Positions 1 through 39,927 of a stretch of DNA of 39,927 nucleotides are shown here, piece after piece; positions within the stretch are counted from its first letter, which is position 1; the number at the start of each line of letters is the position of its first letter. Both the position numbers and the translations under genes were made by a program. The notes below the pieces were generated by a model. That model was not told where the DNA came from, did not search any database, and saw only the letters and a list, made by a program, of their open reading frames with translations. The DNA comes from a virus. The stretch lies in the IMG/VR virus record IMGVR_UViG_3300037109_000145, positions 1 through 39,927 of that record; one strand, given 5' to 3'.

Positions 1-504
1 ATGGGGGGCGGGGGCCGAATCCTGGCTGGCCGGATTTTGGCCAGCGGCGCGCTGTTTCTTCTGGTGTCGGCTGGCGAAGGTCAGGTGGCGCTTGTAAATC
101 GCGTCCGGGTTGAACTCTTCGAGCGGCTCGCCCTTGGCGGTGGCTGCGCCGGCGAAGCGATCGCGATCGAGCTTGTTCTTCTTCGTGCCGTAGAGCTGCT
201 GCTCGTGCCAGTCGGCCTGCCTGGCGCGGTTGTAGGCGTGATAGTCCTGTTTGCAGTCGAGCCAGCGGGCCGAGCGGTCGAGATCGGCGGGATGAGCCAA
301 ATAATCCAGGTAACAGAAGAGCGCCGTGATCTCATCGTCGCCGAAGGCCGGATCGCTGGTCGTAACGAGCGGCCCACGGACCTCTCGCATGCACTCCAGG
401 GCCACGGCTCGGCGCTTTTCGTCGTCGCCCTTGCTCCATCCGTTGACCCGGCAGGCGGCCGGCCAGGCGTCGCGGAAATAGAACGTGCGCTGGCGGGGAT
501 TCAT
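1..504 (-). CDS. Hypothetical early protein, 3' end cut by the window edge
   Basis: The gene starts at ATG 502-504 (minus strand) and is still open at position 1, so 168 codons are visible and the C-terminus is missing. The ATG overlaps the stop of the upstream DUF2786 gene as ATGA, which fixes the start and shows translational coupling. The protein is soluble, with no signal or membrane segment, several Trp and many charged residues, and a basic stretch near the visible end (KRHLTFASRHQKKQRA). In Mu-like phages this place after the early genes often holds gp16/GemA-type regulators. I cannot see a GemA motif, so function is unassigned. Confidence 0.75.
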   Translation of the reverse strand, partial: MNPRQRTFYFRDAWPAACRVNGWSKGDDEKRRAVALECMREVRGPLVTTSDPAFGDDEITALFCYLDYLAHPADLDRSARWLDCKQDYHAYNRARQADWHEQQLYGTKKNKLDRDRFAGAATAKGEPLEEFNPDAIYKRHLTFASRHQKKQRAAGQNPASQDSAPAPH

Positions 505-1193
505 GCGAGGCAAAGGGTTTGCTGCGCTCCGGGCTTCACCGCCGGCCGGATCTCCGTGTTTCTGCCCTGGACATAGCCTGCATACGCGGCGGCCGTCGCC
601 AACGCGTCGGCCATCTTCAACGTTTTGAGTTCGCCGAAATGCTGAGCGAGATAACCATCGATCGAGAGAGACAGTTCAGTGCCCGTAACCTTGCGGTCCG
701 CTGCCGGCGGCTCGGCCTCGTGGAGCTTTGCGAAGATTCCGTGGTACATACCAGCGACGAAGCTGTAACGGTTGCGCATCCGCCCTCGGTGATGACGCCA
801 GCAGTAAGAGAAGTGGCGGACGAGGAAATGGTAGACGTACAGCGCGATCTCGATGTCGCTGGCCGTGCCGACGAACGAGAGTTTCTGCCCGCAGGTAGGC
901 CAGCCATCGATGACATGCACCGCGCCGCAGGCGATCGGACGCACTCGGAAGAAGCGCTTCACTAACAGGGCCGCGAAGTGCCGATCATAGGTTAGGCGCG
1001 CCAGGGTGTCGGTGTCCTGATGGGTGATCGTCGATTTGGCCGCGTCCGGATTGAGGGAATCGACCGCGACATGGTACTCTTCCGCCAGGCGCAGCGCATG
1101 CTGCATGGCGAGTCCCGCTTCGTGCGGATTAGCGCTGCGCGCCAGGCGCAGCAGTTTCTTGATCTTGTCGATGATTTCAGTGGGAGCGTTCAT
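501..1193 (-). CDS. DUF2786-family protein
   Basis: 230 aa. The N-terminus (residues 7-45) matches the DUF2786 pattern: IIDKIKKLLRLA, then ANPHEAGLAMQHALRLAEEY, an amphipathic helical hairpin found in many phage and plasmid proteins. The rest carries several His and Cys residues (around HFSYCWRHHRGR) and ends in a helical segment. The family's function is unknown. Both ends overlap neighbours as ATGA, so it is one link in the early operon and probably a cytoplasmic early protein. No catalytic motif is evident. The family call is from the N-terminal pattern only. Confidence 0.75.
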   Translation of the reverse strand: MNAPTEIIDKIKKLLRLARSANPHEAGLAMQHALRLAEEYHVAVDSLNPDAAKSTITHQDTDTLARLTYDRHFAALLVKRFFRVRPIACGAVHVIDGWPTCGQKLSFVGTASDIEIALYVYHFLVRHFSYCWRHHRGRMRNRYSFVAGMYHGIFAKLHEAEPPAADRKVTGTELSLSIDGYLAQHFGELKTLKMADALATAAAYAGYVQGRNTEIRPAVKPGAQQTLCLA

Positions 1194-1465
1194 TCCTGCC
1201 TCGCTATGGGTACGACGACGTAGGGTTGACCGCTACACAGCGGACTGAGTTTGAGCCAATCGCTCACCAGCGAGCCTTCGAGCTGTCCGGCCACTCGTTG
1301 TGTCCGTGCGACGGCGCGGTTCGCATCGCGTGTTTTCAAAAACATCGCGACCGGAGCGCCAGGGATCAACACGCCGCCGCGTTTGGTGCTGGGCGTCGCG
1401 GCCGCGTTATAGATCGAGCAAGGCAGGCCGCCCTGGGTGACGAAATAACCGACGATAGTTTTCAT
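1190..1465 (-). CDS. Hypothetical small early protein
   Basis: 91 aa, not recognised. It starts MKTIVGYFVTQGGLPCSIY and appears to be a compact alpha/beta protein: a beta-like N-terminus, a middle with VLIPGAPVAMFLKTRDANRA, then a helix and a C-terminal strand (PYVVVPIARQE). Its stop overlaps the ATG of the DUF2786 gene. It begins 5 nt after the ParB-like gene ends. No signal peptide or membrane segment. Operon position supports a real gene. Confidence 0.65.
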   Translation of the reverse strand: MKTIVGYFVTQGGLPCSIYNAAATPSTKRGGVLIPGAPVAMFLKTRDANRAVARTQRVAGQLEGSLVSDWLKLSPLCSGQPYVVVPIARQE

Positions 1466-1470
1466 GGCTC

Positions 1471-2718
1471 TCAGGCGGCGCGGTCGAAGCGCTGGGTCTT
1501 TTCGCGTTCGGGCGTGGAGATGCCATCGATCGCGGGGAAGGGCTCCTTGGACGAATGGCTGAGGCTGGTGACCTGTTTGCCGGCGCGGGCGGCATTCCAG
1601 GCTTTGATCACGAGCCCGTAGCGGGTCACCTTACGATCCTTCGAGTCCACCCCGCCGCGATCGGCGAGCAGGCGCTCGCGGAGATGATAGACCGGGCTGA
1701 CTTTGGTCAGGCCGACACCCTCGCAGAGTGCCTCGAAGAAGTGATCGCGCAGCTCCGCGTCGGTGGTACCGAAGAGATAATGAAAGAAGGCCGCCTCGGA
1801 ACGCAGCAACATGAGGTCGATCTTGTTGCCGCCGGCGACCGTCCAGCCCACGGAAGAACGGAGCGACGCGTGCTTTTCGAGCAGCGGGGCGATTTCGCTA
1901 TTCTCCATTACTTTCTGCGCGCCGAAGGGCACGCCGGCCAGCCAGCCCCGACCCCAGTACCAAAGCAGTTTCAGCGCAGCGGCGGTGATGCTCGGGTTCG
2001 CTTCGCCCAGCATTTCGAGCGTGTGTGCGCCCTTGCGCATTTCGCCGACGTCCATGCTTTGCTGGGCGATGTCGGGCAGGCCGGCCCGGACTTCGAGGGT
2101 GATCGGGCAGTTGGCCAGGATGACCGCCATCAACCGCGATTGGCCGTCGATCAGCCGGCCCGTGATCGAGAACTTGATCGTCTCGCCATTGACCGCCCAG
2201 CGGCCGGTCTTCATGGCCGTGGCGAAGCGCCGGATCTTGGCGCGCGACGGATGGCGGTTGCCCGAGTTGAAGGCCAGCCAGGCCGTGGCGATCGCCGGTG
2301 TGACTTCCACCTGGAAGCAATGCACGCGACCCGTGATCTTGGCGTGTTGCTGCTCAAGCCAGAGGCCGATGTTCGAAGTGGGCATCGTGAGGCCGGCGCC
2401 CGAACGCGTCGGTTCCGCGGGAGCAACCGCTGCCGGCGGATCGATCTCGACGGTCGGCGTCTCCGACTTCGGAGCGGGGCCGGCGGCGGCATCGGCGGTG
2501 TGAGATGACACTTTCACACCATATTTTTCAGCCAGAGCTGCCAGCGCGTCCTCATTGAACTGACGATATTTGGAGGAAGACTCCTCCAGGATGGCGGCAA
2601 CGACGGCGGGATCGCATTCGCGCTTGCGGCAGACATAGGCGACGTTGGCAGAGGGGAAACGCGCCAGATGCAGCAAGGCAGGCATCACGGCGGAGAGGAT
2701 TTTGGCGGTGATTTTCAT
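1471..2718 (-). CDS. ParB-like (DGQxRL) DNA-associated protein
   Basis: 415 aa. The N-terminal 75 residues are helical and followed by a Pro/Ala-rich linker (about 76-110). The core (about 135-230) has the ParB/Srx-like pattern seen in many phage proteins: a VTPAIATAWL helix, NRHPSR, MKTGRWAVNGETIKF, then DGQSRLMAVI (DGQSRL at 191-196) and a following Asp-Gly-Arg-type loop (SMDVGEMRKG). ParB-fold proteins of this kind bind DNA or hydrolyse CTP or DNA; which of these applies here cannot be read from sequence. The C-terminus (about 240-415) is helical and unassigned. It is likely an early regulator or DNA-processing protein. Confidence 0.65.
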   Translation of the reverse strand: MKITAKILSAVMPALLHLARFPSANVAYVCRKRECDPAVVAAILEESSSKYRQFNEDALAALAEKYGVKVSSHTADAAAGPAPKSETPTVEIDPPAAVAPAEPTRSGAGLTMPTSNIGLWLEQQHAKITGRVHCFQVEVTPAIATAWLAFNSGNRHPSRAKIRRFATAMKTGRWAVNGETIKFSITGRLIDGQSRLMAVILANCPITLEVRAGLPDIAQQSMDVGEMRKGAHTLEMLGEANPSITAAALKLLWYWGRGWLAGVPFGAQKVMENSEIAPLLEKHASLRSSVGWTVAGGNKIDLMLLRSEAAFFHYLFGTTDAELRDHFFEALCEGVGLTKVSPVYHLRERLLADRGGVDSKDRKVTRYGLVIKAWNAARAGKQVTSLSHSSKEPFPAIDGISTPEREKTQRFDRAA

Positions 2719-2727
2719 GGGGAACGG

Positions 2728-2892
2728 CTATTTGCGAGAACGGTGGTTATAGCGAAATTCGGAGACGCCGGCGGCGATCCAGGAGAGGACGATGCAGATT
2801 GCGATCAGCGGTGACCCGATGATCACGAGCAGGGCGACCAGGAGGTTAGTCAGCCAACGCAGCAGGATCTGCTCTTCTGGGTTTGTGCTCAT
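2728..2892 (-). CDS. Small single- or double-pass membrane protein
   Basis: 54 aa. The ATG (2890-2892) overlaps the stop of the lipoprotein gene. The middle is strongly hydrophobic (LLVALLVIIGSPLIAICIVL, about residues 17-36) and extends to about residue 42. It ends in a basic tail (EFRYNHRSRK). Size and form fit a small holin, antiholin or membrane anchor. It is the last member of a three-gene set with a lipoprotein and a Cys-His-Glu peptidase-like protein, so a role at the envelope is likely. Lysis or superinfection exclusion are both possible. Confidence 0.6.
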   Translation of the reverse strand: MSTNPEEQILLRWLTNLLVALLVIIGSPLIAICIVLSWIAAGVSEFRYNHRSRK

Positions 2893-3017
2893 TTCGGGGC
2901 TTGTTCGAACTGCATGGGGATCGGGGCGGGCAAGGTCGGGCCTTTCGGCGCGGTCGCGCAGCCGCCGGCGAGGGCCAGCAGCGCGACGAGAAGGGCACTG
3001 GAAACGAGTCTTTTCAT
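2889..3017 (-). CDS. Small lipoprotein (Rz1-like form)
   Basis: 42 aa precursor. It has a basic start (MKR), a hydrophobic core (LVSSALLVALLALAG) and a lipobox LAGGC with Cys at residue 20. The mature part is short and Pro-rich (TAPKGPTLPAPIPMQFEQ). That is the build of an outer-membrane spanin of the Rz1 type, or of a small exclusion lipoprotein. It is joined by ATGA overlaps to the peptidase-like gene upstream and the membrane protein downstream. A separate lipoprotein that looks like a spanin exists in the late operon (14232-14513), so this may not be the lysis spanin. Confidence 0.65.
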   Translation of the reverse strand: MKRLVSSALLVALLALAGGCATAPKGPTLPAPIPMQFEQAPK

Positions 3018-3472
3018 GGGACGAAGGGTTTGCTGACCGAGGTGATCTCGGCCGGCGTGAAGGCAAAGAAGGTCTGCGTCTGCGGTTCCCAGGGCGTCCA
3101 GAGGCCGTCGAGCAGCCATAGGTCGACCTCGTGCCAGCCGCGACCGTCGCTGCGGAAGTATTTCGCCCAGGCGACGGCGATACTCTCGACGTCCGCCGGG
3201 ATCTCCGTGTCCGTGCTCTGGCGAAAGAGATCCACGGCCTCCATCGCCGCCCGGATCGCGTAGTGCTCGCACTGGTTGCCGCGCACCGCGTACACGGTCT
3301 GGCCACGCGCCGCGAGGTAGGCGCGATAGTACGGAGCGAACTGCTCCACCCAGGCGCGCGTGATGGCGAGATAGCGGGCGTTCGTGATCTCGATCGCCAG
3401 CGGCTGCAGCGCGGGGAACTGCGCCAGCAGCAGCCCCTGCAGTTCGACGTTGGTATGGACGGCGTAGGGCAT
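3014..3472 (-). CDS. Transglutaminase/cysteine-peptidase-like protein
   Basis: 152 aa. A Cys-His-acid arrangement is visible: Cys68 in GNQCEHYAIRA, His114 in GRGWHEVDLWL, and Glu129 in WTPWEPQT. A Cys at a helix start, a His on a strand, then an acidic residue in an EPQ turn is typical of transglutaminase-like cysteine peptidase folds found in some phages. Its substrate is unknown. A peptide or peptidoglycan cross-link is possible, because the next two genes encode a lipoprotein and a membrane protein and the late operon has no clear endolysin. It has no signal peptide. The start at 3472 gives a compact protein with a hydrophobic first helix. Confidence 0.5.
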   Translation of the reverse strand: MPYAVHTNVELQGLLLAQFPALQPLAIEITNARYLAITRAWVEQFAPYYRAYLAARGQTVYAVRGNQCEHYAIRAAMEAVDLFRQSTDTEIPADVESIAVAWAKYFRSDGRGWHEVDLWLLDGLWTPWEPQTQTFFAFTPAEITSVSKPFVP

Positions 3473-3474
3473 GG

Positions 3475-3690
3475 CTACTTCCCCGGACGCTGCGCCACCG
3501 CGGTCTTGCCCGGCCCTTCGATCGTGGCGGTGCGGACTTCTTTCATGCCGAGCAGGAGCCCGAGCTTTTTCATCGTCGCCAGGCGGAAATTGATCTCGTC
3601 GGCAGACGGATATTCGATGTGGCAATTCGCTTCGTGGATCCGGATGAGCTGCGCGCGTTCGGTGAGTTCTTCTTTGGTGGGAGTGGGCAT
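3475..3690 (-). CDS. Hypothetical small helical protein
   Basis: 71 aa, starting MPTPTKEELTERAQLIRIHE. Largely alpha-helical and charged, with one Cys (HEANCHIEY) and a hydrophobic patch (MKKLGLLLGM). No known family recognised. It lies 2 nt upstream of the peptidase-like gene. Its start codon is directly preceded on the coding strand by a TTTCACTCTCACTTT-type repeat and lacks a purine-rich ribosome-binding site. Confidence 0.6.
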   Translation of the reverse strand: MPTPTKEELTERAQLIRIHEANCHIEYPSADEINFRLATMKKLGLLLGMKEVRTATIEGPGKTAVAQRPGK

Positions 3691-3725
3691 AAAAGTGAGA
3701 GTGAAAGTGAGAGTGAAAGGGGGGA
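3691..3725 (-). repeat. TTTCAC/TCTCAC pyrimidine repeat before a start codon
   Basis: Coding-strand C/T-rich tandem repeat of TTTCAC and TCTCAC hexamers that runs straight into the ATG at 3690. The same motif lies before the gene at 13691 on the other strand and inside the signal peptide at 29088-29112. Confidence 0.85.
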
Positions 3726-4037
3726 TTAGGAACGACCGGCGGGGCGGAAGAGGGCGGCCTCGGCGAGGTGACTGGCGAGGCTGCCTGTGGGCAGCGCGGC
3801 CGGACCGGTGGGCAGCTCCTGGGGCTCGACGATTTCAACGTTCTCGAAGCTGAGACGCGCGATGCGGGCGGCGTCGGTGGGCGTGGCGTAGTTGCCCACG
3901 TCGTTGATTGGATCGTCGCCTTTGATGCGCATGGAGAACCCGCCGCGTTCGTTGGGCACGATCAAGACGACGGCATCGTTGGCGACGGGCGGGCGCAGCG
4001 GCGTGGCCGTGCGGGGAGTGAGGAATGACCAGGTCAT
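3726..4037 (-). CDS. Hypothetical early protein
   Basis: 103 aa, not recognised. The N-terminal half looks like a small beta domain (NDAVVLIVPNERGGFSMRIK, then DDPINDVGNYATPTDAARIA). The C-terminus is Pro/Ala-rich and low in complexity. No Cys, signal or membrane segment. The ATG at 4035-4037 is preceded by a block of TCAGTCCC octamer repeats (4051-4100) in place of a Shine-Dalgarno site. It is separated from both neighbours by short repeat-filled gaps, unlike the tightly overlapped genes upstream. Confidence 0.6.
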   Translation of the reverse strand: MTWSFLTPRTATPLRPPVANDAVVLIVPNERGGFSMRIKGDDPINDVGNYATPTDAARIARLSFENVEIVEPQELPTGPAALPTGSLASHLAEAALFRPAGRS

Positions 4038-4050
4038 GGCGAAGAGAAAA

Positions 4051-4100
4051 GGGATTGAGGGACTGAGGGACTGAGGGACTGAGGGACTGAGGGAGAAAGG
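4051..4100 (-). repeat. TCAGTCCC tandem octamer block
   Basis: On the minus (coding) strand this is about five tandem TCAGTCCC units with a few changes, ending 14 nt before the ATG at 4037. The same octamer, in coding sense, precedes four or more plus-strand late genes. Confidence 0.9.
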
Positions 4101-4106
4101 GGCTGA

Positions 4107-4508
4107 TCAGCCGGTCCGGCCGATGGCCCCGCAGTTGCACGGCTTCATTATGCCGTTTGGATTCTGGTCGAGAGTGTCGCAGTTCGGATCGTGGACGATC
4201 GGTTGAACCGGCCGCGCAACAACCGGGGCGGCGGCGGGGAAGCCGAGCGAGGCGCGGAAGTTTGTGAGTTGCACGGGCGTCCACCGTCCAGACATTGCGG
4301 TCAGGAGTCGTTCGGCCTCGGTATTCCAGCGTGCGATCGCCTCGGGCCATTTGGGTTGCTCGATTGCCGCTGGCCCGAAGATTGCGTCCGCGTGTTTGCA
4401 GCCGGCGAGAAACGCGCAGGTGACCCCGCGTTTCTCGCTTGTGCGGCGAGCCGGATAAGACTCCGGAGTCTTCCAGCAGACCGGACAGGGCAAAACATCC
4501 GCGTTCAT
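4107..4508 (-). CDS. Lar-like zinc-finger protein (second copy)
   Basis: 133 aa. The N-terminus has LPCPVCWKTPE (Cys8, Cys11), then a second Cys pair in GVTCAFLAGCKH, and EAIARWN at the end of the domain. This matches the Lar restriction-alleviation zinc-finger pattern (CPFCG ... C ... EAIxxWN). The C-terminus has further Cys (HDPNCDTL, PCNCGAIG) and may bind a second metal. The start at 4508 is fixed by an ATGA overlap. It resembles 5414-5935, suggesting duplication. Lar proteins of Rac prophage ease type I restriction; many phage members are untested. Confidence 0.6.
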   Translation of the reverse strand: MNADVLPCPVCWKTPESYPARRTSEKRGVTCAFLAGCKHADAIFGPAAIEQPKWPEAIARWNTEAERLLTAMSGRWTPVQLTNFRASLGFPAAAPVVARPVQPIVHDPNCDTLDQNPNGIMKPCNCGAIGRTG

Positions 4509-4753
4509 GAACCGCCTCCTTTCCCGAGCTGAGCAGCGAACCGCTCGGCGGCAGCGAGACACTTCTTGGCGTCCTGGAGCGCTTGGATAGCACTCGCGAG
4601 ATGAAACGACCGCTTCGGGTCGTCGACCGCGCAGGCTGCCAGAAGGGCGAGCCGTGTCTCGCACACGCGGACATCCCAATCGAAACCGAAGAGCGTCGTC
4701 GTCAGCAACGACTCGATTACGGCGCGGTTTAGGCGACGCGGCATGGCGCTCAT
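4505..4753 (-). CDS. Hypothetical small protein
   Basis: 82 aa, not recognised. It is helical, with a hydrophobic middle (ETRLALLAACAVDD) followed by an amphipathic helix (AIQALQDAKKCLAAAERFAAQLG). No signal peptide. The start was chosen at 4753 because its ATG overlaps the stop of the upstream gene; a longer start at 4834 would overlap that gene by 84 nt. Both ends are ATGA-coupled, which supports a translated gene. Confidence 0.6.
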   Translation of the reverse strand: MSAMPRRLNRAVIESLLTTTLFGFDWDVRVCETRLALLAACAVDDPKRSFHLASAIQALQDAKKCLAAAERFAAQLGKGGGS

Positions 4754-5073
4754 GAGCGGCCTCCTTTCGAAGGGCGGTTGCGGAGAGGCTTCAGGGCGTA
4801 GGAGGGGAAATCCTTTTTCGCAGACGTGCGGCAAAGGGTGTACCGCACCCGCGTGACCGTGGCCGGGCTGTCGATTGCTGGCGGGAACGCCAGGGCCTGC
4901 AGCAGATCAGCGTGCGCCTTGGGAGTGAGCTTTACCGCGCAGGGGTGAAGGAAGGCCGAGCTCAGCCAGAGCGCGGCTTCGCTGGTCTTCGTGTCGCGGG
5001 TCACGATCAGCGTGGCGGGGTGCTCGTCGTCGATCTTCACCGCGATCTTATAGGTGATCAGGCGGCGACTCAT
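4750..5073 (-). CDS. Hypothetical small protein
   Basis: 107 aa, not recognised. It begins MSRRLITYKIAVKIDDEHPATLIVTRDTK (in two short strands), suggesting a beta-sheet N-terminus, then a helix (EAALWLSSAFLHPCAVKL) and a basic C-terminus. It has three Cys, not arranged as a zinc site. It is joined by ATGA overlaps on both sides within the early operon. Confidence 0.6.
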   Translation of the reverse strand: MSRRLITYKIAVKIDDEHPATLIVTRDTKTSEAALWLSSAFLHPCAVKLTPKAHADLLQALAFPPAIDSPATVTRVRYTLCRTSAKKDFPSYALKPLRNRPSKGGRS

Positions 5074-5417
5074 GATTCACCTCCATGCGCCATCGCGGAC
5101 GAACGCCGTTCGACGGTGCAGTGCTGGGTCGGACCGGCATCCGGGAACACGTATCGCTTCGCGCGCATGGCTCGGTGCGTCTGGTTCGCGGGCCACGGCA
5201 CACCGGTCTCGATCGAGACGCGCAACGCGTCCGCCAGCGGAACAACTTCCGGCCAGGCGAAAGCGAACTCGATGCTTACACGGTCGAGCTGGCGCTTCGC
5301 GAATTTCGCCTTGGCCAGGAGCTGAGCGCGCTGGCCCTCGAGGCGATAGTTCGCGCAAGCCAGGTAGCTGCAATAGACGACCAGGATCGCCGCGATGACG
5401 ATGAGTAGCGCGATCAT
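5070..5417 (-). CDS. Membrane-anchored hypothetical protein
   Basis: 115 aa. It opens with a single membrane helix (MIALLIVIAAILVVYCSYLA), followed by a basic amphipathic helix (RLEGQRAQLLAKAKFAKRQL). A soluble domain then includes ADALRVSIETGVPWP. The shape, one N-terminal anchor plus a helical stalk, is like inner-membrane spanins, but no lipoprotein gene is embedded in it and it lies among early genes. ATGA overlaps exist at both ends. Confidence 0.6.
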   Translation of the reverse strand: MIALLIVIAAILVVYCSYLACANYRLEGQRAQLLAKAKFAKRQLDRVSIEFAFAWPEVVPLADALRVSIETGVPWPANQTHRAMRAKRYVFPDAGPTQHCTVERRSSAMAHGGES

Positions 5418-5935
5418 TTGCCACCGCCTTTCTTCGCCGCGACCATCTCATCGGCGAGCGCATCGGCCATGCGGGCCTCTGCGAGCGGCACGTAGTGGAG
5501 TTCGCCATAGCCATTCACCGAATAGCCGATGAGTTGCGCGAACTGCGCGCGGTCTGCGCCGCTGAATTGCATCCGCGCGATCGCGTTCAGATCGAAGCGA
5601 CCGTGCCGCAGGAGGAAATTGACGATCTCGTTTTTCTTAAAGCGCACGCCGTCACGATCCAATACCATCGGCTGGAACGTGCGACGCGCGCGGTCGCGAT
5701 AATCGCTCTCGCCGAGCACCGGCGTCCGCGAATTCCAGGCTGTGATGGCCTCGGACTTGGTGTCGCCGAAGCTCATCGGGTTTCCGGTGCATGCGATCGG
5801 CTTCCCAGGACAACCAAGCGACCAGTAGGCGTTCGGCAGCTCTGGCCTGGCGGTATTCTCGTCGATGAAGGTGAATTTCGGCTTCGCGCCGCAGAATGGG
5901 CACGGCAGAGCTTCGGGGAGAGGGCAGGAACTCAC
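5414..5935 (-). CDS. Lar-like zinc-finger protein with C-terminal phage domain
   Basis: 173 aa from a GTG start (5933-5935) that overlaps the upstream stop as GTGA. The N-terminus has LPCPFCGAKPKF (Cys12, Cys15), then LGCPG and IACTG, and ends the domain with SEAITAWNSR: the Lar restriction-alleviation pattern. The C-terminal half (about 85-173) has a segment FSGADRAQFAQLIGYSV followed by NGYGELHYVP, a form I associate with conserved phage proteins of unknown role. A function against host restriction is plausible by family but untested here. Compare its shorter relative at 4107-4508. Confidence 0.65.
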   Translation of the reverse strand: MSSCPLPEALPCPFCGAKPKFTFIDENTARPELPNAYWSLGCPGKPIACTGNPMSFGDTKSEAITAWNSRTPVLGESDYRDRARRTFQPMVLDRDGVRFKKNEIVNFLLRHGRFDLNAIARMQFSGADRAQFAQLIGYSVNGYGELHYVPLAEARMADALADEMVAAKKGGGK

Positions 5936-6369
5936 GCTGCACCGCCTTTCTTCGCCGGTGCGATCGCAGCCTTGCCGGCCGCGGTGAGTTTTGCTCCGAA
6001 GTAGGGATGGTGCGCGCCGGCCGGATAGACGCCCATCGCATCGCCGATCCAGATCAGATCCGGAGAGCGTTTCTGGATGGCGCGCAGCGTGGCAGCGAGC
6101 ATGGGGTTTATTACGTCGCACCCCTCGCCGACCGCGGCCAGAGCGCGCTTTTCCTTGGCGGTGAGCTTGACCTGTTTGTTCGGTTTTGAGCTCAGATCGA
6201 CGGGGGTATGGTTCTCGGCCTCCGTCCAATCCTTGTGCTCCACGAAAGCGTAGAAAGTCGCTCCGCATTGGCAGGCGAGTTGAATTTCCGTGGCGGTTTC
6301 AGCCGCGAGGTAGCCCTTGATGTCGGTCGCGTCGAGTTGCTCGCCGCATTTGGAACAATAGAGGTTCAC
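5932..6369 (-). CDS. Zinc-ribbon early protein
   Basis: 145 aa from a GTG start (6367-6369) overlapping the MuB-like stop. The N-terminal 40 residues form a zinc ribbon (YCSKCGEQ with Cys5/Cys8, and ACQCGATF with Cys33/Cys35). A linker and a helical region follow (KLTAKEKRALAAVGEGCDVI), then a domain with WIGDAMGVYP and HHPYFGAKLTAAGKAAI near the end, which resembles a small winged-helix arm. Possibly a DNA- or protein-binding early factor. Not matched to a named family. Confidence 0.6.
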   Translation of the reverse strand: MNLYCSKCGEQLDATDIKGYLAAETATEIQLACQCGATFYAFVEHKDWTEAENHTPVDLSSKPNKQVKLTAKEKRALAAVGEGCDVINPMLAATLRAIQKRSPDLIWIGDAMGVYPAGAHHPYFGAKLTAAGKAAIAPAKKGGAA

Positions 6370-7586
6370 ACTGCACCCCCTTCGTCGTCTGCCACGGAGG
6401 GCGGTTGATAGGTGTCGGCCCCTTCCAGGTCGGCCAGGGTGATGCGATCGCGGTCGTCGAGCTGTGCGAATTTCTGCGCGCGGTTGAGTCGCGCGAACAC
6501 GATCCGGATGCGCCCGTCGATGCGGCTCCAGCGTTCCAGGTATTCGAGTGCGCCCGTGCCATCGTGCAGGTGATAGGCGCGCGCGATCGCGCGCAGATCT
6601 GGCTCCGGGGTGTGCGCCGGCAGGCGGAGGATGTCGCTGAGTCCGCCCATCCGCCCGAGGAATTGTTCGAAGTAGCCCTTGGCGCGTCCGGCCGTGAGAT
6701 CGTCGCGGAAAAAATCGTCGGTAAAACTCAGGATGAAGGTCGCCCCGGTATCGTCCTGCAGCTCCAGCAGGTAGTTGAACACCGGCTGGTCAGCGCCGGC
6801 GTGGGGATGGTACAGGCGCTGCACGTTGTCGATGATGATGCATTTCTCAGCGGTCACGTTCTCCCGGATCGACTCTTCGCGCGCGGAAGCGTTGTTGCCG
6901 ATCTTCGCGTGATACTGGGCGGCCAGTTTGCGTTGAAAGGCCACGATCGAAGGCCGGGCCGGCGCCTCGAAGTGCACCATCTTTCCGTGGTTGTTGAGCA
7001 GGCGCAGATATTTGAAAATCGCGCTTTTCTGCGCGCCGGTCGGACCGGTGATCCCGCCGAATTTGCAGACCGCGCCAGGCGCCCAATGCTCCAGGATGAA
7101 ACTGCGCACGAAACGATAGGTCGGGGTCTCGATGAAACCGAGTTTGCCCTGCGTCGTCATCTCCCGGTCGTGCTTGCGCAGCGCCGCCACGATTTCGCAC
7201 CAAGCGGCAGGGTTGCCCTCGATGCGGCTCGTTCCTTTCTGGCCCTCCCTCGGCTTGCGCAGTCGAAAGTAATACCCCTGCAGAACGTTGTTAAAGTACG
7301 CCCGCGAGTAGCTGTAGCCGAGTTTTTCCGCAATCGCGCGCAGCAGTTCGAGGTTACCCTGGCACGCCTCGCGGCAAAAGCCCTGCGTCCAGATCGTCTC
7401 GGTTCGGGCCGGCTCGGGATAGTGCGCCACCATGTGCTCGAGGTCGGCGGCGCTCTTCTCGAGGAAGGTGCGCGGAGGAACCTTCTCCTTGAATGGGGCG
7501 AGCGCGGTGGACTCGTCGCGCACGACAACTTCGACGGCGGGCTTGTCCGCGGCGACGGTTTGTGTTTTGGTCTCGGGCATGTTCAT
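6366..7586 (-). CDS. MuB-like transposition target-selection ATPase
   Basis: 406 aa, somewhat longer than Mu B (312 aa). In Mu-like phages the B ATPase coats target DNA and delivers it to the transposase. Here an N-terminal helical region (about 40-110, with SYSRAYFNNVLQGYYF) precedes an AAA ATPase. The Walker A region is GITGPTGAQKSA (181-188 GPTGAQKS) and Walker B is KCIIIDN (Asp253). The usual Gly before the Walker A Lys is Gln here. Later motifs include FILSFTDDFFRDDL. It follows the transposase directly, as in Mu. Identification rests on order, ATPase motifs and size. Confidence 0.85.
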   Translation of the reverse strand: MNMPETKTQTVAADKPAVEVVVRDESTALAPFKEKVPPRTFLEKSAADLEHMVAHYPEPARTETIWTQGFCREACQGNLELLRAIAEKLGYSYSRAYFNNVLQGYYFRLRKPREGQKGTSRIEGNPAAWCEIVAALRKHDREMTTQGKLGFIETPTYRFVRSFILEHWAPGAVCKFGGITGPTGAQKSAIFKYLRLLNNHGKMVHFEAPARPSIVAFQRKLAAQYHAKIGNNASAREESIRENVTAEKCIIIDNVQRLYHPHAGADQPVFNYLLELQDDTGATFILSFTDDFFRDDLTAGRAKGYFEQFLGRMGGLSDILRLPAHTPEPDLRAIARAYHLHDGTGALEYLERWSRIDGRIRIVFARLNRAQKFAQLDDRDRITLADLEGADTYQPPSVADDEGGAV

Positions 7587-7615
7587 GGTCTCCTGTTTCG
7601 GTAGCTGTGGACTGT

Positions 7616-7643
7616 GCCGTCCGGCGTTAGCGCGCCGGGCGGC
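7616..7643. other. GC-rich hairpin between transposase and MuB-like genes
   Basis: An 11-bp inverted repeat (GCCGTCCGGCG with CGCCGGGCGGC, one G-U type mismatch) with a 6-nt loop lies in the 63-nt gap between the two transposition genes. On the minus-strand message no U-run follows it, so it is more likely to stall or stabilise RNA than to terminate fully. On the plus strand it is followed by GTTTGTTT. Confidence 0.5.
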
Positions 7644-7649
7644 GTTTGT

Positions 7650-9716
7650 TTAACGAGAGAGTGCGGCAATCTGCTCCTCGGCGTGGGCGGCGAGTTGGGC
7701 GGCGCGGATGATGTTCTTCTTGGCGCGCTCGCCGGTGGCAGCCTTCGGCAGCGGTGTGCGTTTGGCCGTGTCGGCGCGCGTGCCGATCTGCGCGAGGATC
7801 TCGGTGGCGTCTTCGGCGGCCTCGGCATCGCGGCGCATGAGGGGCGCGGCGGCGCGCAGTACGGGCACGAGGCGCTCGCGGGCCGCGGCGGTGCGCTGGC
7901 CGCACGCCTTGGCGTATCCTTCGGTGTCGCCGCGCGTCGGCACGAGCGTGCGTGGGGCCCAGCCGAGATAGCGGCCCTTCGCGTCGCACACGTGCAGGCG
8001 CTCCGGATCGAGCATCGAGACGAAGGTCGCGTAGCGCTCGCCGTCCGGAAGCACGGTCTTGTGCCCTTCCTCATCGACGGCCGTGCCCTCGTAGTGGTGC
8101 TCGCCGGCGCAGAGGCGGTCGTCTTCGAAGTGGAAGCGGCCGTCCTTGGCCACGCGGTGCTCCACGGCCAGGTCCTGGCCGAGCATCTCGGGGATCAAGT
8201 GCGCTGGCAGCGTGGCGAGCGACGGGCGCACGCACTCGGTATAGACCTCGTGCGGACTCATCCGGCGGCACGTGGTCAGCCGCGGATCGGCGAGCAGCGT
8301 CGCCTGGATCGCCGCACGCACGACATCCGGATACTCGGCGAGCGCGGTCTGGCGTTTCCACGCCTCGGCCGGCGACAGCCGGAAGAGCGGGGCCATGAAG
8401 CCGCACGCCGCCCAGCCCTCGAGATCGTGATCCTCGCGGCGGTTCATCCGCTCCTGGATGGAGTCGAGCAGCTCGGCCACCTGGGCGAAGGGCGGCGTCA
8501 CGCCGGCCGCGATCAGCTCGCGCAGGTTGCGGGGAGCAAGCAGCGCGCACTTCTGCAGCTGCGTGAGGTGGTGTTTGCGGCCGTGCAGCTCCTCGGGTTC
8601 GTTCACCCGCGCGATGCTGCCGCTCTGCGCCGGCAGCAGCAGGCGGTCGCCCGTTTCGTTGTGCACCAGGTTGCCGAGGGATTCGAGGGCGGCCTTGATC
8701 TTGAAATTGCCCTTGGGCTGCCCGCCGTAGAGCCCCTGCGCGATCGGCGAGCCCGTCGTCTGGCCGCGCTCGATGCGCAGCGTGCCGCCCGAGAAATCGA
8801 AGAGCAGCTTCTCCACGCGCTCGTCGACGGTGGCCGTGCCGAGTTCCATCACGAGCAGGCAGCCCTCGGGGTTGTACCCGCGATTGCCCAGGATGTGCGC
8901 GAGCAGGAAAAGCATCTCGTGCGCTTTCAGGCGCTCCATCTTCCCGGTCGTGTCGTTCAGGATCTCGGGCTTCATGCCGCGGCCGATCTGGCAACCGGAG
9001 AGCAACTCCACGCAGTGGAACTGCAGCACGCGCCGCATGCCCTGCTGGCCGGGCACGCTGCAATAGAGGTCGTGCCAGATATCGTCGAAGAGCAGAAACG
9101 ATCCGGGCCGGATCCCCACGCGCGTCTGCAGCACCGAGGGCAGCAGGTCGAACGCCGCGCCCAGGCCGATGCGCGCCGCGCGCTTCGTGAGCGCCGGCGG
9201 GCGGTTCTTTTCCGCCATGAGGTTGGCATACGAAAGGCCGCGCGGCAGATCGTGCGGCCGGCCCTCGCTCGGGAAACCGGGGATGGGTGCTCCGCCCCGC
9301 CAGCCACGGACCAGCTCGCGATGCGCGGCTCGGCCGCGGCCCATGAAGCGGTAGAAAAGCTGGTGCCAGAAAATCACCGTCTCCGGAGCGAGCCCGCTGG
9401 CGACGGACGGGACGCGAGCGCGATTGATCAGCGAGGTCCAGACGCGGCCACCGGCCACCCACCGGCCATAGTAAAGCTTCCGCAACGCGCCCTCCGAATA
9501 CCGCCGGCCGGCATGCGTGCGCAATACCTCGGCCGCCAGCGCCGCGCGGATATTTCCGGAGGCATCAATCCGTTCCATCGCCGCCAGTCGCGCCTTGAGA
9601 TGAGCCTTCTCTTCGTCCGGCAGCCGGCCGTATTCCGTCGAGGCGACCATCGCGCGATAGACGGCTGACTTTGTGGCGACCAGGGCGGTATCTTCGTAGA
9701 GCGAGAGCGTCATCAT
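7650..9716 (-). CDS. MuA-like DDE transposase
   Basis: 688 aa (Mu A is 663 aa). It joins phage ends to target DNA for integration and replicative transposition. The N-terminal ~190 residues hold helical DNA-binding parts. The catalytic rve core has LLFDDIWHDL (Asp211/212), CLLVMELGTATVDE (Glu291) and FKIKAALESLGNLVHNE (Glu345). The second-to-third spacing of 54 residues is close to the 56 of Mu A. Position two appears to be Glu, not Asp. The C-terminal part has the beta-barrel-like segment and a basic tail (ERAKKNIIRAAQL). The start is MM at 9711-9716; the leader has repeat-type sequence, not a purine-rich ribosome site. Confidence 0.9.
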   Translation of the reverse strand: MMTLSLYEDTALVATKSAVYRAMVASTEYGRLPDEEKAHLKARLAAMERIDASGNIRAALAAEVLRTHAGRRYSEGALRKLYYGRWVAGGRVWTSLINRARVPSVASGLAPETVIFWHQLFYRFMGRGRAAHRELVRGWRGGAPIPGFPSEGRPHDLPRGLSYANLMAEKNRPPALTKRAARIGLGAAFDLLPSVLQTRVGIRPGSFLLFDDIWHDLYCSVPGQQGMRRVLQFHCVELLSGCQIGRGMKPEILNDTTGKMERLKAHEMLFLLAHILGNRGYNPEGCLLVMELGTATVDERVEKLLFDFSGGTLRIERGQTTGSPIAQGLYGGQPKGNFKIKAALESLGNLVHNETGDRLLLPAQSGSIARVNEPEELHGRKHHLTQLQKCALLAPRNLRELIAAGVTPPFAQVAELLDSIQERMNRREDHDLEGWAACGFMAPLFRLSPAEAWKRQTALAEYPDVVRAAIQATLLADPRLTTCRRMSPHEVYTECVRPSLATLPAHLIPEMLGQDLAVEHRVAKDGRFHFEDDRLCAGEHHYEGTAVDEEGHKTVLPDGERYATFVSMLDPERLHVCDAKGRYLGWAPRTLVPTRGDTEGYAKACGQRTAAARERLVPVLRAAAPLMRRDAEAAEDATEILAQIGTRADTAKRTPLPKAATGERAKKNIIRAAQLAAHAEEQIAALSR

Positions 9717-9765
9717 GGGGCGAGGGGCTTGGGGTTACGGTTTGGAGTTTCCGGCTTTGGGTTGC
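9717..9765 (-). repeat. AACCCAAAGCCGGAAACTCC-type repeat
   Basis: On the coding strand this reads as a run of AACCC, GGAAACTC and AACCG pieces between the upstream gene's last codons and the transposase ATG. Related pieces occur in the portal gene linker (19012-19045) and in the 26597-26666 inverted repeat. Confidence 0.65.
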
Positions 9766-10727
9766 AGCGTCTCGGCCACTGCCCTGGCGGCGTCGAGCAG
9801 GTTGCCATGCAGCTCGCGGCGCCGCGCCTTGGTGCATTCGTTCCACCAGCGATCGTCGGGGCCGAGCGCCTCGGCGAGCAGGCTGTTGAGTTCCTTGGCG
9901 CGGGGCTCCCAACCATCGTTCTCGCCCGCCTCGGCATCGTCGCTCTCTCCGTTCTTCTTTGGGTGATGTCCGCCCTTGGCGCCGCTGGCCTGGGAGGCTT
10001 TGGTCACGCCGCACGCCAGGAGGAACTCGAGCTGGGTCTGCCCGTCGCTGATCTTGTGCACGGCCAGCTTGAGCAGCTCCTGCTCGGCCGGGGTGAGCGC
10101 GCCGGGGTTCTTCTCCAGGATGGCGCCGAGATCGATGTCGCCCTTCTTGAGCCGGGCCCGCGCCGCCCGCGCCATTTCCATCCAGCGGGCGGCGGTATCG
10201 GCCGATATTCCAAGCTCATTTTTGACTGCCTCGCCCCAACCTCCCGCACAGTGCGGGAGGTTAAGTGGCTGTTTGTCCGTACGCTTACCGCTCCGCATGC
10301 CGAGTTTCTTGTGTAGCGCATCGAGTTCTAGGCCAGCCATGATCTGGGCGGCCAGACTGGCGCGCTGGAAGAGCGTTGCGGCCTCGACGTAGCGGCGGGC
10401 CTTGGCCCATGGGTCGGCCGGCGGATCGACGACGACAACGGTCGAAACCGCGGCGGCGGGCTCGATTTCAAGGGGCGGTTCAGAGGCGCTTAAAGCGGTC
10501 TTAGGCATCGGAAGTGAAAGAGAAAGTGAGCCGGCGTTGCTGTCGCTATGCCGAGCCGAGGAGGTGAACGCCTTGCTCTGGGTAACGATGGCTTTGGCGT
10601 ATTCGTGGCCGCTGAGACCAGCCCGGTCCGCCTTCGCTTCGCAGCGATGCGCCAACAACCCGCGCTTCGTGAATCCGGAGCGGTGACACAGCGGGCAGGC
10701 GTAGAGGATCTCGTCAGCGGGTTTCAT
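9735..10727 (-). CDS. C2HC-finger and helical DNA-binding-like early protein
   Basis: 330 aa. The N-terminus has a zinc-finger pattern (ACPLCHRSG with Cys11/Cys14, LLAHRC with His27/Cys29). Residues about 60-75 (GSLSLSLPMP) are encoded by the TTTCACT-type repeat. An ATG at 10506-10508 right after it could start a 257-aa form. The second part has a helical region (WAKARRYVEAATLFQRA, then GWGEAVKNELGIS and ADTAARWMEMARAA), like DUF3102-type phage proteins. A perfect 12-bp inverted repeat lies inside (10238-10262). It directly precedes the transposase and may regulate or assist it. Function not known. Confidence 0.65.
   Translation of the reverse strand: MKPADEILYACPLCHRSGFTKRGLLAHRCEAKADRAGLSGHEYAKAIVTQSKAFTSSARHSDSNAGSLSLSLPMPKTALSASEPPLEIEPAAAVSTVVVVDPPADPWAKARRYVEAATLFQRASLAAQIMAGLELDALHKKLGMRSGKRTDKQPLNLPHCAGGWGEAVKNELGISADTAARWMEMARAARARLKKGDIDLGAILEKNPGALTPAEQELLKLAVHKISDGQTQLEFLLACGVTKASQASGAKGGHHPKKNGESDDAEAGENDGWEPRAKELNSLLAEALGPDDRWWNECTKARRRELHGNLLDAARAVAETLQPKAGNSKP
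10238..10262. repeat. Perfect 12-bp inverted repeat inside a coding region
   Basis: AACCTCCCGCAC and GTGCGGGAGGTT are separated by one base, giving a 25-nt palindrome. It falls in codons for LNLPHCAGGWG. Its perfection inside coding sequence suggests a protein-binding site or RNA hairpin. Confidence 0.8.
10508..10533 (-). repeat. TTTCACT-type repeat within a reading frame
   Basis: Coding-strand sequence CTCACTTTCTCTTTCACTTC ends 3 nt before an internal in-frame ATG (10506-10508). Elsewhere in the window the same type of repeat lies just before start codons. Confidence 0.7.
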
Positions 10728-10942
10728 GCGGCGCGTGCCATCCGTTCGCGGGCTTCGATCCGGTCCTTCTCCACTGCCAGCAGCGCGTGATACCGCATTC
10801 TCTCACGGAGCAATTTCCGATAAGCGGCCGGGACCTTGAAATAGCGTGCCAACCTCCAGGAGATCGATAGTTCGCTCGCTGCCAGGGTGTGGGCGTAGGC
10901 CGGTTCGAGGTAGAAATAGTGCCGCAATATCTTGGGTTTCAT
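10724..10942 (-). CDS. Hypothetical small basic protein
   Basis: 72 aa. It begins MKPKILRHYFYLEPAYAH and is mostly helical and basic (SWRLARYFKVPAAYRKLLRE). The segment ELSISWRLARYFKVP looks like a short helix-turn-helix or adaptor. Both ends overlap neighbours as ATGA, which fixes the start at 10942; a longer frame upstream is a shadow of the next gene. No family recognised. Confidence 0.65.
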   Translation of the reverse strand: MKPKILRHYFYLEPAYAHTLAASELSISWRLARYFKVPAAYRKLLRERMRYHALLAVEKDRIEARERMARAA

Positions 10943-11298
10943 TTGCTGAGGAGTTGGCCGAGGGTTTGGTGTAGCAGCGCCTGCTCCGGGCGCGGCAGAT
11001 TCACGATCACTTCCACGAGCCGTTCGCGCAGCTCCGGTGGGGCGTAGTTGGCTTTGCGCGCCAGCAGCAGGATCACACCAGCGCGGCGATACCGGCGGTG
11101 CTGGCGCTGGCCCTTTGCCGCGTTGAACTCGTGACCCAGGAGCTGCGCGTCGTCGAAGAGCCGATGCACTGTGCGCTCGTCGAGCCCGCAGGCCGTCGCC
11201 ACCTCGTCGGCGCGCAGCAGCTCTTTGCGCGGCAGCAGGAAGTCCAGGTGCTGCTGCCAGACGGCGAGGTCGATGGGTTTTGGGGCGAGAGCGGGCAC
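10939..11298 (-). CDS. Putative HTH DNA-binding early regulator
   Basis: 119 aa from a GTG start (11296-11298), 2 nt after the previous stop. The N-terminal half reads like an HTH: LLRADEVATACGLDERTVHR (about residues 27-46) followed by a charged wing (FNAAKGQRQHRRYRRAG). The C-terminus is helical (ELRERLVEVIVNLPRPEQALL). This is the form of MerR/excisionase-type or DeoR-type small regulators. It lies in the first few genes after the early promoter, fitting a control role. Confidence 0.6.
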   Translation of the reverse strand: MPALAPKPIDLAVWQQHLDFLLPRKELLRADEVATACGLDERTVHRLFDDAQLLGHEFNAAKGQRQHRRYRRAGVILLLARKANYAPPELRERLVEVIVNLPRPEQALLHQTLGQLLSK

Positions 11299-11300
11299 GT

Positions 11301-11507
11301 TCAGAATTCACTCGGGGTTACTGCGCCGACGTGCGCTCGCGCGGATGAGGCGGGCAGTTCCGCGATCTTCTTCAGCAGCCGCCGACTATGCCGGTGACCC
11401 TGCAACACCAGACAGAGGTGCTGGTAGGTCACACCCAACACGGGCGCGGCGCGGCGGTAGCTCCAGCCCTTTGCCCGGAACGTTCGTTTCGCGGTCGCGG
11501 GAGTCAT
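11301..11507 (-). CDS. Small HTH protein (Ner/BcepMu gp16-like form)
   Basis: 68 aa. A helix-turn-helix spans about residues 14-37 (GWSYRRAAPVLGVTYQHLC, LVLQG), followed by HRHSRRLLKKIAELP. Short HTH proteins in this position in transposable phages act as Ner-type repressors of early transcription; I infer the same class from position and size. The start overlaps the upstream stop as ATGA (11504-11507). No other domain is present. Confidence 0.65.
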   Translation of the reverse strand: MTPATAKRTFRAKGWSYRRAAPVLGVTYQHLCLVLQGHRHSRRLLKKIAELPASSARAHVGAVTPSEF

Positions 11508-11659
11508 CGGGATTGGTGGGCGCGGCCGATGCTGCGGGTGTCGGCGTGGTCGCGTAGGCCGGCCGGGTCATAGGGCCGCGCCCACGCTCGCGGGTGGGAG
11601 CTGATACCGAGCGCCCGAGCCCGGCGCGTAATCGCTGTTTTTTGGGCTTTAGTTTTCAT
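11504..11659 (-). CDS. First gene of the early operon, small basic protein
   Basis: 51 aa from ATG 11657-11659: MKTKAQKTAITRRARALGIS, then HPRAWARPYDPAGLRDHADT and a short tail. Basic and Arg-rich; the start resembles a short helix-turn-helix (AITRRARALGISSHPRAW). Longer starts (to 11716) would run into the repressor's 5' end across the control region, so the 51-aa form is preferred. The ATGA overlap with the HTH gene supports it as real. Function unknown. Confidence 0.5.
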   Translation of the reverse strand: MKTKAQKTAITRRARALGISSHPRAWARPYDPAGLRDHADTRSIGRAHQSR

Positions 11660-11674
11660 GCGTTCTCGTGTGAA

Positions 11675-11733
11675 CATCGGATTTGTGATAACGGACAACC
11701 GATGAAGCAAGATCAAACTATCGGGAAACCGAT
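11675..11733. promoter_or_regulatory. Likely operator region between repressor and early operon
   Basis: Four copies of the half-site ATCGG/CCGAT occur in 58 nt: ATCGG 11676-11680, CCGAT 11699-11703, ATCGG 11720-11724 and CCGAT 11729-11733. The first two form a wide dyad (CATCGG...CCGATG) with an inner TTGT/ACAA pair; the last two form a tight dyad with GAAA between them. They straddle the repressor start codon and the early-operon start, as phage operators do. Confidence 0.55.
11685..11700 (+). promoter_or_regulatory. Candidate extended -10 for a leaderless repressor message
   Basis: TGTGATAAC (11685-11693; -10 core GATAAC 11687-11692) lies 9 nt before the repressor ATG at 11702. No Shine-Dalgarno site is present. 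A transcript starting near 11700 would be almost leaderless, as lambda cI is from PRM. The -35 is weak (TTCTCG). Tentative. Confidence 0.3.
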
Positions 11734-12043
11734 ATTTTCCACCGTGCTTAAAGACGAGATGGAGAAACGCGGTTTAACCCAAGAAGCCGTTGCTTCAGCA
11801 GCGGACGCCTCCCAGGCGACCGTCAACGGTTGGTTGTCCGGATCGATACCCCGAGCCGATGCGCTCTATCGACTGGCAAATCGGCTTTCCGTTACGATGG
11901 AGTATCTACTGACCGGCCAAGAGATCATCGGCGGCATGGTGATGGAATCGCTGCCGCCACATGCTTCACTCGAGGCGCGCCGCCTCATCGACGAATTGCT
12001 TGAAAAAGCCCGCGCGCTCGATGCGGAGCTAAAAAAAATTTAG
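11702..12043 (+). CDS. cI/Cro-type HTH repressor
   Basis: 113 aa. An XRE-family HTH occupies residues about 14-60 (MEKRGLTQEAVASAADASQ, ATVNGWLSG, ALYRLANRLSVTMEYLLTG), with a helical C-terminus (LEARRLIDELLEKARALDAEL) likely used to dimerise. It is read away from the early operon and begins within the ATCGG operator cluster, so it is the best candidate for the lysogeny repressor. It has no LexA/S24-type autopeptidase domain, so SOS-linked self-cleavage is not expected. A longer upstream start (11594) would cross the control region. Confidence 0.8.
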   Translation: MKQDQTIGKPIFSTVLKDEMEKRGLTQEAVASAADASQATVNGWLSGSIPRADALYRLANRLSVTMEYLLTGQEIIGGMVMESLPPHASLEARRLIDELLEKARALDAELKKI

Positions 12044-12080
12044 CCTCGCTGTTCACGGGCGAACAAACAAAAAAGGAATT

Positions 12081-12281
12081 ATGGCCATCCCCCGCTGCCC
12101 CAAGTGCGACAGTACAACGTTCGAGATGCAGGAACTGCCGAAAATCAAGAACGCTAACTTCCGACACCAGGTGCTTAATTGCACCTCTTGCGGAGCAATC
12201 GTAGGGACGTTCGAGCTTTTCAACGTGAACTTCCGCCTTAATAAGCTGGCTGAGAAATTGAATATAGACCTCGATCGGTAG
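12081..12281 (+). CDS. Zinc-ribbon accessory protein
   Basis: 66 aa. Two Cys pairs form a zinc ribbon: RCPKCDS (Cys6, Cys9) and NCTSCGAIVGT (Cys34, Cys37). The C-terminus is helical (NFRLNKLAEKLNIDLDR). The start has a clear AAGGA ribosome-binding sequence 5 nt upstream, unlike the repeat-led late genes. It sits between the repressor and a secreted protein and ends 2 nt before it, so the two are probably co-transcribed with the repressor and expressed in the lysogen. Confidence 0.65.
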   Translation: MAIPRCPKCDSTTFEMQELPKIKNANFRHQVLNCTSCGAIVGTFELFNVNFRLNKLAEKLNIDLDR

Positions 12282-12283
12282 CC

Positions 12284-13030
12284 ATGAAGTCGAAACTCCT
12301 CGCGGCGATTCTCGGGCTGGCAATCGCGCTCTGCGGGTCTCGATTGAGTGCCGGTGAACTGCGGAGTTTCATAACTATCGAAACACGTCCGGTGGATGCC
12401 ACTGTCGCGATTTCCTACTTTGACGGATCAAAAGATGCGCTTCTGGAGCGAAGGGAAACGGTGGAACGATTACTCACTTTCAATGTTCCGAATTCCCAAC
12501 GGGGGGCGATCAAGAGTATTTGGATCACGGTCACAGCCGAAGGATTTTTAGAGGAAAAGAGGATGGTTAACCTTTCGCGCACGCGAGAGCATCACGTATT
12601 CGAACTGCGGGAGTTCGTGGAGATGGCTTCCGCCCGTGATGGGCTCAACCTGTTGGCGGAGTATGGCCTCAAGCTATCGGACGCGGAATTTCTGTCCGAG
12701 CAGCGCCGCCTGGCGAAGATTCCGGCGTCTGCCCGCACGACAGAAATTTCTCGCATGCGAAAGGAGTTTATCATCGAGGCCGCCGCGAAACACGATGAAT
12801 GGCCCTTGGAGATTAGGACGGCGGTCGTTACAGGCCGTCTGCTTGCTGGAATGTCTGGCGACGCGATTCGCTTGGCATGGGGGCAGCCCCAGATGATAAA
12901 CAAAACCACCGATGGCCAATGGCTGAGCGAGCAATGGGTATGGAACAAAGGACTTGAGCGCTATGCGTATCTCAAGAACGGGACTCTCACCACTTGGCAG
13001 GAGACTACTAAATCAGATTCCACGCGGTAG
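12284..13030 (+). CDS. Secreted protein with PEGA-like and BamE-like parts
   Basis: 248 aa. A Sec signal peptide (MKSKLLAAILGLAIALCGS, probable cut after RLSA near residue 23) leads to a beta-rich domain (ITIETRPVDATVAISYFDG, then IWITVTAEGFLEEKR) like PEGA repeats. After a helical middle, the C-terminus (about 190-240) has LLAGMSGDAIRLAWGQPQ followed by EQWVWNKGLERYAYLKNGTL, the SmpA/BamE-like pattern of small envelope proteins. It visibly uses more A/T than the late genes. As a lysogen-expressed envelope protein it could alter the host surface; this is inference. Confidence 0.65.
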   Translation: MKSKLLAAILGLAIALCGSRLSAGELRSFITIETRPVDATVAISYFDGSKDALLERRETVERLLTFNVPNSQRGAIKSIWITVTAEGFLEEKRMVNLSRTREHHVFELREFVEMASARDGLNLLAEYGLKLSDAEFLSEQRRLAKIPASARTTEISRMRKEFIIEAAAKHDEWPLEIRTAVVTGRLLAGMSGDAIRLAWGQPQMINKTTDGQWLSEQWVWNKGLERYAYLKNGTLTTWQETTKSDSTR

Positions 13031-13064
13031 ATTATCGCGAGCTCTCCTCTCCGCCTGCATCCTC

Positions 13065-13098
13065 GCCCTGAGCCCTTCGACCGGCTCAGGGCTTTTTT
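13065..13098 (+). terminator. Rho-independent terminator ending the repressor unit
   Basis: A perfect 10-bp stem (GCCCTGAGCC / GGCTCAGGGC) with an 8-nt loop CTTCGACC is followed by six T. It lies 35 nt after the secreted-protein stop. The stem-loop itself (CCTGAGCCCTTCGAC...GGCTCAGG) is a sequence I recall as widespread in bacterial genomes, so it may have been acquired as a mobile repeat. Confidence 0.85.
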
Positions 13099-13134
13099 GT
13101 GACCCCATTTTCCGCGCCGCGCGCAAAATAGTCT

Positions 13135-13162
13135 GACTGCAAGGACAGCAGCGACTGCAAGG
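13135..13162 (+). promoter_or_regulatory. Direct repeat upstream of the late operon
   Basis: GACTGCAAGG occurs twice (13135-13144 and 13153-13162), start to start 18 nt apart, 45 nt before the first late ATG. Two near-turn-spaced direct repeats upstream of a long operon are typical of an activator site. No clear -35/-10 pair is visible, which would suit an activator-dependent late promoter. Confidence 0.4.
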
Positions 13163-13206
13163 GTCACGCTCGCGGGCGGATTCTGGTTTACTGGACCGCA
13201 GACAGT

Positions 13207-13398
13207 ATGCGAATCACCCCTACAAAGCCAGCCCAAAGCCGCCGCGCTGCCCCGTTTCCTCGGCCCGTGATCGTCGACGTGCGGGCACCGCGCCTCACGC
13301 AAGGTCAGCGCGATGCCATCGTGCAGCTCGTGCGCGACAACTGGGCGGGCATCACCGGGGCTGATTCCGGCGTGCGCGCCACGGGGAGGCCGGCGTGA
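13207..13398 (+). CDS. First late-operon gene, small hypothetical protein
   Basis: 63 aa. Arg/Pro-rich start, then RLTQGQRDAIVQLVRDNWAG, an amphipathic helix. Not recognised. Its stop overlaps the GTG start of the next gene (GTGA, 13395-13398), which supports both. It may be a small regulator, but no motif proves that. Confidence 0.5.
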   Translation: MRITPTKPAQSRRAAPFPRPVIVDVRAPRLTQGQRDAIVQLVRDNWAGITGADSGVRATGRPA

Positions 13399-13649
13399 GT
13401 AAAATCCCGACCAGCCGCATCGACGGCGTCGAACCGCATGCGCACCGCCAGGGCGATGAGGTGATCGTTGTCGTCAACCTCGACGGCGTGCGCCGCGGCC
13501 TGCGGTTTTCCGCCCCGGTACTCGACCAGGTCATCAAGACCGGACTCGTCGGCCTGGCCCTGCGCGGCTCTCGCCGGGGCCCCAAGCCGAAGACGCCCTG
13601 GCTGACCAACTACCCGCCGCTGGAGTTCGCGGCGGCAGCGCCGTCCTGA
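13395..13649 (+). CDS. Hypothetical small protein
   Basis: 84 aa from a GTG start overlapping the previous stop. A beta-rich N-terminal half (EVIVVVNLDGVRRGLRFSAP) leads to an amphipathic segment (LDQVIKTGLVGLALRG) and a Pro-rich end (PWLTNYPPLEFAA). No known family recognised. It ends just before a C/T-repeat leader of the holin-like gene. Confidence 0.5.
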   Translation: MSKIPTSRIDGVEPHAHRQGDEVIVVVNLDGVRRGLRFSAPVLDQVIKTGLVGLALRGSRRGPKPKTPWLTNYPPLEFAAAAPS

Positions 13650-13650
13650 C

Positions 13651-13688
13651 CCTTCCCCTTTCACTCTCACTTTCACTTTCCCTCCCAA
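13651..13688 (+). repeat. TTTCACTCTCACTTTCAC repeat before a start codon
   Basis: C/T-rich tandem hexamers run from the previous stop to within 3 nt of the ATG at 13691. It is the plus-strand counterpart of the minus-strand repeat at 3691-3725. Confidence 0.9.
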
Positions 13689-13690
13689 CC

Positions 13691-14113
13691 ATGAAATTCA
13701 TCCTCCGCCTGGTCTCTGTTCTCGGGCTGCTCCTCTGCGGCCTTTGCGTTGTTTCCGTCGCCTTCGCTCAAGACGCCGCGCCCGTCGTCGCGCCGCCGGC
13801 CGGCACGGACTTCATCACGCAGTTCATCGTCGGCTTCGCCAGCACGCATCCGTGGCTGGTCACCGTCGCCTCGATCATGGGCGCGTTTCGGCTGCTGTTC
13901 AAACCGATCATGGGCGCCATCGAAGCCTACGTTAAGTCCACGCCCACGACCGCCGACGATGCTTTCTTCGAGACGGTCGAGCACTCAGGCACGTACAAGG
14001 CCCTCGCCTGGTGTCTCGACTGGTTCGGCTCGGTGAAGATCGGCCCGCAGTTCACGGCGAAGCCGGAAGGCCCGACTGTCATCGTTCCGCCTGCCGGTCC
14101 GGCTGCCGTCTAA
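13691..14113 (+). CDS. Membrane protein, holin candidate
   Basis: 140 aa. Two hydrophobic stretches: FILRLVSVLGLLLCGLCVVS (about 3-22, signal-like, followed by VAFAQDA) and a second around PWLVTVASIMGAFRLLF (about 53-69). The C-terminus is soluble with Pro/Val at the end. The size, two helices and the place directly before a spanin-like pair fit a holin. If the first stretch is cleaved after AFA, one helix remains. Only context separates the options. Confidence 0.5.
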   Translation: MKFILRLVSVLGLLLCGLCVVSVAFAQDAAPVVAPPAGTDFITQFIVGFASTHPWLVTVASIMGAFRLLFKPIMGAIEAYVKSTPTTADDAFFETVEHSGTYKALAWCLDWFGSVKIGPQFTAKPEGPTVIVPPAGPAAV

Positions 14114-14416
14114 ATGAACCCGTTCGCGCTGCTCACTGCCGGCCTGCAGGCGCTCGTCGCCTACCTGCAGCTGCGGTTGGTAAGCGCGCGGTACGACCTC
14201 CAACGCCGCATCGAATCCGACATCGCCGCCGATGAAAACGAAATCACTGCTCTGCGCGCTCGTGGCGATGACGCTAGCCAGCGCGCTGCTGACCGGCTGC
14301 GCGACCGTGTCCTCCGCGCCAACGGCATCGCGGCAACTCTACCAGCCGCGAGTCCTGCAGCTGAAAGCCGGCCAGCCGGTGCCGACGCTGGCGGGAACGT
14401 ACACCCCGCAGGTTGA
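14114..14416 (+). CDS. Inner-membrane spanin-like protein (Rz-like)
   Basis: 100 aa, beginning directly after the previous stop (TAAATG). An N-terminal hydrophobic segment (FALLTAGLQALVAYLQLRLV) is followed by a charged coiled-coil-like helix (YDLQRRIESDIAADENEITA, then RAADRLRDRVLRA). The C-terminal third is overlapped in another frame by the lipoprotein gene at 14232. That nested layout is the hallmark of Rz/Rz1 spanin pairs. The anchor is less hydrophobic than usual, so the call is moderate. Confidence 0.5.
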   Translation: MNPFALLTAGLQALVAYLQLRLVSARYDLQRRIESDIAADENEITALRARGDDASQRAADRLRDRVLRANGIAATLPAASPAAESRPAGADAGGNVHPAG

Positions 14417-14513
14417 CGAGACCTGGCACAGCGCCGCCGCCTATCAGGATCTCGAAGCCAAGTTAATCGATACCGCCGCCGCCCTCGCCCAGGAACGCAA
14501 TCGACCGAAGTAG
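14232..14513 (+). CDS. Outer-membrane lipoprotein, spanin candidate (Rz1-like)
   Basis: 93 aa. A lipoprotein signal with basic start (MKTK), core LLCALVAMTLASAL and lipobox LLTGC (Cys23). The mature part has TASRQLYQPRVLQLKAGQPV and ends in a helix (LEAKLIDTAAALAQE). The first 185 nt lie inside the 14114-14416 gene in the +1 frame, so the two are translated from the same stretch. Spanins join inner and outer membranes in the last step of Gram-negative lysis. Rz1 proteins are usually more Pro-rich, so another envelope role is possible. Confidence 0.55.
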   Translation: MKTKSLLCALVAMTLASALLTGCATVSSAPTASRQLYQPRVLQLKAGQPVPTLAGTYTPQVDETWHSAAAYQDLEAKLIDTAAALAQERNRPK

Positions 14514-14554
14514 CAGACGGATTTTTGCCCACGAAACACACGAATCCACACGAA

Positions 14555-15076
14555 ATGAATCCCCTGCTTTTCGCTGCACTGCCCGAGTCGGGTTACATCG
14601 TGCTCGGCTGTATCGTGCTCGGGCTTATTGCGTTTGTCGGCGGTGGCATCGCGTTACGTTTTCTCCGCGAGACGCGCCGCGAATTGGCCGAGGAACTCAA
14701 GCGGGAGATCACTTCCGGCAAAGAGGCTTCGGCCGTTTCCGTGCAGCAGCCGCTCGTAGTCGCCGCGCAGCGGGAATTCATGGATCGGACCGAGTGCACG
14801 AAGATCCACGATAAGATCGTCAATGAATTCGCTCACGAATCGGCCGCGCGGCGGCTGATCTACAAGTCCATCGAAGAGCACGCCAAGGATATCGCCAGCC
14901 TCAAGCACGTCGACGAGCGCATCACACGCGTCGAGCAGGCTGCAACCACTCGATCCGCCCAGCTCGAGGCCAAACTCGACGGCAATACCCAACTCACGGC
15001 CACGATCGGCGGCAAGGTGGAGCAGATCAACCAGAACGTCCAACTCGTGCTCAACGCGCTCGCTCAAAAACGATGA
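14555..15076 (+). CDS. Mu gp25-like membrane-anchored coiled-coil protein
   Basis: 173 aa from ATG 14555; a TTG at 14525 is less likely. One membrane helix (YIVLGCIVLGLIAFVGGGIA, about 11-30) is followed by a long helical part with heptad-like spacing (AKDIASLKHVDERITRVEQA, QLEAKLDGNTQL, VEQINQNVQLVLNALAQ). This is the build of DUF2730 (Mu gp25) proteins, which occupy the same place before gp26, gp27 and terminase in Mu-like phages. Its function is not established. Confidence 0.55.
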   Translation: MNPLLFAALPESGYIVLGCIVLGLIAFVGGGIALRFLRETRRELAEELKREITSGKEASAVSVQQPLVVAAQREFMDRTECTKIHDKIVNEFAHESAARRLIYKSIEEHAKDIASLKHVDERITRVEQAATTRSAQLEAKLDGNTQLTATIGGKVEQINQNVQLVLNALAQKR

Positions 15077-15330
15077 ACCCCGCCGAGAAAATCCGTCTGC
15101 ACGTGGCCGTCTCCCAGGTGCTCCGCAGCCAGGGCGATGCCGGGCTGAACGAAGACGGTCTGCTACTGGCCGCCCGTCTCGCTGGTTTCGACGTCACACT
15201 CCCGGCGCTGCAGGTGGAACTGCGCGCCCTGGGCGATCAGAACGTGATCGCCGCCTTCACTCCGCTCAGCGGCAAGCGCTATCGCCTGACGGCGATCGGC
15301 GAAAGCAAACTCGCGGAGGCCGGCTTGTGA
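15073..15330 (+). CDS. Mu gp26-like winged-helix protein
   Basis: 85 aa. A helical start (AEKIRLHVAVSQVLRSQGDA) leads to LNEDGLLLAARLAGFDVTLP and ends RYRLTAIGESKLAEAGL, a winged-helix form seen in the VpaChn25_0724/Mu gp26 family. ATGA overlap with the gene before and GTGA overlap with the one after. Location between gp25-like and gp27-like genes agrees. The role is unknown; a link with terminase or late control is a guess. Confidence 0.6.
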   Translation: MNPAEKIRLHVAVSQVLRSQGDAGLNEDGLLLAARLAGFDVTLPALQVELRALGDQNVIAAFTPLSGKRYRLTAIGESKLAEAGL

Positions 15331-15635
15331 GCACCGATCGCCACAACACGCAGCTCATGTGGATCATCGTGCTGCAGCTGATCGTGGCCGCGATCTGTGC
15401 CTTCGCCCTGGTCCGCCTCTCCGAACGCATGCACATCATGCTGCTGCCCGAGAAACCCGCAGCGCGGCCGGCTTCTCTACCGTCCGACCGTCAGACCGTC
15501 CGACTGTCCGACCGTGCGGATCTCTTTTCGCGGCCAACCCGCGCTCCTGGTCCGGTAGCATACGCCGCCGTGGCGGGTTTTCACCGGCCCGCCGCGGCCC
15601 ACCGGCCGCCCGTCCACCGTCCGACCGTCTACTGA
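15327..15635 (+). CDS. Small membrane protein with repeat-derived tail
   Basis: 102 aa from a GTG start overlapping the gp26-like stop. It has one membrane helix (LMWIIVLQLIVAAICAFALV, about 10-29), then a segment whose codons are ACCGTCCGACCGTC-type repeats (ASLPSDRQTVRLSDRADL), then a Pro/Ala/His-rich tail ending in a second copy of the repeat. The last half therefore looks like intergenic repeat that stayed open in frame. Its stop overlaps the next ATG. Confidence 0.5.
   Translation: MSTDRHNTQLMWIIVLQLIVAAICAFALVRLSERMHIMLLPEKPAARPASLPSDRQTVRLSDRADLFSRPTRAPGPVAYAAVAGFHRPAAAHRPPVHRPTVY
15476..15517 (+). repeat. ACCGTCCG-type tandem repeat inside a gene
   Basis: About five copies of (G)ACCGTC/CGTCCGAC, in the coding sense, inside the membrane-protein gene. 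The same family lies directly before starts at 15635 and 30298 and at 26668-26697. Confidence 0.85.
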
Positions 15636-16276
15636 TGTCGCTCGCCGAACAACTACCGGGGCCGAAGTTTGCCGAGCTGCTCGCCGAACTGCGCGCGCTC
15701 GCGGGCAAGCCGACGCTCAAGCAGATCGCCGACGTGATGGTGCGCTACGGCGTGACGTCGCCCACCGCGAAGGACGGGCGCCCCTCGCCGATGGCCGCGA
15801 AGACGCTGCGCGACGGTCCGTTCAAGCGCTACCTGGAGCGGCTCAACTCCGGCCGCGAAACGCGCGAGGCCCTCTGCGCCGCCGCCGGCGCCGGCGTCCA
15901 TCCCCTCGACGCGATCGAGGAGGCCATGGTCATCGAGCTGCAGGACCATCTCACCGGCGCGGAGAGCGGCGAGGTCGACATCAAGTTCGTGGTCGACCAG
16001 CTCACGAAGCTGCGCGCCTCGATCTCCATGCGCGAGGACTCTCACCGCAAGCAGACCGATCTGGAGCGTAAGCAGCGGGAGACCGCGTCGAAGCTCGAGC
16101 TCGCCGAAAAGCAGCTCGTCCTCCGCGACGAGCAGATCGCGAAGCTGCAGGCCGATGCGAAAGATCGCACCGAGCGCGCCGCCCAGGCGAAGGCCGCTCT
16201 CACTGGCATCAAGGCCAAGGGCGGGATCACCAAGGAAACGCTGGCCCAGATCGAGAAGGCCGCCGGTTTACTCTAA
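15635..16276 (+). CDS. Terminase small subunit, Mu gp27-like (DUF3486)
   Basis: 213 aa. Starts MSLAEQLPGPKFAELLAELR with a helical N-terminus containing LKQIADVMVRYGVTS and KTLRDGPFKRYLERL (HTH-like), then LDAIEEAMVIELQDHL and a long coiled coil (about 130-190). DUF3486 proteins in Mu-like phages bind packaging-site DNA and work with the large subunit. Here it sits directly before the large subunit, its stop overlapping that ATG (TAATG). The ATG is preceded by an ACCGTCC repeat, not a purine-rich site. Confidence 0.75.
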   Translation: MSLAEQLPGPKFAELLAELRALAGKPTLKQIADVMVRYGVTSPTAKDGRPSPMAAKTLRDGPFKRYLERLNSGRETREALCAAAGAGVHPLDAIEEAMVIELQDHLTGAESGEVDIKFVVDQLTKLRASISMREDSHRKQTDLERKQRETASKLELAEKQLVLRDEQIAKLQADAKDRTERAAQAKAALTGIKAKGGITKETLAQIEKAAGLL

Positions 16277-17712
16277 TGGCCGTCCGAACCAAAGACACTC
16301 CGTTTGCCGGCAAGGCGAAGATCATACCCGCCCGCGACACGCTGCTGCTCGGCTATCAGGCCCGCTGGATCAAGGACGACTCCCGCCTAAAGCTCATGGA
16401 GAAGGCGCGGCAGATCGGTATGTCCTGGTCGACCGCCTATCGCCTCGTTTCCAAGAAGAGTCTCACCGATGCGCGGCTTGATGCGTGGATCTCCTCGCGC
16501 GACGATCTGCAGGCGCGCCTCTTCCTGGAAGACTGCAAGAACTTCGCGGCCATCCTCCAGGCCGGCGCGCAGGATCTCGGCGAGCGCGTCATCGACGACA
16601 AGGGCCACTCGGCCTACGTGCTCCAGTTCGCGAACACTCTCCGGCTGCACTCGATGTCGTCGAATCCCGACGCGCAGGCCGGCAAGCGCGGCGATCGCGT
16701 GCTCGACGAATTCGCCCTGCATCCCGATCCGCGCAAGCTCTGGTCGATCGCGTATCCTGGCATCACCTGGGGCGGCTCGATGGAAGTCATCTCCACCCAT
16801 CGCGGCTCGGCTAATCCGTTCAACGAGCTGGTGCAGGAGATCAAACACAAGGGCAACCCGAAGGGTATCAGCCTGCACACCGTCACGCTCCAGGACGCGC
16901 TCGATGCCGGGTTCCTCTTCAAACTGCAGTGCAAGCTCCCGGCCGACGACAAGCGGATGCAGATGGACGAGGCCGACTACTTCACCTTCGTCCGCGCCGG
17001 CTGCCTGGATGAGGAGAGTTTCCTCCAGGAGTTCTGCTGCGTGCCGGCCGACGATGCGTCGGCGTTTCTCTCCTACGATCTCATCGCCAGCGGCGAATAC
17101 CACCTCGATGAAAAGTGGGAGACCGACCTCGCCGATGCCAAGGGCCAGCTCTTCCTCGGCGTGGACGTCGGCCGCGAGCACGATCTCACGGTGATCTGGG
17201 CGATCGAGCGTCTCGGCGACACCGCCTACACGCGCCGCATCGTGGAGATGAAGGGCCAGACCTTCGACGCCCAGGAACACGCGCTTTACCAGCTGCTCGC
17301 GTTGCCCCAGGTGCGTCGGTGTTGCATCGACTGCACGGGCATCGGCCGGCAGTTCTCCGAACGGGCGCAGCAGCGTTTCGGCACGTACAAGGTCGAGCCG
17401 GTCAACTTCACCGGTCCGGTGAAGGAAGAGCTGGCGTACCCGGTGCGCGCCGCCTTTGAGGATCGCACGGTTCGAGTCCCGAACCGGGCAGAGATCCGCT
17501 CGGATCTACGCGCCATCCGCAAGGAGACGACTGCCAGCGGCAATATCCGCTTCACCGCCGACCGTGGCGCAAACGGCCACTCAGACCGCTTCTGGGCGCT
17601 GGCCCTGGCACTGCACGCAGGGAAGTCCACCGGCAGTCTCACCCCTCCGGTCGCCTGGCCGCACGGAGGTGAGCGCCAAACCGCCCGTCGCGAAAGGAGC
17701 GTTGAAGCGTGA
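16276..17712 (+). CDS. Terminase large subunit, Mu gp28-like
   Basis: 478 aa. A packaging ATPase and nuclease. The ATPase half has EKARQIGMSWSTAYRL (about 42-57, the Walker A-like motif of this family), then RGDRVLDEFALHPDPRKLW (Walker B region) and EVISTHRG. The nuclease half (from about 290) has LFLGVDVGREHDLTVIW (Asp about 296), CIDCTGIGRQFSE (Asp about 352) and a late HSDRFWALALALHAG. The length is normal for gp28. It overlaps both neighbours by a few bases, so all packaging genes are coupled. Confidence 0.9.
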   Translation: MAVRTKDTPFAGKAKIIPARDTLLLGYQARWIKDDSRLKLMEKARQIGMSWSTAYRLVSKKSLTDARLDAWISSRDDLQARLFLEDCKNFAAILQAGAQDLGERVIDDKGHSAYVLQFANTLRLHSMSSNPDAQAGKRGDRVLDEFALHPDPRKLWSIAYPGITWGGSMEVISTHRGSANPFNELVQEIKHKGNPKGISLHTVTLQDALDAGFLFKLQCKLPADDKRMQMDEADYFTFVRAGCLDEESFLQEFCCVPADDASAFLSYDLIASGEYHLDEKWETDLADAKGQLFLGVDVGREHDLTVIWAIERLGDTAYTRRIVEMKGQTFDAQEHALYQLLALPQVRRCCIDCTGIGRQFSERAQQRFGTYKVEPVNFTGPVKEELAYPVRAAFEDRTVRVPNRAEIRSDLRAIRKETTASGNIRFTADRGANGHSDRFWALALALHAGKSTGSLTPPVAWPHGGERQTARRERSVEA

Positions 17713-19502
17713 ATCCGAAATCCAAAGCCCGCGTTCTGCAACCGGCCAAGCCCGCCGCCGCCACGTCCGCCCCGCGCCCGCTCACGCTCGCGCAGCGCGT
17801 CGAGGCCGCCAACCGCTGGCGCGAGACCTACAATCCGCTGCGCGGACTCACCATCCGCCGGGCCGTCGAGCTCAGCGAAGCCTATTTTCGCGGCCAGATG
17901 GCCGACCTGCAGTGGACGTATTTCTTCATCGAACAGACCGACCCCGACCTGACCGCCCTCCTGGAGTTGTCCTTCGGCCGCCTGCTCGAGATGGATTGGA
18001 ACATTCTCACGCCCGAGGATGCCGATGAGAAGCTCGCCACCGAACAGGAGGCATGGCTGCGCGAGCGGTACGACGCGATCGACAATCTTTACGACATGTT
18101 TGAACACATGGGCCTGGCGCGCTTCCGCGGGTTCGGCCATTGCGAAAAGTGGCTGGGCGCCGATGGCGAGATCTCACACCTCGAGATCGTGGACCAGTGG
18201 AATGTCGAGCGCGACGGCCTGCGCGGCGCCTGGAAGTACAACCCCACCGGCCGGACCACGAATTTCCGCGCCCTGCCGGCCGAGGCGTTGATGCCGCCCG
18301 AGCAATTTCTCTTCCGCCAGGTCGCGCGGCCGGTGAACCGATTTGCCCTTCTCAAGTTCGTCCGCTCGAATCTGAGCGAGAAGGACTGGGACGCCTTCAA
18401 CGAGATCTACGGCATCCCCGGCGGCGTAGTGATCGGGCCGCCCAACGTGCCCGAGGGCCAGGCGGCTGTTTATGAGGATGCCGGCAAGAAAGTCTCCGAA
18501 GGTGGCACCGGCTACCTGCCCAACGGCAGCGACTGGAAGGCCAACACCGCCGCGCGCGGCATGCAGCCCTTCAAGGAGCGGCTCGATCACCTCACCGAGA
18601 AGCTCGTGCTCGCCGGAACCGGCGGCAAGCTCACCATGCTTACCGACGCCACCGGCCTGGGCAGCGGCGCGAGCGATACGCACGGCGAGGTGTTCGATAT
18701 CATCGCCTCGGCCGAGGCGCGACGGATCTCCGAGATCTGCAACAAGCAGCTCTCCAAAGCCTGGCTCGAAGCGAAGTTTCCCGGCCAGCCGGCCCTCGCT
18801 TACCTGGCACTCGCGGCCAACGAGGAGACCGATACGAGCAAGATCGTCGGCGACATCAAGCTGCTCTCCGACGCCGGCTACCAGGTCAAGGTCTCCGAGG
18901 TCACGGAAAAGACCGGTTACACCGTCGAACTGAAAGCGGCGCCGCCTGCGCCGCCGGCGGTGCCGGGCTCCCCCGCCGAAGACTTGGCGAAGACGGGCTC
19001 CGAGTCCGACAATCCAAAGCCGGAAACTCAGAACCCAGAATCCGCAGTCGCGGAGCCCGATCCCAAGAAAGCCGCCATCGCCAACCGCGCCACGGTCGCC
19101 GCTGGCGTCGAGGAACGCTTCCTCGCCGCCTCCGCCGCCGAACTCACCGCCGCCGAAAAGGCCGACTTCCAGCCGCTGCTCGATCGCGCTGCGCCCCTGC
19201 ACGCCTCCATGGTCCGCCTGGCCGGCGAGACCGACGATGCTGCCTTCGCGGCCGAGCTGGCCAGGCTGCAGCCCGAACTGCTGCGCTTCCGCCAGGATCT
19301 GCCCTCTCTGGAAAAGCAGATCCTGACCACCCACCCGAACCTCGAAGCCGCCTTCAGCAACGTGGTCGGCACGGCCCTCCGATCCGGCCTGGAGGAAGCC
19401 GCGGCGGCCCGGAAACCCGATTTTGCCGCTACGGGCAAAAGTCGGCCTGGAACGCACAAAGGGGCGGGGTCGAAGCCCCAGGGCCGGGAACCGGCCTCTT
19501 AA
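17709..19502 (+). CDS. Portal protein, Mu gp29-like (DUF935)
   Basis: 597 aa from a GTG overlapping the terminase stop. DUF935 features: ELSEAYFRGQMADLQWTYFF, TALLELSFGRLLEMDWNI, HLEIVDQWNVERDG and EKDWDAFNEIYGIPGGV. The portal forms the ring DNA passes through and joins head to tail. The usual gp29-like core ends near residue 420; a Pro-rich linker (about 415-455), partly made of repeat DNA (SDNPKPETQNPES), joins a helical C-terminal extension of about 140 residues. That extension may serve scaffold or maturation contacts; its role is not clear. Confidence 0.9.
   Translation: MNPKSKARVLQPAKPAAATSAPRPLTLAQRVEAANRWRETYNPLRGLTIRRAVELSEAYFRGQMADLQWTYFFIEQTDPDLTALLELSFGRLLEMDWNILTPEDADEKLATEQEAWLRERYDAIDNLYDMFEHMGLARFRGFGHCEKWLGADGEISHLEIVDQWNVERDGLRGAWKYNPTGRTTNFRALPAEALMPPEQFLFRQVARPVNRFALLKFVRSNLSEKDWDAFNEIYGIPGGVVIGPPNVPEGQAAVYEDAGKKVSEGGTGYLPNGSDWKANTAARGMQPFKERLDHLTEKLVLAGTGGKLTMLTDATGLGSGASDTHGEVFDIIASAEARRISEICNKQLSKAWLEAKFPGQPALAYLALAANEETDTSKIVGDIKLLSDAGYQVKVSEVTEKTGYTVELKAAPPAPPAVPGSPAEDLAKTGSESDNPKPETQNPESAVAEPDPKKAAIANRATVAAGVEERFLAASAAELTAAEKADFQPLLDRAAPLHASMVRLAGETDDAAFAAELARLQPELLRFRQDLPSLEKQILTTHPNLEAAFSNVVGTALRSGLEEAAAARKPDFAATGKSRPGTHKGAGSKPQGREPAS
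19012..19045 (+). repeat. Repeat-derived linker inside the portal gene
   Basis: The codons for NPKPETQNPES read AATCCAAAGCCGGAAACTC then AGAACCCAGAATCC. The same AANCCAAAGCCGGAAACTC core lies on the minus strand just before the transposase ATG (about 9735-9760). Confidence 0.7.
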
Positions 19503-19544
19503 AGCCTCTTAAACGGCATTCTGAGCCTTCCATTTCACCAAGCC

Positions 19545-20588
19545 ATGACTCCCGAAACCGCAATTCTCGCCCTTTCCCATCCGGTGGCCATTATCGCCAA
19601 CCGGGACTTCAAGCTGCCCGACGACGGTTTTCTCCAGCTCTTCCCGTTCGCCGAGGTGCCGGGACCGATCGAAAACCCGGATGGAACCTCCGTGCGGGTC
19701 GTACAGATCCTCGATGCCCCGGCCGCCGACGCGTTGCTCACCGCTTTCCGCGCCGAGGCCGCCCAGCCCAATTTCGGCGGCAAGCTGGTGGACTTCGAGC
19801 ACTTCTCGCTCGATCCGAGCAAGGAATCGCGCGCCGCCATGTGGATCGAGGAGATGCAAAAGCGCGCCGATGGCGTCTATGTCCGGCCGCGCATCACCAA
19901 CAGCGGCGAGGCCGCGCTGAAGGGCGGGGACTACCGGTTCCTCTCGCCCGTGCTGGAGTTCGCCTCCCGCACGTACCGCACCGGCGAACGCGTGCGTCCG
20001 ATCGGCCTCCACAGCGCCGGCCTCACCAACGATCCGCGCGCCAAGGGCGGCAGACCAATTTCTAACCGCAACGGCCCTGCCGCGGCGGGCAACAACCAAC
20101 CCGAACCCACAATGAAAAACGTGAATAAGGAACTGGGTCTGGCGGAGGACGCGCCCGAAGCGTCGACCGTCGCCGAGGTCCAGACGATCAAGAATCGCGC
20201 CACCACCCTGCAGAGCCAGGTGACGGCGCTCACCAAGGAACGCGACACCCTCCTCACCGCCCAGATCGAGCGCGATCTCGACGACCACAAGGACGTGATC
20301 GCCGACCGCGAGGCCGTGAAGGCCCAGCTCGTCGCCAACCGCGCCGGCACGCTGGTCGTGCTCGGCGGCTTGAAAAAGCCGGCCAAGAAAGACCCGCCGG
20401 CCCGCATCACCAATCGCGACGGCGCCACGCCGCCCGAAGCCGATCCGGCCGCCTCCGCCGAGGAGACCGCCGCCGACAAGTCGCGCGCCGCCAAGATCGC
20501 GAATCGCGCCTCCGAGTTGCGCAAGACCACGCCGAGCCTCACCCGCTCGCAGGCGTTCCAGAAAGCCCAGGACGAACTCACCGCCTAG
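19545..20588 (+). CDS. Head maturation protease with scaffold, Mu I-like
   Basis: 347 aa. The N-terminal ~185 residues match the Mu I-protein type (ETAILALSHPVAIIANRDFK, VDFEHFSLDPSKESRAAMW, YRFLSPVLEF, LHSAGLTNDPRAKGG). The C-terminal part is a coiled-coil scaffold (TIKNRATTLQSQVTALTKE) with a basic/Ala-rich end. In Mu the I gene makes the protease and, from an internal start, the Z scaffold. An in-frame ATG at 20112 sits just where the scaffold would begin. The gene lies between portal and decoration/capsid genes. Confidence 0.8.
   Translation: MTPETAILALSHPVAIIANRDFKLPDDGFLQLFPFAEVPGPIENPDGTSVRVVQILDAPAADALLTAFRAEAAQPNFGGKLVDFEHFSLDPSKESRAAMWIEEMQKRADGVYVRPRITNSGEAALKGGDYRFLSPVLEFASRTYRTGERVRPIGLHSAGLTNDPRAKGGRPISNRNGPAAAGNNQPEPTMKNVNKELGLAEDAPEASTVAEVQTIKNRATTLQSQVTALTKERDTLLTAQIERDLDDHKDVIADREAVKAQLVANRAGTLVVLGGLKKPAKKDPPARITNRDGATPPEADPAASAEETAADKSRAAKIANRASELRKTTPSLTRSQAFQKAQDELTA
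20112..20588 (+). CDS. Internal-start scaffold form (Mu Z-like)
   Basis: 158 aa. ATG 20112 is in frame at Met190 of the protease gene and starts MKNVNKELGLAEDAPEAS, the N-terminus of the scaffold domain. The preceding 12 nt (CCGAACCCACA) have no clear Shine-Dalgarno site, but many genes here start without one. Known Mu biology and the domain border support it; expression is inferred. Confidence 0.45.
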   Translation: MKNVNKELGLAEDAPEASTVAEVQTIKNRATTLQSQVTALTKERDTLLTAQIERDLDDHKDVIADREAVKAQLVANRAGTLVVLGGLKKPAKKDPPARITNRDGATPPEADPAASAEETAADKSRAAKIANRASELRKTTPSLTRSQAFQKAQDELTA

Positions 20589-20606
20589 CGCGGAGCGCCC
20601 CGCCTG

Positions 20607-20665
20607 CCCTCAGTCCCTCAGTTCCTCAGTCCCTTCCTCCCTCACTCCCTCAGTTCCTTCCTCCC
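20607..20665 (+). repeat. CCCTCAGT repeat leader
   Basis: C/T-rich block of CCCTCAGT/CCTCACT/CCTTCCT units filling the gap between the protease stop and the ATG at 20666, running into it (CTCCCATG). Same octamer as the minus-strand block at 4051-4100. Confidence 0.9.
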
Positions 20666-21307
20666 ATGTTCAATACAAATCCCGATCAAACCAACACCCG
20701 CCCGGCCGGCCCGTTTGCGGTCCTCGCCGGCGAGGATCTCACCGGCATGCGGTCCCGCCTGGTCAAGCTCACGCACGACACCGGCATCGCCGAGGTCAAG
20801 CTCCCCACCACGATCAACGATCTCCCGCTCTACCTCCTCAACGAGGAAGGCATCGATGCCTCGCTGGTCGCCGTCGAACCCCTGGCCGAGGGCGGCCCCT
20901 CGCGCCGCGTCGTGCTCAAGGGCACCTGCAATCCCGGAGACGCGCTGGTGCTCGCCGCCATCGCCGGCGCCGATGCCGGCAAGGTCCGCGCGCTACCTGC
21001 CACGGCTGGCGTCTTCATCCAGGTTGGCACGGCCGAGGAAAAAGGCATCGACACGCAGCACGTGTTGCTTCGCCCGACCCTCAAGCTGCTCGTCGTGCCG
21101 AGCGTGGTGGCCGCCCCCGCCGCCGCCGCGCCCATCGCCGGCGTGTTCGCCGGGCTCAACTCGACCGCGGTCAATCCGACCAAGGCCGACTTCGACGCGC
21201 TCCTGGCGCAGTGCGAGATCCTCGCCCTGTCGCACATCGCCCTGCGCGACAAAGCGACGGCCATGCACACGGCGGCGGTCGCCAACGGCCAGCTCGTCAT
21301 CGCCTGA
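20666..21307 (+). CDS. Capsid decoration-like protein
   Basis: 213 aa. Small beta-rich middle (RVVLKGTCNPGDALVLAA, DAGKVRALPATAGVFIQVGT, QHVLLRPTLKLLVV) like DUF2190-type capsid cement proteins, followed by an Ala/Pro linker and a helical C-terminus (ADFDALLAQCEILALSHIAL). Decoration proteins sit on the capsid outside. Placed between protease and major capsid gene, it is a good decoration candidate. The helical tail is not part of the usual family form. Confidence 0.6.
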   Translation: MFNTNPDQTNTRPAGPFAVLAGEDLTGMRSRLVKLTHDTGIAEVKLPTTINDLPLYLLNEEGIDASLVAVEPLAEGGPSRRVVLKGTCNPGDALVLAAIAGADAGKVRALPATAGVFIQVGTAEEKGIDTQHVLLRPTLKLLVVPSVVAAPAAAAPIAGVFAGLNSTAVNPTKADFDALLAQCEILALSHIALRDKATAMHTAAVANGQLVIA

Positions 21308-21318
21308 GCGTATCCCCG

Positions 21319-21375
21319 CCCTCAGTTCCCCGCAACGCAATCCCTCATTCCCTCAATCCTTAATTCATTTCACCC
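21319..21375 (+). repeat. Degenerate CCCTCA repeat leader
   Basis: A less regular C/T-rich repeat (CCCTCAGTTCC, TCCCTCATTCCCTCAATCC) from just after the decoration gene to the ATG at 21376, with TTTCACCC at the start codon and no purine-rich site. Confidence 0.7.
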
Positions 21376-22296
21376 ATGTCTCGCATCTCAAGTCTCTGCG
21401 CGAAATCAACCATTCGCGAATACGCTCAGGGGGCCGCCCAGGAAGGCGTCTCCAAGGTCGCGGATTTTCTCGCGCCCACCGTCGAAGTCGCCAAGGCGAC
21501 CGGTTTCTTCAAGATCTACACCGAGAAGTCCCGCTTCCGGATTCCCGATACTCGGCGCTCGATCGGCGGGGCGGCTGCCACGCTCGGCTGGGATCGCAGC
21601 GATGGCCTGTACAACGTCGAACCCCACGCGCTCGATGTGCCCGTCGACGTTGCGGAAACCGACGATGAAGACACGATGACCAACTCGCTCCAGGAGGCGG
21701 CCGATCTCGGTTCCGAGGTCGGTTCCCTCTCCCACGAGAAGGAAGTCGTCGATCTTGCCGTCACGGCCACCACGGGAGGCGTGCAAAACATCGATTTTGC
21801 CGCCGCCCTCGATCCGATCGACCAGATCGATGCGCACATCATCACGCTGATCAAGTCCGCCAACTATGGCGGCATGATGGGCGTGCGCCTGCTCCTCGGC
21901 CTCACCTGGGCTCGCCGCTTGAAGAACCATCCGCTCATCCGGGCTCGGTTCCCTGGCGCCGCAAAGGTGTCGCCCGGCATTGACGAAATCATGTCGCTGC
22001 TGCTCACCGCGCCGCAGGTGCAGATCTCCACGCTCGTCTATGACGATGCGCCGGAGGGCAAGGCAAAGGACATCAAGTTGATCCTCGACACGAAGGCGCT
22101 GCTCTTCGTGGCGCGCGACAACCCGACCCGCCGCGATCCGTCTTTCATGAAGACGTTCCGCCAGCGCGGCCGGTGGATGGCCCCGCGCAGCTACACCTCG
22201 GCGGACGGCCGCCAGGAATTCGCCGGGCTCGACTGGTCGGGCAAACCCTACGTCACGAACACCACCGGCGCCATCCAGCTCGGCATCTCAAACTGA
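21376..22296 (+). CDS. Major capsid protein
   Basis: 306 aa. HK97-fold-like content: ADFLAPTVEVAKATGFFKIY, RFRIPDTRRSIGGAAATLGW, an early segment with VPVDVAETDDEDTM and LLLGLTWARRLKNHPLIRA, and a C-terminal strand region (YVTNTTGAIQLGISN). It is not gpT-like by eye; it resembles the coat proteins of Mu-like siphophages. Its place after protease/scaffold and decoration genes, and its size, make the call. It follows a pyrimidine leader and precedes a stable hairpin (22354-22376). Confidence 0.8.
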   Translation: MSRISSLCAKSTIREYAQGAAQEGVSKVADFLAPTVEVAKATGFFKIYTEKSRFRIPDTRRSIGGAAATLGWDRSDGLYNVEPHALDVPVDVAETDDEDTMTNSLQEAADLGSEVGSLSHEKEVVDLAVTATTGGVQNIDFAAALDPIDQIDAHIITLIKSANYGGMMGVRLLLGLTWARRLKNHPLIRARFPGAAKVSPGIDEIMSLLLTAPQVQISTLVYDDAPEGKAKDIKLILDTKALLFVARDNPTRRDPSFMKTFRQRGRWMAPRSYTSADGRQEFAGLDWSGKPYVTNTTGAIQLGISN

Positions 22297-22353
22297 GGCC
22301 CCGGCGGTTTCTTCGAGCTTCCGGCGTAGAGGATGGAACAAGGCTTCCTCCGC

Positions 22354-22376
22354 CGGCGGCTCTTTAGAGCCCGCCG
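22354..22376 (+). other. Hairpin after the major capsid gene
   Basis: CGGCGGCTC / GAGCC(C)GCCG with a TTTA loop, one bulge. No T-run follows, so it may protect the capsid message 3' end or partly limit read-through. Confidence 0.5.
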
Positions 22377-22380
22377 CTCC

Positions 22381-22411
22381 CGATAACCGATAACTGCCAG
22401 CCGATAACTCC
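22381..22411 (+). repeat. GATAACCGATAACT repeat
   Basis: Copies of CGATAACC/CGATAACT in the gap after the capsid gene. The related family lies at 25714-25754. Confidence 0.8.
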
Positions 22412-22417
22412 GCCGCT

Positions 22418-22453
22418 CCCCTCAGTCCCTCACTCCCTCACTCCCTTCCGCTC
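22418..22453 (+). repeat. CCCTCAGT/CCCTCACT repeat leader
   Basis: C/T-rich block running to within one codon of the ATG at 22454 (CCGCTCATG). Confidence 0.85.
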
Positions 22454-22927
22454 ATGTCCGTCCCCTGGCTCACTCTCACGCTCGCCGATCTGTCCGTCTC
22501 CAAGGCCGCCGCCCTGGTCACGGCGCTGCAATCGGCCGCGCTCGGTGCCGGCCAGCCGGATCCGTTGCCCGAGGTGATCGTCAACGTCACGCAGCGGATC
22601 CGCATGGAGATCGCGGCCGGCGGCAAGACGCGCCTCTCGGCCACAACTACGACGCTACCGCCCAGCCTCAAGAGCCTGGCGGTGCGCATGGTGCTCCGCG
22701 AAGGCCAGAGCCGACTCAACGCCGTGGGCGCGCTGCCACTCAGCGAAGACGAGCGCCAGGAGTCGCGCGACGATCTCCGCTTCCTGGAACGCATCGCCAA
22801 GGGCGAGATCACTGTCGAGGAGCCCGACGACCCCGCCGCCACGCCCACCGTGCAGGCCGCTACGCCCAGCCCGCTCATCACCGCCCGCGATCGCCGGTTC
22901 ACCCGCGACGACCAGGACGGAATCTGA
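22454..22927 (+). CDS. Head-tail connector candidate (Mu gp36/DUF1320-like)
   Basis: 157 aa. Helical, with VNVTQRIRMEIAAGGKTRLS, LKSLAVRMVLREGQSRLNA, LSEDERQESRDDLRFLERIA, KGEITVEEP. The order (helix, helix with Arg, then R...FLERIAKGEI) fits DUF1320/gp36 connector proteins that sit under the portal. The C-terminal 35 residues are Pro/Thr-rich. The location after the capsid gene agrees. The match is by eye. Confidence 0.5.
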   Translation: MSVPWLTLTLADLSVSKAAALVTALQSAALGAGQPDPLPEVIVNVTQRIRMEIAAGGKTRLSATTTTLPPSLKSLAVRMVLREGQSRLNAVGALPLSEDERQESRDDLRFLERIAKGEITVEEPDDPAATPTVQAATPSPLITARDRRFTRDDQDGI

Positions 22928-22929
22928 CG

Positions 22930-23760
22930 ATGGATGAAATCGAGGCACAACGTCCCTTGCCCAGACCGCGGCCCGTCGTCGGCTGGCCGGGCGGCAAGCA
23001 GCGGCTCCTGAAGCACATTCTGCCGCTGATCCCCGAGCACACGCTTTACTGCGAGGTGTTCGGCGGCGGCCTCGCAGTGTTTCTCGCCAAGCCGGAGAGC
23101 GACGTCGAGGTCATCAACGACATCCATGGCGACCTGGTGCGCTTCTGGCGCTGCTGCAAATTTCATATCGACGCGCTGATCGACGAGCTCGACCTGGTGC
23201 TCAACTCGCGGCGCGAGTTCGAGGACTACGGACAGCAGGTCGGCCTCACGGATATTCAGCGCGCCGCGCGCTGGTTCATCCGCAACAAACTTTCCTTCGG
23301 CGGCATGGGCGCCAACTTCGCCATCTCGCGCCAGCATCCCATCGGCTCGCGGGCCCGCCGGCTGCTCGCGATCCGCTCGCTCAACCATCGCCTCGATCGC
23401 ACGACGATCGAGGAGCGCTCCTGGGATCTGATCCTAGCGGCTTACGATCACCCGGAGGGCTTCTTCTTTTTCGATCCGCCTTATCTCGATGGCGCCGGCC
23501 CGGCCTATTCCGGCTGGAGCGAGCACGAGCTCACGCGGTTCTGCCAGCGCCTGCCGAAGCTCAAGGCGAAGTGGCTCTTTTCGTTCCAGGACTGCCCGCA
23601 GGTGCGGGATCTCCTGCCTGGCTACGCGCTCAAGCCCATCTCGCGCGCCAATGGCATCGGCAACAACGGCCGCCAGCGCGAGGGCCGCGTCTATCGCGAG
23701 GTGCTCATCTGGAGCCAGCACGACGAGCTCGCCGCCGCGCGGAAGGGGAAATCGGCATGA
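22930..23760 (+). CDS. D12-class DNA N6-adenine methyltransferase (Dam-like)
   Basis: 276 aa. Methylates adenine in DNA with S-adenosylmethionine. N-terminal GWPGGKQRLLKHILPLIP and the SAM-binding EVFGGGLAVF (about 42-51), then EVINDIHGDLVRFWR, RNKLSFGGMGANFA and the catalytic DPPYLDGAGPAYSG (about 182-195) followed by RFCQRLPKLKAKWLFSFQD. This is the Dam/DpnII-type D12 arrangement. Its likely target is GATC by family, not shown. It sits inside the head operon, 2 nt from the gene before and overlapping the next, so it is expressed late, probably marking packaged DNA against restriction. Confidence 0.85.
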   Translation: MDEIEAQRPLPRPRPVVGWPGGKQRLLKHILPLIPEHTLYCEVFGGGLAVFLAKPESDVEVINDIHGDLVRFWRCCKFHIDALIDELDLVLNSRREFEDYGQQVGLTDIQRAARWFIRNKLSFGGMGANFAISRQHPIGSRARRLLAIRSLNHRLDRTTIEERSWDLILAAYDHPEGFFFFDPPYLDGAGPAYSGWSEHELTRFCQRLPKLKAKWLFSFQDCPQVRDLLPGYALKPISRANGIGNNGRQREGRVYREVLIWSQHDELAAARKGKSA

Positions 23761-24596
23761 ACTATCCGAAGCCGATGCCGTTCAAAGAGGCCCTGCAGGC
23801 CAGCCACGTGAAGACGCTCCTGCCGACTTCGATGACGTCCGCGCAGCTCGACCAGCTCTCGGTCGACGTGCGCGAGCGCAGCCGCTTTTCCGCCCAGGTG
23901 CGCAGCGCCCTGCACCTCGATGCGATCGACAGCGGCGTCAACCGCCTGGTCGCCGGCGACAGCGACCTCGCCACCCAGCGCCTGGCCGTGAAGGATTTTC
24001 TCCGCGGCACGGGCTACATGCCGACACCCGAGACGCGTGGCGGCCTGCAGGATTTCTCCAGCGACGCGCGCATCAACCTGCAGCTGCTCACCAACGCGCA
24101 GCAGGCACAGGGCTACGGTTGGTGGAAGCAAGGCCAGGACCAGGTGCTGCTCGATGCCTTCCCCGCGCGCAAGTTCGTCCGCGTCGAATCGCGCCTGGTC
24201 CCGCGCACCGACTGGCCGGCACGCTGGAACGCCGCCCGCGCCGCCACGACCACCGATGGCGCGACCGACAGCTCCACCGGCGTCATGGCCGCACTCGTAG
24301 GGCACCCGATCTGGGTAGAGTTGAATCGCTTTCGCACCGAGTGGGAGCCCTTCGATTTCGGCAGCGGCATGGGCACGGAAGACATGAGCCGAGCCAAGGC
24401 GATCGAGGCCGGCCTGATCGAGCGCGATACGCAGATTTTCCCCCAGGAACGCCCCTTTAACGCTGATTTAAAAGCCACCCCAGAGGTGCGCAGTGCCACC
24501 GTGCACGCGCTGCTCGAGCAAAGCGGCGTCGGCCACTTCGACGAGTCCGGAGTGTATGTCTACGGGCCATCGGACGGATCAGGAGGCAACTCATGA
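23757..24596 (+). CDS. Head morphogenesis protein (MuF-like minor head candidate)
   Basis: 279 aa. The start overlaps the methyltransferase stop. Residues about 40-130 are helical (RSALHLDAIDSGVNRLVAGD, LAVKDFLRGTGYMPTPE). The C-terminal part has ALVGHPIWVELNRFRTEWEP then FDFGSGMGTEDMSRAKAIEA, a motif I associate with a minor-capsid/head morphogenesis group in siphophages. Function is inferred from this motif and from its position between connector and completion genes. Confidence 0.5.
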   Translation: MNYPKPMPFKEALQASHVKTLLPTSMTSAQLDQLSVDVRERSRFSAQVRSALHLDAIDSGVNRLVAGDSDLATQRLAVKDFLRGTGYMPTPETRGGLQDFSSDARINLQLLTNAQQAQGYGWWKQGQDQVLLDAFPARKFVRVESRLVPRTDWPARWNAARAATTTDGATDSSTGVMAALVGHPIWVELNRFRTEWEPFDFGSGMGTEDMSRAKAIEAGLIERDTQIFPQERPFNADLKATPEVRSATVHALLEQSGVGHFDESGVYVYGPSDGSGGNS

Positions 24597-25228
24597 GCCT
24601 CGCCCTCGAGATCTCGATCCCCGAGGATCCTCGCCCGCAATTCGCGCTCGTGGTCGAGAACCTGCAGCGGCCCGATATCCGCACGGCCATGGGCCGCGCG
24701 ATCGCCACCAACCTGCGCGAGCATTTCTCCAAACTCGATAGCGAGCGCCCCAACAAACTCGGCGGAAAGCGCACTCACTTCTGGGGCCAGGTGCGACGCA
24801 GCGTGCAGCAACCGCAGCTGGTCTTCGGCGATGCCATCCTGGTCGTGATAAATCACATTGGCGCCGCCCAGCGCTATTTCGGCGGCGACATCGTGCCCGT
24901 CGACAAAGAGTGGCTGACCGTCCCCGCGCGCACCGAGGCTTACGGCCAACGTGCCCGCGATTTCGACGACCTCCACTTCATCTTCTTCCGCGCCGCCTTG
25001 GCCGCCCTCGTGCAGAATGACCAATCCGTGCTCGGCCGCCGCCGCAAGGACGGCACGCGCCGTGGTACGGAAACCGGCGGCGGCATCTTCTTCTGGCTGG
25101 TGAAGTCGATCCACCAGGAGCCAGACCCGACCGTGCTCCCGCCCGAGGAAGAGCTGCAGGAGTCCGCCTTCCAGGCTGGCGACGAGTACCTCAAGACTCT
25201 CCTCGCACGAGCCGGAGGAAATAACTGA
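24593..25228 (+). CDS. Virion morphogenesis/tail completion protein (Mu gpG-like)
   Basis: 211 aa. ATGA overlap, with a good AGGAGG 7 nt upstream. The helical N-terminus (RTAMGRAIATNLREHFSKLD) followed by VVINHIGAAQRYFGGDIVPV and LTVPARTEAYG fits the gpG/virion morphogenesis or tail-completion family. An acidic C-terminus follows (PEEELQESAFQAGDEYL). Phage proteins of this group cap tails or join them to heads. Confidence 0.6.
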   Translation: MSLALEISIPEDPRPQFALVVENLQRPDIRTAMGRAIATNLREHFSKLDSERPNKLGGKRTHFWGQVRRSVQQPQLVFGDAILVVINHIGAAQRYFGGDIVPVDKEWLTVPARTEAYGQRARDFDDLHFIFFRAALAALVQNDQSVLGRRRKDGTRRGTETGGGIFFWLVKSIHQEPDPTVLPPEEELQESAFQAGDEYLKTLLARAGGNN

Positions 25229-25710
25229 TGGCCGCGAATCCCGACAACTTCGAAGAGCGCGTGAGCGTCGTGGTCGACACCGTGCTCGCTGTGCCCGCGG
25301 CTGACCCGTACTTCGCCGGCGTGCCGCTGCTCGAGGAGCGTCAAGGCGACATCAACCAGACGATCACGGCCGCGCTTTCCAAGCTCGGACTCTGCGTCAT
25401 CGTCGTCAGCGCCGATGCCGATGGGGTGGTGCGCAACGGAGCCAGCCTCAGCATGCGCGTGCGCCTGGTCCTGCAGGTGACTGAGCTGCCTTTGCTCAAC
25501 CAGGGAGCCACGGGCACGAAGAAGCCCGCGCGCAACGTCGCCATGCGGTTGATCAAGGACATCGACCGAAAACCCAACGGCCTCGATGTCGGCCAGCACA
25601 TGGCCGGCCTCAACGAGATCCTGATCGCTGAAGACCAGCCGTTCAAACTCACGAAAGACCCCCGCTGCATCGTGTACCAGGTCGCCGCCTACACGAAGGT
25701 GGAGCTCTAA
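25228..25710 (+). CDS. Tail terminator-like minor protein
   Basis: 160 aa. GGAGGA precedes the ATG (TGATG overlap). It has VSVVVDTVLAVPAADPYFAG, LSKLGLCVIVVSADADGVV, RVRLVLQVTELPLLNQ and CIVYQVAAYTKVEL, an alternating strand pattern like gpU or tail terminator proteins. Placed before the major tail gene, as expected. The family is not proven. Confidence 0.55.
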   Translation: MAANPDNFEERVSVVVDTVLAVPAADPYFAGVPLLEERQGDINQTITAALSKLGLCVIVVSADADGVVRNGASLSMRVRLVLQVTELPLLNQGATGTKKPARNVAMRLIKDIDRKPNGLDVGQHMAGLNEILIAEDQPFKLTKDPRCIVYQVAAYTKVEL

Positions 25711-25713
25711 ATT

Positions 25714-25754
25714 TCCCGATAACCCGTAACCAATAACCGATAACCAATAACTGC
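25714..25754 (+). repeat. GATAACC/CAATAACC repeat
   Basis: CGATAACC, CGTAACC, CAATAACC and CGATAACC tandem pieces filling the gap before the major tail gene, followed by a 14-bp palindrome GCGCGAGCTCGCGC at 25757-25770. Confidence 0.85.
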
Positions 25755-25776
25755 GGGCGCGAGCTCGCGCACCTCC

Positions 25777-26583
25777 ATGAACCTCGACAGTAATCTGAAT
25801 CACACGCGCGCCGAAATCCAGGGCACGCTCCGCCTGCTCCTCTCTCTCGACGCCGCCTTCAAGGCCGCCGCCATCGTCGCCGGCTTCGAGGAATTTGGCG
25901 GCCTCACGGGCTGCGAACTCAAGGGCGAGGCCAAGACGGAGCCCAACCTCAAGCCGATCTTCGGCGTCATGCGCCAGGTCGGCCAGACCCCCGGCCTGCT
26001 CACGATGGGCTACGAGCTGACGACCAATGAAATCGCCGACGCGCGCAAGTTGAAGTATTTCCTCTCGGCCGCGGCCGGGCAGGATCTCGCGCAGGCCGCA
26101 ATCGTCGCCGGCGCCGCCGATGCGATCGTGTTCACCAACCAGGTCCCGGCCGTGCTCAATCGCTGGTACGACATCCTCAAGACCAGTGCGCGGGTGCGCT
26201 TCCTGTCCGCTTTCGCCGCCGCCGGGCTGGTCGAAGGCACGGACTTCGTGGTCGATTACGAGCAGGGCCAGGTTCGCTTCATCAAGGCGGCCACTCTCCC
26301 GGTGGCCAACGTCACGCCGACGATCAGCGCCCCGGCGATCGATGCCACGCACGCGAAGGCGATGAAGGGCCTGCTCCCGCTGCGCAACCAGATCTGGACC
26401 GGCTACGCGCGTCTGATCGCCTACGATCAGAACCGCGCCAACCGCGTCGTGTACGAACACAACGATTTTTCCTTCACGCTCACGATGGGGAAGAATTTCG
26501 GCATCAAGCACGACAAGCAGAGCGAGGCCAGCATCACGCTGATGGTCGCCGCCGACGAAGGCACGATTCTCCACCGCGACTGA
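25777..26583 (+). CDS. Major tail (tube) protein candidate
   Basis: 268 aa. Soluble beta-rich protein with GCELKGEAKTEPNLKPIFGV, GYELTTNEIADARKLKYFL, FVVDYEQGQVRFIKA and RANRVVYEHNDFSFTLTMGK. The place between terminator-like and tail fibre/chaperone genes, and the absence of a sheath gene anywhere, suggest a long non-contractile tail whose tube is this protein. No family motif is certain. Confidence 0.6.
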   Translation: MNLDSNLNHTRAEIQGTLRLLLSLDAAFKAAAIVAGFEEFGGLTGCELKGEAKTEPNLKPIFGVMRQVGQTPGLLTMGYELTTNEIADARKLKYFLSAAAGQDLAQAAIVAGAADAIVFTNQVPAVLNRWYDILKTSARVRFLSAFAAAGLVEGTDFVVDYEQGQVRFIKAATLPVANVTPTISAPAIDATHAKAMKGLLPLRNQIWTGYARLIAYDQNRANRVVYEHNDFSFTLTMGKNFGIKHDKQSEASITLMVAADEGTILHRD

Positions 26584-26596
26584 CGCGCTGGAGAAT

Positions 26597-26666
26597 CCGG
26601 TTCTGGGTTCTGAGTTTTGGGTTTCGGGTTTCCAACTCGGAACTCTGAACCCGGAACCCGGAACTC
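26597..26666 (+). repeat. Imperfect inverted repeat of GGTTCTGGGTTC pieces
   Basis: GGTTCTGGGTTCTGAG (26599-26614) and CTCTGAACCCGGAACC (26643-26658) pair with two mismatches over 16 bases, around a 28-nt loop rich in TTTGGGTTTCGGG. It is a likely RNA hairpin after the major tail gene. Confidence 0.75.
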
Positions 26667-26667
26667 C

Positions 26668-26697
26668 CACCGTCCGACCGTCCACCGCCGTCCGCCA
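26668..26697 (+). repeat. ACCGTCCG repeat copy
   Basis: CACCGTCCGACCGTCCACCG then CCGTCCGCC; same family as 15476-15517 and 30259-30297. Confidence 0.8.
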
Positions 26698-26703
26698 TCT
26701 GTC

Positions 26704-26780
26704 CTCCCTCAGTCCCTCAGTCCCTCAGTCCCTTTCTCCCTCAGTCCCTTTCTCCCTCAGTCCCTCATTCCCTTTTTCCT
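26704..26780 (+). repeat. CCCTCAGT leader of the 26781 gene
   Basis: The longest copy of the octamer block: seven or more CCCTCAGT or CCCTTTCT units run straight into TTTTTCCTATG. No purine-rich ribosome site is present. Confidence 0.9.
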
Positions 26781-27530
26781 ATGAATCTCATTTTAGAAAC
26801 CACCACGGGCCTGCTCGTGCCGCCGGGCGCGCAGCTCACGCTGGCGCGCGGCGGGCTGCAGGCCGTCCTGGTGCAGTTCCTCACCAACGCCGTGGCGGCC
26901 CTGCTGCCGAACGGCGCGCCGATCGCGCTGCGCCTCTATGCACCCGGCGACCTGGTCAACCCGATCGCCACGCTCTCCGCCTTCACCGCGCTGCCCGCCG
27001 ATCTCGCCTACCGTGGCGCGATCGACACGGTCGCCGGCGGCCTGGCCAACGTGCAATCCGGAACGTTCCTCGCCAAGCTCTCCTACGGCAGTCCGAACGT
27101 CGACTCAGCCCCGTTCCAGATTGTCTATGGCATCGGCTCGGCCGCCGCCGGCGCCGTGCCGCAAACCGTGATCTCGTCGCCCACCGGACCGGTCAACTAC
27201 GTCGCGGACCTCGGCTTCTTCGGCGGACGCGTCACGGTCGACCAGATCGAGGGCTTCCTGCGCGTGAAGTCGCCCTGCAACCTGCTCGGCCTGCAGCTCA
27301 ACGCCCAGGACGCGCCCACCGGCGCGGCCCTCCTGGTCGACATCGTCAAAGGCGGCGTGCCCCAAGGCTCGATCGCCACGCTCAGTGCGGGCCAGAAAGC
27401 CGAGGAGACGATCTTCGGCACACCCGTCGCGCTCGCGATCGGCGACATCGTGCAGTTCAAGCCGACGCAGGTCGGCAGCACCAAACCCGGCACCAACCTC
27501 ACCGTCAAAGCCATCATCCAGCTGTTGTAG
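26781..27530 (+). CDS. Tail fibre or baseplate-like structural protein
   Basis: 249 aa. Two beta-rich halves. The C-terminal half has VDQIEGFLRVKSPCNLLGLQ, NAQDAPTGAALLVDIVKGG, AETIFG-like segments and GDIVQFKPTQVGSTKPGTNL, a pattern shared with tail fibre or collagen-linked modules. The N-terminal half (LLVPPGAQLTLARGGLQAVL, PIALRLYAPGDLV) looks like an attachment or chain-joining domain. It has no signal peptide. The exact place in the tail is not known. Confidence 0.55.
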   Translation: MNLILETTTGLLVPPGAQLTLARGGLQAVLVQFLTNAVAALLPNGAPIALRLYAPGDLVNPIATLSAFTALPADLAYRGAIDTVAGGLANVQSGTFLAKLSYGSPNVDSAPFQIVYGIGSAAAGAVPQTVISSPTGPVNYVADLGFFGGRVTVDQIEGFLRVKSPCNLLGLQLNAQDAPTGAALLVDIVKGGVPQGSIATLSAGQKAEETIFGTPVALAIGDIVQFKPTQVGSTKPGTNLTVKAIIQLL

Positions 27531-27552
27531 GGCGGGATCGCCGAATCCCGCC
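27531..27552 (+). other. GC-rich hairpin GGCGGGAT/ATCCCGCC
   Basis: A perfect 8-bp stem with a 6-nt loop directly after the 26781 gene's stop, without T-run. It could slow or stabilise the message end. Confidence 0.6.
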
Positions 27553-27575
27553 GCTCCCTCGAAAGGACACCACCC

Positions 27576-29063
27576 ATGAAACTCCGATTTCTCCCTCTCC
27601 TTCTTCTGTCCCTAGTGTTCGCGCCCTGGGCGCGAACGCAGCAGGACATCGACGCGGCCGACATCAAAACCGGCACGCTTCCATCCGCCCGCCTGCCGGC
27701 CCTGACCGGCGACGTGACGACCACCGCCGGCTCTGCCGTCACCACGCTCAGCAGCGCAGCGCCGGCGCTGGTGAACGTGGCCAACAGCCACGCGGCACGC
27801 CAATGGCTATTCTTCGATGGGACCGCAGGCGCTACAGTTGCGCCGGTTCCGGCGTTTGGCACTGGAGACTTTACCGTCGTGTTCACGGTTTGTCCTACCG
27901 GATTTCCCGCTAACTATTGTGAAGCCATCTGGGGCTACGGGGGTGCTCCGATTCTCAGCTTCACAACCTCCGGCACACTTCGGGTTGGAAAATCGGGCTT
28001 AGTTCCGCACTTTATCAGCGCAGCGACAGCCGCGATCGGACGCGTGGATCAATTTGCGATCACGCGAGTGGGTGGCGTCATGTCTGCACTCAAAAACGGT
28101 CAGCTCGTAGATTCTGTCAGCGGAGACACGACGAATTACACCCAGCCTCTCTCTGTGATCAACCGGGCGGCTTTGGACCAGGAGGCATCTCTGCCAGGAA
28201 GACTGACGGTCGATGGCATCTATAATCGCGGACTTTTGTCGACCGAAGTCACTGACTATTTTGCCACGCAAAAATTGCCCAGCTGGGCGACTCCAGCGAC
28301 GGCTCCAGGGGAAAAATATGCCACTGACTTTTCAACATCCGCAGGCTGGTCGTTTGCCCCGCCCAGCGAAATATCCGGAGGGAAATTGTTTCTGGGCAAT
28401 GCCGTCTATGCGGCCGGCCCGAACGCCACCGCGATGGTTGCCGGCCAGCGGTATTTTTTCACTATTACAGTCGAGAGTCTCACGGCTGGTAATATCTGTT
28501 TTTTTGACGGGCAAAACTATATCCAATTCGCGGAAAGCCCAGGCACTTATCAGGTGGACTTCACGGCCGTTGCCGCGTCCGGCGCCATATTTCTAAAAAC
28601 CGGCGGAGGAGATGCCGTTTGTGACAATTTTTCGTTCTCACTCGCCGGCGCGCTCTTTCTTCCCGACCAATCTGAGCCCGGTCTCGGCCCGCAGTGGCGC
28701 GGCTACGGCGCCCAGATCAACCTTCCCGGCGACGGCGTGACCGGCGGCGTGACCTGGGCGCAGCCTTCAGCCCAGCGCGCTTCGTTCACGGCCATGGTCA
28801 CCGGCAGCGGCTACCTGCTCGGCCGCGACGGTCGCCACATCCCGCCCGGCTGCGTGATCGATTCGATCTATGCCAAGGGCAATGGGACGTTCTCCCTCGG
28901 CGGATCGGGTGCGGACCTCACCAGCGTGGTCAACGGCCAGGAGGCCACCGCCACGGCCGCGCCCGTCACTCTGGCGGGCCGCACGACCACCACCGGCAAA
29001 CTCTACGGCACGCTCGGCACCGCGACGAACGTGGTTCTCACCATCGACCTCAAAAAGCTATAG
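27576..29063 (+). CDS. Fibre-like protein with an unexpected signal peptide
   Basis: 495 aa. It starts with a Sec-like leader (MKLRFLPLLLLSLVFAPWAR). Then AADIKTGTLPSARLPALTGD, VTTTAGSAVTTLSS (typical of phage tail fibres), a jelly-roll/LamG-like region of about 250 residues (VVFTVCPTGFPANYCEAIWG, FAITRVGGVMSALKNGQLVD) and a C-terminal module (INLPGDGVTGGVTWAQPSAQ, HIPPGCVIDSIYAKGNGTF). The middle (about 27800-28650) is visibly A/T-richer than the rest. A signal peptide on a virion protein is odd: it may be exported, or the leader is not used. Confidence 0.6.
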   Translation: MKLRFLPLLLLSLVFAPWARTQQDIDAADIKTGTLPSARLPALTGDVTTTAGSAVTTLSSAAPALVNVANSHAARQWLFFDGTAGATVAPVPAFGTGDFTVVFTVCPTGFPANYCEAIWGYGGAPILSFTTSGTLRVGKSGLVPHFISAATAAIGRVDQFAITRVGGVMSALKNGQLVDSVSGDTTNYTQPLSVINRAALDQEASLPGRLTVDGIYNRGLLSTEVTDYFATQKLPSWATPATAPGEKYATDFSTSAGWSFAPPSEISGGKLFLGNAVYAAGPNATAMVAGQRYFFTITVESLTAGNICFFDGQNYIQFAESPGTYQVDFTAVAASGAIFLKTGGGDAVCDNFSFSLAGALFLPDQSEPGLGPQWRGYGAQINLPGDGVTGGVTWAQPSAQRASFTAMVTGSGYLLGRDGRHIPPGCVIDSIYAKGNGTFSLGGSGADLTSVVNGQEATATAAPVTLAGRTTTTGKLYGTLGTATNVVLTIDLKKL

Positions 29064-29065
29064 CC

Positions 29066-29626
29066 ATGCGCACGCTGCTATTTCTTCTTTCACTCTCACT
29101 TTCCCTTTCACTCGCGGGCGCTGCCGCGCCAGCGGAGCGCCCCGTCTGGTCGCCCCGCATCGTGGCAACCGCCGATGGCACCTTGCTGCGCGTGACACGC
29201 GTCGACGCGATCGACATTGCCTTCGACGTGGTCGCGGCCGATGGCACCGACTCCCACGGCCAGCCGCTCTATCGCACGATTGCGCCGGCGCAGGCCGTCC
29301 CGCCGCTGCCAGGCTACGATCCCGCCACGGCTACCGAGCTGCCCACCGATGCCGCGATCGCCGCGCACATCGCCAGCGAACTGGCCAAGCCGCCTCCGGA
29401 GCCGCCCGTCTATCGCGTGCTGAAGGACACCATCGTCCAGCGCATCAAGGCGGCCGGGAAACTCACCCAGCTCGCCGGCATGATCGCCGGGCTGCCCGCC
29501 GACCAGAAGTTCGAGTTCGATCAAAGCAACTGGTTTTCGAGCAACAACGCCCTGCTCGTCGGCGGCTGCACCCAGCTCGGCCTAGATCCCGCCGAGATCC
29601 TGGCTCCCGATCCTTTGGCGCCGTAA
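29066..29626 (+). CDS. Small secreted or tail-linked protein with repeat-coded signal
   Basis: 186 aa. A signal peptide, MRTLLFLLSLSLSLSLAGA, whose core LSLSLSLSL is coded by the TTTCACTCTCACTTTCCC repeat. A soluble part follows (WSPRIVATADGTLLRVTRVD, DSHGQPLYRTIAP), then a helical segment (KDTIVQRIKAAGKLTQLAGM) and a short end. It begins 2 nt after the fibre-like gene. Function unknown; the C-terminal helical part resembles small tail accessory proteins. Confidence 0.55.
   Translation: MRTLLFLLSLSLSLSLAGAAAPAERPVWSPRIVATADGTLLRVTRVDAIDIAFDVVAADGTDSHGQPLYRTIAPAQAVPPLPGYDPATATELPTDAAIAAHIASELAKPPPEPPVYRVLKDTIVQRIKAAGKLTQLAGMIAGLPADQKFEFDQSNWFSSNNALLVGGCTQLGLDPAEILAPDPLAP
29088..29112 (+). repeat. 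TTTCACTCTCAC repeat inside a signal peptide
   Basis: The repeat lies in frame and codes the hydrophobic LSLSLSLSL core. The same repeat is non-coding before the genes at 13691 and 3690. Confidence 0.85.
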
Positions 29627-29647
29627 CGCCGCGCTGTGCGCGGCTCC

Positions 29648-29686
29648 TCCTCCCTCAGTCCCTCATTCCCTCACTCCCTTCCTCCC
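29648..29686 (+). repeat. CCCTCAGT leader of the chaperone gene
   Basis: CCCTCAGTCCCTCATTCCCT then CACTCCCTTCCTCCC, directly before ATG 29687. Confidence 0.9.
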
Positions 29687-30130
29687 ATGCCTCCCACCAT
29701 TCTCCGCCCGCAAATCACCGTGAAGCTCGCTTCCGGCGAGATCGTCGTCCGCGACCTGCCCTGGCAGGACTCCCTCGAATTCCTCAAACGCCTCTCGGTC
29801 CACGCCAAAGATCTGTTCCAGGGCGCGATCACGATCACCGCGGAAGGCAAACCGCAGGTCGATCTCGCAGTGTTGCTGCCGAAGCTCTCCGATCTCGTGG
29901 TCAATACCGGCGAGCTCGCCGGATTCCTGCTCACGAAGAGCACCGGCAAAGACGAAGCCTGGCTCGCCTCTCTCGGCACGATCGAAGCGGTCGCGCTCCT
30001 GGACGCCGCCCTCGAAGTCAACCTGTCGGAGGGACTCATCGAGCTGGGAAAAAAGGTAGCCGGACGACTGGCTCGGGTCACACCGGCGGGATTGACGACG
30101 AGCGGTACGCCGGACTCGCCGACTTCCTGA
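29687..30130 (+). CDS. Tail assembly chaperone, short form (G-like)
   Basis: 147 aa. Helical and charged (EIVVRDLPWQDSLEFLKRLS, TITAEGKPQVDLAVLLPKLS, ALLDAALEVNLSEGLIELGK), in the place where lambda gpG-like chaperones lie, just before the tape measure. These bind the tape measure and help polymerise the tail. The stop is at 30128-30130. At codon Lys122-Lys123 the frame meets A AAA AAG (30049-30055), where part of the ribosomes would shift to make the long form. It is led by a CCCTCAGT repeat. Confidence 0.7.
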   Translation: MPPTILRPQITVKLASGEIVVRDLPWQDSLEFLKRLSVHAKDLFQGAITITAEGKPQVDLAVLLPKLSDLVVNTGELAGFLLTKSTGKDEAWLASLGTIEAVALLDAALEVNLSEGLIELGKKVAGRLARVTPAGLTTSGTPDSPTS

Positions 30131-30255
30131 TCGCCCAGGGCCATCCCGCGGACGCCGTCCTCTGCCAGCGCCCGTGGGGTTACACCCTGCGCCAGCTACA
30201 TCTCTTCTGCTGCGCCGCCAACGAGCGCATCGAGAAACAAGGTCCGAGGTTTTAG
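29687..30255 (+). CDS. Tail assembly chaperone, -1 frameshift long form (GT-like)
   Basis: 189 aa if the -1 shift at 30049-30055 occurs. After the shared 123 residues the T-like part reads GSRTTGSGHTGGIDDERYAG, LADFLIAQGHPADAVLCQRP and WGYTLRQLHLFCCAANERIE. The T region has no good start of its own and ends at TAG 30253-30255, 42 nt before the tape measure. Overlapping frames with a slippery site are known for lambda G-GT and many siphophage chaperones. Confidence 0.75.
30049..30055 (+). other. -1 ribosomal frameshift site A AAA AAG
   Basis: In the zero frame the codons are GGA AAA AAG; the heptamer A AAA AAG is the efficient E. coli dnaX-type slippery sequence. An SD-like GGAGGG (30028-30033) lies 15 nt upstream. 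Downstream, GCCGG (30059-30063) can pair with CCGGC (30083-30087), with GAC/GTC inside, giving a possible stimulating stem. Confidence 0.8.
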
Positions 30256-30258
30256 CCC

Positions 30259-30297
30259 ACTGTCTACCGTCCGACCGTCTACCGTCCACCGTCACCC
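30259..30297 (+). repeat. ACCGTCCG/ACCGTCT leader of the tape measure gene
   Basis: Repeated CTACCGTCCGACCGTCTACC, then GTCCACCGTCACCC, runs into ATG 30298 with no purine-rich site. Confidence 0.85.
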
Positions 30298-33200
30298 ATG
30301 GGAATGGCCAACACGCTTTCCGTCCTCCTGAACTTCAAGACCGATCTCTCCGGTCTCACGAAGTTCACGGACGCGCTCACCCAGCGGATGGCGTTGGTGA
30401 ACGATCTCAACGCCAAGCTGCAGGGCGGCGCCAACGCGGTTAACTCTGCCCTGCAGGTCGCCGCCGGCTACTTCGCGGTCGGCGCGCTGAAGGACTATGC
30501 GCGCGAGGCGATCGGCGCGCGCCAGTCGCAGGCCGCCCTGGCCCAGGCGCTCAAGCAGACGAAACAGGACTCCACCGCGTACCGCACCGAACTCGCCAGC
30601 CAGGCCACCGCCCTCCAGCAGGTCACGGGTTTGGAAGACGAACAGATCGCCGCCGTGCAGCGGCAGTTGGTTTTCGGCAAGGCCTCGCGCAAGGACATGG
30701 CCGATCTCACCCGGCTCACGCTCGATTTCGCGGCCGCCAAGGAGATCGATGTCGTCTCGGCCGCCAAGGCGGTGGGCAAGGCGCTGCAGGGCGATGGCGA
30801 CGAACTCAAGCGCTACGGTGTCGAGGTCGACCTGGCCAAGGGCAAAGTCGAGGCGCTGCGCGACGGACTCGGCAAATTCGCCGGCCAGGCCGGGCAGAAA
30901 TTCGGTTCCCTGCCTGAGGGCATGCGCGATCTGCAGATCGCTTCGGTCGAGGCCAAAAAGTCCGCTGGCGAGGCCGTGCTCGCGATCGCTGATCCGTTTT
31001 TAAAGGGCTTGGCCGATGGCATCAAGGCGATCAACGGCCAGCTCGATACGATGGCCGAGCACGGCTCGATCGTGAAGGACGTCCTGGTCGGCATGTCCAA
31101 GGCGGCCGGTTCCTTTGTTGGTTCCAATCTCAACTGGCTGCTGACGGCCGCGGCCGGGCTGCTGGCGATCAAGGCGGGCAGCTACCTGGCTGCGCAGGGG
31201 CTGGCAATATTGTCGGGTGGTTTCATGGCGCTCACCGGTACCGGACTGGTCCCCATGCTTGCCCGCTTGATCCCGATCGTGTCGCGGTTTGGCCTTCTCG
31301 CCACTATCGCTGCCGGGGGCTGGCCCGTCGCACTAGCTGCGGGTATCGCCCTTGTCGGCAGCGCACTCGCCGCCCTGGCCATCGGCTCGGTGGTTATCAA
31401 CGGCATCACTGAAGCCCAGCTCGGCCGCCTCGATCGCGAACAGAGAATCCGCGACGCGATCTACGACCAGACCAAATCGCTAAACGAGCAGATCGCGGCC
31501 ATGCGGAATCTCGCCGATGTAAGTGCGGCGAAAAAGAAGGCGGCGGCCGACCTCGAGGAAACGCGCAAGCAGATCAAAGCCCTGGAGGAAGCCCAGACGG
31601 CCTCCGCAAATCGTCCAAAGATTCCCGGCCAGCATTTTTCCTCTAAAGGCTTCAGCGAAGAAGAAGACGCCAAGCTCGAGGCGCTGCGTTTCACTGAAGG
31701 GCTGCAGGCGCGCAAAGTGCAGATGCTGGACTCGCCCGCCTTTCAACAGCGGGTGATCAACGAGAATCAGAAGAAAACCGATGCACAAACGGCAGCCGAT
31801 GCGACCAAGAATTTTGATTCCGGCGCCAACCAGAAACTGCAACAGGAGCTGGAAATCTTCGATATCGAGACGCGCATCCTGGAGGCTAAAGACAGTGGAG
31901 ACACCATCGAAGAAGCGAATCTCACCAGGCTGCGTGACCAATTGAAACTTCGGCAAGCCCTGGTCGGCGTTGCCGGCTCGGACGCGCGGACAAATACCGA
32001 AGCAGAAAAGCTCTCCCAGCAGCGCCTCGATGCCGAGCAGGCCGCCCGCGACAAGAAGCTCGTGGATGAGAAGCGCGCCTCCCAGCTCAAGGTCGACGAC
32101 GCCCGCCAGCTCGCGGACATCGATCTCAGCATCCGCGAGGCCGACGACGCCGGCAACACCGCCGAGGCCGATCGTGAACGCCGCGAGCAGCGCCGGCTGC
32201 AGCTGCGCCGCGAGCTGATCGACGCCTCGGTCGACGATGCCGCCCGGATCGCGGAGGCCAACCAGCTGATCGAGGATCAGCTAGATCTCGAAGATCGCCT
32301 GCTGCAAAAGGAACGCACCCGCCAGAATGAAGAGCGCGCCCTGGAGACCAGACTGGGCGAGATCGCCGACGCCCGCGCGCTCCTGGAGAATAACCGTTAT
32401 CTCTCCGCTGAGCAGAAACGCCAGGCCAGCCTAATTCTCCTGCGCGACGAAAACGCCGCCCTCGATGCCCGCATCGCCAAGCTGCAGGAAGAAAACAAGA
32501 CCGCCTCGCCCGAGGTCGTCAGCCAGAACGCCCAGCGGATCGAAGGCTACAAGCGCACCCGCGCCGGCAACCTCGGCACGATGGAAGCCAACGGCTCCCA
32601 AACCATCGGCCAGGGCATTCGCCAGGGGATGGATGGCCAGGGCGGTTTCATCGACGGTATCGGCACCGCGGCTCAGAACGCCGCCAACGCAGTTACCAGC
32701 ACGCTCAACTCTGCCCTGCAGGGCACGAGCGATATCCTCTACAATCTCGCCACCGGCTCCATGTCTTTCAAACAGGCTTGGGGCGCGGCCACCCTGCAGG
32801 TGGGCCAGCAATTCGCCCGCATGGCGACCGACATGGTCGCAAAAATGATCTGGAAGGCGACGGTCGAGCGCGGCCTGATCGCGATCTGCACCGCTCTGCA
32901 TATCGGCGGCGAAACCGCCAAGACAGGAGCAACTCTCACAGGCGGTGGCATCCGCCTGGGTGTGGCGATCAAGGAAGGACTCGCCGCCGTGTACTCCGGC
33001 GCCGTGGGCGCATTCAAGGCGATGGTTTCGATCCCCTACGTCGGCCCGATCCTCGGCGCGATCGCGATGGCCGCGGCTCTCGCCGGCGGCCTCGCCCTGA
33101 TCGGCAAAATCGGCCACGCCGATGGCGCTATCATTAGCGGTCCAGGTGGATCAACCGACGACCGGATCCCGGCGATGCTCTCGAACGGAGAGGCCGTAAC

Positions 33201-33507
33201 CCGAGCTTCATCTGTCAGTAAATTTGGCAGTTCATTTTTCAATCGGCTCAACGCGGGCATTCTCGATCTCTCTACATTGCCCGGCAACGTCTCCCGCGGC
33301 ATGGCCTCGCCCGCTTACGCCGCGGCTGGAGCAGGCGCCTCCGGAGGCGGGGGCGGCGGAAGTTCGCAGGCGGCCGCAAACGGCTCGGACGTGAAGGTTT
33401 TCAACGCCTTTTTCAACGACCGCCCGTCTGCTGAGCAATGGCTCAGGTCGAAGGACGGAAAGCGCAACCTCATCCAAATGCGCGGCGACCTCGGCCAGGA
33501 GACCTAG
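30298..33507 (+). CDS. Tape measure protein
   Basis: 1069 aa, the longest tail protein but one. It sets tail length; at about 0.15 nm per residue it predicts a tail near 160 nm. The N-terminus (SVLLNFKTDLSGLTKFTDAL) begins a helical domain, followed by hydrophobic segments (about 275-365: LLTAAAGLLAIKAGSYLAAQ, PVALAAGIALVGSALAALAI) and a long charged coiled coil (about 380-770). More hydrophobic helices follow (about 870-945), then a Gly/Ser-rich part. No lytic domain is evident. It is directly after the chaperone. Confidence 0.9.
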   Translation: MGMANTLSVLLNFKTDLSGLTKFTDALTQRMALVNDLNAKLQGGANAVNSALQVAAGYFAVGALKDYAREAIGARQSQAALAQALKQTKQDSTAYRTELASQATALQQVTGLEDEQIAAVQRQLVFGKASRKDMADLTRLTLDFAAAKEIDVVSAAKAVGKALQGDGDELKRYGVEVDLAKGKVEALRDGLGKFAGQAGQKFGSLPEGMRDLQIASVEAKKSAGEAVLAIADPFLKGLADGIKAINGQLDTMAEHGSIVKDVLVGMSKAAGSFVGSNLNWLLTAAAGLLAIKAGSYLAAQGLAILSGGFMALTGTGLVPMLARLIPIVSRFGLLATIAAGGWPVALAAGIALVGSALAALAIGSVVINGITEAQLGRLDREQRIRDAIYDQTKSLNEQIAAMRNLADVSAAKKKAAADLEETRKQIKALEEAQTASANRPKIPGQHFSSKGFSEEEDAKLEALRFTEGLQARKVQMLDSPAFQQRVINENQKKTDAQTAADATKNFDSGANQKLQQELEIFDIETRILEAKDSGDTIEEANLTRLRDQLKLRQALVGVAGSDARTNTEAEKLSQQRLDAEQAARDKKLVDEKRASQLKVDDARQLADIDLSIREADDAGNTAEADRERREQRRLQLRRELIDASVDDAARIAEANQLIEDQLDLEDRLLQKERTRQNEERALETRLGEIADARALLENNRYLSAEQKRQASLILLRDENAALDARIAKLQEENKTASPEVVSQNAQRIEGYKRTRAGNLGTMEANGSQTIGQGIRQGMDGQGGFIDGIGTAAQNAANAVTSTLNSALQGTSDILYNLATGSMSFKQAWGAATLQVGQQFARMATDMVAKMIWKATVERGLIAICTALHIGGETAKTGATLTGGGIRLGVAIKEGLAAVYSGAVGAFKAMVSIPYVGPILGAIAMAAALAGGLALIGKIGHADGAIISGPGGSTDDRIPAMLSNGEAVTRASSVSKFGSSFFNRLNAGILDLSTLPGNVSRGMASPAYAAAGAGASGGGGGGSSQAAANGSDVKVFNAFFNDRPSAEQWLRSKDGKRNLIQMRGDLGQET

Positions 33508-33510
33508 CCC

Positions 33511-35340
33511 GTGTCGTTTTTCCACCGCACGGTTTTTCTCGGTCACGATCTGGCGCTCTTTCTGCCGGATCCGAATTGGCGCTGGTCGCTGGAAATCACC
33601 CACCGCCTCATCACCGAGATCGAGACCGGCGGCACTTCGCGCGAGAACCGACGCCCGAAGCACTATTTCCTCCGCCACGAATTGGGCGCGACCTGGACGT
33701 TCCCCCGGACGGAGACCGCCGACCTGCAGGCGGCGCTCTGGAACCTCGCCACGCCGGTTGAAGGCGAACGCGTTTACGTGGGGCTGCCGATCTTCGTCGA
33801 CCAGCTCGCACCGGCGCGCTGGGCCGAGAAGATCTACGACGCGCAGTGGGTGCTCAATTACGACGAGACCGGCTACTCGCTCCACGCGCGCGACGATCTG
33901 CCCGAGGCTCCCGTTCGGCGGTGGTTTGCGCCCCTCATTGTCGGCCGCCTGCAGCAGCGCCCGAAGCTCACTCCTCTCGACGACCAAAAGGCGCAAGCTG
34001 CGTTGCGCCTGGTCGAGAGATCGCCGTGGGATTTCCGCATTGCGCCCGCGACCCAGGCGGTCGGGGCTGATTGGCCGGAGGCGCTGGACGCCAACTGGCG
34101 CGAGCTGCCCCAGGACTGGACGGAAGACGTGATCGTGTACCAGGACGTGGGCGCCGGCCGCGTAGAGGCCCTCGATGGCCAGGAGGGCGCCGTAAACCGC
34201 GCGCAGAGCTTCCTCGTCACGCTCGCGAATCGAGCGCAGGCGCGCACGCTGATCAACTTCTTCTATGCGCGCAAAGGCTGCGTGCAGGCGTTCAATGCGC
34301 CGTGGTTGTTGCGGCCGGGTGCCGATCTGCCGGAGACGCCGCACACCACGAAAACGCGCTTCGCCGAAGATACGCTCAAGCTGACCTATACGAGCGACGA
34401 GTGCGCCAGCGCCAAGATCGCGATGCGCCAGGTGCCGTGGGAGATCGCCGGCGTCGCCGGCGAGACGCCTGAGCAAGCGGCCGACGCCTACTACTACAAG
34501 TTCTTCCTCGACGTCGACGGTGGCCCGGTTGTGTGGCGCTTCACCAACTGGGAACACGACCTGGTGCGCACCGAGAGCGGGGCGCCGGCGACCTACCGGG
34601 GCGACGTGAACGCGTTCTTCCAGCACGACAAGATCACGCACGCCACCGATCTTTCCGACGAACCCGTGACCCTCGGCTCGTGGATCTTCGCCGGCAACCC
34701 GCTCGTGCGGGTGATTCAGCGCGTGCTCGACGTGCCGCTGCAACTCGAAATTTGGAAGGGCGATCCGGCCTACCCTAACGCGGCGCAACTCGTGTATAGC
34801 GGCGAGGTGCTCGATGCCGACTCCGAGGGCCGCCGACTGTCGGCGGCGACGTCCGTCCTCGGCGGGCTGCTCGACGTGAAGGTGCCAAACTTCTTCTTCG
34901 GCCCGGTCTGCAATTACGGCTTCTGCAGCGTCGGCTGCACGCTCGATTCCGCAGATTGGCTCCTCGCCGGCACGATCGAGAGCCAGGTCGGCAGCGATCT
35001 CACGATCGCCGTGACGAGCAATCCGCCGGCTGCCGCGCTGGGCAATGACTACTTCGCCAAGGCGTGGGTGAAGAGCGGCACGGGCGAAAACTACGAACTG
35101 CGCCAGATCGTGCGGTCGCTGGATCTCGGCGGCGGCCGGCAGCAGTTCAAGCTCAAGCGCCCGCTGCGCCAGGTGGTCGTAAACGCAGCGGTGACGTTCC
35201 GTCCCTATTGCTCGGGCACGCGCGCCGAGTGCGACGAGAAATACGGCAACTATATCAACTTCGGCGCGCACCCGCACATCGGCCCGCAAAACCTCAGCGT
35301 GCCGACCCGTGAGGAGAGCGCCCAGACCGGCAAGAAGTAA
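33511..35340 (+). CDS. Tail tip hub protein (DUF2163/BR0599-like)
   Basis: 609 aa from a GTG start 3 nt after the tape measure. It resembles the GTA orfg13 type: a beta-rich first part (HRTVFLGHDLALFLPDP, NWRWSLEITHRLITEIETGG), a middle with RAQARTLINFFYARKG, and a C-terminal BR0599-like domain with CNYGFCSVGCTLDSADW, DYFAKAWVKSGTGENYEL and FRPYCSGTRAECDEKYGN. In GTA/D3112-like tails this protein joins the tip to the peptidase and J-like protein, and the next two genes are those. The C-terminal Cys are probably a metal or iron-sulfur-like site. Confidence 0.75.
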   Translation: MSFFHRTVFLGHDLALFLPDPNWRWSLEITHRLITEIETGGTSRENRRPKHYFLRHELGATWTFPRTETADLQAALWNLATPVEGERVYVGLPIFVDQLAPARWAEKIYDAQWVLNYDETGYSLHARDDLPEAPVRRWFAPLIVGRLQQRPKLTPLDDQKAQAALRLVERSPWDFRIAPATQAVGADWPEALDANWRELPQDWTEDVIVYQDVGAGRVEALDGQEGAVNRAQSFLVTLANRAQARTLINFFYARKGCVQAFNAPWLLRPGADLPETPHTTKTRFAEDTLKLTYTSDECASAKIAMRQVPWEIAGVAGETPEQAADAYYYKFFLDVDGGPVVWRFTNWEHDLVRTESGAPATYRGDVNAFFQHDKITHATDLSDEPVTLGSWIFAGNPLVRVIQRVLDVPLQLEIWKGDPAYPNAAQLVYSGEVLDADSEGRRLSAATSVLGGLLDVKVPNFFFGPVCNYGFCSVGCTLDSADWLLAGTIESQVGSDLTIAVTSNPPAAALGNDYFAKAWVKSGTGENYELRQIVRSLDLGGGRQQFKLKRPLRQVVVNAAVTFRPYCSGTRAECDEKYGNYINFGAHPHIGPQNLSVPTREESAQTGKK

Positions 35341-35357
35341 CCCTCCAACGATTCACC

Positions 35358-35876
35358 ATGAAACCATTCTTCGCTGAACAATCCCGCCAGGACGCACTCT
35401 GGGCCGAGGGCAAAAAATGGGAGCATACGCCGTTCTTCGCCAACGCCGCGTCGCTCGGTCACGGCGTCGGTTGTGTCGAGCTCATCCACGAGATGATGAC
35501 TGCGCCCACGGTGGCCGCGACGCCGCGCCTCGATCCGCTGCCACGCTATACGCTCGACCACGGCCATCACGCCACGAACTCGCAGCTCCTGCGCTTCCTC
35601 TTGGATCACCCGGCGTTGCGCGGTCGCCTCGTGTTCGTGCCTTTCGAGGCTCCACGCCTGCCGGGCGACATGCTCGGGGTCATGAGCGGCCAGCTCGATC
35701 ATCACCTCGCGTGTGTGCTGCCCTGGAACAAGGTCATCCACGCGATCGAGGGGCCGGGCGTGGTCATTCACGAACTCGCCGACGACAAGCTTACCCGGCG
35801 CACGCTCTACGTGCTGCGCTTCCTGGAAGTCTTTCCCGCCTCACCGTCTTCCGGGTCTTCCTCGTCTTCCGTATGA
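35358..35876 (+). CDS. NlpC/P60-like tail tip peptidase
   Basis: 172 aa. KKWEHTPFFANAASLGHGVG then CVELIHEMM gives the NlpC/P60 N-terminus with catalytic Cys39; His115 or His116 (QLDHHLACVLPW) and His128 (VIHAIEG) are the remaining candidates. GTA and D3112-like tails carry such peptidases between the hub and the J-like protein, where they probably cut peptide cross-links in peptidoglycan during entry. The Ser-rich C-terminus (SPSSGSSSSSV) is low in complexity. The end overlaps the J-like ATG. Confidence 0.7.
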   Translation: MKPFFAEQSRQDALWAEGKKWEHTPFFANAASLGHGVGCVELIHEMMTAPTVAATPRLDPLPRYTLDHGHHATNSQLLRFLLDHPALRGRLVFVPFEAPRLPGDMLGVMSGQLDHHLACVLPWNKVIHAIEGPGVVIHELADDKLTRRTLYVLRFLEVFPASPSSGSSSSSV

Positions 35877-38800
35877 GCTTTGGTGGAAAAGCCAACCTTC
35901 CCACGAAGTCGCCGAAGACGGCCGGCCTCGATGCGAGCGACACTTCGACCAACGAACAGGCCGTGCCGGTGCCGTGGTGGATCGGGCCGGACGCCCGGCC
36001 GCTGACGTGGATCGTGCCCGAGGTCTATAATCAGCGTACCGTCGAAGTCCGCCAGAAGGTTTCCAAGGGCAAGGAGCAGGTGGTCGGTCACCAGTACTAT
36101 GGCGACGTCGCCGGCATCGCCGGCCTGGGCCTGTTGCGCTGCCTGCGCTGGATCGAGAGCAATGGCGATCTGGTGTGGACGGGCTGCATCGTGAGGCCGG
36201 ACAATCCGACGCATCCCGACTACTGGCGCGTGCTCGTCACGACGTCGGTGGGGAAGTTCTATATCTATTGGGGCCGGCCAAACCAGCCGATCGACGACAT
36301 CCTGCTCGGGCCGCTGGGCAACGCCAACGCGACACTGCGGCATCCGGCGTATCGTCATCAAATCCTCGTCGTCATCATCGACTACTATCTCGGCGATGGC
36401 AGTGGTGCGGTGCCCAACACGCGCATTGGCGGCGATCGCGAGCCGCGGCCGGCGGTGGGCAATTTCCCGGCGATAGGCAACGCCACGCAGGGCGAGAGCA
36501 TCGTCGCGGGCATGCTCGAGCTGGCCACGAGCCCGATCTTCGGTGCGGGCATTCCGGAGGCTCGCTTCAATGCTGCCGAATGGGAAGCGCTCTCAGCGGC
36601 GGTGATCGCGCGGGCCGGCTGCTACGCGCCCTCGCTCGATCGGGCGCGGCCTTTGCGCGACATCGTGAAGGATTTTCAGGGCTACTACGATGGGTTCTGC
36701 CGCATCGAAAACGGCCTGCTGCGCCCCGGATTCTTCCCGCACGACGGCACCGTGCCGGCGGGACTGACCGAGTTGTCGGTGCATGACTTCGTGGAACAGC
36801 CGCGCGTAAAGGCCGGCACGCCCTCGAAGACGATCAACGACGTTCTCATCGTCTATCGCGACGGCGGCGACCTGCTGAAGAAGAAACCGGTCAGCGACTC
36901 CGCCTCCGACAACGTGGAGGCTCGACACGCACACGAGACGGCCTCCGTGGAAATGCTCGCCATCATCGATCCGCAGCAGGCGCACGCCTTCGCCGCCGAA
37001 GCCGCCGCCACGGGCGCGGAAAGCGAATGGGATGGCTCGATCAAGGTACGGCGTCCGCGTGCCGTGTGGGCCAGCGGACAGCCCCTGCAGGCGGGCGACA
37101 ACTTCAACCTCGATCTGATCGCGCCCGAGGTGGACCAGGTGTCGCGCATCATGAAGCGCACCGATCCTTACACCGGCTCGCCCACGCTGGAGATCGTCGC
37201 CGAGCGCGGCGTGTACCCCACGCCCTATTTACGGCCCGCGGATCTGCGGCCGGCGATCGGCAAGGTCGTGCCGCTGGCGATCGCACACGCGCGCATCTTC
37301 GAGCTGACGCCGGCACTCGCCGGCACACCGATCGGCCTGCCGGTGAGTGTGCTCGCGTTGCGCCCCCGCGCGGAGTTCGACGAGATCCCGCTCACTACGG
37401 CGAACGTGCTCGGGTTCAATCTGTGGTATTCCGCGACGGGTGCCTCCTACGACTCGCTCGGCCACATGGTGGGCTGGGCGATGCGCGGCACGCTGCGGAC
37501 GGCTCTGGCCAACTCCACGGCCGACGCGACGGTACAGCTCGCGATGGATGCCGACAATCTCGACCTCGGCCGCCTCGCGTCGCAGAGCGCGGAAGGCCAG
37601 GCCAACGACAACCTGCTCGTCGTGATCGGCGATGAAGTCTTTTCGAGTGGGGCCATCTCGCTCAGCGCGCTCAACTACGACTACGCCTGCAAGCGGGCGC
37701 GCCAGGGATCACTGCCGGCGGCACACGCGCAGAATGCCGAGGTGTGGGTCATCTACCGCGACGAGCTGGCTGTGTTCACCCACAAGCGTTTTGTCGAGGA
37801 TCAGGACCGCACCTTCAAGCTGCAGCCCTATACTTCGTCGGCGATCATCGAGCTGGCCGACGTGGAACCGCTGACCTACCACTTCCGCGATCGCGCGGAC
37901 GAACTCCCTGTCGTCGTGATCAACGCGATGGCGGCGGGATTGAAGGTGGGCCTGGCGTATTCCGTCTCGGGTTCCATCTCCGATGTGAACGGAGACCTGG
38001 CGTCGTTTCAGGTCAACGCGGTACGGCTCACCGGAACGGGCGGCGCGGTTGACCAGGAAGTCACGCTGCAGTCCGGCGAGTTCGCGCCGGACGACAAGGC
38101 ACTCTATACGTTCAAGGCGCCGGTCGTGTTTCCGATGGCGGGGATCTGGCTCATTGTCGTGCGCGCTTACGACGAGCGGGTCGGCTTCACGGAAGCGCAA
38201 ACCGCCGAGCTGACCGTAGCGCTTGGCAACGGAGGCTACGGGCCGGACGACGGCATCACGCCGAACGCGGTGACAGGGGTGAGTGTGACTTCTGGCCTTG
38301 AGGCGCTCATTTTGCAGTGGACCAACCCCACCAACACGCCGCTGCGGTACATCTACCTCTACGAGAGCACAACGGCGGTGAAGCCAGCGAATCCGTCGTT
38401 TATCGTGATCGCGCCGCAGGGGTTCTATTTCCGCACGGGTTTACCGGAGGGGGCGGTGCGCTACTACTGGCTCGAAGTCGAGGGAATGAATGGTCGAAAG
38501 AGTGCTGTCAGCGGGCCGCACTCCGCCACGGTTCTCACCTGGCCGGTGGTCGATGATATCAATTCTCGCCTCAGCGTGAAGGTGCTTCGGCAGGCCACTG
38601 CGCCGGACGACCCGAATGTTGGCGATCTCTGGTTCGATACCACGAATCAAAACCAACCCAAGGTGTGGAATGGAAGCGCCTGGATCGCAGCCCGCGACGC
38701 GCTGATCACGACGCTCAACAGTCAGGTTAACGACTCGACGACAGGGCTGGCGGCAACGCGGGCGGAAGTGTTCAGTGGAGCGGCCACCTGGGCGGATGCC

Positions 38801-39721
38801 GACAGCGCCCTGGCCACGCAGATTAGCTCGGTGTCTGCGGCGACTACGACCGCGCAAAATACCGCGAATGCTGCGGTAACATCGGCCGCCACCGCCCAGG
38901 CAGGCGTGAATAGCGTAGCAGCCGAGTATGTCCTGCAGGTCGTGACTGATACTGGCGGCAACCGACGCATTGCGGGTTTCCGCGTCACCAACCAAGGCGG
39001 CGCGGGCGGCGGCACAGATATAGTTCTGCAAGCCGACAAGGTCGCCATCGTGAACAGCGCTGGGGCGAACATGAAAGCGCCCTTCGCGGTTGTGCTTGAT
39101 TCAGACGGTGTGAGCCGCGTGTACCTCGACACGACGATCATTCGCAGCGCCGCCATCACGAACGCGATGATTCTGAGCTTACTGGCGGATAAAATCGACG
39201 CCGGCACGCTTACCGCCATGACGCTGGTGGCCGGGAAAATCGCCACGGATTTCGCGATGTTTAACCGGGCAACTCTGGGCTCGACCTTCCCGTCCTCCGC
39301 GGTGCAGCAGGGCACGGCCGACAATGGAGGCATGGGCTACTCCAATCTGACCGTGACCGGCACGGCTGTGTACTGGCTGACTTTTTACGGCTGGAACACC
39401 GGTACCGGATTCGCGGAAAACCGGTACGGGAAAGCGAATGCCAGGTTCCTCTGCATGCTCAATGGCGCGGCGCATGCGGCGGCGGGTTCATACATCGAGT
39501 TTGAAATCGTTTTCAGGGTCAACGGCGGGTCGTTGGTCCAGGTGAATCCCTTTGTGCACAGTGTCATGCCTGGCAACCCCTCGCTCTCTTTGGCTTCGGG
39601 TTGCGCGATCGACGGGTTGGGCGGGGACGATTATGTCGAATTTGGGGTGCGCGCGAAGAGCCCGGACAACGCCAGCCTCGTCGACGTCATGGCCATGACC
39701 GTGGTGGCCCTGAATTTCTAG
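35873..39721 (+). CDS. J-like tail tip/host specificity protein
   Basis: 1282 aa. Starts at ATG 35873, overlapping the peptidase stop; longer frames upstream are shadows. The hub part (VPEVYNQRTVEVRQKVSKGK, GLLRCLRWIESNGDLVWTG, YLGDGSGAVPNTRIGGD, DIVKDFQGYYDGFCRIENG) is like GTA orfg15/J proteins. A fibronectin-like region follows (about 796-890). Then come a Trp/Asn-rich linker (GDLWFDTTNQNQPKVWNGSA), a coiled-coil stretch (about 940-1020) and a DUF1983-type part (VLQADKVAIVNSAGANMKAP, LADKIDAGTLTAMTLVAGKI). The end is a beta-rich tip. It likely recognises the host. Confidence 0.8.
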   Translation: MSFGGKANLPTKSPKTAGLDASDTSTNEQAVPVPWWIGPDARPLTWIVPEVYNQRTVEVRQKVSKGKEQVVGHQYYGDVAGIAGLGLLRCLRWIESNGDLVWTGCIVRPDNPTHPDYWRVLVTTSVGKFYIYWGRPNQPIDDILLGPLGNANATLRHPAYRHQILVVIIDYYLGDGSGAVPNTRIGGDREPRPAVGNFPAIGNATQGESIVAGMLELATSPIFGAGIPEARFNAAEWEALSAAVIARAGCYAPSLDRARPLRDIVKDFQGYYDGFCRIENGLLRPGFFPHDGTVPAGLTELSVHDFVEQPRVKAGTPSKTINDVLIVYRDGGDLLKKKPVSDSASDNVEARHAHETASVEMLAIIDPQQAHAFAAEAAATGAESEWDGSIKVRRPRAVWASGQPLQAGDNFNLDLIAPEVDQVSRIMKRTDPYTGSPTLEIVAERGVYPTPYLRPADLRPAIGKVVPLAIAHARIFELTPALAGTPIGLPVSVLALRPRAEFDEIPLTTANVLGFNLWYSATGASYDSLGHMVGWAMRGTLRTALANSTADATVQLAMDADNLDLGRLASQSAEGQANDNLLVVIGDEVFSSGAISLSALNYDYACKRARQGSLPAAHAQNAEVWVIYRDELAVFTHKRFVEDQDRTFKLQPYTSSAIIELADVEPLTYHFRDRADELPVVVINAMAAGLKVGLAYSVSGSISDVNGDLASFQVNAVRLTGTGGAVDQEVTLQSGEFAPDDKALYTFKAPVVFPMAGIWLIVVRAYDERVGFTEAQTAELTVALGNGGYGPDDGITPNAVTGVSVTSGLEALILQWTNPTNTPLRYIYLYESTTAVKPANPSFIVIAPQGFYFRTGLPEGAVRYYWLEVEGMNGRKSAVSGPHSATVLTWPVVDDINSRLSVKVLRQATAPDDPNVGDLWFDTTNQNQPKVWNGSAWIAARDALITTLNSQVNDSTTGLAATRAEVFSGAATWADADSALATQISSVSAATTTAQNTANAAVTSAATAQAGVNSVAAEYVLQVVTDTGGNRRIAGFRVTNQGGAGGGTDIVLQADKVAIVNSAGANMKAPFAVVLDSDGVSRVYLDTTIIRSAAITNAMILSLLADKIDAGTLTAMTLVAGKIATDFAMFNRATLGSTFPSSAVQQGTADNGGMGYSNLTVTGTAVYWLTFYGWNTGTGFAENRYGKANARFLCMLNGAAHAAAGSYIEFEIVFRVNGGSLVQVNPFVHSVMPGNPSLSLASGCAIDGLGGDDYVEFGVRAKSPDNASLVDVMAMTVVALNF

Positions 39722-39723
39722 CC

Positions 39724-39927
39724 ATGAAAGTCCGACAAGTCCTCATCGCGCGTGCCGGCAATTCCACGCATTTCGCCATCACAGGCCGCGTGGAACTAGC
39801 CTGCGAGTCCGTAGAGAGCGTCGACGAGCGGACCATCAAGGTCCGTCTCCTCGAGGCAGGCGCCGGCCTGGCCGCGGGCGCTGTCATCGTGGCCCCCAAG
39901 ACAGAGATCGTCGAAGAAGAGGGTTGA
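39724..39927 (+). CDS. Small hypothetical protein after the J-like gene
   Basis: 67 aa. ATG 2 nt after the J-like stop; the stop is the window's last codon. It reads MKVRQVLIARAGNSTHFAIT then GRVELACESVESVDERTIKV and ends in an acidic tail (TEIVEEEG). Probably a small beta-rich protein. Not recognised. It may be a chaperone or tail accessory, by place only. Confidence 0.55.
   Translation: MKVRQVLIARAGNSTHFAITGRVELACESVESVDERTIKVRLLEAGAGLAAGAVIVAPKTEIVEEEG

Follow-up and report, generated by a model that had tools for sequence, protein, structure and literature searches.

We report that three overlapping genes in the early operon of an uncultured phage form a real, conserved module with a putative function. 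As judged from sequence profiles and a structure model, the first gene product (152 aa) is a very divergent MOA-type (Agglutinin_C/Lectin_C_term) papain-like cysteine peptidase, and together with the tiny lipoprotein encoded directly after it represents a recurrent phage gene pair. We consider the chances about evenly balanced that the trio constitutes an envelope-lysis module relocated into the early operon.

The window, i.e. the whole stretch of DNA that was analysed, comprises 39,927 nucleotides (positions 1 to 39,927 of IMG/VR record IMGVR_UViG_3300037109_000145). On sequence grounds the source is a Mu/B3-like transposable phage; its TerL, encoded by a rightward gene, is 60% identical to TerL of Pseudomonas phage B3. 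The trio and its surroundings are as follows:

1471..2718, minus strand: downstream operon gene, 415 aa (phrog_5931, E 8e-49)
2728..2892, minus strand: 54-aa small membrane protein with a cationic C-terminal tail (ORF, hydropathy)
2889..2892, minus strand: ATGA stop/start overlap, lipoprotein to membrane protein (sequence)
2889..3017, minus strand: 42-aa lipoprotein (ORF; a similar tiny lipoprotein directly after the peptidase in nine lineages)
3014..3017, minus strand: ATGA stop/start overlap, peptidase to lipoprotein (sequence)
3014..3472, minus strand: 152-aa predicted MOA-type (Agglutinin_C-like) papain-fold cysteine peptidase (ORF, residues, hold-out profile, AF2, Foldseek)
3475..3690, minus strand: 71-aa operon gene upstream of the peptidase, separated from its start by 2 nt (ORF)
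6366..7586, minus strand: MuB-like transposition ATPase, early-operon marker (AAA_22, E 2e-10; weak Phage-MuB_C)
7650..9716, minus strand: MuA-like transposase, early-operon marker (33-34% identity to the same-position genes of L003 and G016)

A first-pass annotation had placed three ATGA-linked genes at 2728-3472 among early genes, and this arrangement holds: the minus-strand ORFs 3472-3014, 3017-2889 and 2892-2728 are linked to each other through two overlaps of sequence ATGA, and they share strand and operon with the MuA-like and MuB-like genes. The same annotation had named Cys68, His114 and Glu129 (of EPQT) in the first product, all of which are found at these places in the translated 152-aa ORF, and had called the other two products a lipoprotein and a membrane protein, in agreement with the n-region, h-region and lipobox (LAGGC) of the 42-aa ORF and with the approximately 32 hydrophobic residues of the 54-aa ORF. 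The per-codon coding scores are 0.33, 0.21 and 0.24 for the 152-, 42- and 54-aa ORFs, respectively, while out-of-frame ORFs of like size inside known genes reach at most 0.06 (n=32); these scores and the conserved pairing described below rule out chance ORFs. Scanning for promoters and terminators gave a number of sites not above that in shuffles. Short direct repeats (AGTGAGAGTGAAA-type and GAGGGACTGA-type) are present in early intergenic gaps at 3690-3722 and 4044-4096.

Direct homology searches with the 152-aa protein returned nothing from viral contigs, genome contigs or phage genomes (tblastn), and direct searches against Pfam, NCBIfam, PHROGs and PDB sequences gave no match. Relatives were identified by scanning 2.9 million IMG/VR viral contigs with a DNA pattern that encodes C-[DE]-x-[FY]-A and, 50-60 residues on, EPQT. 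This gave 23 stretches (22/23 in frame within real ORFs) and, after further scans, 56 distinct phage members, in which conservation of the Cys and EPQT columns is built in by the search pattern. The phage genome collection, queried with the proteins of five relatives, gave no matches. A hold-out profile, from which the 152-aa protein was left out, ranked this protein first with an E of 2.5e-6 and 27.4 bits, against 14.1 bits at most in 20,000 shuffles. The family profile (21 rows, the 152-aa protein among them) detects mushroom MOA with an E of 1.3e-11, in an alignment that covers the regions of Cys215, of His257 and of the Glu274 loop. Matches of some members to Pfam Agglutinin_C (PF18021) or Lectin_C_term (PF18022) are close to the cut-off; the relatives straddle the Pfam gathering score and the 152-aa protein has no Pfam match, and its family assignment therefore rests on the phage profile and on structure.

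The AlphaFold2 model of the 152-aa protein has a pLDDT of 92.3 and a pTM of 0.87, and in the Foldseek search every PDB match with E<=0.001 was MOA or PSL1a. The best viral structural match was an 'Agglutinin C-terminal' protein of Pyrobaculum filamentous virus 1. MOA is a genuine protein-cleaving protease, and the catalytic roles of its Cys215, His257 and Glu274 have been described (PMC8244254, PMC4764322). These residues and Gln276 correspond to Cys68, His114, Glu129 and Gln131, and the Cys-His-Glu-Gln active-site set is thus intact in the phage protein; the His114 column is conserved in 56/56 members despite being outside the search pattern. That the three catalytic residues cluster, as first proposed, is predicted by the confident MOA-type fold, in which Cys-His-Glu is aligned with Cys68/His114/Glu129. 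The accompanying label 'transglutaminase-like' was loosely right about the catalysis and wrong about the family, which is of the MOA papain-like type; as a candidate in its own right, a true transglutaminase was rejected, with no Pfam or NCBIfam profile match and a solved TGase only as a weak structural match (E 0.75).

Compared with the protease domain of the fungal chimerolectins MOA and PSL1a, the phage protein has a similar papain-like fold (TM-score 0.66-0.71 by query length), the same Cys-His-Glu with a Gln two residues past the Glu, and similar spacing. In contrast to these, it is a stand-alone protein of 152 aa without a lectin domain, shares approximately 15% identity with them, has a Tyr for Trp208, has lost two near-universal Asp and is encoded in an operon with a lipoprotein. 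LapG and the predicted transglutaminase-like cysteine proteinases (COG3672) represent a calcium-dependent, papain-like envelope protease type to which the phage protein may be likened, and a phage protein annotated as COG3672-type is a weak structural match; the match to LapG, however, has an E of about 1.4, and the only significant structural matches are MOA and PSL1a.

The window copy is an outlier within the family. Two Asp found in 55/56 members are Asn31 and Gln67 in the window protein, in which Asn117 is also changed to Asp. Where MOA has its oxyanion-hole Trp (Trp208, seven residues ahead of the Cys), the window protein has Tyr61, with the Trp present in several relatives. MOA needs Ca2+ or Mn2+ bound beside its active site (PMC8244254). 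We infer that the two near-universal Asp, which lie near the active site, may be metal ligands and that the window copy would then be without the metal switch; having neither of the two, it may have a different mode of action or be inactive.

The mature part of the 42-aa lipoprotein is CATAPKGPTLPAPIPMQFEQAPK (23 aa). Its sequence has an Ala at +2 after the lipobox Cys, which by the E. coli rule leads to sorting to the outer membrane. A tiny lipoprotein is encoded directly after the peptidase in 10/56 members belonging to nine lineages (the window, L020, L025, L027, L031, L034, L038, L062, L067 and L074), with a spacing of -38 to +3 nt, a length of 33-42 aa and a proline-rich mature part of 16-23 residues. 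The tail is frequently Pro-Pro-x-Val/Ile-x-Tyr/Phe-like (TPPVEYVR, MPPVEYSVR, VPPVSYS, KPPFVDY, PPPIEY, RPPRVRF), and PAPIPMQF in the window is a looser fit to this pattern. Of the remaining ORFs in these loci with 110 aa or more, a background that includes spurious ORFs, 0/1,259 have such a neighbour (Fisher p about 9e-15, not corrected for relatedness). Since the paired peptidases share just 15-48% identity (except L020/L025 at 68%), the pairing is old or has been repeatedly selected. The tiny lipoprotein is absent from the other 46/56 members; in many relatives the peptidase itself bears a lipoprotein signal, and in L062 this signal is combined with a separate lipoprotein. With such a partner in some members and such a signal in many, the peptidase thus appears to act in the envelope. 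In L026, L033, L043 and L057 the gene after the peptidase encodes a 314-378 aa protein with a lipoprotein signal at its N-terminus and possibly a fibre-like remainder.

The hydrophobic residues of the 54-aa protein are interrupted by a GSP break and correspond either to a single long segment or to a short hairpin; no known family was matched above threshold (Pfam and PHROGs among the profiles searched). The protein appears holin-like in architecture only, as its hydrophobic profile fits and its early position does not. The full trio is present in L034, where the third gene encodes a 94-aa membrane protein with two segments and starts in an ATGA overlap; this record is a jumbo-phage-like fragment that is uninformative on endolysins, and its trio is apart from recognisable lysis genes. 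As to whether the genes are kept together in relatives, then, peptidase and tiny lipoprotein are so in nine lineages, followed by a membrane protein in L034 and a holin-like one in L067/G016.

Gene order in two relatives links the peptidase to lysis. G016 (L067) is a Mu-like relative with MuA 34% and TerL 47% identical to those of the window and with head and tail genes in common, and its peptidase is found directly by the 152-aa protein (26% identity, E 1.5e-4, with that single record searched). Its gene order is regulator, secreted protein, peptidase, tiny lipoprotein, holin-like gene, gp25, gp26, TerS and TerL, and the same slot holds an endolysin or lysozyme in B3, StopSmel, Aussie, Mwe-Yong1 and Lsp-JY19. 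By position and architecture, the peptidase, the lipoprotein and the holin-like gene thus fill the late lysis slot of G016. In L020 the peptidase gene comes, with an overlap of 4 nt, after a set made up of a holin-like gene and an overlapping i-/o-spanin-like pair. The G016 and L020 copies are hence in a late lysis cluster, while the window copy is in the early operon. Set against the lysis cluster of Mu/B3-like phages (PMC9239132), the G016 peptidase is in the endolysin position before gp25/gp26/TerS/TerL, but a papain-fold peptidase takes the place of the lysozyme-type enzyme and the window copy has moved to the early operon.

The late slot of the window contains a holin-like gene and a spanin-like pair, and an obvious enzyme gene is absent:

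13691..14113, plus strand: membrane protein with a holin-like architecture (two hydrophobic segments on visual inspection)
14114..14416, plus strand: i-spanin-like protein, N-terminal hydrophobic segment followed by a helical part (sequence, position, overlap with the next gene)
14232..14513, plus strand: o-spanin-like lipoprotein, overlapping the preceding gene in another frame (lipobox LLTGC)

These holin and spanin assignments are based on architecture and sub-threshold matches. All family matches of the 13691..14113 protein were below threshold (Pfam and PHROGs among the profiles searched), the 14232..14513 protein resembles an Rz-like spanin at a sub-threshold E of 0.09, and the overlapping pair as a whole (14114-14513, plus strand) has only sub-threshold resemblance to known spanin families. 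The record is truncated at its left end, and an endolysin gene could sit outside it. The proteins scanned from the window, G002, G006 and G016 gave no match to an endolysin family; as a control, Pfam recognised 3/5 annotated endolysins of related phages, and the 'no endolysin' argument is therefore weak and was down-weighted. The 42-aa protein was considered as an o-spanin. It is, like Rz1-type o-spanins, a small, proline-containing lipoprotein of outer-membrane type with a weak Rz-like match (E 0.03), but no i-spanin gene is adjacent (its neighbour, the 54-aa membrane protein, is without a periplasmic coiled-coil domain), the mature part of the tiny lipoproteins is only 16-23 aa, and both L020 and the window have separate o-spanin-like genes, in the window as part of the late spanin-like pair; this candidate was rejected.

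The relocated-lysis reading is favoured because in relatives the late lysis slot contains the pair (G016) or a lysis set adjoins the peptidase (L020). We envisage that the peptidase would be made in the cytosol, as it has no signal sequence, and that either the 54-aa membrane protein or the holin-like membrane protein of the late region would let it into the periplasm, where it would cut envelope peptide bonds. Candidate substrates are murein stem peptides or cross-links, or the proteins by which murein is linked to the outer membrane. At the place where the enzyme works, the tiny outer-membrane lipoprotein would dock or license it; in relatives with the lipoprotein signal on the peptidase, this role might be served within one chain. 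Early production would be tolerable if the enzyme is harmless in the cytosol. The main difficulty is the position of the window copy in the early operon, since confirmed holins are expressed late (PMC9239132). Against this reading are also that MOA cleaves proteins, that 46/56 members are without the tiny lipoprotein and that the trio of L034 is separate from recognisable lysis genes. Unusual lysis logic has a precedent among Mu-like phages, since phage Mu has no classical holin and uses the SAR endolysin gp22, the spanins gp23/gp23.1 and the releasin gp25 (PMC9239132). In its wider form, in which an MOA-type peptidase stands in for the lysozyme-type endolysin, has a tiny outer-membrane lipoprotein as its dedicated partner and is widespread in uncultured phages, with the present copy early and having an altered, possibly metal-independent active site, the proposal is tentative and we hold it to be somewhat doubtful. 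To our knowledge, activity on murein is not known for the MOA family.

The set had initially been suggested to be either an unusual lysis set or an exclusion or envelope-control module; the gene order in relatives favours the former, and the latter, which draws on the early-operon copy, is less favoured. According to it, peptidase and lipoprotein would alter or mask an envelope component, early or in the prophage, and so block a second phage. The location with MuA/MuB fits this, as does the separate holin/spanin-like set retained in the late region, and small phage lipoproteins that block receptors, such as Llp of T5 and Cor of phi80, are a precedent. These receptor-blocking lipoproteins, however, have no need of a protease, a peptidase without a signal cannot enter the periplasm before there is a membrane lesion, and in relatives the pair is found in the late lysis slot; we regard exclusion as unlikely. 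Quite unlikely, in our view, is an early cytosolic protease that serves takeover or anti-defence by cutting a protein of the host or of a defence system, the lipoprotein and membrane protein being unrelated accessories. It would agree with the early operon, the missing signal sequence and the genuine protein cleavage by MOA, and loss of Asp31 and Asp67 could remove a calcium requirement and suit the low-calcium cytosol; but the tiny lipoprotein follows the peptidase too consistently for an unrelated gene, and many relatives are themselves lipoproteins. The outlying residues (Asn31, Gln67, Tyr61 and Asn117 to Asp) might instead mark a decaying, inactive relic of a relocated lysis gene, which is improbable given the intact catalytic C/H/E and EPQT, the confident fold, the open frame with good coding signal and the tight ATGA linkage. 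A peptidase of the virion or of its assembly, with head/tail proteins or, as DNA enters, murein as its target, would suit the genes located between tail-fibre and portal or terminase genes in several phages (L012, L031), but is very improbable with the window copy early, with lipoprotein and holin-like neighbours that are ill-suited to a virion protein, and with another window gene (35358-35876) in the usual tail-peptidase position.

Among the papers searched, none described a phage role for the MOA-type family. Its proteases have been described as fungal chimerolectins, and the present data add a broad phage branch in which a partner gene recurs and gene order points to lysis. If the relocated-lysis reading is true, a papain-fold and possibly calcium-switched enzyme with a lipoprotein helper would be added to the means by which phages break the Gram-negative envelope, and this would account for some phages without a recognisable endolysin.

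Several other genes were noted. The window gene at 35358-35876 (plus strand, 172 aa) is among tail genes and looks, on visual inspection of its Cys and His motifs, like a tail NlpC/P60-type peptidase, with no Pfam match at 0.01; G016 3168-3617 is its positional counterpart. A D12-class N6-adenine DNA methyltransferase (PF02086; gene assignment by eye) is encoded within the head-gene cluster at 22930-23760 (plus strand), and G016 (L092) has an acyl-carrier-protein-like gene (PF00550; by eye) at 665-889, near the end of the tail genes, which is unusual for a phage. Finally, several peptidase-carrying phages have in common a protein in which a holin-like N-terminus is joined to a lipobox-like segment, e.g. 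PFTGCESMS or FMFPGCATI (L037 1322-1930, L067 in its oriented form 3181-3810 and L074 4268-4939), and the two that were tested belong to phrog_29088.

Follow-up and report, generated by a model that had tools for sequence, protein, structure and literature searches.

A predicted programmed -1 frameshift in the tail chaperone gene of a probably verrucomicrobial phage

The tail assembly chaperone gene of a metagenomic virus very probably undergoes programmed -1 ribosomal frameshifting of the lambda G/GT type. The viral record IMGVR_UViG_3300037109_000145 was analysed over its full 39,927 bases (the window). The frameshift reading is based on the conservation of an in-frame slippery site, on a translated -1 frame devoid of a start, on the chaperone identity of the upstream coding sequence (ORF1) and on the gene order. 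The majority of ribosomes would terminate at the ORF1 stop at 30130, yielding a chaperone of 147 residues. A minority would slip back one base on the slippery run GGGAAAAAAG, using G GGA AAA and/or A AAA AAG, then continue in the -1 frame (ORF2) to 30255, producing a fusion of 189 residues (...LGKK-GSRTTG...PRF) that carries a helical carboxyl terminus domain in place of the final 25 ORF1 residues. As in lambda, the ORF1 product would coat the tape measure protein while the extension would recruit the major tail protein (PMC5009743). The occurrence and rate of the shift, the dominant heptamer, what each product does and the stimulation by a downstream hairpin are inferred.

Long-tailed phages widely employ frameshifting in their tail chaperone genes, and the mechanism has been familiar for decades. 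The novelty of the present case is mild and lies in the lineage, in the overlapping double heptamer and in a heptamer type that changes among members of one family. It provides a well-supported G/GT frameshift in a little-studied, probably verrucomicrobial phage lineage, whose chaperone extension would be missed by ordinary gene callers. The 14-sequence family, with its change of heptamer type at a single position, permits testing of tRNA content against heptamer choice.

The chaperone gene, its surroundings and its relatives

The genes of the window follow the order typical of tailed phages, with the head genes preceding the tail genes (Table 1). The next long gene 3' of ORF1 codes for the tape measure protein, a neighborhood that is a feature of the lambda G/GT type and that an earlier note, made from the bare sequence, had rightly proposed. 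The ORF directly 5' of the chaperone gene (29066-29626; 186 residues) found no match in PHROGs or Pfam, and an Rfam scan of the whole window gave no match.

Table 1. Features of the window discussed in the text
Feature	Position	Strand	Remarks
Large terminase	16276-17712		
Portal	17709-19502		
Head protease	19545-20588		
Major head protein	21376-22296		
ORF1, predicted tail assembly chaperone (gpG-like)	29687-30130	+	147 aa, 0 frame; PHROG 1442 and predicted fold
SD-like GGAGGG, probably incidental	30028-30033	+	strong pairing energy; absent from L006, L007, L008
Slippery heptamer G GGA AAA	30046-30052	+	in frame; kept in L003, L006, L007, L008, L016, L027
Overlapping slippery heptamer A AAA AAG	30049-30055	+	in frame; kept in L006, L007, L008 only
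Putative -1 frame extension (gpT-like part)	30055-30255	+	66 aa after the shift; without ATG/GTG/TTG; conserved in 13 relatives
Possible stimulatory hairpin GCCGG..CCGGC	30059-30087	+	longer alternative 30060-30113; enriched across relatives, marginal in the window alone
Tape measure protein gene	30298-33507	+	PHROG 3547 (E 3.5e-9) and PHROG 2854 (E 2.6e-7), both tail length tape measure

The earlier note had also named the upstream gene a tail chaperone. ORF1 is similar to PHROG 1442, annotated as tail assembly chaperone (E 9.4e-7), a profile matched by 5 of 12 members of the chaperone family. Its predicted model (pLDDT 71) resembles predicted viral tail chaperones, including the 'Pre-tape measure frameshift protein G' of Xylella phage Sano (E 1.3e-4). 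Comparison to solved structures with VIA-align placed tail chaperones at ranks 1 and 3, the best matches being Bacillus subtilis YqbN (3klu, Z 6.5), a phage-island protein (Z 6.1) and the HK97 chaperone (2ob9, Z 5.6), values that the tool calls middling and that would be inconclusive taken alone. Foldseek of the model against the PDB returned nothing under E 0.001, a profile search against PDB sequences gave low-complexity helical matches only, and tblastn of ORF1 and of the fusion found no match in 50,697 phage records. The profile match and the viral fold matches identify the ORF1 product as a predicted tail assembly chaperone, which bears out the earlier assignment.

Thirteen distinct relatives were found with ORF1 searches and growing alignments, giving 14 sequences with the window. 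The closest ones, L006, L007 and L008 (66-70% identical), come from Verrucomicrobia metagenome-assembled genomes, which makes Verrucomicrobia the probable host phylum of the virus. L015-L021 come from genomes related to G002, and L026 and L027 are viral contigs. L003 and L009, identical over 6429 bases and counted once, are a viral contig (IMGVR_UViG_3300022555_003223) and a contig of a bacterial bin (CAIQCK010000026.1); this relative could be either a prophage or a phage that ended up in a bacterial bin. Scans of IMG/VR with ORF1 or ORF2 alone recovered one relative or none and a 12-row alignment two more. Matches in genomes sampled across the phylum (3 of 387) were all in the relative set already.

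Degenerate tandem repeats of 8 bases (CCCTCAGT/CCCTCACT), pyrimidine-rich on the coding strand, occupy the spacers before several genes of the window (20607-20665, 22419-22446, 26705-26773, 29646-29686 and, on the minus strand, 4048-4106). The genes behind them that were checked, at 20666, 26781 and 29687, have no SD-like motif upstream. A second type of spacer, made of ACCGTC(C/T) repeats, is found at 15479-15515 and at 30257-30293, the latter copy separating the chaperone extension from the start of the tape measure gene. L003/L009 carry a CCAACACT-type repeat (L003:3243-3308) in frame within the chaperone ORF (SPTLQHSNTPTPQTLQHS), as though the gene had been invaded by a spacer repeat.

The slippery run and the -1 frame

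The run GGGAAAAAAG holds two overlapping heptamers in frame with ORF1. The earlier note had reported A AAA AAG, and its phase is the proper one (codons AAA AAG), but the G GGA AAA that overlaps it had been overlooked. A slip at either heptamer leads to the same fusion with an LGKK-GSRTTG junction. The string AAAAAAG is not rare in the window (3 occurrences versus 1.9 expected). In-frame X XXY YYZ heptamers of any kind are rare: 9 were counted in the 5108 codon positions of seven window genes and of the upstream part of ORF1, none of them of the types used at the chaperone site. The codons CTG GGA AAA AAG are invariant in the window and in L006, L007 and L008 at 66-70% protein identity, although GGA accounts for 12% of the glycine codons and AAA for 28% of the lysine codons in the window genes.

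The conservation of the heptamer in relatives, which the earlier note had suggested checking, holds for its X XXY YYZ form in 13 of 13: each of the 14 sequences carries one in frame at the matching position near the ORF1 3' end, with variation in its type. A AAA AAG is present in three relatives, and those that have the LGK/GAGK motif without it still carry G GGA AAA (Table 1). A AAA AAC is found in L015, L018-L021 and L026, and A AAA AAA in L017. A base missing from the A run of a single long gene, through a sequencing or assembly error to which homopolymers are prone, or the decay of such a gene, would also split the frame. This explanation has a negligible probability, being refuted by 13 independent relatives that share the arrangement although their heptamers differ; ORF1 also has, in all, a Thr/Ser-rich tail (25-57 residues, conserved in style) and its own stop. 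L020 (1640-1646) and L026 (3456-3462) feature a second in-frame heptamer, G GGT TTG, about 110 nt past A AAA AAC and leading into the same -1 frame.

Polymerase slippage in the run of six A, followed by normal translation of a mixed mRNA pool, is the least improbable of the rival readings and is still very improbable. Six consecutive A are present in the window and in most relatives, and the Thermus DnaX pair arises by this mechanism in a bacterium with two lysine tRNAs (PMC5009743), a number that most of the relatives' genomes have too. What is conserved, however, is the form and phase of the heptamer rather than the length of the run, and L003, L016 and L027, in which the run has only four A (GGGAAAA), keep the two frames in the same relation. 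Runs of four A are too short for usual polymerase slippage.

The -1 frame translates into GSRTTGSGHTGG...QGPRF, 66 sense codons followed by a TAG ending at 30255, and contains no ATG, GTG or TTG after the heptamer in the window. Openness of this frame is weak evidence alone because the DNA is GC-rich and the frame is already open from 28870 (461 codons in all, 28870-30255). The substitutions after the 0-frame stop are distributed over -1 frame codon positions 1:2:3 as 7:4:17, 12:3:16 and 9:3:17 between the window and L006, L007 and L008, respectively. This dominance of third-position changes argues that the -1 frame is translated, and the excess vanishes in the overlap with ORF1, as expected if both frames are read there. 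A carboxyl terminus motif in the -1 frame, L..G.......T..QL/DLDL, is common to all relatives and the sequence often ends in GPRLF. The -1 part matches no known family and is predicted to be a small helical domain (pLDDT 70). On these comparisons the extension is a start-less coding region under protein-level selection.

Expression of ORF2 as a separate gene, either from an independent start or through re-initiation past the ORF1 stop, has a markedly lower probability than polymerase slippage. Translational coupling is common in phages, and the ORF1 TGA (30128-30130) overlaps a weak CTG start in the -1 frame (CTGA). Against this stand the lack of ATG, GTG and TTG throughout the -1 frame of ORF2, the conserved DDERYAxLxDF that precedes the CTG, and the different placement of the ORF1 end in distant relatives. 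Conservation of the slippery site would, moreover, have no reason. A separate start for the second part, named in the earlier note as the observation that would count against its reading, was not found among the 13 relatives. In L006, L007 and L008 a stop closes the -1 frame 102 nt upstream of the shift; a GTG at -96 is the sole start codon of this interval, and the ORF1/ORF2 junction has none. The central proposal of that note, a programmed -1 frameshift in the tail chaperone gene, is supported by the conserved heptamer and -1 frame and by the lack of a separate start.

Candidate stimulatory elements

Two flanking elements had been proposed as stimulators of the shift. The upstream GGAGGG is present, with an anti-SD pairing energy in the top 1.1% of the coding background, but neither its conservation nor its distance to A AAA AAG fits this role. 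The spacing is 18-19 nt, beyond the 6-17 nt at which an upstream SD stimulates frameshifting (PMC4066793). In L006-L008 the position reads GGACGG or GGATGG. An SD-like sequence at working distance is found in 4 of the 14 sequences, and in the window only relative to G GGA AAA. As the three closest relatives, and 10 of the 14 sequences in all, lack the motif, it was rejected as a conserved stimulator.

The two-part stem described downstream of the run can be drawn (GCCGG/CCGGC, 30059-30063/30083-30087; GAC/GTC, 30066-30068/30077-30079). Support from the window alone is marginal: compared to shuffled sequences the 80-nt fold is no better (z +0.24) and the 60-nt fold starting 5 nt past the heptamer is more stable (z -2.3), and relative to other places in the window the hairpin ranks in the top 5-13% (p about 0.05-0.13). 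Family-wide, hairpins of up to 45 nt located 3-10 nt past the heptamer are stronger than elsewhere in the same loci, with a combined p of about 5e-7 that treats as independent 12 sequences which are not entirely so. The mean folding z-score across relatives (60-nt windows) has its minimum around the heptamer. Stem sequences vary among relatives, and RNAalifold on two groups of relatives identified no covarying pairs. The family-wide enrichment suggests that the downstream hairpin is likely to act as a stimulator.

Heptamer choice and comparison with known systems

In E. coli, whose single tRNA-Lys(UUU) decodes AAG, A AAA AAG is highly shift-prone and is matched in slipperiness by G GGA AAG and C CCA AAG (PMC5009743, PMC4066793). 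A second lysine tRNA should lower slipping on AAG, as argued for Thermus (PMC5009743). Unlike E. coli, 5 of 6 bacterial genomes of relatives code both tRNA-Lys(UUU) and tRNA-Lys(CUU). Given the two lysine tRNAs in these genomes and the retention of G GGA AAA where A AAA AAG is missing, G GGA AAA is no weaker a candidate for the site of slippage than A AAA AAG. Judged from the alignment, it is the better-kept site, of the class used by lambda, and A AAA AAG overlaps it. A more specific but doubtful reading treats GGGAAAAAAG as a double slippery site adapted to hosts that have two lysine tRNAs, where A AAA AAG would add to the conserved G GGA AAA, and supposes that one chaperone family has switched between two classes of site, G GGA AAA and A AAA AAC, with hairpin and phase kept.

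Two of the three leading solved structures matched by the ORF1 model, the HK97 chaperone (2ob9) and YqbN (3klu), have a sequence identity to ORF1 of 13-14%. The E. coli dnaX signal combines A AAA AAG with an SD and a hairpin. The window shares with it the A AAA AAG heptamer and a hairpin that can be drawn a few bases downstream. The two differ in architecture, the shift lengthening the product in the window (66 codons in the -1 frame, past the 0-frame stop) and shortening it in dnaX. The SD-like element of the window is badly spaced and not conserved, relatives' genomes have two lysine tRNAs, and A AAA AAG is not the conserved heptamer of the chaperone family. The dnaX-type stimulation postulated in the earlier note is thus poorly supported.

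The G/GT-type frameshift is conserved among long-tailed phages (PMC5009743). The window proteins have no detectable sequence match to those of lambda. The window also differs from lambda G/GT, whose heptamer is G GGA AAG, by its overlapping second heptamer and by its possible downstream hairpin, lambda-type shifts seeming to need no stimulator (PMC5009743). The two systems share a chaperone ORF directly before the tape measure gene, a heptamer of the class G GGA AAN near the 3' end of that ORF, and a -1 ORF without a start that leads, in the window by prediction, to a longer fusion.
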